Source: a virus. Taken from it: a stretch of DNA of 32,038 bases. The stretch covers positions 1-32,038 of IMG/VR virus record IMGVR_UViG_3300047362_000045; one strand, 5' to 3'. Under the pieces are notes generated by a model that saw only the letters and a list, made by a program, of their open reading frames with translations, had not been told where the DNA came from and searched no databases. Made by a program: the position numbers and the translations under genes. This document shows, one piece after another, positions 1-32,038 of the stretch (positions are counted from its first letter, which is position 1; every line of letters starts with the position of its first letter).

Positions 1-126
1 ATACTATCTCTGCTAATACACTTACTACATTAAAATTTCAAGCAAGTAGTGGTACATCAGACTTCTACGGAAACGTAAAAGACGTAAGACTTTACAACAC
101 CGCATTAACAGACCAAGAATTACAAG
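1..126. repeat. Direct terminal repeat, left copy (matches 31899-32024)
   Basis: The first 126 bases are identical to 31899-32024. After that the two copies differ by a substitution (127 T against 32025 C) and small insertions. An overlap of this size at contig ends usually means a circular or circularly permuted assembly. The divergence just past the overlap, inside a fibre gene with tandem paralogues, also allows a collapsed repeat or strain variation. Confidence 0.9.
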
Positions 127-143
127 TATTAACACAAGTGTAA
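3..143 (+). CDS. 3' fragment of a LamG/fibre protein (partial, truncated by window start)
   Basis: The sequence opens in the middle of a coding frame (first whole codon at 3) that encodes 46 residues and stops with TAA at 141-143. The peptide contains the block GTSDFYGNVKDVRLYNTALT, which also ends the fibre genes at 28-32 kb. Bases 1-126 are identical to 31899-32024, inside the last fibre gene, but the final codons differ: this copy ends in VLTQV, the copy at the right end in ALTS. It is either the true 3' end of that same gene in a circular genome or the tail of a further paralogue. The role is inferred as part of the receptor-binding fibre set. Confidence 0.85.
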   Translation, partial: TISANTLTTLKFQASSGTSDFYGNVKDVRLYNTALTDQELQVLTQV

Positions 144-232
144 CAAATACACTTATAATAACAACAAGAGTAAATCTTTACATAAGGAAGTAAATAAGAT
201 AAGAAAATTAAAAAAACTATACAGATAATATA

Positions 233-258
233 ATAACCAATAGTTATAACCAAAAGTT
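233..258. repeat. Tandem 13-mer direct repeat upstream of the gene at 273
   Basis: ATAACCAATAGTT (233-245) is followed at once by ATAACCAAAAGTT (246-258), two head-to-tail 13-mers with one mismatch. They sit 14 bases before the start codon of the next gene, in an otherwise AT-rich non-coding stretch (144-272) with no other recognisable signal. The position would suit a regulator binding site, but this is a guess. Confidence 0.5.
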
Positions 259-272
259 AAAATAAATAAGTA

Positions 273-674
273 ATGAGAATAGCAAAATACGAATTTGATT
301 CAAGAGAACAAGCACAAAGTAAAATAGATGCTCTTGGAACTGCAACAGATGAAGATGGAAACGAATATCCAACTCACAAAAGTACTATTGTACAACTAGG
401 AAATATTGTTCTTGAACAAGGAGAATATGACGAAGAAGGAGAAGAAACTACTGCTCCAGTATTATCAGAAGGTTGGCATATTGACGTATGTTGGAACGAT
501 GCAGATATTACTACAATAGAAGAAGAAGCAGTTTTAGATGAAGAAGGTATGATAGTAACTCCAGAAGTAACATCAGTAGACCATCCTTATGGTTGGAAAT
601 CTTACGCAGTTGATGTTGAAGGTAATGGTGTACATTCTTTCTTTGGATTAGACTACGAATCACACAAAATCTAA
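273..674 (+). CDS. Acidic hypothetical protein, 133 aa
   Basis: I do not recognise a named family with certainty. The product is small, soluble and strongly acidic (runs such as EYDEEGEETT and EEEAVLDEEG), with no membrane segment or signal peptide. It begins MRIAKYEFDS and reads like a compact alpha/beta or beta-rich protein. It follows the fibre gene end by 129 bases, after a tandem 13-mer repeat, and precedes two small membrane protein genes. The position between fibre genes and tail genes suggests an accessory virion or late protein. The function is unknown. Confidence 0.8.
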   Translation: MRIAKYEFDSREQAQSKIDALGTATDEDGNEYPTHKSTIVQLGNIVLEQGEYDEEGEETTAPVLSEGWHIDVCWNDADITTIEEEAVLDEEGMIVTPEVTSVDHPYGWKSYAVDVEGNGVHSFFGLDYESHKI

Positions 675-684
675 TAACGTGGAT

Positions 685-840
685 ATGCAAGATATTAAAT
701 TGGGTGCTTTAAACTTAATAACCTTTATGGTTAGTTTTTCCAACATAGAACAATGGCTGAAATTAACCTTACTTTTAGTATCTATTGTGTACACAATTAT
801 GAAAATTATTAATATGAGTAAACAAAATAAAAATGGCTAA
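685..840 (+). CDS. Small single-span membrane protein, 51 aa
   Basis: This short frame runs from ATG 685 to TAA 838-840; an in-frame GTG at 679 would add two residues. It begins MQDIKLGALNLITFMVSFSN and contains one strongly hydrophobic helix at about residues 24-43, followed by a basic tail (MSKQNKNG). Its stop overlaps the start of the next gene (ATGGCTAA at 833-840), which supports translational coupling. Size, topology and pairing with a second single-span protein fit a phage small membrane protein, possibly lysis-related, but no family assignment can be made. Confidence 0.65.
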   Translation: MQDIKLGALNLITFMVSFSNIEQWLKLTLLLVSIVYTIMKIINMSKQNKNG

Positions 841-1114
841 TAAAATATCAGAAGATACACAAGTACAACTAGACTTAAAAACTATTGGTATTATTGTTAC
901 TGGTGCAGTTTCCATTGCATCTGTTTATTTCGCTTTACAATCAGATATAGAACTAGCAAAGCAATTACCGGAGCCAGAGATAAAGAAATCAGAGTATGAA
1001 TTAAAAGATGAATTAGTTCGTACAACGATAATAAACATCAATGAAAAGGTAAATAAGAATAGCGACAAGTTAGACAAGATTGATGAGAAACTATTTCAAA
1101 TAATAAAAAGATAA
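833..1114 (+). CDS. Single-span membrane protein with C-terminal coiled coil, 93 aa
   Basis: A soluble N-terminus of about 15 residues precedes a transmembrane helix (about residues 16-34). A charged linker (PEPEIKKSEYELKDEL) and a C-terminal coiled coil (about 60-93, heptad-like NEKVNKNSDKLDKIDEKL) follow. Proteins of this layout, starting KISEDTQVQL and carrying PEPEI, are widespread in marine phages; I know the pattern but no proven function. The start overlaps the preceding gene by eight bases, and the next gene begins four bases after the stop, so this is one operon. It might be a holin accessory or membrane anchor. Confidence 0.8.
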   Translation: MANKISEDTQVQLDLKTIGIIVTGAVSIASVYFALQSDIELAKQLPEPEIKKSEYELKDELVRTTIININEKVNKNSDKLDKIDEKLFQIIKR

Positions 1115-1117
1115 ATT

Positions 1118-1441
1118 ATGAAAACTTTTTTACTTGTAATATTACTTTTATTTTCTTTAAATCTATATTCTCAAAAGGTTACTTTATTGTATGTTAATTC
1201 AAGTTGGAATAAAAGCAATGACTATAAACATTTAAGCACACTTAAAAACGTAAGGGTTTTAAAAGTTAATTATGATGACCAACCAAAGAAGTTTAAACAA
1301 CAAGTAAAATCTGTACCGGCTATAATATTGTTTGATGAAAGCAATAAACTAAAAAGAGTATGGCAAGGCGGTTTATCAATGAGATTAAATGTAGATCCTA
1401 AAGAGATACAAACAATGATAAATAAAATAATAGGACAATAA
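1118..1441 (+). CDS. Exported thioredoxin-fold-like protein without catalytic cysteines
   Basis: The 107-aa product opens with a clear signal peptide (MKTFLLVILLLFSLNLYSQ, cleavage expected near residue 18-20, a style typical of Bacteroidetes). The mature part resembles a thioredoxin fold: a first strand VTLLYVNSS, then W30, then the place where WCxxC should be reads W-N-K-S-N, then a strand VRVLKVNYDD and the cis-proline region KSVPAIILFD (P67). Both redox cysteines are therefore absent, and disulfide chemistry is unlikely. Export suggests a periplasmic role, perhaps protein binding, lysis or superinfection control; this is inference. Confidence 0.75.
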   Translation: MKTFLLVILLLFSLNLYSQKVTLLYVNSSWNKSNDYKHLSTLKNVRVLKVNYDDQPKKFKQQVKSVPAIILFDESNKLKRVWQGGLSMRLNVDPKEIQTMINKIIGQ

Positions 1442-1472
1442 ATTGAACTATTTTCATAAATAAATATTTTCG

Positions 1473-1480
1473 TATATTTA
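1473..1480 (+). promoter_or_regulatory. Putative -7 promoter box (TATATTTA) before the major tail protein
   Basis: CGTATATTTACA, 31 bases before the ATG at 1512, is repeated almost exactly at 21471-21482 before the prohead protease/capsid genes. It resembles the Bacteroidetes -7 element (TAnnTTTG) with A in the last position. No well-spaced TTG -33 element is seen. The link to late virion genes suggests a late promoter. Confidence 0.45.
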
Positions 1481-1511
1481 CACAAAATTAATAATATTAA
1501 AAATTACATAA

Positions 1512-1919
1512 ATGGCTACAACCGGAGTATTTAACGGAACTAACTTAATTTTAACAGTGGAAGGTGCCACAGTTGGACATACTACAAGTTGTTCAATGTC
1601 TTTATCAATGGACACGCCGGAAGCTACAACTAAAGATTCAAACGGCTTTTCTGAGTATATTGGAGGCGTAAAAGGTGGAGAAATTTCTTTCGAGGGATTA
1701 GTAGTATATGACGATGCGTCAAATGCTATTGAAATGGCTGATTTTCTTTTAGCTAGAACTCAATTAACTTGCGTATTTGGAACTGCTGAAACTGGAGATG
1801 CAGTTTATACTGCTGAAGCATTTTTATCAAGTGTTGAAATGTCTGCTGAGATGGAAGCTGCCGTAACTTATAGTGGATCTTTAACCATTACCGGAGCAAT
1901 CACAAAATCAACTAACTAA
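1512..1919 (+). CDS. Major tail (tube) protein, TP901-1-like
   Basis: The 135-aa protein forms the stacked rings of the tail tube. It has the family's typical size and beta-rich pattern: an N-terminal TGVFNGTNLILTVEGATVGH, a central KGGEISFEGLVVYDDASN and a C-terminal strand VTYSGSLTITGA. It is followed by a strong hairpin terminator and then by the tail chaperone genes, which is the classic position. It carries its own promoter-like box upstream, fitting high expression. The tail terminator gene lies far away, around 26 kb, with lysis and fibre genes between when the genome is read as a circle. Confidence 0.88.
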   Translation: MATTGVFNGTNLILTVEGATVGHTTSCSMSLSMDTPEATTKDSNGFSEYIGGVKGGEISFEGLVVYDDASNAIEMADFLLARTQLTCVFGTAETGDAVYTAEAFLSSVEMSAEMEAAVTYSGSLTITGAITKSTN

Positions 1920-1947
1920 TAATAATTAGTTTTTATCATATAGGCCG

Positions 1948-1976
1948 CCGTCATTATTTGGCGACGGTTTTTTTTT
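1948..1976 (+). terminator. Rho-independent terminator after the major tail protein
   Basis: CCGTC (1948-1952) pairs with GACGG (1963-1967) across a ten-base loop, followed by nine T (1968-1976). It separates the highly expressed major tail gene from the chaperone genes. Confidence 0.8.
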
Positions 1977-1997
1977 ATTAATTTTAAACCTTAAAAA

Positions 1998-2375
1998 ATG
2001 ACAAACAAAAAAAGGGGTTACATTGACATCAAAGTCGGTAACAAAAACAGAACTCTACATTTTTCAATGAACTTTTGGTCGGAATTTACCGAGCAATTAG
2101 GAATAAGTTTAGCCGATATTGGCGGAGCATTTCAAAACGGAATATCAATAAAAGGATTAAGAGCCTTAGTTTATTCAGCAATCTTAGCAAACGACCAAGA
2201 AAAAGGTAACGAAATAGATTATAATTTATTTACTGTTGGCGCTTGGTTAGATGAATTAGACGCCGAAAAAATAAATGAGATTGTTGAGGTAATGTTACAA
2301 TCTAAAATTCTAGGTAATAGTTTAAATGGCGAAACTGAAACTAAGGGAAAGCGTCAGCCGTCAAAGAAACAATAA
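1998..2375 (+). CDS. Tail assembly chaperone (gpG-like), 125 aa
   Basis: This is the short form of the tail assembly chaperone, which binds the tape measure protein during tail assembly. The product starts MTNKKRGYIDIKVGNKNRTL, has the helical region FSMNFWSEFTEQLG, and ends in a basic, hydrophilic tail. Location between major tail protein and tape measure, size, and the downstream overlapping frame match lambda G/GT organisation. Near its 3' end it contains the slippery heptamer GGGAAAG (2345-2351), in the right phase for -1 slippage into the frame that ends at 2707. The long product would be about 236 aa. Confidence 0.88.
   Translation: MTNKKRGYIDIKVGNKNRTLHFSMNFWSEFTEQLGISLADIGGAFQNGISIKGLRALVYSAILANDQEKGNEIDYNLFTVGAWLDELDAEKINEIVEVMLQSKILGNSLNGETETKGKRQPSKKQ
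2345..2351 (+). promoter_or_regulatory. Programmed -1 ribosomal frameshift site GGGAAAG
   Basis: Zero-frame codons read AAG-GGA-AAG, so the heptamer is G GGA AAG in the X XXY YYZ phase required for tandem -1 slippage. Lambda uses this same heptamer for its G/GT tail chaperones (established knowledge). The zero frame stops 22 bases later, and the -1 frame stays open for 118 codons. I did not find an obvious strong pseudoknot just downstream. Confidence 0.9.
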
Positions 2376-2707
2376 ATTTTGAAAGTTTAACTGATCACTA
2401 CATTGGATTAGTTGGAATTAAGCCTGACGATTTTTGGCGGCAAACTTGGAGGGAAAATGCTTTAATTGCTCAACACTATCATAACAATATCAATCTAAAT
2501 TGGGAGCAAACTCGTTACATTGCCGTAATGATTCACAATGTCCAATGTGAGAAAAAATCTCAGATGTTAAAGCCTGAAGATTTATTTAAATTACCAAGCG
2601 ATATTGCAAGAAAAAAGAAAAGGGCAGAGCCTAAATCTACTAAAGAACAAATGGATTCTTTTATGGCAAAATATCAATCAATGACTAATAAAAAGACGTT
2701 AAAATAA
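2351..2707 (+). CDS. -1 frame extension of the tail chaperone (gpT-like part of the GT fusion)
   Basis: This frame has no start codon near its beginning and is expected only as a fusion with residues 1-118 of the chaperone, after -1 slippage at GGGAAAG. The first codon after slippage is GCG at 2351; the frame ends at TAA 2705-2707, giving 118 extra residues. It contains the aromatic-rich motif PDDFWRQTWRENALIAQHYH and a basic C-terminus, which is typical of gpT-type extensions that contact tail tube subunits. An ORF search for ATG starts would miss it. The stop lies inside a terminator hairpin. Confidence 0.88.
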   Translation, partial: ASAVKETINFESLTDHYIGLVGIKPDDFWRQTWRENALIAQHYHNNINLNWEQTRYIAVMIHNVQCEKKSQMLKPEDLFKLPSDIARKKKRAEPKSTKEQMDSFMAKYQSMTNKKTLK

Positions 2708-2724
2708 AAGCGTCTTTTTTTTTG
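2690..2724 (+). terminator. Terminator at the end of the chaperone frames
   Basis: AAAAAGACG (2690-2698) pairs with CGTCTTTTT (2711-2719) across a 12-base loop and runs into a T tract. The stop codon of the GT frame (2705-2707) lies in the loop. It is immediately followed by a promoter-like box. Confidence 0.75.
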
Positions 2725-2732
2725 TATTTTTG
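2725..2732 (+). promoter_or_regulatory. Putative -7 box (TATTTTTG) before the tape measure gene
   Basis: TATTTTTG matches the Bacteroidetes -7 consensus TAnnTTTG. The 17-mer TTTTTGTATTTTTGTTT around it recurs exactly before the first fibre gene (box at 28311-28318). The ATG of the tape measure gene is 20 bases further on. Confidence 0.5.
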
Positions 2733-2751
2733 TTTCAACTTATTTAATACT

Positions 2752-4941
2752 ATGGCCGAACAGAATTTAAAAATAAATATTACCGGAGATTCCTCCAAGT
2801 TAAAAAATGCGCTAAGTTCTGCGAGTTCTAAATTATCAAATTTTGGCTCAAAGATGCAAAGCGTTGGGAAGTCGCTATCAACTAGATTGACTTTGCCTTT
2901 AGCCGTTGCCGGTGGCGCATCAGTAAAGTTTGCAAGTGATTTTCAAGAGTCAATGAATAAAGTAGATGTTGCCTTTGGCGAATCTAAGCAAGAAGTAAAA
3001 GACTTTGCAAAAACTACATTAAAACAATTTGGTATTGCAGAAGGTAGTGCTTTAGATATGGCTGCTTTATTTGGAGATATGGCTACCTCAATGGGATTAA
3101 ATCAAAGCGCTGCATCTGATATGAGTACATCTTTGGTTGGTTTAGCCGGAGATTTAGCATCTTTTAAAAACATAGGAATTGACCAAGCGACAACTGCATT
3201 AGCGGGAGTTTTTACCGGAGAAACCGAATCTTTAAAAAGGTTGGGTATTGTTATGACTCAGACAAATTTAGAGAGTTTTGCAATGGAAAGAGGTATGAAC
3301 GCCAATATCAAAACAATGACACAAGCGCAAAAAGTTGCGTTACGTTATAAATTTATAATGGAATCAACTTCAAACGCTCAAGGCGATTTTGGTAGAACAA
3401 GCGGGGGTGCTGCAAATCAAATGAGAATATTCCAAGAGTCTTTAAAAGAATTATCTGCGAAGTTTGGTCAAGTTATATTGCCAGTATTTACTAAATTAGT
3501 ATCATTTGCAAACGGATTGTTACAAAAATTCGCAGAATTAAGTCCATCAACAAAAAAATTAATAGTAGTATTTGCGGGTATCGCTGCGGCTTTAGGCCCG
3601 GTAATTTATATTTTGGGAACACTTATGACAATGGCACCGGCTATTGGAACAGCATTATCTGTTATGATGGGGCCGATTGGTTTAATAGTTGCCGGATTAA
3701 CTGCAATATCAGTTGTAATTTATAAAAATTGGGCGGGTATAAAATCCGCTTTAGTAAAAATAGGAAACTATTTTATAGAATTGTACAACAATTCATTGCC
3801 TATTCAATTAGCGGTTGATTCGTTAATAATGAATTTTAAAAATATGTTAGCCGTTGGAAAGTTTGTTTTTTCTACTTTCTCTACAATAATAAAAACCTTT
3901 GCAAAAAACTTTATGACTTTATTTAAGGGCATTGGCGATATTATTATGGGCATTTTTACCTTTGACAAAGATAAAATTGTTCAAGGGTTTACAGATTTAG
4001 CAGATGGATTAAAAAACAACGTCACAAGCGCATTTGAATCTATTAAAACAGACGCCTCAACATTAGGTAGTTCTGTTGTAGATAATTTCAATGAAGCGTT
4101 ACAACAAAAAACAATCGCAAAAATAGTTGTTCCGGTTGAAATGGCGGTAAGTGGTGCCGGAACAAGTGAAGGTGGAGTTACTCCAAGTGGTGTAAGTGGC
4201 GGAAATGGTGGCGTTCCAACAAGACCGATGGCAACAACTGCAACGGAAGGAGTAAGCGGTGCGGGAATTCAAACGCCTATAAGCGATATGATTGCAGCCG
4301 ATACTGCATTGATCCCAACTCTAATGGATGAACAACAAGCGGTTTTAGCAGAAAATAGACTATTAGCACTACAACAAGCGGAGGAATTTTTCCAAAGAGC
4401 CGGACAAATTGTAACGGGGGGTTTACGAAATATTGCGTCAGGAATAGGGTCTGCATTAGGAGAAGCAATATCAAGTGGAGGGAACTTAGCTGGTAAATTA
4501 TCAAAAGTTCTTTTGGGAGCTATTGGGGGGATGGCAATTCAACTAGGAAAATTGGCTATTGGGACTGGTATTACTTTAAAAGCAATAAAAAAAGCATTAG
4601 AATCAATTCATCCCGCAATAGCAATAGCCGGGGGTATTGCGTTAGTTGCTTTAGGAACTGCCTTTAGGTCTGGGGCACAAAAAATTGGCTCAAGTGGTGG
4701 AAGAACAACTGCTTTTGCAAATGGTGGAATTGTAAGCGGCCCGACAATGGGATTGGTTGGAGAGTATCCTGGTGCAAGACAAAATCCTGAGGTTATAGCG
4801 CCATTGAATAAGTTGCAAGGTATGATAGGAAAAAGTAGAGAAAGCGGAAACATAAACGTAACGGGAGAGGTTAGAGTTGATGGACAAGATTTATTGATTG
4901 CAATAGAAAGAGCAAACGAAACTGCGGTAAGGGTTTACTAA
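2752..4941 (+). CDS. Tail tape measure protein, 729 aa
   Basis: The protein sets tail length and is threaded through the tail tube. I chose ATG 2752 (MAEQNLKINITGDSSKLKNA), not the upstream TTG at 2722, because that TTG lies in the promoter/terminator region. The N-terminal third carries a TP901-type tape measure core (KFASDFQESMNKVDVAFGES, GLAGDLASF and FTGETESLKRLGI). Hydrophobic segments lie at about residues 268-330 and 583-637, with a glycine/serine/threonine-rich linker between. The C-terminus has ANGGIVSGPTMGLVGEYPG, a motif often seen at tape measure ends. It lies directly after the frameshifted chaperones and before the tail-tip gene. Confidence 0.93.
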   Translation: MAEQNLKINITGDSSKLKNALSSASSKLSNFGSKMQSVGKSLSTRLTLPLAVAGGASVKFASDFQESMNKVDVAFGESKQEVKDFAKTTLKQFGIAEGSALDMAALFGDMATSMGLNQSAASDMSTSLVGLAGDLASFKNIGIDQATTALAGVFTGETESLKRLGIVMTQTNLESFAMERGMNANIKTMTQAQKVALRYKFIMESTSNAQGDFGRTSGGAANQMRIFQESLKELSAKFGQVILPVFTKLVSFANGLLQKFAELSPSTKKLIVVFAGIAAALGPVIYILGTLMTMAPAIGTALSVMMGPIGLIVAGLTAISVVIYKNWAGIKSALVKIGNYFIELYNNSLPIQLAVDSLIMNFKNMLAVGKFVFSTFSTIIKTFAKNFMTLFKGIGDIIMGIFTFDKDKIVQGFTDLADGLKNNVTSAFESIKTDASTLGSSVVDNFNEALQQKTIAKIVVPVEMAVSGAGTSEGGVTPSGVSGGNGGVPTRPMATTATEGVSGAGIQTPISDMIAADTALIPTLMDEQQAVLAENRLLALQQAEEFFQRAGQIVTGGLRNIASGIGSALGEAISSGGNLAGKLSKVLLGAIGGMAIQLGKLAIGTGITLKAIKKALESIHPAIAIAGGIALVALGTAFRSGAQKIGSSGGRTTAFANGGIVSGPTMGLVGEYPGARQNPEVIAPLNKLQGMIGKSRESGNINVTGEVRVDGQDLLIAIERANETAVRVY

Positions 4942-4950
4942 AAAAAAAGA

Positions 4951-7344
4951 ATGGCATACGGCGTAAAATACAGATTAGAATTTTCCGATGTTTTAGGATA
5001 TGGGAAAAAAATTGAAATATTAAAAAAAGATTATACCGGCGATATACTTCCAATTATTGGAGGGGCAAATCCGGTTTCAATATCTTGGCAATCATCTAAC
5101 GATTTTTATAGTCCAATTATAGGCTCAAAATGTCAATTAAATCTATTTGTTACCGATGACGTTACTTATGATGATTTTTACAAGTTTGACGAAAGAGAAT
5201 ATAAAGTTGTCGTTTATTACAATCAAACACAAGGCGGTTTATATTCTGATAGGGTTTCAGATGATGGAGGAAGTATTGAATCTATTGAGTGCGTAGAAAA
5301 TACTATTGACCCAACACTAACAACATCAACAAATTTTAGACGTAATGTTTTAAATGTAGGAGGATCTTTTGAATCAATTGGTTGTATTTCTGATAAAATT
5401 ACAGAACACAATATTGCTAATTGGGCAGAATATTGGTCAGGGTTTTTAGTTGTAGACAGATACAAAGAGAAAATGATTACACCGCCATTTGCGGTAAGTT
5501 TTAACGCTTTTGATGGTTTAGGTACTTTAAACAATTTTGATAGTCCAATAGGCTATAATAACAACAATGCGCCAATAAGCAAAACAAATCTGCAACGTAT
5601 TACTGAAATATTAGAAAATTTAAATCTTTATTTAGATATTCATATAGCGTCAGACATAAAATTTAGAACATTTTTACCTTTTGCGTCTACTGATTATGAA
5701 AATATTACAACTTTAGATTTTGGATTTGATGAAATGACTGGCGATTATGGATTGCTAAATGCAAAAGAACAACTTGAATTAATACTTAGACAATATAATT
5801 TAAGAATTTTCCAATCTTATAATAAATGGCATATCGTTGAAGTAACAAATATTTTTGACTATTACGTTAAAGATATGATTTACAATGAGGTGCAATCCGG
5901 AACAACTCCAACTGGCATAAGAGATAAAATTACAACACAATTAGAAAGCACTTCAAAAGAATATTTAGATTTTAGAAAATATAATTATTTAGGTGCTAAT
6001 ATTGGAACAGAAAGAAAACAAGTTCTTTACAGTAATAAAAAAGATTTAATACAAACCGGAAACAGTTTGTCAAGGGAATTTTTACAACCGGCATCTGAAG
6101 TTCATATTCTTGGAAAATATTTAAAAACAAAAAACGCATTTTATAACTCAGGTTTTGAGTATGGAGATTATGGTTTTGATATTTTTGTTAATACCTCTTT
6201 ACCGCCTACTTTAAACATTACAAATCCAGGTAGTGGTTTTGCAAGTGGTACTAGAAATTATAATATTTATGATGGTAGTGGAAGCGGTATGGTCGTTGAG
6301 GCTACTATTTCAGGAGGCGGAGTGCAATCTCTTGTAGTTGTTACTAATGGAACTGGTTACTTAATAGGAGATATTTTAAGCATTTTTGATGGTGGTATTG
6401 GTGTTCCTTGTACATTTGAGGTAACTGCATTACCATACTACGCAGAAATTGCAACTGATGAAATATCCTTTCAAGGTAGGCGGTCAATGAAACTAGCAGA
6501 TTTTGCTCCTACTACTGGATTTACGCAAATGTTTTCTTTTGAAACTGATGCTTTTAATCCACAAGAGGTAAAATATTCTGACTTTACTTGTAAAGTAAAA
6601 TATTATGTTCATTTTTTAAATTCACAAAATCCAAATATTTCATCAAATTTAAGTTATACAATATTTACGTTTGTAAATGGTACTGGGTATTATTGGAATT
6701 CTGAAATTGGCAAATTTTCATCAACTTATTTTGGCACGAATACAATAACAACAGAATTTGCTAATAAGTGGATTGATGTTAATATTGCTTTAAATGATAC
6801 TGATATAAACATTGGTGCAAGTACAAGCGCAACTATTAAGTTTTTTATATCCAATACACAATGTTCAAATACTGAATATGACACAACTTATTATGATAAT
6901 TTTCAAATCCTACAATCTAAAACATCGGCTAGTGAATCTGACCAAAAATTTATTTCTAAATTAACTAACGTAGGAATAAATACTAACATTAAAAAAGTTA
7001 CTAGAATACCTGACCAAAAATCAGGGTATTTTAGAACAAGAGGCGCCTATCCTCAAACATCTTTTAAGCCTTTTAGTATTGATTTAATGACTGTTTTAGG
7101 AAAAAATATATCCAATGATTACAGAAACTTTGTAACAAGATACACCGGTACTTTTAGAAACTTAAAAAGAGAGCCGATGTCTATTCATAATAAAATATGG
7201 CATTACTTTTCAGCTAATGAATTTGATCCACAATCATCAATAATTGATGGCCTTACTTATAACGTAAAAAATGCAGAGTTTAAAGTTGTATCTCATTTAC
7301 CAAACAATGATGACGATACACCAACAACTAACATAATAAATTAA
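4951..7344 (+). CDS. Large tail-tip / baseplate protein, modular, 797 aa
   Basis: By position directly after the tape measure this should be the distal tail or hub protein that links the tube to the fibres. The N-terminus (about 1-95) is a compact beta domain (MAYGVKYRLEFSDVLG). Residues 97-118 carry a short motif SDDGGSIESIECVEN, echoed at 135-148 (VGGSFESIGCISDK) and again at the C-terminus of the tail terminator-like protein at 26 kb. Residues about 421-495 form a Gly-rich insertion module (NPGSGFASGT, TNGTGYLIGDIL). Residues about 495-655 look like a jelly-roll, carbohydrate-binding-type domain. The remainder resembles the hub part. Carbohydrate binding is inference from strand pattern. 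Confidence 0.75.
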   Translation: MAYGVKYRLEFSDVLGYGKKIEILKKDYTGDILPIIGGANPVSISWQSSNDFYSPIIGSKCQLNLFVTDDVTYDDFYKFDEREYKVVVYYNQTQGGLYSDRVSDDGGSIESIECVENTIDPTLTTSTNFRRNVLNVGGSFESIGCISDKITEHNIANWAEYWSGFLVVDRYKEKMITPPFAVSFNAFDGLGTLNNFDSPIGYNNNNAPISKTNLQRITEILENLNLYLDIHIASDIKFRTFLPFASTDYENITTLDFGFDEMTGDYGLLNAKEQLELILRQYNLRIFQSYNKWHIVEVTNIFDYYVKDMIYNEVQSGTTPTGIRDKITTQLESTSKEYLDFRKYNYLGANIGTERKQVLYSNKKDLIQTGNSLSREFLQPASEVHILGKYLKTKNAFYNSGFEYGDYGFDIFVNTSLPPTLNITNPGSGFASGTRNYNIYDGSGSGMVVEATISGGGVQSLVVVTNGTGYLIGDILSIFDGGIGVPCTFEVTALPYYAEIATDEISFQGRRSMKLADFAPTTGFTQMFSFETDAFNPQEVKYSDFTCKVKYYVHFLNSQNPNISSNLSYTIFTFVNGTGYYWNSEIGKFSSTYFGTNTITTEFANKWIDVNIALNDTDINIGASTSATIKFFISNTQCSNTEYDTTYYDNFQILQSKTSASESDQKFISKLTNVGINTNIKKVTRIPDQKSGYFRTRGAYPQTSFKPFSIDLMTVLGKNISNDYRNFVTRYTGTFRNLKREPMSIHNKIWHYFSANEFDPQSSIIDGLTYNVKNAEFKVVSHLPNNDDDTPTTNIIN

Positions 7345-7371
7345 ACTTTTTTCTTTTGTTTTGTTTGTCAG

Positions 7372-7408
7372 CCGTCGTTTAACAACTTTGTTATTCGGCG
7401 GTTTTTTT
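7372..7408 (+). terminator. Strong terminator closing the tail operon
   Basis: CCGTCG (7372-7377) pairs with CGGCGG (7396-7401), including one G-T wobble. The inner arms AACAA and TTGTT extend the stem, and seven T follow. It separates late tail genes from the replication region. Confidence 0.8.
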
Positions 7409-7440
7409 AAAAATAATTTTTTTATTTGAAAGTTTTTTTT

Positions 7441-7448
7441 TATTTTTG
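7441..7448 (+). promoter_or_regulatory. Putative -7 box (TATTTTTG) at the start of the replication region
   Basis: TATTTTTGCG lies 22 bases before ATG 7471. The upstream TTTGAAAGTTTTTTT resembles the sequence before the box at 8664 (TTGAAAGTATTTTTT). The TTG-to-box distance (12) is shorter than the usual Bacteroidetes spacing, so the TTG may not be a true -33 element. Confidence 0.45.
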
Positions 7449-7470
7449 CGTAACAAAATAAATAGAAAAT

Positions 7471-7668
7471 ATGTTTGAAAACAACTTTAAAGCCGAAATG
7501 AAACGGCTAAATTTAAAGCGTTATGATGTTTGTAGGTTGCTAAATTGCACAATGCCAACACTTAAATCACGCTTACAAAATCCTAAATCTTTTACAATTA
7601 ATGAAGTGTCAATATTACAAGGCGCAGAATTTAATTTGAACGGAATAGAATTAACCTTAAATTTTTAA
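7471..7668 (+). CDS. Small HTH-like putative DNA-binding protein, 65 aa
   Basis: The product begins MFENNFKAEMKRLNLKRYDV and then reads VCRLLNCTMPTLKSRLQNPK, which fits a helix-turn-helix: a helix, a short turn at LNCTMP and a recognition helix (TLKSRLQNP). A tail SINEVSIL-like helix (residues 44-52) follows. This is the first gene after the tail terminator and promoter box, as expected for an early regulator, and it is followed five bases later by the Rad52-like gene. It could regulate the early operon. The HTH reading is from pattern only; there is no opposing repressor gene and no evidence of lysogeny. Confidence 0.7.
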   Translation: MFENNFKAEMKRLNLKRYDVCRLLNCTMPTLKSRLQNPKSFTINEVSILQGAEFNLNGIELTLNF

Positions 7669-7673
7669 ATTTT

Positions 7674-8297
7674 ATGAAAACATTTAAAGAAATTCAACAA
7701 GAATTAAAAAAAGAAATACCCTATAAATGGAGGGTGCAAAGTTTTAGTAAACATAAGGCTCAAGCGACTTGTGTTGCCTACATTGATAGCCGAGACGTTC
7801 AAGATGTTCTTGATAATCACTGTAATTGGTCAGATAGATATTACTCTGTAAATGGGATGCTTTTTTGTGAAATTACAATTTACGCTGATGGTGTTGAATA
7901 TAAAAGATCTGATGCCGGAAGCGAAAGTAATGTTGAAGCGCAAAAAGGTCAAAGTTCAGACGCTTTTAAAAGGGCAGCAGTTAAATTTGGAATTGGTAGA
8001 TTTTTATATTCTAAAAAAATGGTTTACTTAAAAGCAGATGTTGCAAAAACTTCAAACAATTACCCAAATGTAGTTGATTATAATGGAAAAAAAGTTTGGG
8101 ATATTACTAAACACATAAACCAATCAGATAACCAACCAACTACAAAAACGCCAACAGACGACAGACAATGGCTAACTGAATCACAACTAAACGCAACTTT
8201 AAAGGGTACAAAAGACCAATCAAAAAAGGTTTTAATTGCGTATAAAATGAAAAAAGATTACAGAGAACAAATAATAAATAAGTTTAATTTAAAATAG
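7674..8297 (+). CDS. Rad52/22-family single-strand annealing protein
   Basis: Single-strand annealing proteins of this family pair complementary ssDNA during phage recombination and replication. The signature of the Rad52 superfamily is clear at residues about 86-112 (NVEAQKGQSSDAFKRAAVKF then GIGRFLY), preceded by a beta-sheet region with a conserved YSVNGMLFCEITIYADG. The length (207 aa) includes a polar C-terminal tail after residue about 150. The RecE-like exonuclease gene lies about 650 bases downstream, making an annealase-exonuclease pair like RecT/RecE. An SSB-like gene follows immediately. Confidence 0.9.
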   Translation: MKTFKEIQQELKKEIPYKWRVQSFSKHKAQATCVAYIDSRDVQDVLDNHCNWSDRYYSVNGMLFCEITIYADGVEYKRSDAGSESNVEAQKGQSSDAFKRAAVKFGIGRFLYSKKMVYLKADVAKTSNNYPNVVDYNGKKVWDITKHINQSDNQPTTKTPTDDRQWLTESQLNATLKGTKDQSKKVLIAYKMKKDYREQIINKFNLK

Positions 8298-8304
8298 TAA
8301 AACA

Positions 8305-8577
8305 ATGAGTAAAGAGACAATCTACTGCGGAGGCGGTAAACAAGTAAAGGGAGAATACGGAACTTTTAGAGCCGTAACAATTAATCTGTCAAATCTACCG
8401 GCAGAACATATTTTTGAATATGAAGGAAAAAAGTATGTAAAGCTAAATATCAGCGATAAAAAAGAGGCTGACCAATACGGAAAGGATGTTTCTGTTTCTG
8501 TTAATACTTGGAAACCGGAGGCACAAACTGAGCAAAAAGCACAAGCGGCAGCGCCAGTAAATGATTTACCATTTTAG
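8305..8577 (+). CDS. SSB-like protein with acidic-Phe C-terminal tip, 90 aa
   Basis: The 90-aa product has a small beta-rich core (FRAVTINLSNLPAEHIFEYE, then KKYVKLNISDKKEADQYGKD) and a low-complexity A/Q-rich linker, and ends VNDLPF. The end resembles the DDIPF tip by which bacterial SSB recruits partner proteins. Its place directly behind the Rad52-like gene supports a role in binding ssDNA or acting as a recombination/replication scaffold. The core is shorter than a normal SSB OB-fold, so it may be a degenerate or alternative OB protein. The primase-helicase at 13-15 kb ends in the same kind of tip. Confidence 0.65.
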   Translation: MSKETIYCGGGKQVKGEYGTFRAVTINLSNLPAEHIFEYEGKKYVKLNISDKKEADQYGKDVSVSVNTWKPEAQTEQKAQAAAPVNDLPF

Positions 8578-8600
8578 GTAATTGACAAACAAAAATCAAT

Positions 8601-8632
8601 AAGCGGTTTCAAATTGGAATCGCTTTTTTTTA
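8601..8632 (+). terminator. Terminator after the SSB-like gene
   Basis: AAGCGGTTTC (8601-8610) pairs with GGAATCGCTT (8616-8625), with two wobble pairs and a five-base loop, and is followed by a T tract. Confidence 0.8.
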
Positions 8633-8663
8633 TAAATTATTTTTTTAATTGAAAGTATTTTTT

Positions 8664-8671
8664 TAATTTAG
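8664..8671 (+). promoter_or_regulatory. Putative -7 box (TAATTTAG)
   Basis: TTGAAAGTATTTTTTTAATT-TAGGC reads across 8649-8673, with TAATTTAG as the box. It lies 30 bases before the ATG at 8701, directly after a terminator. Related boxes TAATTTAG occur at 13118 and 17011. Confidence 0.45.
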
Positions 8672-8700
8672 GCAAATATTAACATTTAAAATCTTAAATT

Positions 8701-8841
8701 ATGGAAAAAGAATTGATTAAATTTTTAACAATGCAAGTTGAAGCGTTGCAAAAACAAAACAAAAAATTAGGAAAACAAAACGAAAAATTACAACAAATTT
8801 TAAAAGAACAAACAGATTATATCTGTGATAATAGATTGTAG
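8701..8841 (+). CDS. Small coiled-coil protein, 46 aa
   Basis: A short frame (ATG 8701 to TAG 8839-8841) encodes a highly charged helical peptide with repeated Gln, Lys and Asn (MEKELIKFLTMQVEALQKQN and following), ending in CDNRL. It looks like one continuous coiled coil without a folded core. It sits directly after a terminator and promoter-like box, so it is the first gene of its transcript. Its function is unknown; possible roles are an oligomerising adaptor or host-interaction peptide. Confidence 0.6.
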   Translation: MEKELIKFLTMQVEALQKQNKKLGKQNEKLQQILKEQTDYICDNRL

Positions 8842-8845
8842 AAAT

Positions 8846-8944
8846 ATGAATAAATCAAAAACTAGAATAGGATTAACAACTTATTTATTGCTATCAGTAA
8901 TAGTGGCAATAATTATTCTTTTTATAACATCAATCGTTAAATAA
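8846..8944 (+). CDS. Small single-span membrane peptide, 32 aa
   Basis: ATG 8846 to TAA 8942-8944 encodes 32 residues: a short basic N-terminus (MNKSKTRIGLTTY) and one very hydrophobic helix (LLLSVIVAIIILFITSI). It begins four bases after the coiled-coil gene and ends seven bases before the exonuclease gene, so spacing supports a real gene in the early operon. Function unknown; membrane location is from hydrophobicity only. Confidence 0.55.
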   Translation: MNKSKTRIGLTTYLLLSVIVAIIILFITSIVK

Positions 8945-8951
8945 AAAACAA

Positions 8952-9734
8952 ATGGAAACAAAACAAAAAGAAGTAAAAGCGTTATTTGACACAAACGAGG
9001 ATTATCACTCATCGCCTGGAATAAGCGCATCAGGGTTAAAAGCAATATTTAAAAAATCAGTTTATCACTTTTTAAATCAAAAGCCTTTTGAATCATCTGC
9101 AATGGCGTTGGGTACTGCGGTACATTGCGCAATGCTAGAGCCTGAATTGTATTATAAAGACTTTCACGTTATGCCAAAGATTGACAGACGTACAAAGGCG
9201 GGAAAAGAGCAATTTGCCATTGAGAAAGAAAAGGCTGAAGGAAAACAATTAGTTGGATTTGATGAGCATCAAAAAATAACTGCGATTCTTAACAACTTTA
9301 GAAATCACGATTTAGCACAAAAATACTGCAAAGGCGAAATTGAATTGTCGCATTATTTAGAACACGAGGGTTTGCAAGTTAGAGTGAGGCCCGACTGTTT
9401 AAATAGAGTTGAGAACTTTATTAGTGATGTTAAAACGTGCCAAGATAATGCACCAATGGCGTTTAAAAGAGACGTTTACAAATATGGGTATCACTTACAA
9501 TGCGCATTTTATTCTGATATGTTAGGAATACCGGCTGAAAATTTTAGATTTATAGCGGTTGAAACTAACTATCCTTTTTCGGTAGAGGTTTACGGATTAA
9601 GTGAGGAAATGATTGACCAAGGGCGTAGAGGTTGGAAAAGAGCCTTTGGCGATTGGAAAATATATAAAGAAACTGGAATTGTTTCAGGTTACTCTTGGAA
9701 TGAATTTTCAGAGGATGGAAGTTTAATTTTATAA
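8952..9734 (+). CDS. RecE-like PD-(D/E)XK exonuclease, 260 aa
   Basis: This is a 5'-3' exonuclease-type protein expected to produce the 3' ssDNA used by the Rad52-like annealase. Motifs match the RecE/exonuclease VIII nuclease domain: a conserved MALGTAVHCAMLEP (H58), E131 in the strand ELSHYLEHEGLQ, RPD with D148, and the D-x-K pair D159/K161 in FISDVKTCQDN. Then come F171-K-R and the YKYGYHLQCAFYSDML segment (H181, Q183, Y187, S188, D189). All the metal-binding positions expected for the family are present. The full-length E. coli RecE is much longer, but the C-terminal nuclease part alone is about this size. Confidence 0.9.
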   Translation: METKQKEVKALFDTNEDYHSSPGISASGLKAIFKKSVYHFLNQKPFESSAMALGTAVHCAMLEPELYYKDFHVMPKIDRRTKAGKEQFAIEKEKAEGKQLVGFDEHQKITAILNNFRNHDLAQKYCKGEIELSHYLEHEGLQVRVRPDCLNRVENFISDVKTCQDNAPMAFKRDVYKYGYHLQCAFYSDMLGIPAENFRFIAVETNYPFSVEVYGLSEEMIDQGRRGWKRAFGDWKIYKETGIVSGYSWNEFSEDGSLIL

Positions 9735-9743
9735 AAAACATAT

Positions 9744-10223
9744 ATGATTGAAAATTTAGAATTATTAAGAAACTTAATTATCAGAAATTTAAAGTTTGAT
9801 CCTAAATCAAAAAGTAGAATTAGAGAGGTTGTTGATGTAAAAAAAATATTTTGCTTATTGGCTTTTTATGAAGTAAAAGGTTTTCGTTATGCAAAGGTTG
9901 GAAGTTTTTTAGGTATGAATCACGCAACAGTAGTCCATCACGTTAGGACGGCAAAAGACTTGTTGAGATATGACCCACACTTTAAAGAAATGTACAACAA
10001 AATCGAGGGAATTTTTTTTATGGCGAATCAAGAGGTTGTAATTTCTGATATTGAAAGTGAAATGAATATTCTTTTAATAAAGTTAAAAAGACTAAGACAG
10101 AAAAGAAACGATTATTTAGATAAAAAAGAAAAACAAAAGTTGTTGGCAGAATTTGAATCTGACGATTTAATTACTACAAAAACATTAACTGAAAATAAAA
10201 AACCTTTACTATGGACGAATTAG
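9744..10223 (+). CDS. DnaA domain IV-like DNA-binding protein
   Basis: The 159-aa protein lacks the AAA+ domain of DnaA but contains its C-terminal DNA-binding domain: a DVKKIFCLLAFYEVKGFRYA helix and then SFLGMNHATVVHHVRTAKDL (N59-H60-A61-T62). This corresponds to the DnaA signature HTTVLHA-type segment that reads DnaA boxes. A C-terminal helical, charged region (about 105-145) follows. It may mark an origin, recruit host DnaA or replication proteins, or regulate transcription. Next to recombination and initiator genes, a replication role is the simplest idea. Confidence 0.78.
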   Translation: MIENLELLRNLIIRNLKFDPKSKSRIREVVDVKKIFCLLAFYEVKGFRYAKVGSFLGMNHATVVHHVRTAKDLLRYDPHFKEMYNKIEGIFFMANQEVVISDIESEMNILLIKLKRLRQKRNDYLDKKEKQKLLAEFESDDLITTKTLTENKKPLLWTN

Positions 10224-10354
10224 AAATTAAAATTGAGCAAACCAAAAAAGATTATTACAAAGTTAAAATTTGTAAGGAAAACCATATTATTTTTTTTACA
10301 ATGGAGCGCTCAGAAATACGACATTTAATCGGAGTTTTAGACAACGCAATTTAA
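10211..10354 (+). CDS. Small hypothetical protein, 47 aa
   Basis: ATG 10211, overlapping the end of the DnaA-like gene by 13 bases, to TAA 10352-10354, which overlaps the ATG of the next gene by one base. The peptide (MDELEIKIEQTKKDYYKVKI, then CKENHIIFFTMERSEIRHLI) has an alternating strand pattern and a final helix. The tight overlaps on both sides support real, coupled translation. Function unknown. Confidence 0.65.
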   Translation: MDELEIKIEQTKKDYYKVKICKENHIIFFTMERSEIRHLIGVLDNAI

Positions 10355-10725
10355 TGGCTAGGACAAATCCATATCAAAAGTATTTAAAGGGCGAGGATTT
10401 ACTCCAAAGAGCCGTGATTAATTATATTCAGATGCAATATCCGAACGCAATTTTTACGCACCCTATGAATGAGGGTAAAAGGTCGCCTTTTGAACAATAC
10501 AAATTAAAATATCTTGGCACAAAGCCGGGTATTCCTGATTTACTTATTTTTACGCCAAACTCAAAAAGAAGCGGTTTAGCGATAGAATTAAAATATAAGT
10601 ATAACAAACCTACACCAAAGCAAAAAGAATGGCTTAAATGGCTTAAAAAATGCAATTGGGAGGCTATTTGGTTAAATAACTTTGACGATTGTAAAGAAGC
10701 TATCGATAATTACTTTAAAAATTAA
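10354..10725 (+). CDS. VRR-NUC domain nuclease, 123 aa
   Basis: VRR-NUC is a PD-(D/E)XK-type nuclease family related to Holliday junction and structure-specific nucleases. The motifs are visible in order: an N-terminal helix with E14-D-L-L-Q18, a strand ending in PGIPDLLIF (D62), then AIELKYKY with E78 and K80, and a later helix with Q90 in PTPKQKEWLKWL. It is close to the family's minimal length of about 90-120 residues. In this region a likely job is resolving recombination or replication branches; which substrate is cut is not known. Confidence 0.85.
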   Translation: MARTNPYQKYLKGEDLLQRAVINYIQMQYPNAIFTHPMNEGKRSPFEQYKLKYLGTKPGIPDLLIFTPNSKRSGLAIELKYKYNKPTPKQKEWLKWLKKCNWEAIWLNNFDDCKEAIDNYFKN

Positions 10726-10731
10726 AAAAAA

Positions 10732-10977
10732 ATGCAATATAAAACCATCTACTTTGACGCTGAAAAACAAAAAGTAAGATATACCCAAAGTTCAACAACA
10801 GATAAAATAACTAATTATAGTTATATCGGAAAATCAACACGAGTTGAGTTTGATTTACTGATTGAGTTGCTTTGGTATAAGTACGAGGATAGCGAAATAC
10901 CTTTGGAAGATTTTAAAAAAATCTTTGAAGAACTAAGAAAATTTTGCGATTCATTAAAATATCAGCTAAATTTGTAA
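10732..10977 (+). CDS. Hypothetical protein, 81 aa
   Basis: I do not recognise this product. It starts MQYKTIYFDAEKQKVRYTQS and has a beta hairpin-like N-terminus, and a C-terminal helical half rich in Glu and Lys (EFDLLIELLWYKYEDSEIPL and following). It sits six bases after the VRR-NUC gene and 15 bases before the initiator-like gene, in the same operon. Its position could suit a replication accessory protein, but the sequence alone gives no function. Confidence 0.7.
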   Translation: MQYKTIYFDAEKQKVRYTQSSTTDKITNYSYIGKSTRVEFDLLIELLWYKYEDSEIPLEDFKKIFEELRKFCDSLKYQLNL

Positions 10978-10992
10978 AAATATTTTTTCAAA

Positions 10993-11883
10993 ATGGAAAA
11001 CAAGAAAAACTATTATGCCGTTATACCGGCAGAGGTAAGATACGCTAAAAATTTAAAGGCTAACGAAAAATTAATGTACGGCGAATTAACCGCCTTGGCA
11101 AATGAAAAAGGCTATTGTTACGCCTCTAATGAATATTTTTCACAAATTTACCAGGTTTCAAAATCTACTGTTTCAAGATGGATTTCTAATTTAGAAAGAA
11201 ATAAATTTCTAAAAATAAAAATGATTTATGAAAAGGGAACAAAGAACATAAAAGAGAGAAGAATTTACATTTCTACCCTATTGACGAAAAGCGCAATACC
11301 TATTGACGAAAAGATCAATACCCCTATTGACGAAAAGCGCAAGGTTATATATAAATATAATAATATAAATAATATAAAAAAGAATAATGTACAAAATGTA
11401 AAAGCGCCTATATTTACTGAGATTACTGAAAAGGCGTTTCCACATTTTATAAGCCTTTTTCCTTTAAATTATAGACCAAAAACAAAAGCACAAAAAAATA
11501 AATGGTTAGAGTGCTTAGATAAAATTCAGCGTATTGATAAATATAATTTACGAGATGTTTACAATGTGGCAAAAGATTTAAGAGATGACCAATTTTGGGC
11601 GAAAAACTTTTTAAGTATTCTTAAATTAAGAAACACAGATAAAAACGGCATAAAGTACATTGATAGGTTTATGGATGATTACCGCTCTAAAACCAAGCCA
11701 ATAGGCTATAATAAAATAAAAGGTATTATTGAATATTATATTTACACCTCCCCGGCAACTGGTCAAAAAGAATTAGGCGCAAAAACAAAAGGCGGAGAGT
11801 TGTACGAGTTTAATATAAAGCAGACATTGCAAACAAACGAGTTTCAAGAATTAAAAAAATACGTTATAGATGGCAACAAGTAA
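10993..11883 (+). CDS. Replication initiator-like HTH protein with internal iterons, 296 aa
   Basis: The first 95 residues form a winged-helix/HTH of the type found in phage and plasmid replication proteins (MYGELTALANEKGYCYASNE, SKSTVSRWISNLERNKFLKI). It resembles the N-terminal domain of lambda O-like and DnaD-like initiators. The middle part is encoded by three near-identical repeats (residues about 95-117, containing PIDEK twice), followed by an Asn/Lys/Ile-rich stretch. The C-terminal half is helical with a motif FPHFISLFPLNYRPKTKAQK. Initiator-type domain plus iterons and AT-rich DNA inside the gene is the lambda O arrangement (see origin). Confidence 0.8.
   Translation: MENKKNYYAVIPAEVRYAKNLKANEKLMYGELTALANEKGYCYASNEYFSQIYQVSKSTVSRWISNLERNKFLKIKMIYEKGTKNIKERRIYISTLLTKSAIPIDEKINTPIDEKRKVIYKYNNINNIKKNNVQNVKAPIFTEITEKAFPHFISLFPLNYRPKTKAQKNKWLECLDKIQRIDKYNLRDVYNVAKDLRDDQFWAKNFLSILKLRNTDKNGIKYIDRFMDDYRSKTKPIGYNKIKGIIEYYIYTSPATGQKELGAKTKGGELYEFNIKQTLQTNEFQELKKYVIDGNK
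11277..11342. repeat. Three iterons within the initiator gene
   Basis: Copies start at 11277, 11299 and 11323. The core TATTGACGAAAAGCGCAA is exact in copies 1 and 3; copy 2 has GATC for GCGC. Spacing is 22 and 24 bases. In frame they encode repeated PIDEK-type peptides. Direct repeats spaced like this inside a replication initiator gene are typical origin-binding sites. Confidence 0.85.
11343..11404. other. AT-rich stretch next to iterons: predicted origin of replication / unwinding element
   Basis: Directly after the iterons, from about 11345 to 11388, the DNA is almost purely A and T (TTATATATAAATATAATAAT and so on). Together with the iterons it mirrors the lambda origin, where O binds iterons beside an AT-rich unwinding element inside the O gene. 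Origin function is inferred. Confidence 0.65.
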
Positions 11884-12280
11884 AAGCCTATCTAAATGGC
11901 GCGAATCTGATTTGTTTGATTGGTTATCAAAAAACTATTATAGTTTGTTAGTTGATACAAGCGATAATTTTTCAAAATCTGATTGTTACGATATTGAAAC
12001 AAAAAACAGAATCGAACTAAAGTGCAGAGCTGCGCATTATGACAAACTAATAATTGAAAAACCTAAATACGAATATCTAATAAAAGAATCAAAAAAGTTT
12101 GGCGATGTTCCAATTTACATAAATAGCACACCGAAAGGAATTTTTTTATTTGAGTTGGAGGATCTAAAATTGAAATGGTTTGAAAAACCTCTGCCAAAAA
12201 CAACAGACTTTGAAAACAACAATTTAACAAACAAAGAAGTATCGACAATAAATATTAATAAATCAAAACAATTAAAGTGA
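11870..12280 (+). CDS. Small PD-(D/E)XK-like nuclease candidate, 136 aa
   Basis: The protein begins MATSKSLSKWRESDLFDWLS. A short PD-(D/E)XK-like pattern is present: D38/D41 in KSDCYDIETK, then E49-L-K51 in RIELKCRAAHYDK, followed by a segment YEYLIKESKKFGDVPIYINS typical of small restriction/resolvase-like folds, and a C-terminal disordered Asn-rich tail. The start overlaps the initiator gene by 14 bases. This fits a branch-cleaving or restriction-like nuclease. The family assignment is a motif judgement, less certain than for the VRR-NUC gene. Confidence 0.6.
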   Translation: MATSKSLSKWRESDLFDWLSKNYYSLLVDTSDNFSKSDCYDIETKNRIELKCRAAHYDKLIIEKPKYEYLIKESKKFGDVPIYINSTPKGIFLFELEDLKLKWFEKPLPKTTDFENNNLTNKEVSTININKSKQLK

Positions 12281-12444
12281 TGGAAGAAACATTAAAAGAA
12301 ATACAGAGATATTTAGAGGTAACATATCCTGATGATTGGTTTTTACCTGGTAAATTAGATATTTTAAGACTTAAATTTTTATCAGAATTAAAGCAACAAA
12401 AGATTGATGATTTAAAAAAACAAATATTAGATTTAAATAAATGA
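12280..12444 (+). CDS. Small helical hypothetical protein, 54 aa
   Basis: The start ATG at 12280 shares its A with the preceding TGA stop, and the frame ends at TGA 12442-12444. The peptide (MEETLKEIQRYLEVTYPDDW and onward) contains a Trp/Pro-rich middle and a C-terminal charged amphipathic helix (SELKQQKIDDLKKQILDLNK). The one-base overlap upstream and close spacing to the methyltransferase start (12449) support translational coupling. Function unknown; it could be a helical accessory subunit. Confidence 0.65.
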   Translation: MEETLKEIQRYLEVTYPDDWFLPGKLDILRLKFLSELKQQKIDDLKKQILDLNK

Positions 12445-12448
12445 AAAA

Positions 12449-13099
12449 ATGAAAATAACAAATGAAGATAATATAGAGTTAATGGCAAGGTATGAGGATA
12501 ATCATTTTGACTTGGCTATTGTTGACCCTCCTTATGGTAGTGATAATATCGTTGGAGGTTATACATCTGGAAAGGGGGGTGGAATATCAAAACAAAAAAA
12601 ATATAACAATGCTTTATGGAAACAATGTGCACCAGAAATAGAATATTTTTCAGAATTAAAGAGAGTTTCTAAAAATCAAATTATTTGGGGTGCAAATCAT
12701 TTTATTTCTAAAATTCCTTTTGATAGTAGTTGCTGGATTGTTTGGGATAAATTAAATGGTAATAATAGTTTCGCAGATTGTGAATTAGCATATACAAGTT
12801 TTGAAACAGCAGTTAGGAAATATAATTTTAAATGGCAAGGTATGATTCAGGGAGATATGAAAAACAAAGAAATACGCATTCATCCAACACAAAAACCAGT
12901 TAAACTATATGAATGGCTATTAATGAATTATGCTAAAGAGGGAGATAAAATATTAGACACACATCTTGGCTCTGGCTCAATAGCAATTGCTTGTCATAAC
13001 TTAAAATATGACTTGACTGCTTGTGAATTAGACAAAGAGTATTACGAAGCAGCAATGAAAAGAATAGAACAACACAAACAACAAATAAGAATGTTTTAA
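12449..13099 (+). CDS. DNA N-methyltransferase (DPPY type), 216 aa
   Basis: The protein has a clear DPPY catalytic motif (residues 26-29 in DLAIVDPPYGSDN), used to methylate the exocyclic amine of adenine (N6) or cytosine (N4). An AdoMet-binding motif lies near the C-terminus (about 170-176, DTHLGSGSIAIA), followed by an acidic residue in CELDKEYYEAA. The order DPPY first, then FxGxG-like motif, is that of beta-class enzymes. There is no cognate restriction enzyme, so it is an orphan MTase. The recognition site cannot be read from sequence. It may protect phage DNA against host restriction or act with the ParB and dioxygenase genes downstream. Confidence 0.9.
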   Translation: MKITNEDNIELMARYEDNHFDLAIVDPPYGSDNIVGGYTSGKGGGISKQKKYNNALWKQCAPEIEYFSELKRVSKNQIIWGANHFISKIPFDSSCWIVWDKLNGNNSFADCELAYTSFETAVRKYNFKWQGMIQGDMKNKEIRIHPTQKPVKLYEWLLMNYAKEGDKILDTHLGSGSIAIACHNLKYDLTACELDKEYYEAAMKRIEQHKQQIRMF

Positions 13100-13117
13100 T
13101 ATTTAAAATATTTTTTC

Positions 13118-13125
13118 TAATTTAG
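13118..13125 (+). promoter_or_regulatory. Putative -7 box (TAATTTAG) before the primase-helicase
   Basis: TAATTTAGCG lies 19 bases before ATG 13145, in the 45-base gap between the methyltransferase and primase-helicase genes. The upstream run ATATTTTTTC resembles that before the box at 8664. Confidence 0.45.
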
Positions 13126-13144
13126 CGAAAACAAACAAAACTTA

Positions 13145-14821
13145 ATGAAAACATTTAAAGACTTCAATATTGATGTCGGTAATAAAACGACTGGCAAAAT
13201 TAAAACACAATGCCCAAAGTGTAGCCATACAAGAAAAAACAAACGTGATAAATGTTTGTCAGTAGACTTAGACAAAGGTTTATGGAATTGTCACAACTGC
13301 GGTTGGGGTGGTACTACAAAATTTGAAAAAAAGCAAGAATATATTGTTCCTCAAAAAATCAAACTAAATATTTCTGAGCCAGTTATTGAATGGTTTAAAG
13401 GTAGAGGCATCACAGAGCAAACTTTAAAACATTGGAAGGTTGGGCAATCAATGGAATATTTTCCGCAAGTAAACGCAAAGCGTAGGGCCGTAAACTTTAA
13501 CTACTACCGAGAGAATGAACTTGTAAACGTAAAATATAGAGATTCGCAAAAGAATTTTAAAATGGTTTCAGGCGCCGAACTTATATTTTATGGCCTTGAC
13601 AATATTAAAGAAATGGACAAAATTTATATTGTTGAGGGAGAAATGGATGCTTTAACTTTACACGAGGCGGGTATTTATTCCGTTTGTTCTGTTCCAAATG
13701 GAGCATCTAAAGGAAGCCAAAGACTAGAATATTTGGACAACTGTTGGCAATACTTTAAAGATAAAAAAGAAATAATACTTTGCACAGATAACGACAATCC
13801 GGGAATTGAACTCAGAAAAGAACTTGCAAGAAGGTTTGGAGCATATCGTTGTAAATACGTTGATTTTGGCGATTATAACGATGCTAACGAGATTTTAATA
13901 TCTAAGGGAGCAGAAACATTAAGGAATGTTATAAAAGGCGCTAAAAACTTTCCTTTAGAGGGCGTTTTAAATGTTGATGATATTTGGCAATCGGTTTTAA
14001 ATTATAATGAGGCGGGAGTTAAAAACTATTCAATAGGTTTGCCAAACTCTGATACATATTTTAAAATGTCTTTAGGAGAGTGGTCAGTTGTTACCGGAAT
14101 ACCAAATTCAGGAAAGTCTGATGTTATGGATCAAATATTTTGCAACCTAGCAACTACCTACGATATGAGATGCGCAATTTTTGCTCCTGAATCATTCCCA
14201 TACGAAGGACATATAAAAAGAATAGCAAACAAATTAAACGAAACAAATTGCGATAGTAACCAATTAAACAACACAAAAGATTTTATTGAAGACCATTTTT
14301 ATTGGGTTAAAATAGATTTAGAAAATTTAACTTTAAAAGCAATATTAAACCATTTTAAAGAATTGGTATTTCAAAAAGGAATTAATGTTTGCGTGATTGA
14401 CCCTTGGAATATGCTCGACCATTCGGCACAAAGAGACCATTCCTATATCGGAAAAGTATTATCAGAAATTACACAATTTTGTCAGCAAACAAATACACAT
14501 TTGTTTTTAGTTGCGCACCCTAGAAAAATAGAAAGCGAAAACGGAAACTATAAAAAGCCAACTTTGTATGATATAAGTGGCTCAGCTGACTTTTTTAATA
14601 AGGCCTACAACGGATTAATAGTTTATAGGTGCATAGGACAACGTACAAAATTTGATTCTGATATTGTGAAAATGTATGTTGAAAAAGTAAAACGAAAAGA
14701 AAACGGACAACTAGGAGACTTTGATATTGCGCCTGATTTTAAAAACGGCGGTGTTTATAGGGATGTAGATTTAAATACAAAAAGGTTTGAAGTTGTAACT
14801 GATGACGATGTACCATTTTAA
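13145..14821 (+). CDS. Primase-helicase (T7 gp4/Twinkle-like), 558 aa
   Basis: A single chain primes and unwinds DNA at the fork. In order: a zinc-binding domain with C23-P-K-C26 and C49-H-N-C52; a TOPRIM primase core with VEGEMDAL (E at about 163) and CTDNDNPG (about 213); then a DnaB/RecA-like helicase with Walker A GIPNSGKSD (about 318-326), Walker B CVIDPWNM (about 415-422) and the VAHPRK segment (about 453). All the expected catalytic parts are present. The C-terminus ends DDDVPF, an acidic tail plus terminal Phe, similar in kind to the T7 gp4 tail that contacts DNA polymerase. No phage polymerase gene is present, so it probably works with the host enzyme. Confidence 0.93.
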   Translation: MKTFKDFNIDVGNKTTGKIKTQCPKCSHTRKNKRDKCLSVDLDKGLWNCHNCGWGGTTKFEKKQEYIVPQKIKLNISEPVIEWFKGRGITEQTLKHWKVGQSMEYFPQVNAKRRAVNFNYYRENELVNVKYRDSQKNFKMVSGAELIFYGLDNIKEMDKIYIVEGEMDALTLHEAGIYSVCSVPNGASKGSQRLEYLDNCWQYFKDKKEIILCTDNDNPGIELRKELARRFGAYRCKYVDFGDYNDANEILISKGAETLRNVIKGAKNFPLEGVLNVDDIWQSVLNYNEAGVKNYSIGLPNSDTYFKMSLGEWSVVTGIPNSGKSDVMDQIFCNLATTYDMRCAIFAPESFPYEGHIKRIANKLNETNCDSNQLNNTKDFIEDHFYWVKIDLENLTLKAILNHFKELVFQKGINVCVIDPWNMLDHSAQRDHSYIGKVLSEITQFCQQTNTHLFLVAHPRKIESENGNYKKPTLYDISGSADFFNKAYNGLIVYRCIGQRTKFDSDIVKMYVEKVKRKENGQLGDFDIAPDFKNGGVYRDVDLNTKRFEVVTDDDVPF

Positions 14822-14822
14822 T

Positions 14823-15059
14823 ATGCCTAAAACAAAAAAAATAAACATACCGCAAACAGACCAACATAGAAAGGCAATGCAATGGTGCATAAATAACAAT
14901 ATTACTGTTGGCGTTTTACCTACAAAAAAAGGTTTGAAAGTTGAAATTAACGAAAATGGCGACAAAAAAGTATCGCCAAAAATATACACACAAGAGGAAG
15001 CACAAAAAAAAGTTATAGAATTATATTTGTATATTTACAAAAAATACTGGCAAGTATGA
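14823..15059 (+). CDS. Hypothetical protein, 78 aa
   Basis: I chose ATG 14823 (MPKTKKINIPQTDQHRKAMQ), directly after the primase-helicase stop at 14821, rather than the internal ATG at 14802, which would overlap it by 20 bases. The peptide contains a small alpha/beta-like segment (CINNNITVGVLPTKKGLKVE) and a C-terminal helix with many Tyr and Lys residues. It shares the replication operon and overlaps the next gene start by four bases (ATGA). Function unknown. Confidence 0.7.
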   Translation: MPKTKKINIPQTDQHRKAMQWCINNNITVGVLPTKKGLKVEINENGDKKVSPKIYTQEEAQKKVIELYLYIYKKYWQV

Positions 15060-15241
15060 ACATAAACTTCAACACAACTATTTTTGCTTTATTCGGCATT
15101 TGCTTTGGCGCTAATTATTGGAACTCCAATATGGATGACGATTTTGGCGAAACAGATTTAACCGGAGAAACAGAACATTGTCTGCAATTCTTTATTGCGG
15201 TGGTTGGAATTTCTTTTGTTTGGTTTACACAAGATCAGTAG
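15056..15241 (+). CDS. Small two-span membrane protein, 61 aa
   Basis: The start overlaps the preceding stop (ATGA). Two hydrophobic segments lie at about residues 8-22 (TIFALFGICFGANYW) and 44-57 (LQFFIAVVGISFVWF), separated by an acidic stretch (NMDDDFGETDLTGETEH) that would form a loop. Two-span membrane proteins with an acidic loop are common small phage genes, but no family can be named. Function unknown. Confidence 0.65.
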   Translation: MNINFNTTIFALFGICFGANYWNSNMDDDFGETDLTGETEHCLQFFIAVVGISFVWFTQDQ

Positions 15242-15256
15242 CAAATAAAATAACAG

Positions 15257-15826
15257 ATGAAACAAAAAGTGAATATTGCGTCGGTTAAAGAAAATCCGGA
15301 CAATCCTAGATTTATAAAAGATTCCAAATTTAAAAAATTAGTAAAGTCAATTAAGGCGTTTCCTGAGATGTTAGAGAAACGGCCAATAGTAGTTGATGAA
15401 AATATGATTGTTCTTGGCGGAAATATGCGTTTAAAGGCGTGTAAGTCGGCCGGGTTGTTTGAGGTTTGGATTGATATTGCCGAGGGGTGGACAGAAGAAC
15501 AAAAAAGAGAATTTATTGTTAAAGACAATGTAGGTTTTGGGGAGTGGGATTGGGATATACTAGCAAATGAGTGGAATACTGAACAATTAGCAGACTGGGG
15601 CCTTGACGTTTGGCAGCCAGAGGAAGATGTTGATTACTCCATTTTAGATGATGAAGATTTTTCATCTGATTTAGAGGATATGAAAAACGGCGTTAAAAAA
15701 GCAATACAGATACCTTTTGAATTAGAGCATTATGAGGAAGCGTTTGAGTTAGTCAAATACTGGAGAGAGCAAGGTGCTTACGTTGGTATGATGTTGATAG
15801 AAAAACTAAAACAAGAAAAAAAATAA
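15257..15826 (+). CDS. ParB/sulfiredoxin-like domain protein, 189 aa
   Basis: The N-terminal domain has the ParB-like pattern: KENPDNPRFI (about 11-20), KRPIVVDE (41-48) and the nucleotide/DNA-contact motif LGGNMRLKA (about 53-61). In ParB this domain binds nucleotide and DNA; relatives occur in nucleases and next to or fused with methyltransferases. A Trp-rich, acidic middle (GFGEWDWDILANEWNTEQLADWG) and a C-terminal helical part (ELEHYEEAFELVKYWREQG) follow. It is placed two bases before the dioxygenase gene, so the two are likely co-expressed. A role directing modification or packaging is inferred. Confidence 0.85.
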   Translation: MKQKVNIASVKENPDNPRFIKDSKFKKLVKSIKAFPEMLEKRPIVVDENMIVLGGNMRLKACKSAGLFEVWIDIAEGWTEEQKREFIVKDNVGFGEWDWDILANEWNTEQLADWGLDVWQPEEDVDYSILDDEDFSSDLEDMKNGVKKAIQIPFELEHYEEAFELVKYWREQGAYVGMMLIEKLKQEKK

Positions 15827-15827
15827 A

Positions 15828-16610
15828 ATGAAAAAACTACAATTATCAAAAATAGAGCATAATACAAAAATAGGAGATATTTGCGGACATATAAATCCAA
15901 ATATTACAGAGGATGTTGTTTTTTATGATGGAGACGAGGCGATTGGTTTTTACATCAAAGATATATCAAAACATTCTGAAAAAGCGTCAAAATTAGCAGC
16001 TTTAGCTAATCAAGAGTTAAGAAGTAAGAATGTTCCTAAAAGTGTAATGAAAAGATCTAGCGGTTTTGCTGATTCCGACAAAGAAGTGTTACAGTATAGC
16101 ACAATTATAGGAAGTGTTCCTCCAAAACCACATATGCGTAGGCCCTACCCCACTATTAGTAGTGTTCACAATGTTAAAACTGCGCAAACTTTCATTAAAG
16201 CTATGCTTATGTTATGTAACGAAAGTGAAAAATTGATACAAAAAATTATTCCAAATGTTTACAAAAATCAAAAAGAATTAATTGAGCAAAATGTTCCTAA
16301 ACAATGGAGGTTTGGAAAATTGTTTACTAGTAGCATATCAAACTACAATATCCCGGCACCATTCCATAGAGATAATGGAAATATAAAAGGATGTGTGAAT
16401 GTAATAATAGCAAAAAAAAATAATGCAACCGGAGGCAATACAACTGTTCCGGATTACGATGCTACTATGGACAGTTGCGATAATTCTATGTTAGTTTATC
16501 CGGCTTGGCGAAATGTCCACGGAGTTACGCCAATAGTTCCAACTGCTAAAGACGGCTACAGAAATAGTTTAGTTTTTTACCCATTAAAAGCATTTAAAGG
16601 CTTAGATTAA
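15828..16610 (+). CDS. 2OG-Fe(II) dioxygenase, TET/JBP-like, 260 aa
   Basis: This is a non-haem iron oxygenase by its motif set: H180-R-D182 (PAPFHRDNGN), H231 in AWRNVHGVTP and R245 in GYRNSLVFYPL, the double-stranded beta-helix Fe and 2-oxoglutarate sites. The distances (about 49 residues from D182 to H231 and 14 to R245) fit this fold. The layout and its place beside a ParB gene recall the phage TET/JBP-like group, which oxidise methylated or normal pyrimidines in DNA (known for the group in general). Here the substrate is unknown; the phage encodes no recognisable C5-methyltransferase. A DPPY-type MTase gene lies 2.7 kb upstream. Confidence 0.8.
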   Translation: MKKLQLSKIEHNTKIGDICGHINPNITEDVVFYDGDEAIGFYIKDISKHSEKASKLAALANQELRSKNVPKSVMKRSSGFADSDKEVLQYSTIIGSVPPKPHMRRPYPTISSVHNVKTAQTFIKAMLMLCNESEKLIQKIIPNVYKNQKELIEQNVPKQWRFGKLFTSSISNYNIPAPFHRDNGNIKGCVNVIIAKKNNATGGNTTVPDYDATMDSCDNSMLVYPAWRNVHGVTPIVPTAKDGYRNSLVFYPLKAFKGLD

Positions 16611-16630
16611 AAAAAAACTTTCAATTTTAT

Positions 16631-16661
16631 TTGGCTAATTAAAAAAATATTTTTAATTTTG
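16631..16661 (+). promoter_or_regulatory. Promoter, TTG-N20-TAATTTTG
   Basis: TTG (16631-16633) and TAATTTTG (16654-16661) are separated by 20 bases, close to the Bacteroidetes -33/-7 consensus TTG-N19-TAnnTTTG. It precedes the gene at 16692 by 30 bases. Confidence 0.55.
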
Positions 16662-16691
16662 GGTATTATTAATAACAAAAAAGAAAATATT

Positions 16692-16982
16692 ATGTTACAA
16701 AACAAAAATTTTACTAGAAATCAATTAATTAGTTTAGCGGCCTTAATTAACTTCTCTAATGAACACAACTTAGATTTAGATGATGTTATGGAAATTAGCT
16801 ATAATTCTAACTCTGGATATGTTTATATTGCTTTTGAGGATGGTATTACTATTGCAATATTTGAAGGTAGATCTAATTTTGACCAAATTAATTTTTATAG
16901 CTATGATAATCAGTTGGAGGAGGAGGTAGAATATGATACAATTCAAGATTGTATCGAAGATGTTAGATTATGTGAATTATAA
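16692..16982 (+). CDS. Acidic hypothetical protein, 96 aa
   Basis: I chose ATG 16692 (MLQNKNFTRNQLISLAALIN); an upstream TTG in the same frame (16659) lies in the promoter box. The product has an N-terminal helix, an Asp/Glu-rich segment (NLDLDDVMEISYNSNSGYVY), a small beta section and a strongly acidic end (EEEVEYDTIQDCIEDVRLCE). It has its own promoter and follows the dioxygenase gene. Strong acidity suggests a DNA-mimic or scaffolding-like protein, but nothing proves this. Function unknown. Confidence 0.65.
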   Translation: MLQNKNFTRNQLISLAALINFSNEHNLDLDDVMEISYNSNSGYVYIAFEDGITIAIFEGRSNFDQINFYSYDNQLEEEVEYDTIQDCIEDVRLCEL

Positions 16983-16987
16983 AAAAT

Positions 16988-17018
16988 TTGCACAATCAAA
17001 ACAAAAGTTTTAATTTAG
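16988..17018 (+). promoter_or_regulatory. Promoter-like pair TTG-N20-TAATTTAG
   Basis: TTG (16988-16990) and TAATTTAG (17011-17018) have consensus-like 20-base spacing. No open frame follows before the terminator at 17073-17098, so transcription from it would make a short RNA. Confidence 0.45.
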
Positions 17019-17019
17019 C

Positions 17020-17098
17020 AGAGGATTTAAACGACCAAGTTTAAAATTCTTTTCATAAAATTTAAGTTTGTACCTCTCAGAAATGGGAGGTTTTTTTA
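17020..17098 (+). ncRNA. Possible short RNA between promoter and terminator (about 75 nt)
   Basis: If the box at 17011 is used, the transcript would start near 17024 and end at the T tract near 17097. It would hold two hairpins: TTTAAAC/GTTTAAA (17026-17032 and 17039-17045, loop GACCAA) and the terminator CCTCTC/GGGAGG. No ORF of reasonable length lies inside. A leader or attenuator for the terminase genes, or a chance pairing, is equally possible. Confidence 0.3.
17073..17098 (+). terminator. Terminator before the terminase genes
   Basis: CCTCTC (17073-17078) pairs with GGGAGG (17085-17090), with one wobble pair and a six-base loop, followed by seven T. It lies 28 bases before the terminase small subunit start. 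Confidence 0.8.
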
Positions 17099-17114
17099 TG
17101 TATTTATATTTTTT

Positions 17115-17122
17115 TAACTTTG
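17115..17122 (+). promoter_or_regulatory. Putative -7 box (TAACTTTG) just before the terminase start
   Basis: TAACTTTG ends only four bases before ATG 17127. If it is a real -7 element, the transcript would start at or inside the start codon, giving a leaderless or near-leaderless mRNA. Confidence 0.45.
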
Positions 17123-17126
17123 CGAT

Positions 17127-17501
17127 ATGGCAACAAAAACCGACATATTAAAAAGGAATCTTTTAGAAGCGTTAGAAAAATCGTTAGGAGTAGTTACAAC
17201 GGCGTGTAAAATAGTTGATTGCAATAGAAGTACATTCTATAAGTATTACAACAATGACCAAGACTTTAAATCGTCCGTTGATGAACTACAAAACCTAACT
17301 TTAGATTTTGCTGAATCACAATTGCATCAACAAATAAAAGATGGAAACACAACTGCAACAATATTCTATTTAAAAACCAAAGGCAAAAAGCGTGGTTATG
17401 TAGAACGTAAAGAGGTAGAGATGACCGCAGAGGTTAGTACAAGTAAACTATCAAACGAAGCAAAAAAGAAAATAGACGACATTCTAAACGATGAATATTA
17501 A
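17127..17501 (+). CDS. Terminase small subunit, 124 aa
   Basis: The small terminase recognises phage DNA and loads the large subunit for packaging. The N-terminal HTH-like region (LGVVTTACKIVDCNRSTFYK) is followed by YYNNDQDFKSSVDELQNLTL and GNTTATIFYLKTKGKKRGYV, a segment typical of small terminases of this group; the C-terminal tail is acidic and helical. It overlaps the large subunit gene by 11 bases, as is common. It is preceded by a terminator and by a promoter-like box. Confidence 0.88.
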   Translation: MATKTDILKRNLLEALEKSLGVVTTACKIVDCNRSTFYKYYNNDQDFKSSVDELQNLTLDFAESQLHQQIKDGNTTATIFYLKTKGKKRGYVERKEVEMTAEVSTSKLSNEAKKKIDDILNDEY

Positions 17502-18846
17502 CGAAATAATTAAACAAAAATGTGAAGATTCGCTTTTGTTTTTTACTCGTTATATTTTCAAAGAGAATACCGGAAATAAATTCGAGGCAGCAGAGTTTCA
17601 TAGAACATTAGCCAACACATTACACAAAGTACATAACGGCGAAATAAAGCGCCTTATAATTAATATACCTCCACGATACGGAAAAACTGAGTTAGCCGTT
17701 AAAATGTATATCGCCTGGACACTAGCAAAAAACCCAAAAGCAAAATTTATTCATTTATCTTATTCCGATTCGTTGGCGCTAGATAATAGTTCAATGACAA
17801 AAGAATATATTAATTCAGACGCCTACCAAAGAATTTGGAATCTCCAACTAAAAAAAGATTCACAATCACAAAAGAAATGGTACACAACCGAGGGCGGTGG
17901 GGTTTATGCAACATCCTCCGGGGGTGCAATTACCGGGTTTGGTGCCGGTACCGGTGGAGCAATTATAATTGATGATCCTTTAAAACCTGATGACGCATTA
18001 TCAGACGTTAGGCGGTCGTTTATAAACAATCGATACAATACAACTATTCGGTCAAGGGTTAATGATAGAAATGTTCCTATTATTGTTATTATGCAAAGGT
18101 TACACGAAGATGATTTGAGTGGCTATTTATTAGATGGCGGAAGTGGGGAGCAATGGCATCATTTAAAGTTGGCGGCATTAGATGACGATAATAATGCGTT
18201 ATGGCCTGAGAAACATTCTTTTGAGGAACTCGAAGCAATACGCCAAGCGGACAGATATACTTTTAGCGGTCAGTATTTACAAATCCCTTCGCCTCCAGAG
18301 GGTGGAGAGTGGCGCAAAGATTGGTTTAATGTTATACACAGAGCAGAGTTACCGAGCGATATATCTTTTGAAATGTATATTGATGGCGCTTATACTAAAG
18401 ACACAAGAAACGACCCTACCGGAATACAAATCAGCGGTAAAAGTGGCGACAATCTTTACATATTTAAAAGCATTGACAAGTACCTAGAAATGCCTGAACT
18501 AAAAAACTTTGTCACTTCTTTTGTGCAATCGTGTGGCGTTCCAATATCACAAATATTAGTCGAGCCTAAAGCATCCGGAAAATCGCTTGTGCAGCTATTA
18601 AGGCGTGAAACTAGATACAATGTATCAGAAATAAAAACAAACTTTGTTAGGTACTCTAAAATCGAACGAGCGAGAGCATCTTCGCCATTTATTGAAGGCG
18701 GTAGAGTTTTTCTAGTTAAAGATAATTGGAATGATGCGTTTTTACAACAAGTAAGCACGTTTCCAAACGCTAAACACGATGAGCATATTGACGTAACTTC
18801 CTACGCTATTGAAAGGAATTTAATTAACAACTTTTTTGTAGTTTAA
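17491..18846 (+). CDS. Terminase large subunit, 451 aa
   Basis: This is the DNA-packaging motor. The ATPase part has Walker A at residues about 60-67 (PPRYGKTE, in RLIINIPPRYGKTEL) and Walker B at about 156-163 (GAIIIDDP), with a coupling-type region after it. The C-terminal nuclease part begins with the strand EMYIDGAYTKDTRNDPTGIQ (Asp in IDGAY) and has later acidic positions in QILVEPKAS and DEHIDVTSYAIE. The length of 451 aa is normal for a compact large terminase. No intron, intein or frameshift is seen. The portal gene follows 51 bases later. Confidence 0.94.
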   Translation: MNINEIIKQKCEDSLLFFTRYIFKENTGNKFEAAEFHRTLANTLHKVHNGEIKRLIINIPPRYGKTELAVKMYIAWTLAKNPKAKFIHLSYSDSLALDNSSMTKEYINSDAYQRIWNLQLKKDSQSQKKWYTTEGGGVYATSSGGAITGFGAGTGGAIIIDDPLKPDDALSDVRRSFINNRYNTTIRSRVNDRNVPIIVIMQRLHEDDLSGYLLDGGSGEQWHHLKLAALDDDNNALWPEKHSFEELEAIRQADRYTFSGQYLQIPSPPEGGEWRKDWFNVIHRAELPSDISFEMYIDGAYTKDTRNDPTGIQISGKSGDNLYIFKSIDKYLEMPELKNFVTSFVQSCGVPISQILVEPKASGKSLVQLLRRETRYNVSEIKTNFVRYSKIERARASSPFIEGGRVFLVKDNWNDAFLQQVSTFPNAKHDEHIDVTSYAIERNLINNFFVV

Positions 18847-18864
18847 AAACAATTTTAAATTTTG

Positions 18865-18872
18865 TATTTTTA
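18865..18872 (+). promoter_or_regulatory. Putative -7 box (TATTTTTA) before the portal gene
   Basis: TATTTTTACG lies 25 bases before ATG 18898, in the short gap after the large terminase. It belongs to the TAnnTTTAC set found before structural genes. Confidence 0.4.
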
Positions 18873-18897
18873 CGAAAATTTTATATTACTTTAAAAT

Positions 18898-20625
18898 ATG
18901 GCATCTTTCTTTGACCGATTCAATTTTTCAAAAAAAAATCAAAACACAAACGAGCAATATAACAGAGCCATTTATAACTGGCTAGGTAATTCTGTTCTTT
19001 GGAATACTGAGAACGATGATTCTTATATTACGCAAGGGTATCAGAAAAATGCAACAATATATTCTTTGATAAATTTAATCACAAAGGCGGCAACAACAAT
19101 TCCGTTTCAAGTTTATGAAAAGACAAATGAAAACGATTATAAAAGATATAAGGCTTTAACTTCCGGAATGATGGATGCAGCGTCTATTCAAAAGGCGTCT
19201 CTATTGCAAAAAAACGCATTGATTGAGTTACAAGATACTGAATTACATAAAATATTAGAGCGACCAAATCCGGCACAATCTTACAACGCTTGGCTAACTG
19301 AATTGATTGCTTTTGGTAAATTAACCGGTAATAGATACATTTACGGAATTGGCCCTGATACGGGAGCAAATGTTGGCAAATTTACTGAGTTGTATGTTAT
19401 GCCGTCGCAAGTGATGGAAATTATATCTAATGGTATAATGGAGCCGGTATCTAAATATAAATTAGAATACAACGGAACAAAATACATTGACGCATCTGAA
19501 ATATGCCACATTAAAGACTTCAATCCTTACTATGATGGTACTGGATCGCATATGTACGGACAATCGCCATTAAGAGCGGGTTTGCGTTCATTAACAACAA
19601 ACAATGAGGCGGTACAAACCGGAGTAAAATACTTACAAAACCAAACTGCAAGAGGTTTACTAACTTCTGAGATGGGCGATATTAACGAGGTACAAGCGCA
19701 ACAGTTAAAAGATAAATTCAGACGTCAGCACCAAGGCTCGGACAATGCCGGAGATATTATTATAACTCCAAACAAAATGTCTTGGGTTAATTTTGGATTA
19801 AATGCGTCTGATGTTTCTTTGATAGCGCAATACAACGCCTCAATAAAAGATTTATGTAATATCTACAATGTACCGGTGCAATTACTAAACAATACTGAAT
19901 CATCCTCTTATAACAATATGAAAGAGGCTAAAAAGGCATTGTATCAAAACGCAGTTATCCCGGAACTAATAAAAATTAAAGACGAACTAAATAGATGGTT
20001 AGCGCCTAAATATGGCGACAAACTTTGTATTGAGTTTGATTTTTCTGTAATTCCCGAGATGCAAGAGGAAACTGAAAAGGTAGTTGATCAATTATCTAAA
20101 GCGTGGTGGATTACGCCAAACGAAAAGCGTTATGCAATGAACTATGGTAAGGATGAAGAAAATACAACGTTAGACGATTATTTTATTCCGGCTAATTTAA
20201 TTCCAACAAATCCAAGCGATATTGATTTGCCTATTGAGCCAATAGATTTAGACGTAAACAAGTTTTTAAGTCAAAAAAAAAACGAAATAATTAAGGCTGA
20301 AACCTATAATAATTATCCTCAATCTGCAACCAACAACGCAAAAAGGATGATTGAATGGCGTGAAAAATATGGGCGTGATGTTGTTACTGCGGGAACAGAA
20401 GTCGGTTGGCGTAGAGCATCGCAACTCGCAAACAGAGATAATATTTCTTTAGATGTTGTTAAAAGAATGGCACAATTTAATCGCCACAGAGAAAACGCAA
20501 AGATAGATCCTAAATATAAGGGAGAGCCTTGGAAGGACAACGGCTACGTTGCTTGGAACTTATGGGGTGGAACTGCCGGGGTTGATTGGGCAATAAGAGA
20601 AGTAAACAAATTAAAAGACGACTAA
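18898..20625 (+). CDS. Portal protein with an extra C-terminal domain, 575 aa
   Basis: The portal is the dodecameric vertex through which DNA enters the capsid. Residues about 1-440 have HK97-type portal features (NATIYSLINLITKAATTIPF, LERPNPAQSYNAWLTELIAF, GNRYIYGIGPD and NNTESSSYNNMKEAKKALYQ). After a Pro/Asp-rich linker, residues about 465-575 form a second domain (NAKRMIEWREKYG, GWRRASQLANRDNISLDVVK, RMAQFNRHRENA, and NLWGGTAGVDWAIREVN). That block occurs in other phages attached to protease or portal proteins, role unknown. The stop TAA is followed directly by the TTG start of the minor head gene in the same frame. Confidence 0.9.
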   Translation: MASFFDRFNFSKKNQNTNEQYNRAIYNWLGNSVLWNTENDDSYITQGYQKNATIYSLINLITKAATTIPFQVYEKTNENDYKRYKALTSGMMDAASIQKASLLQKNALIELQDTELHKILERPNPAQSYNAWLTELIAFGKLTGNRYIYGIGPDTGANVGKFTELYVMPSQVMEIISNGIMEPVSKYKLEYNGTKYIDASEICHIKDFNPYYDGTGSHMYGQSPLRAGLRSLTTNNEAVQTGVKYLQNQTARGLLTSEMGDINEVQAQQLKDKFRRQHQGSDNAGDIIITPNKMSWVNFGLNASDVSLIAQYNASIKDLCNIYNVPVQLLNNTESSSYNNMKEAKKALYQNAVIPELIKIKDELNRWLAPKYGDKLCIEFDFSVIPEMQEETEKVVDQLSKAWWITPNEKRYAMNYGKDEENTTLDDYFIPANLIPTNPSDIDLPIEPIDLDVNKFLSQKKNEIIKAETYNNYPQSATNNAKRMIEWREKYGRDVVTAGTEVGWRRASQLANRDNISLDVVKRMAQFNRHRENAKIDPKYKGEPWKDNGYVAWNLWGGTAGVDWAIREVNKLKDD

Positions 20626-21465
20626 TTGAGGTTAGACAAAGACAAATGGCAAAAGGCTTTTGAAAAGGAATTGGACAAAGCCGAAAAAAGGCAATCCTCT
20701 AAAGTAAGGCGATACTATAAAAACCAATACTATAAAGGAACAGAATCTTTTTTGTCTAGTGGTCAAACATCTTTTCAACTTTTATTTAGTACAAACGAAT
20801 TACTTAAAATTTATCGTGATTTATATTCTGATATTGGTTTACAATTTGCCAAATGGTATGCAAGAAATTTTGATAAATACATAAAAAAGGGAGTTAATCC
20901 AAATCAATACGTTAGTGAATGGCAAAATTCTTTTGCGTCTTATGGCTCTGCCGTAGGTGCTGAAAGGGTTACTTTAGTAAGTGGAACTGCAAAGGCAACA
21001 CTTCAAAAAGTTACGCAAAATTTAATGACTGATATTGATTTTCAGAATTTAGGTATTGCAGAAAAGACTAGGATTTTAAGAAGCCAATTCAATAGGTATT
21101 CAGCGTTTCAAGCGGAGCGATTAGTTAGAACAGAGGCAACAAGTGCTGCTAATTTTGCAACTTTAAAATCTGCAAACACAATATTCCCGGCGGCTGATAT
21201 GATGAAAGAGTGGATTGCGTCTTTTGATGACAGAACTAGGTCAACACACGCCGAAGCCGGTGCAAGTGAGCCAGTTCCTCAAAATGAGCCTTTTATGGTT
21301 GGAGGTGCTTTAATGATGTACCCTGGAGACCCAAGCGGCCCGGCTAGTGAGGTAATTAATTGCCGTTGTTCAATAGCGCCATTTCCTAAAGAAACTGCAC
21401 AAGCGACCGGAGAAATTTCTGACATTGGTTTTAGTGTTTCATTTGGTGCAAATCAAAAAATTTAA
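20626..21465 (+). CDS. Mu gpF-like minor head protein, TTG start, 279 aa
   Basis: Mu gpF-like proteins help head assembly near the portal. The family block is in the C-terminal half: RTEATSAANFATLKSANTIF (about 167-186), MMKEWIASFDDRTRSTHAEA (about 190-209) and the conserved INCRCSIAPFPKE end (about 243-255). The frame starts at TTG 20626, directly after the portal stop and in the same frame. The next in-frame ATG is over 130 codons in, too late for a full domain, so TTG starts by reinitiation, or stop readthrough makes a portal-MuF fusion. I favour TTG. Confidence 0.85.
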   Translation: MRLDKDKWQKAFEKELDKAEKRQSSKVRRYYKNQYYKGTESFLSSGQTSFQLLFSTNELLKIYRDLYSDIGLQFAKWYARNFDKYIKKGVNPNQYVSEWQNSFASYGSAVGAERVTLVSGTAKATLQKVTQNLMTDIDFQNLGIAEKTRILRSQFNRYSAFQAERLVRTEATSAANFATLKSANTIFPAADMMKEWIASFDDRTRSTHAEAGASEPVPQNEPFMVGGALMMYPGDPSGPASEVINCRCSIAPFPKETAQATGEISDIGFSVSFGANQKI

Positions 21466-21471
21466 AAATCG

Positions 21472-21479
21472 TATATTTA
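21472..21479 (+). promoter_or_regulatory. Putative -7 box (TATATTTA) before protease and capsid
   Basis: CGTATATTTACA (21471-21482) matches the box before the major tail protein (1472-1483). It lies 15 bases before ATG 21495 and would drive protease and major capsid expression. Confidence 0.45.
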
Positions 21480-21494
21480 CAAAAATTTTTCTAT

Positions 21495-22184
21495 ATGAAC
21501 ACAATTCTTTATAAAGCGGCTCCGGTTGGAGAGTTAATCGATGCGGATGAAAAAGCCGGAATCATAAAAGGGTACGGATCATTCTTTGGAAACAAAGATT
21601 CTGATTCTGATATAATTATGAAAGGCGCTTACAAAAAGACAATCGCCGAGAATGGCTCGAGAGTTAAATATTTATATCAACACGATATGAATCAACCAAT
21701 CGGTAAAATGACTGAACTTTACGAAGATGACAAAGGTTTAGTTTTTGTTGCAGAGATTGCTAAAACGCAACTTGGAAAAGATGTTGTTGAACTAATGAAA
21801 AGCGGAGTAATAACTGAAAATAGTGTAGGTATATTACCAATCCAAAAACAAGACAAGGGAGATTATAGAGAAATCAACGAGGTAAAACTATATGAAATTA
21901 GCGCCGTTACATTGGCAGCTAATGACCAAGCTAAAATATTAGATGTTAAAGGAAACGTAGATTTAGAAAAAGTTTCTAAACGATACGATAGCCTTTCTAA
22001 ACTATTGCGCAAAGGCGACATTTCAGACGAAATGGGTTACGCTATTGAAGCAGAAGTATTAAAATTAAAATCATTATTTATTGAGTTCACGAAGCCGACA
22101 GAGATTATCACTTCGCCGAATGTTGAAGTAAAAAGCAATGATTCTGAAGTGTATAATTATTTATTAAATTCATTAAATTCGTAA
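21495..22184 (+). CDS. HK97-family prohead protease, 229 aa
   Basis: This protease matures the procapsid by cutting the scaffold-like arm of the capsid protein. The herpesvirus-like serine protease fold shows H63 (YQHDMNQPIG), S110 (ITENSVGILP) and the VKLYEISAVTLAAN segment (E134 as a likely third residue). The first 140 residues hold the protease; the last about 70 residues form a charged helical part. It lies just before the major capsid gene, three bases apart, in the usual order. Confidence 0.92.
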   Translation: MNTILYKAAPVGELIDADEKAGIIKGYGSFFGNKDSDSDIIMKGAYKKTIAENGSRVKYLYQHDMNQPIGKMTELYEDDKGLVFVAEIAKTQLGKDVVELMKSGVITENSVGILPIQKQDKGDYREINEVKLYEISAVTLAANDQAKILDVKGNVDLEKVSKRYDSLSKLLRKGDISDEMGYAIEAEVLKLKSLFIEFTKPTEIITSPNVEVKSNDSEVYNYLLNSLNS

Positions 22185-22187
22185 AAA

Positions 22188-23381
22188 ATGAACGAAGAAC
22201 TAAAAGGTCAAATAGACGGAATAAGCAAGTCTATTGACGCAAAGATTGAAAAATCTAATTCAGACGTTGTAAACAACGTTGTTGAAAAAGCTAACGAGAT
22301 TGTAAAATCAGGAGTTAGCGAAATGGCTACTAAATTAAACGAGCGTTTAGACGCTATGGAAGTAGCAAACAAAAAACAATTCAATAGCCAAAAGAAAGTA
22401 ACTTTTAAAAGTGCTTTAAAAGAGGCGTTGGATAATGGAGCGGTAGAAGGAATTGCAAAAGGTAATTCAAGAAGCGCATCATTTGAATTAAAAGCAGATA
22501 TGACTGTTGCTGCTGATTTTACCGGAGAGGTAATTCCAGCTGACAGAGTACCAGGTTATAAATTTGACCCAACAAGACCAGTTCACGTAAGACAATTACT
22601 AGCGACTGGATCAACTCAATCTGATGTTGTAAGATATGTAAAAGAATCAGGATATTCTAATGGTGCTGCTGCAACTGCTGAAGGTACAACTTTAGGACAA
22701 TCTGACTTTGATATGACTGCGGCTGATGCTAACGTAAGAAAAATCGGAACTTACTTCCGTATTTCTGAGGAAATGTTAGCTGATACGCCTCAATTAACAT
22801 CATACCTTTCTGCAAGAGCGCCTGAGAAACTTTTAGAAGTAGAAGATGCTCAAATATTAAGCGGAGACGGAACTGGTGCTAATTTAAGTGGTATTATTAC
22901 TGACGCAGCTGATTTTGATGTTTCTTCAAGTGGTGCTTTTTATCAGTCTGTTGAGTCTGCAAATGAGTTTGACGTTATCGTTGCTGCATTAAATCAATTA
23001 TCATTATTGAATTATAGCGCTGACTGTATTATGTTAAATCCTACTGACTTTAACAAAATCTTATTGTTAAAAGATTCAACTAACAAATATTTGAAAGACC
23101 AAGTTTATAACGGATTACAACCTTCTTTTTCAGGAGTAAAAGTAATTCAAAATACTGCTATCGCTGCCGGAACTTTCTTAATCGGAAACTTCGGTATTGG
23201 TACTCAGTTATGGGTTAGACAAGGTGTAAATGTTGAATTCTTTAGAGAAGATGGAACTAACGTAAGAGATGGTTTTGTAACTGTTAGAGTAAGCGAAAGA
23301 GTTGCTTTAACAAACTACCTTCCAAATGCGTTTGTAAATGGATCTTTTGCAACTGCAATCGCAGCATTAGAGACTCCATAA
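22188..23381 (+). CDS. Major capsid protein, HK97 fold, 397 aa
   Basis: The shell protein. Residues about 1-75 form a coiled coil (delta domain, e.g. SKSIDAKIEKSNSDVVNNVV) that the protease should remove. The rest has the HK97 capsid pattern: E-loop region with VPGYKFDPTRPVHVRQLLAT, AAATAEGTTLGQSDFDMTAA, FRISEEMLADTPQLTSYLSA, GDGTGANLSGIITDA and a terminal PNAFVNGSFATAIAAL. The gene is rich in CAA/GGA/AAC-type codons, like its neighbours. It ends just before a strong terminator. Confidence 0.94.
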   Translation: MNEELKGQIDGISKSIDAKIEKSNSDVVNNVVEKANEIVKSGVSEMATKLNERLDAMEVANKKQFNSQKKVTFKSALKEALDNGAVEGIAKGNSRSASFELKADMTVAADFTGEVIPADRVPGYKFDPTRPVHVRQLLATGSTQSDVVRYVKESGYSNGAAATAEGTTLGQSDFDMTAADANVRKIGTYFRISEEMLADTPQLTSYLSARAPEKLLEVEDAQILSGDGTGANLSGIITDAADFDVSSSGAFYQSVESANEFDVIVAALNQLSLLNYSADCIMLNPTDFNKILLLKDSTNKYLKDQVYNGLQPSFSGVKVIQNTAIAAGTFLIGNFGIGTQLWVRQGVNVEFFREDGTNVRDGFVTVRVSERVALTNYLPNAFVNGSFATAIAALETP

Positions 23382-23402
23382 TAACTAAAATAATTTATTT
23401 TG

Positions 23403-23434
23403 AAAGGCCTAGATTAATTTCTAGGTCTTTTTTT
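23403..23434 (+). terminator. Terminator after the major capsid gene
   Basis: AAAGGCCTAGA (23403-23413) pairs with TCTAGGTCTTT (23420-23430) across a six-base loop with one wobble, then a T tract. It is the strongest hairpin in the window. Confidence 0.88.
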
Positions 23435-23569
23435 ATGCCCTTAATTTACAAGGGGTTATGAATAAAATGAAAAAAAAATTTAAAAAAAACTGAAAATATT
23501 TTTTTAATTCCAAAAAAGGTTTTATCTTTGGAGGGTGGGAAACAAACTACCACGTTAAGACAAACAATT
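23435..23569. other. AT-rich intergenic gap after the capsid gene
   Basis: Between the terminator and the small gene at 23570 there is a minor hairpin CCCTT/AAGGG (23438-23442 and 23450-23454), a poly-A/T stretch and a box TATCTTTG (23523-23530). No open frame of note lies in the gap; a frame starting at TTG 23528 overlaps the box and is not accepted as the true start. Confidence 0.5.
23523..23530 (+). promoter_or_regulatory. Putative -7 box (TATCTTTG)
   Basis: TATCTTTG matches TAnnTTTG and lies 39 bases before ATG 23570. The preceding AAAATATTTTTTTAATT resembles the run before the box at 8664. Confidence 0.4.
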
Positions 23570-23755
23570 ATGAATTATTTAGAATTTTCAAAAGAAGCAC
23601 AAAATTTATTAACAGTAACAATGTCTAAAGTAGAAATGCAACTAGCATATGTTATATATACTAACTTTGATATATCTATTATAAAATGTGTGAGTATAGC
23701 AATATCAAGTAACCTATCTAGTGGTTTTAAAAACTCACTTGTACAAAGCATTTAA
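23570..23755 (+). CDS. Small hypothetical protein, 61 aa
   Basis: ATG 23570 (MNYLEFSKEAQNLLTVTMSK) to stop TAA at 23753-23755. It begins with a helical segment, then a stretch VEMQLAYVIYTNFDISIIKC and a Ser-rich C-terminus. It has no relation I can name. The sequence also holds an inverted repeat (GTGAGT and ACTCAC), and a TAACTTTG box (23662-23669), so a non-coding role cannot be excluded. It sits in the gap between capsid and connector genes with other small accessory genes. Confidence 0.5.
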   Translation: MNYLEFSKEAQNLLTVTMSKVEMQLAYVIYTNFDISIIKCVSIAISSNLSSGFKNSLVQSI

Positions 23756-23779
23756 AGTAAAAGAATATTAATATAATTC

Positions 23780-23802
23780 GGGAGGCGTAAAAACCTCCCT
23801 TT
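23780..23802 (+). terminator. GGGAGG/CCTCCC hairpin, possible weak terminator
   Basis: GGGAGG (23780-23785) pairs perfectly with CCTCCC (23794-23799) across an eight-base loop. Only three T follow before a run of A, so termination may be weak. It separates the 61-aa gene from the following small genes. Confidence 0.5.
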
Positions 23803-23816
23803 AAAAACCAAACAAA

Positions 23817-23903
23817 ATGAAAAAACTACAAACATTAGTATTGATTTTAGCGCCTAGCTATTTCATCGTGAGATTATTAACGGGATTAATATTTAACGTA
23901 TAA
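23817..23903 (+). CDS. Membrane peptide, 28 aa
   Basis: ATG 23817 to TAA 23901-23903 (MKKLQTLVLILAPSYFIVRL and onward). It is a single hydrophobic helix with basic residues at the N-terminus and one Arg in the middle. Its stop overlaps the ATG of the DUF3310 gene by one base (TAATG), which supports real translation. Function unknown; too short to compare with families. Confidence 0.5.
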   Translation: MKKLQTLVLILAPSYFIVRLLTGLIFNV

Positions 23904-24118
23904 TGAGTAAACCAAAACACTACGACAATGGCGCAAACTATGACGTTATAGATATAGCAAACGATTACAACCTATCCTTTGCTAGAGGAAACGCCATTAA
24001 ATACATTGTAAGGGCGGGAGTAAAAAAACAAGACACAGAGATTGAGGATTTAGAAAAGGCGATTACTTGTTTAGAAAGAGAAATTAATTACCTAGAAAAA
24101 AAGAAGTTATGTTTATAG
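23903..24118 (+). CDS. DUF3310 (SaV-like) protein, 71 aa
   Basis: The product (MSKPKHYDNGANYDVIDIAN, SFARGNAIKYIVRAGVKKQD, then EDLEKAITCLEREINYLEKK) matches DUF3310, a phage-wide small helical family sometimes called nucleotide kinase-like. The P-K-H-Y start, N-A-I-K-Y-I-R-A-G segment and C-terminal helix are diagnostic. Its biochemical role is not established. It is coupled by a one-base overlap to the peptide upstream and by a ten-base overlap to the Zn-knuckle gene downstream. Confidence 0.88.
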   Translation: MSKPKHYDNGANYDVIDIANDYNLSFARGNAIKYIVRAGVKKQDTEIEDLEKAITCLEREINYLEKKKLCL

Positions 24119-24246
24119 TTGACCACGAATTAAACGAGCATTTAGATTCTTTAGAGGAAAGGAGCGAATGTATGGAGTGCGGAGTTGATGTTTCTTTAGG
24201 CAAACATTATTGTTGTTTTAGTTGCTTAAACGCATCCAATAGGTAA
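24109..24246 (+). CDS. Small Cys-rich, zinc-ribbon-like protein, 45 aa
   Basis: ATG 24109 to TAA 24244-24246. The peptide has CMEC (residues 21-24) and CCFSC (35-39), i.e. two CxxC knuckles 10 residues apart, in the pattern CMECGVDVSLGKHYCCFSC. This is a zinc ribbon in miniature, as seen in small phage regulators or adaptor proteins. It overlaps the preceding gene by ten bases. Zinc binding is inferred from the Cys spacing; target unknown. Confidence 0.65.
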   Translation: MFIVDHELNEHLDSLEERSECMECGVDVSLGKHYCCFSCLNASNR

Positions 24247-24272
24247 CTCCTTAACGCTTTCAAATGATTACC

Positions 24273-24302
24273 AACCTACGTTAAAACGTGGGTTTTTTTT
24301 AT
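24273..24302 (+). terminator. Terminator before the free-standing endonuclease
   Basis: AACCTACG (24273-24280) pairs with CGTGGGTT (24287-24294) across a six-base loop, with one wobble, followed by a T run. The endonuclease gene begins 27 bases after it ends into the T tract. Confidence 0.8.
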
Positions 24303-24307
24303 TTTGT

Positions 24308-24315
24308 TATCTTTA
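24308..24315 (+). promoter_or_regulatory. Putative -7 box (TATCTTTA) five bases before ATG 24321
   Basis: TATCTTTACA lies so close to the start codon that the mRNA would be nearly leaderless, as at 17115. The element TATCTTTACAAA is repeated before the next gene (24741). Confidence 0.45.
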
Positions 24316-24320
24316 CAAAT

Positions 24321-24680
24321 ATGGATAGCAGTCAAATTGGATGTTTAGCTGAATATAAGTTTGCAACTACCGCAATGGAAAACGGCTTTTATGTTTCTTT
24401 TCCTTTATTACATACTTCAAGGTATGACTGCATCATTGAAACGCCTAAAGGATTGTTTAAAGTACAAATTAAATCAGTTCACAATCATAAAAACAGAACA
24501 AGAGTTTTTTTAAGAGATACAAAGAAAAACTCTTACAGTAAAAAAGACGTAGATTTTTTTGCTATTTATTACAGAGACAAAGACGGATTCTTTATTTTAA
24601 AAAATGACGGCAAACGAAAATCATTTGAATTAACATCGCCTAAATATTTAAAATATTTTAATAACTTTGCAGAACTTTAA
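24321..24680 (+). CDS. Free-standing PD-(D/E)XK endonuclease, I-Ssp6803I-like, 119 aa
   Basis: I chose ATG 24321 (MDSSQIGCLAEYKFATTAME), as an upstream GTG at 24288 overlaps the terminator. The motif set is E11, D36 (TSRYDCIIETPKG) and Q49-I-K51 (FKVQIKSVHN), a Q-x-K variant of PD-(D/E)XK. The variant is characteristic of the homing endonuclease I-Ssp6803I group. A gene between its own terminator and promoter, flanked by terminators and inserted in the head operon, fits a free-standing homing endonuclease or moron. A DNA repair or resolvase role is also possible. No intron is visible nearby. Confidence 0.75.
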   Translation: MDSSQIGCLAEYKFATTAMENGFYVSFPLLHTSRYDCIIETPKGLFKVQIKSVHNHKNRTRVFLRDTKKNSYSKKDVDFFAIYYRDKDGFFILKNDGKRKSFELTSPKYLKYFNNFAEL

Positions 24681-24705
24681 ATGTTTTCAATTTTGTTTTC
24701 CAACG

Positions 24706-24741
24706 AAAAGGCGTCGCAAACTAATGTGGCGCTTTTTTTTT
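24706..24741 (+). terminator. Terminator after the endonuclease gene
   Basis: GCGTCGCA (24711-24718) pairs with TGTGGCGC (24725-24732) with two wobbles, extended by AAAA/TTTT with a bulged G, then nine T. It lies 25 bases after the stop codon. Confidence 0.78.
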
Positions 24742-24748
24742 ATCTTTA
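24741..24748 (+). promoter_or_regulatory. Putative -7 box (TATCTTTA) before the connector operon
   Basis: TATCTTTACA lies 16 bases before ATG 24765, just after the terminator. It probably restarts transcription of the head-tail connector genes. Confidence 0.45.
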
Positions 24749-24764
24749 CAAAAATATTCATAAT

Positions 24765-24971
24765 ATGAAACTAAAAATCAAACAATCTATTTTAAAAGGA
24801 GACAAGCGTTACAATGAGGGAGATGTTATAGATTTAGACGCAAATACTGCTGATAACTGGATTAAAAAAGGTTTAGGATCAAAAATATCTAAAAAAAAAG
24901 AAAAGCAAAAGTTTGAAACAAAAGAACTAAAGGTTGAATATAAAGAAATCAAATCAGATGAGGCAAATTAA
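24765..24971 (+). CDS. Small basic protein preceding connector genes, 68 aa
   Basis: ATG 24765 is chosen over the upstream in-frame ATG at 24681, which lies before the terminator. The product (MKLKIKQSILKGDKRYNEGD, then VIDLDANTADNWIKKGLGSK) is a small SH3-like or beta-barrel unit with a Lys/Glu-rich C-terminal tail. Proteins of this type commonly stand directly before the gp6-like connector gene. It overlaps that gene by 14 bases. Role unproven, likely structural. Confidence 0.75.
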   Translation: MKLKIKQSILKGDKRYNEGDVIDLDANTADNWIKKGLGSKISKKKEKQKFETKELKVEYKEIKSDEAN

Positions 24972-25473
24972 AATAAACGCAACTACCGGGAATGAAATAT
25001 TAACGGCGCAAAATGTTAAAGACTACGTTCGTATTGATACAAGTGCAGATGATAATTTAATTACCGCAATGATTTCCCAAGCTAGAATATGGTGCGAAAA
25101 TTATATTTCTAGAGATATTGTTCCAAAAAATAGAACTTACTATTTAGATACAACAAATGGTTTGTTTGATTTACCTTTTGGGCCTATTGCTAGTATATCA
25201 GAGGTAACTATTGACGGAACGGCTACAACTGATTATGAAATACTTGGTTTAGATAATGAAACGATTGAACTAGATGGTGGCCCTGCTGAAAAAGTAAAAG
25301 TTACATACATAACAGTAGGAATAAATGATTCTTTAGTAAAACAAGCGATGTTGCAACTTATATCAACGTATTACGATAATAGGGCGGATTTTATTACTGA
25401 GCAAGATAATGTTTCAGAAATACCAACATCAACAAGACAAATTTTAACGTCTTATAAAACTATGTTTATTTAA
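24958..25473 (+). CDS. Head-tail connector protein, gp6-like, 171 aa
   Basis: The gp6-like connector binds under the portal. The motif at residues about 14-50 (NVKDYVRIDTSADDNLITAM and ARIWCENYISRDI) is the classic helical start of this family. The rest is a beta section (LFDLPFGPIASISEVTIDGT) and a C-terminal helix (SLVKQAMLQLISTYYDNRAD). I chose ATG 24958, not the upstream TTG at 24934. It ends on the first base of the next start (25473). Confidence 0.9.
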   Translation: MRQIKINATTGNEILTAQNVKDYVRIDTSADDNLITAMISQARIWCENYISRDIVPKNRTYYLDTTNGLFDLPFGPIASISEVTIDGTATTDYEILGLDNETIELDGGPAEKVKVTYITVGINDSLVKQAMLQLISTYYDNRADFITEQDNVSEIPTSTRQILTSYKTMFI

Positions 25474-25799
25474 TGGACGCCGGAAAACTAGATTCTAAAA
25501 TAACAATAAAGCGATTAGTTAAGTCGCCTGATGAATTTGGCGGGTTTAATTCTACTTTGTCAGAGGTTGCAACTGTATGGTGCAATTTAAAGCAAATTAG
25601 CGGAGATATAAGCGACAAACTAGGTAAAAGAACGCAAGACGTTCAGATTGAAATAATGATGCGTAAAAATACCGCAGATTTAATTCAGTTAGGAGATATA
25701 TTTACATTAGAGGGCGGTACAAAGAATTATCGTATAAATGAAAAGTATGAGTTTGATTTAGATTTTTATACTAAATTATTAGCAACAAAATCTGAATAG
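25473..25799 (+). CDS. Head closure / head-tail joining protein, 108 aa
   Basis: This family (SPP1 gp16 and HK97 gp7-like) closes the head. The pattern DAGKLDSKITIKRLVKSPDE, FGGFNSTLSEVATVWCNLKQ and YRINEKYEFDLDFYTKLLAT is typical in size and strand arrangement. Position after gp6-like and before the gp10-like gene fixes its role. The start overlaps the previous stop by one base, so translation is coupled. Confidence 0.88.
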   Translation: MDAGKLDSKITIKRLVKSPDEFGGFNSTLSEVATVWCNLKQISGDISDKLGKRTQDVQIEIMMRKNTADLIQLGDIFTLEGGTKNYRINEKYEFDLDFYTKLLATKSE

Positions 25800-25800
25800 A

Positions 25801-26232
25801 ATGAATATTAAAATCGACCAATCAGATTTGGCTCAACTTAAAAAAAAGTTAGACAATTTGCGTTCCTTTGATAAAAATACGTTATCAAGAGAATTAGGCT
25901 CGGCCGGTATGGATATAGCTAGGATTGCAAAAAGAGCTGCACCAGTTGATAAGGGTACACTAAGGCAATCAATAAGGTCAGAAAAGAAAGGCAAAACTGT
26001 TGAGGTTGTAGCCGGAGCAAAATATGCGCCTTATGTAGAATTTGGAACGGGTGCTTTTGTAACTTTTGATGATATGCTAGAACTAGGAATACCAAAGAGT
26101 TATGCGGCACAGTTTAAAGGCGCAAAGCCAGGTTATATGAAACCTCAGCCGTTTTTCTTTGGATCTGCTAGAATAGGATTAAAAAAATTATTAACTCGTT
26201 TAAATGGCGAAATTAAAAAAGCAATAAAATAA
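25801..26232 (+). CDS. HK97 gp10-like neck / tail completion protein, 143 aa
   Basis: The pattern KRAAPVDKGTLRQSIRSEKK followed by GAKYAPYVEFGTGAFVTFDD and KPGYMKPQPFFFGSARIGLK is the strong signature of gp10-like proteins (PVDTG-L and YAxxVEFG-G motifs). It helps attach tails to heads. The gene is tightly spaced with its neighbours, one base after the joining protein and one before the tail terminator-like gene. Confidence 0.92.
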   Translation: MNIKIDQSDLAQLKKKLDNLRSFDKNTLSRELGSAGMDIARIAKRAAPVDKGTLRQSIRSEKKGKTVEVVAGAKYAPYVEFGTGAFVTFDDMLELGIPKSYAAQFKGAKPGYMKPQPFFFGSARIGLKKLLTRLNGEIKKAIK

Positions 26233-26233
26233 G

Positions 26234-26815
26234 ATGTTAGAGGCGATTCACTATGTAAGGAAAGGAATTATTGCAAAATTAAACGGCAATGTTTTAATTA
26301 ACAATGTCGCCGTACCGATTTACAATCGTATTCCAACGGATGCAACCTATCCATTAATTAGAGTTTATTCAGTTTCAACAGACGAAACAGACCAAAACCA
26401 ACAATCATTCATAACCGAAACAATAACACGAATAGAATGTATTTCAAAATTTTATTCAGATGATGGCGGACAATTAGATACTAATTTAATGGTATCGCAA
26501 TGCTTACAAAAACTCAGAACTAGGTCAGCAAACTATATTGATTTATTGCCAAACGGATTTAATGTTTACACAAGTGAAAACAATGGTGTTACTTATTTAG
26601 AAGATGATTTATCAGATTCAACTTATTTTAGAGGAATAATTGAACTATCAAATAAGATTCAACAAGTAACTCCGGTAATTGTTTCATATACTGATCCTTT
26701 ACAAAGCGAGTTGCAACTAGAGTACAGAAACCAATATACAGATAGAATTATAGCAGATGGAGGACAATATGAATCTATCGAGTGCATTGAAACCGATATA
26801 TTATACAACCAATAA
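26234..26815 (+). CDS. Tail terminator-like protein with a shared C-terminal motif, 193 aa
   Basis: Residues 1-130 (EAIHYVRKGIIAKLNGNVLI, then VPIYNRIPTDATYPLIRVYS) have the pattern of gp17/DUF3168-like tail terminator proteins, which end tail-tube growth. The C-terminal 60 residues are different: after VIVSYTDPLQSELQLEYRNQ the protein ends YTDRIIADGGQYESIECIET-type motif (residues about 168-193). The same motif lies in the tail-tip protein at 4951. The module is extra to the usual terminator length (about 130-140). Confidence 0.8.
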   Translation: MLEAIHYVRKGIIAKLNGNVLINNVAVPIYNRIPTDATYPLIRVYSVSTDETDQNQQSFITETITRIECISKFYSDDGGQLDTNLMVSQCLQKLRTRSANYIDLLPNGFNVYTSENNGVTYLEDDLSDSTYFRGIIELSNKIQQVTPVIVSYTDPLQSELQLEYRNQYTDRIIADGGQYESIECIETDILYNQ

Positions 26816-26827
26816 AATAATAAAAAA

Positions 26828-27424
26828 ATGGCTAAAATAACTTTTTCAGCAAAATTTGACAATGTAACTTCGGATTTACCGAGAATAAACAAAGTCGTAG
26901 CAGCTGATATGAATGAAATTAAAGAATCAGTAAATGCTTTGTATGATTCGCAAGGTGGTTGGGTTGATTATGAAGATTCTGCAACAACGACAACTCCAAT
27001 AAATCTAACTGCAAATGTTTGGACAGATTTAACAAATGACAAGGCCGGTAGCGGTACAATTACAACTTATAAGCCTAGCTTTGTAACTGGCGACTTATGG
27101 AACTCAGCCTCTAACTCTTTAGATTTTTCTGAAGTTGGAGCCGGTAGAGTTATGATTGTTAGAAACGATTTCGATATAACTGCCGGAGCATCAAATACAA
27201 GACTTGACGCACGTTTATATTTTCCTGATACCGGAAAAACTGTTGAATTTATGCACGATAATATTGCAAACAATAATGATTTAGTAAGGTATTCAAGAAC
27301 TACCCAATTATTTACGCATACAGATATTTTAACAAGTGGTTGTAAAATTCAAGTTAGAGTTGATAAATCAGGAGCAACGGCAACAGTTGAGAACTTTTTA
27401 ATTACAGTTATATCTCATTTCTAA
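26828..27424 (+). CDS. Beta-rich structural protein, 198 aa
   Basis: The N-terminus (TFSAKFDNVTSDLPRINKVV, AADMNEIKESVNALYD) is like an adaptor that attaches to tail or fibre proteins; the rest is a beta-rich trimer-type domain with many Thr and Asn (NLTANVWTDLTNDKAGSGTI, and VRVDKSGATATVENFLITVI). No signal or membrane helix. It lies between the tail terminator and the amidase, so a small fibre or decoration protein is most likely. The structure class is inferred from pattern only. Confidence 0.65.
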   Translation: MAKITFSAKFDNVTSDLPRINKVVAADMNEIKESVNALYDSQGGWVDYEDSATTTTPINLTANVWTDLTNDKAGSGTITTYKPSFVTGDLWNSASNSLDFSEVGAGRVMIVRNDFDITAGASNTRLDARLYFPDTGKTVEFMHDNIANNNDLVRYSRTTQLFTHTDILTSGCKIQVRVDKSGATATVENFLITVISHF

Positions 27425-27433
27425 AGCAAAACA

Positions 27434-27844
27434 ATGCGACAAATAAACAAAATCATCATCCATTGTAGCGCAACTCCGGAAGGTAGAAAAACAAGCGCTG
27501 AAGAAATAAAGAGTTGGCATTTAGAAAGAGGTTTCTCTGATATTGGTTATCATTATATTGTCCATTTAGACGGCTCAATTTCCTATGGTAGAAACATTGA
27601 GAAAATAGGCGCACATTCAAGAGGTCAAAATAAAATGTCGATAGGCGTTTGCTATATTGGAGGTTTAGACGAATGTTTAGATCCTAAAGATACTAGAACG
27701 CCACAACAAAAAGAAAGTCTTTTAATCTTGCTAAAAACACTAAAAAAATTGCATTCTAAATCGGTTATTTATGGCCACAGAGATTTTAGCGAAAAGGCTT
27801 GTCCAAGTTTTAATGCGTTTGACGAATATAAATATATTGAGTAA
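27434..27844 (+). CDS. Amidase endolysin, T7 lysozyme-like (Amidase_2), 136 aa
   Basis: N-acetylmuramoyl-L-alanine amidase that cuts the peptidoglycan stem at lysis. Zinc ligands H10 (IIIHCSAT), H115 (YGHRDF) and C123 (KACPSF) are present, with Y39/H40 in GYHYIV and K121 as catalytic-type residues, as in T7 lysozyme. The length is typical of a single-domain enzyme, with no cell-wall-binding domain. No signal peptide, so a holin is needed; the next gene is a membrane protein. The stop overlaps that gene by one base. Confidence 0.94.
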   Translation: MRQINKIIIHCSATPEGRKTSAEEIKSWHLERGFSDIGYHYIVHLDGSISYGRNIEKIGAHSRGQNKMSIGVCYIGGLDECLDPKDTRTPQQKESLLILLKTLKKLHSKSVIYGHRDFSEKACPSFNAFDEYKYIE

Positions 27845-28287
27845 TGCCGAAAAAAAAATTTAAAGACACTAAAGTAGGTCAATTTATATTAAAAAAAATA
27901 CCGGGTTTTGTTGGCGATATACTTCCGGAAAAGGGAGTTTTAGGAGTTGTCAAAAATTTAATTGATAACGAGCCTGAATTGACAAGTCAAGACAAGATAC
28001 AGTTGCACAATGAACTGATTGAGTTATATGGGTTAGAAGTTGCAGACAGAAATTCGGCTAGAAAAAGAGAAGTTGAAAAGGCCAAGTCAGGAGGATTTGA
28101 TTTTATGTTTAATTTAACCGGTGTTATTGGTTTAGGGGCTTTTGCTTTTATTATTTATGCGATTGTTTATTTACAAATCCCGGAATCTAACAAAGAAGTT
28201 TGGATTCATTTGATTGGAATTTGTGAAGGAATTGTATTATCAATTTTCGGTTATTTCTTTGGCTCTGCGGTTAGAAAAAACAACTAA
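27844..28287 (+). CDS. Holin-like membrane protein, 147 aa
   Basis: Two transmembrane helices are evident, at about residues 88-110 (NLTGVIGLGAFAFIIYAIVY) and 119-140 (VWIHLIGICEGIVLSIFGYF), ending in a short basic tail (GSAVRKNN). The first 85 residues include an amphipathic hydrophobic stretch (about 14-40) and a charged helical region. Such proteins beside an endolysin act as holins, forming the pore through which the amidase leaves. It follows the amidase by an overlap of one base, and a promoter-like box follows before the fibre genes. Confidence 0.75.
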   Translation: MPKKKFKDTKVGQFILKKIPGFVGDILPEKGVLGVVKNLIDNEPELTSQDKIQLHNELIELYGLEVADRNSARKREVEKAKSGGFDFMFNLTGVIGLGAFAFIIYAIVYLQIPESNKEVWIHLIGICEGIVLSIFGYFFGSAVRKNN

Positions 28288-28310
28288 CAACTAAAGTGTT
28301 TTAATTTTTG

Positions 28311-28318
28311 TATTTTTG
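28311..28318 (+). promoter_or_regulatory. Putative -7 box (TATTTTTG) before the fibre genes
   Basis: TTTTTGTATTTTTGTTT (28306-28322) is shared exactly with the region before the tape measure gene. ATG 28337 lies 19 bases after the box. Confidence 0.5.
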
Positions 28319-28336
28319 TTTTTAAATTACAAAAAT

Positions 28337-29635
28337 ATGTCGTTAGCGGATCAAGCAAGTCTTTTACTTATACCAACCGGTTACAAATCACAAAAAGTTT
28401 ATTCTATATTTCCTACTGATGGCGATGGGGATTTTGACTTTTCACGATCAAGTAGCGCCACAAGAATAGCAAAAAACGGATTAATAACAACTGTTGCTGC
28501 AAATGTGCCTAGACTTGAATATCCTTTGATTGATGGTGTTGTAAATGGGTGTCCTAGTCTTATTTTAGAGCCACAGAGGACTAATTTAATACCTTATTCA
28601 GAAGAATTTGATAACGCTGCTTGGAGTAAGTTTAGGTCATCTATTTCTCCTAATACTGCAATTTCGCTTGATGGAACTTTAAATGCTGATAAATTAATAG
28701 ATACGTCAGTTAGTGGAACACACGGAATGGAAGATACAATTTCAAGTCTTTCTTCAGGTTCTAAATATACTTATTCTATTTTTGCAAAAGCAGATGAAAT
28801 AAAACAGGTTGGTTTACTACTTGCAACTCAAGGAAGAATATTTGATTTAGAAAATGGAACTATATTAGATGAATTTATTGCAGCACCTGATGCTTCTAAA
28901 ATTGAAGATTATGGTAATGGGTGGTATAGATGTTCTATAACAATAACATTAAATGCTACATCTGCTAAAACAAGTGTTTATTTAAGCAAAAACAACAATA
29001 TTACTTTTACAGGAGATGGAACAAGTGGTGTTTATATTTGGGGCGCTCAATTAGAAGTTGGCTCTTATCCAACAAGCTATATCCCAACTAACGGAAGTGC
29101 AGTTACTCGTTCAGCAGAAGTTGCTGATGGCTCTGGAGATGCAGATACGTTTAATGATTCAGAAGGTGTTTTGATGGCGGAGATTGCATATCCAAACCCA
29201 ACTACTTCATCAAATTTAAGATTAGCTATTTCTGATGGTACAGATGCAAATAGAATTTTAATACAGAATGTAAGCTCTACTTCTAACAGATTGCAGTTTT
29301 ATTTAATATCAAACTACACAACATCAACTAATTTTTATACAAATTTATCAGATATTACTTCATTTAATAAAATTGTTTTTAAATATAAAACAAATGATTT
29401 TTCTGTTTGGATTAATGGTTTTCAAGTTTTAACCGATACGAGTGGTTCTACTTTTTCAGATGGTACTTTAAATGAATTAGCATTTGATGGTGGTTCGGGT
29501 GGAAACGACTTCTATGGTAACACTAAACAAATACAATACTACGATTCAGCATTAACAGATAGCGAACTAGAACAACTAACGTCTTGGGTATCTTTTTCAG
29601 ATATGGCAGAGGGACAATTATACACAATAGAATAG
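28337..29635 (+). CDS. Fibre/spike protein with LamG domain, paralogue 1, 432 aa
   Basis: ATG 28337 (MSLADQASLLLIPTGYKSQK) is chosen over an upstream TTG (28316), which lies in the promoter box. The N-terminal segment (about 1-77) differs from paralogues 2 and 3 and could attach to a different virion site. Residues about 78-240 are a head-spike-fibre or carbohydrate-binding-type jelly roll (LEPQRTNLIPYSEEFDNAAW, GNGWYRCSITI, and QLEVGSYPTSYIPTNGSAVT). Residues about 273-432 are a LamG/concanavalin-like domain (FNKIVFKYKTNDFSVWING, NDFYGNTKQIQYYDSALTDS). These bind host surface glycans in related phage proteins (inferred). Confidence 0.85.
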   Translation: MSLADQASLLLIPTGYKSQKVYSIFPTDGDGDFDFSRSSSATRIAKNGLITTVAANVPRLEYPLIDGVVNGCPSLILEPQRTNLIPYSEEFDNAAWSKFRSSISPNTAISLDGTLNADKLIDTSVSGTHGMEDTISSLSSGSKYTYSIFAKADEIKQVGLLLATQGRIFDLENGTILDEFIAAPDASKIEDYGNGWYRCSITITLNATSAKTSVYLSKNNNITFTGDGTSGVYIWGAQLEVGSYPTSYIPTNGSAVTRSAEVADGSGDADTFNDSEGVLMAEIAYPNPTTSSNLRLAISDGTDANRILIQNVSSTSNRLQFYLISNYTTSTNFYTNLSDITSFNKIVFKYKTNDFSVWINGFQVLTDTSGSTFSDGTLNELAFDGGSGGNDFYGNTKQIQYYDSALTDSELEQLTSWVSFSDMAEGQLYTIE

Positions 29636-29637
29636 AT

Positions 29638-30876
29638 ATGGCACAGAAACTTAAATTCGGTAACGGAACTTGGGCAACGAAGAAAGGTTCTACGTTAGCA
29701 TATAATGACGAAAACGATAACTATAAACCTCTACCTTTTACAACTACTAGAGATAGTATTGCTACAAGAGTAAACAAAGAGGGGTTAATAGAAGTAGTTG
29801 GTAATGATATACCAAGAATAGATTATAAAGATAGTACAGAGGGTGCTTTGCTTTTAGAGAATAGTGCAACTAACTTGATTGCTTATTCAAATAAATTTGA
29901 TACATATTGGAGTTTATTAGGTTTGGGTACAGGTACTGCACCTACAATAAATTCAAATAACGCAATTTCTCCTGATGGCACACAAAATGCAACTGAAGTT
30001 ATTTTAAATGTTGGAAGTGGAACAACTACTTCAGATAGGAGTTCTATTGAGATACAACAAACGATTTCACAAGGTAGTGAATATACTATATCTTTTTACA
30101 TAAAAGGTAAAAATGATGGAGACCAATTAATAATGGGTTCAATTAGTGGTGGTTATGAATTAATTACATTAACTACTGAATGGAAAAGGTATGTTATAAC
30201 TCAAACTGCTGCATCTTCTCCAAGAGCAGCTTTTCTTGGTGTTAGACAAGGTGTTTTTGGAACTTTAAATAATAATGTTGAATTTTATTTATACGGAGCA
30301 CAATTAGAACAAGGCAGCTACCCAACATCCTACATCCCAACCTCTGGCTCATCAGTTACAAGACAAGCTGATACTGCTAATGGAAGTGGTAATAGTGAAG
30401 TGTATGGAAATAATGGAGGTGTATTATTTTGGAATGCAAAAGCATTTGATAATATAGGAAATCTTGCTTTAACTGGTAGTAACGGAACTAACGCTGAACG
30501 TTTCCAACTGTATTTTGATACAACTACGTCAGACCGAATAAAATCAAATGTAGTTACTGGAAATGTTGCGATTGCTCCTATGCAAAGTCAAGTTTTAGAT
30601 GTTACTACTTTTCATAAATGTGCTAATTCTTTTGCTAATAATAATCACGCTTTATGGGTTGATGGTTTTAAAGTAGATACCGACACAAGTGGTGGAGTTT
30701 CTCAAGGAGTAGATAGATTAAATTTTGATAATGGAACTGGTACAAGTGATTTCTACGGAAAGACAAAAGAAATTGGCTACTACGATACTGCACTAACAGA
30801 CGAAGAATTAGAATACCTTACAAGCTACCGTTCATTAAACGAATTAGTAACAGAATTAAACTTAAACACATTATAA
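29638..30876 (+). CDS. Fibre/spike protein with LamG domain, paralogue 2, 412 aa
   Basis: ATG 29638 (MAQKLKFGNGTWATKKGSTL) is chosen; an upstream TTG (29584) overlaps the previous gene. The N-terminal 70 residues are closely related to paralogue 3 (LKFGNG-W, LAYND, NYKPLPF). Then follow the jelly roll (LLENSATNLIAYSNKFDTYW, then QLEQGSYPTSYIPTSGSSVT near residue 222) and a C-terminal LamG-like domain (about 257-412, TGTSDFYGKTKEIGYYDTAL). It is two bases after the preceding stop. Duplication followed by divergence is evident. Confidence 0.86.
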   Translation: MAQKLKFGNGTWATKKGSTLAYNDENDNYKPLPFTTTRDSIATRVNKEGLIEVVGNDIPRIDYKDSTEGALLLENSATNLIAYSNKFDTYWSLLGLGTGTAPTINSNNAISPDGTQNATEVILNVGSGTTTSDRSSIEIQQTISQGSEYTISFYIKGKNDGDQLIMGSISGGYELITLTTEWKRYVITQTAASSPRAAFLGVRQGVFGTLNNNVEFYLYGAQLEQGSYPTSYIPTSGSSVTRQADTANGSGNSEVYGNNGGVLFWNAKAFDNIGNLALTGSNGTNAERFQLYFDTTTSDRIKSNVVTGNVAIAPMQSQVLDVTTFHKCANSFANNNHALWVDGFKVDTDTSGGVSQGVDRLNFDNGTGTSDFYGKTKEIGYYDTALTDEELEYLTSYRSLNELVTELNLNTL

Positions 30877-30877
30877 A

Positions 30878-32038
30878 ATGGCAAACACATTAAAATTTGG
30901 TAACGGAGAATGGTATGGTAAGAAAGATACTATCCTTGCCTATAATGATTTAAACTCGAATTACAAGCCATTACCCTTCAATTTTAGTAGAGATTCAAAG
31001 GCTACTGTTATAAATAAAGATGGTTTAATTGAAACAGTTGGTAGTGGACAACCAAGAATAGATTATAAAGATGATAGTAAAGGTGCTATGTTGTTAGAGC
31101 CGAGTAGGAGTAATTTAGTTAAGTCAAGTGGAGATATATCAACACAATCTACTTATTGGTTATCAAATCAAGGAGGTGCAAGTGTGCAAAACGCAACTAC
31201 TGCTCCAGACGGCTCAAATACGGCATCTCAAATAAATACTTTTGGGCAACAATATAGTGGAATAACTCAAGGTTCAATAAGTGTTTCAAATAACGAATAC
31301 ACATACAGTATTTACTTAAAGGCAAAAAATGGAACTCCAAATATAAGATTGATTTTCTTTGATGGTGCTACATTTCATTCTTCTGATTTTACAATTTCAT
31401 CTGAATGGAAAAGATACGATTATAAATTTACACCAGTTTCTGGTAGTTTTCAAATATACATAACTTGCCCTTACGTTGAAACCTCTTTCTATGCTTGGGG
31501 AATACAATTAGAACAAGGAAGCTACGCTACATCTTACATACCAACACAAGGTAGTGCAGTAACAAGGTTGGCTGATGTTTGTAATAATGGGGGTAATGAA
31601 CAAGTAATAAACTCAACAGAGGGTGTGCTTTATGCTGAAATAAGTGCTTTGGCTAATGATTTAACAACAAGAATTATATCTTTGTCGGATAATACAACCT
31701 CAAACAGAATATTAATAAAATATGACAATATCGTTAATCGATTAGAGTTTTTTGTTATTGTAGCTGGTATTGCTCAATATAGTTTTATTACTACTGTTGA
31801 TGATTTGTTAACCTACAATAAAATTGCTTTAAAATACAAAACTAATGATTTTCAAGTTTATCTTAATGGAATTGAATTAGATTCAAGTGTAAGTGGGAAT
31901 ACTATCTCTGCTAATACACTTACTACATTAAAATTTCAAGCAAGTAGTGGTACATCAGACTTCTACGGAAACGTAAAAGACGTAAGACTTTACAACACCG
32001 CATTAACAGACCAAGAATTACAAGCATTAACAAGTTAA
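30878..32038 (+). CDS. Fibre/spike protein with LamG domain, paralogue 3, 386 aa
   Basis: The third tandem copy (MANTLKFGNGEWYGKKDTIL) has the same N-terminal region as paralogue 2, a jelly roll with LLEPSRSNLV and QLEQGSYATSYIPTQGSAVT (near residue 210), and a LamG part (about 245-386, FNKIALKYKTNDFQVYLNGI-type with QASSGTSDFYGNVKDVRLYN). It is one base after the preceding stop. Its last 126 bases before the end of the shared block are identical to the window start, and the final codons differ there (ALTS here, VLTQV at the left end). The true 3' end in the circular genome is therefore uncertain. Confidence 0.85.
   Translation: MANTLKFGNGEWYGKKDTILAYNDLNSNYKPLPFNFSRDSKATVINKDGLIETVGSGQPRIDYKDDSKGAMLLEPSRSNLVKSSGDISTQSTYWLSNQGGASVQNATTAPDGSNTASQINTFGQQYSGITQGSISVSNNEYTYSIYLKAKNGTPNIRLIFFDGATFHSSDFTISSEWKRYDYKFTPVSGSFQIYITCPYVETSFYAWGIQLEQGSYATSYIPTQGSAVTRLADVCNNGGNEQVINSTEGVLYAEISALANDLTTRIISLSDNTTSNRILIKYDNIVNRLEFFVIVAGIAQYSFITTVDDLLTYNKIALKYKTNDFQVYLNGIELDSSVSGNTISANTLTTLKFQASSGTSDFYGNVKDVRLYNTALTDQELQALTS
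31899..32024. repeat. Direct terminal repeat, right copy (matches 1-126)
   Basis: This is the right-hand copy of the exact 126-base repeat. It lies in the 3' end of the third fibre paralogue. The final 14 bases of the window (32025-32038) differ from the corresponding bases after the left copy. Confidence 0.9.

Follow-up and report, generated by a model that had tools for sequence, protein, structure and literature searches.

A ParB–TET/JBP gene pair beside phage terminase genes as a candidate empty-slot form of a modular DNA-hypermodification cassette

Which base is oxidised by a TET/JBP-like dioxygenase encoded directly after a ParB-like gene, and do two such genes make up a modification pathway by themselves? 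The question arises from a viral record of 32,038 bases, called the window below. An earlier note had proposed that the pair could be a minimal, not yet described pathway; a better reading, in our view, is a modular hypermodification cassette whose slot is empty. The nearest primase-helicases to that of the window belong to Tenacibaculum, Cellulophaga and Flavobacterium phages, with a few unassigned phages among them, which makes a flavobacterial host likely. The features that bear on the question are as follows.

12449–13099, plus strand: N6/N4 DNA methyltransferase of DPPY type, not tied to the ParB-TET unit
14823–14845: site at which near-identical siblings carry an extra C5-methyltransferase; empty in the window and in the sibling L005
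15257–15826, plus strand: orphan ParB-like protein, 189 aa, with a ParB nucleotide-binding N-domain at about residues 3–95
15827: empty slot of 1 base; in relatives this gap holds FkbM, TAGT or ADDT/kinase/amidotransferase genes
15828–16610, plus strand: predicted TET/JBP-family 2OG-Fe(II) DNA base dioxygenase, 260 aa, with metal ligands H180, D182 and H231 and 2OG ligand R245
16695–16982, plus strand: small ORF between TET and terminase, present in some relatives
17127–17501, plus strand: terminase small subunit (TerS; phrog_309, phrog_4044)
17491–18846, plus strand: terminase large subunit (TerL)

The TET/JBP enzyme and its ParB-like partner

The two reading frames and the residues H180, D182, H231 and R245 lie where the earlier note had placed them, and its assignment of the 260-aa product to the nucleic-acid dioxygenases is borne out. 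The Tet_JBP profile (PF12851) scores 35.8 bits, narrowly above its curated cut-off of 34.9, and a confident AlphaFold model (pLDDT 94) has TET2 as its top PDB match (E 1.2e-10, TM 0.70 by query length). Plain sequence search of the PDB with the protein gave no match, profiles or fold being required; when the phage-TET profile is compared with TET2, the catalytic HRD and the C-terminal His and Arg align. The four residues do not vary across a 46-sequence alignment, and the metal triad and 2OG Arg are kept even in actinophage and pelagiphage homologues at 22–27% identity. Patterns derived from the protein found no relative in bacterial genomes. Judged by profile, modelled fold and conserved residues, the protein is a nucleic-acid TET/JBP dioxygenase, consisting essentially of one catalytic domain, for which oxidation of 5-methylcytosine (5mC) or thymine is predicted.

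In the ParB-like protein the nucleotide-binding domain is followed by a conserved C-terminal helical tail. The ParB Pfam profile is weak and covers the N-domain alone (18.7 bits against a cut-off of 26.3); PHROG ParB families and solved ParB structures match the protein clearly, and ParB-CTPase structures are the fold match of its N-domain. N16 and R18 of Box I and G55 and R58 of Box II (GxxR) show no variation in the relatives' alignment. These elements are shared with canonical chromosomal and plasmid ParB, whereas a profile search for the helix-turn-helix (parS-binding) domain found none in the protein, and TIGR00180 gave 14.4 bits where 58.45 are required of a canonical ParB. On these profile and fold matches, it is an orphan ParB fold of the predicted NTP-binding kind. 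A 2025 survey describes such folds as common among phages and frequently fused in them with DNA methyltransferase domains, and reports that assayed examples can bind CTP, ATP or GTP (PMC12704722). We looked for ParB-TET fusions and found none. The earlier suggestion that the ParB domain might direct the enzyme to DNA is not supported by the nucleotide-binding fold, the only one found; given the survey and the missing helix-turn-helix, it is possible that this protein recruits TET to DNA.

An exchangeable slot between ParB and TET

A survey of ParB-dioxygenase neighbours, proposed with the original reading, shows ParB to be the constant partner of TET and the genes between them to be variable. 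Viral contigs were scanned with four TET queries plus one taken from another branch, and 205 distinct TET loci were obtained; IMG/VR records may be fragments, so an absence carries full weight only in a complete genome. Wherever an upstream ParB could be sought, at 183 distinct loci, ParB comes before TET. Of the remaining 22, all but two are on contigs that break off within 1.5 kb upstream; the two exceptions are distant actinophages in which a ParB gene is annotated though missed by the ParB profile.

The gap between the two genes is most often filled by an FkbM-type methyltransferase (86 loci), followed by the TET-associated glycosyltransferase TAGT (PF20691; 43 loci). In thirteen loci an amino acid:DNA transferase (ADDT) or a protein resembling it is joined by a P-loop kinase and, in most cases, a class II amidotransferase; three loci hold a GT-B-like protein (so labelled from sequence reading, Pfam giving no match), and two a kinase alone; the content of two loci is unassigned, and 34, the window included, have nothing in the gap. 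The well-supported branches of a FastTree phylogeny of TET are by themselves enough to require at least 23 changes for FkbM, 17 for TAGT, 12 for empty and 6 for ADDT. By gene order and phylogeny, then, the ParB-TET gap is an exchangeable slot and the window presents its empty state.

Within the window, one base separates the ParB stop from the TET ATG, and the pair lies just 5′ of the terminase genes, so that ParB upstream, TET and terminase downstream follow the layout of the relatives. There, TerL lies downstream of TET in at least 124 of 142 cases, at a median distance of 339 bases, and TET adjoins more than one terminase family. Promoter-like sites are at chance level and terminator-like sites number 2 against 0.9 expected. 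No profile match to any main cargo class of the slot was obtained in the window: PF20691 is absent, in agreement with the earlier report of no glycosyltransferase, and neither ADDT nor the slot kinase, both of which occur in relatives, gave a match.

The claim that such a pathway had not been described holds in part. Phage operons of ParB, TET/JBP, pyrophosphorylase and adenylate kinase were predicted by Iyer 2013, as relayed by a citing paper (PMC9302106). Like the window, these operons (Gordonia CaiB/CloverMinnie, Rhodococcus Tonitrus) are described in a base-modification context with ParB upstream of TET/JBP and terminase after; they differ in having tailoring genes after TET, of which the window has none, and their TETs are only about 24–27% identical to that of the window. 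The order in CloverMinnie and Tonitrus is ParB-TET-ADDT-like-kinase-terminase. The two-gene form itself occurs in mycobacteriophage Nigel (gp1-gp2, with TerS and TerL directly after) and in Microbacterium phage Matzah, at about 24% TET identity, in actinobacterial hosts and with a product often named queuine tRNA-ribosyltransferase. Closer in sequence are Prochlorococcus phages MED4-184 and MED4-117 (ParB-X-TET-small ORF-TerL), whose TET is 51% identical to the window's but whose slot, unlike the window's, is filled by an FkbM-type methyltransferase. What we regard as new is that the slot is exchangeable, that it can stand empty, that FkbM is a frequent cargo, and that TET appears to take the place of a hydroxymethylase, as discussed below.

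Several relatives carry further points of detail. Pelagibacter phage HTVC112P (L347, 3054–5276) has a ParB-TET-FkbM trio in which TET is annotated as a DnaJ/SNF2 DNA repair protein. In L211 (4127–5923) a 598-aa slot protein with a nucleotidyltransferase-like N-terminus and a possible kinase-like part stands beside TAGT; from its sequence, it may supply an activated sugar. Between its TET and terminase genes, Microbacterium phage MO526 (L348, 5541–6332) has a gene with the annotation D-amino acid dehydrogenase, possibly a further tailoring enzyme.

Thymine or 5-methylcytosine

The earlier note had left the substrate between thymine, an unusual base and a base supplied by a host methylase. Thymine now appears likelier, with 5mC as a live rival. 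Seven records have ADDT beside TET and neither a member of the thymidylate synthase/dUMP hydroxymethylase family PF00303 nor a C5-methyltransferase of PF00145 (L069, L071, L074, L190, L214, Tonitrus and CloverMinnie); two are complete genomes, and L071 and L074 are close relatives, so that independent cases number fewer than seven. The controls PhiW-14 and Vi01, which the literature reports to carry hypermodified thymine, are the mirror image, with ADDT and PF00303 present and TET absent. PF00303 is absent from the window and 31 other records, while the controls were positive. The complementary pattern suggests that TET replaces the hydroxymethylase and that 5-hydroxymethyluracil (5hmU) is made in the DNA. 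The window TET is 69–78% identical to several TETs that adjoin ADDT, and it probably makes 5hmU from thymine in DNA.

In thymidine hypermodification of the Lee 2018 type, that of PhiW-14 and Vi01, a dUMP hydroxymethylase reportedly makes 5hmU before replication. The 5hmU-based logic is alike and the ADDT family is common to relatives of the ParB-TET unit, but the ADDT-bearing TET relatives have TET in place of the hydroxymethylase, and the window has no match to PF00303, ADDT or 5hmdU kinase. Kinetoplastid JBP, of the base J pathway, offers a parallel for thymine hydroxylation in DNA by this family; by comparison, the window protein has 260 aa and essentially a catalytic domain only, and no glycosyltransferase accompanies it.

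The main alternative has TET converting 5mC to 5hmC, along the lines of the Burke 2021 pathway, with the 5mC made by a C5-methyltransferase of the phage or of its host. It owes this rank to the siblings and to gene distribution. PF00145 was not found by profile in the window, as the earlier note had held, but this does not extend to six near-identical siblings (L003, L004, L006–L009), which carry a C5-methyltransferase gene between primase-helicase and ParB, 365–372 aa where complete and about 1.0–2.3 kb upstream of TET. The flanks of this insertion are 93–97% identical to the window in most siblings; L005 is collinear with the window and has no such gene. Across records, a C5-methyltransferase is found in 8 of 22 with an empty slot and 6 of 67 with a filled one (Fisher p 0.005, inflated by relatedness), and one small ADDT record, L280, also has one. 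The nearest folds are mostly 5mC dioxygenases, and in other phages there is an established C5-methyltransferase-TET-glycosyltransferase pathway in which TET is active in cytosine hypermodification (Burke 2021, as cited in PMC12730594). That pathway likewise uses a TET dioxygenase on phage DNA, while the window has neither of its other two genes and the siblings do have the methyltransferase.

Against a 5mC substrate, C5-methyltransferase is absent from the window, from L005 and from most relatives (15 of 93 tabulated records have one), and from the larger ADDT-bearing relatives. The TET protein is practically unchanged with or without the gene, being 99.6–100% identical to the window's in the six siblings that carry it. 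In addition, a His of TET2 and NgTET1 eight residues past the 2OG Arg, which we take to contact cytosine, is Leu in almost all these phages; it corresponds to base-facing Leu253 in the window TET, whose bearing on substrate choice is suggestive only. On balance we consider a 5mC substrate unlikely, though far from negligible.

A proposed role for the pair

With moderate confidence, we favour reading the pair as a modular phage DNA-hypermodification cassette whose slot is empty, the full order being ParB-[tailoring enzymes]-TET-TerS-TerL and thymine the most likely substrate. The proposal builds on what is established: the enzyme family and its catalytic residues, the selection on the genes, ParB as constant partner, a slot with exchangeable content, and adjacency to the terminase. 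TET, with Fe(II), O2 and 2-oxoglutarate, would add a hydroxyl to the 5-methyl group of a pyrimidine that is part of the phage DNA, thymine being the likeliest, with 5hmU as the product; ParB may be a clamp or switch, driven by NTP, that serves TET on DNA. Where a tailoring enzyme is absent the product would remain a bare 5-hydroxymethyl base, which would impede restriction enzymes or tag the phage DNA ahead of packaging; in relatives, the slot enzymes would decorate the oxidised base further. Thymine as substrate, the bare product, the role of ParB and the benefit to the phage are what we infer. The nearly identical TET of six siblings with a C5-methyltransferase just upstream weighs against this account; ADDT could accept a different substrate in these phages, a host methylase might be the source of the substrate, and NTP binding and DNA contact by ParB are predictions. 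The window unit is real and functional, the minimal core of a system of a known kind that very probably oxidises the phage's own DNA bases, thymine the most likely among them.

A bolder version, which we hold to be rather improbable as a whole, is that a complete post-replicative thymine hydroxylase consists of nothing but the two proteins ParB and TET: an NTP-driven ParB clamp would spread TET on new DNA near the packaging machinery, and the slot would allow the decoration (methyl, sugar or amino acid) to be swapped and the core left unchanged. If TET does make 5hmU directly in DNA, a DNA-level route would replace the nucleotide-level route of dUMP hydroxymethylase, and phages would exchange decoration by a one-gene swap. 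FkbM-slot systems predict an O-methylated hydroxymethyl base, and we know of none in phage DNA. Because nothing but the ParB-TET core is present in the empty-slot form, two proteins, and cultured phages such as Nigel, would suffice to address what the enzyme acts on and what ParB does.

A main role in DNA packaging or late DNA metabolism, with ParB-TET marking DNA for terminase instead of countering restriction, would fit the frequent position of TerL downstream of TET, next to different terminase families, and the same gene order in actinophages. We judge it distinctly improbable: the argument is one of gene adjacency, the terminase of pelagiphage HTVC112P lies about 2.5 kb downstream, and a decoration that can be swapped between sugar, methyl and amino acid is more what one would expect of an arms race.

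Selection speaks to whether the empty-slot enzyme is a non-functional, decayed remnant of a longer pathway, as the empty slot and the failure to find a tailoring gene elsewhere in the contig might suggest. Compared with L005, which has no C5-methyltransferase, the TET gene differs at 55 codons, all synonymously; compared with L008, which has one, there are 54 synonymous changes and one nonsynonymous. With ParB preceding TET in every locus that could be assessed, this confirms the conserved two-gene unit of the earlier note: both genes are real, adjacent and under strong purifying selection. Since codon changes in TET are nearly all silent, the enzyme, as judged from these comparisons, is maintained and not decaying. 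The catalytic residues are all retained and the empty state recurs many times on the TET tree, so that decay is largely refuted already and very improbable. That the protein is instead a protein or small-molecule hydroxylase, the finding named beforehand as counting against the original reading, or a queuine tRNA-ribosyltransferase, as PHROG 6059 and RefSeq product names have it, is refuted at the family level and practically excluded, since Tet_JBP exceeds its cut-off and TET2, CcTET, NgTET1 and CMD1 take up the first 26 places among the PDB fold matches, with FTO and AlkB after them.

The queuine tRNA-ribosyltransferase name, which we reject because TET-family PDB matches come first, is a widespread misnomer for TET/JBP proteins (PHROG 6059, NC_011044 gp2, NC_020847). 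Elsewhere in the window, the DPPY-type N-methyltransferase of the earlier note is real; it varies among siblings, with a 71% allele in L003 and L007 and no gene detected in L008, which suggests a second exchange site. A PD-(D/E)XK endonuclease (PF11645) is encoded at 24324–24677, amid head genes.
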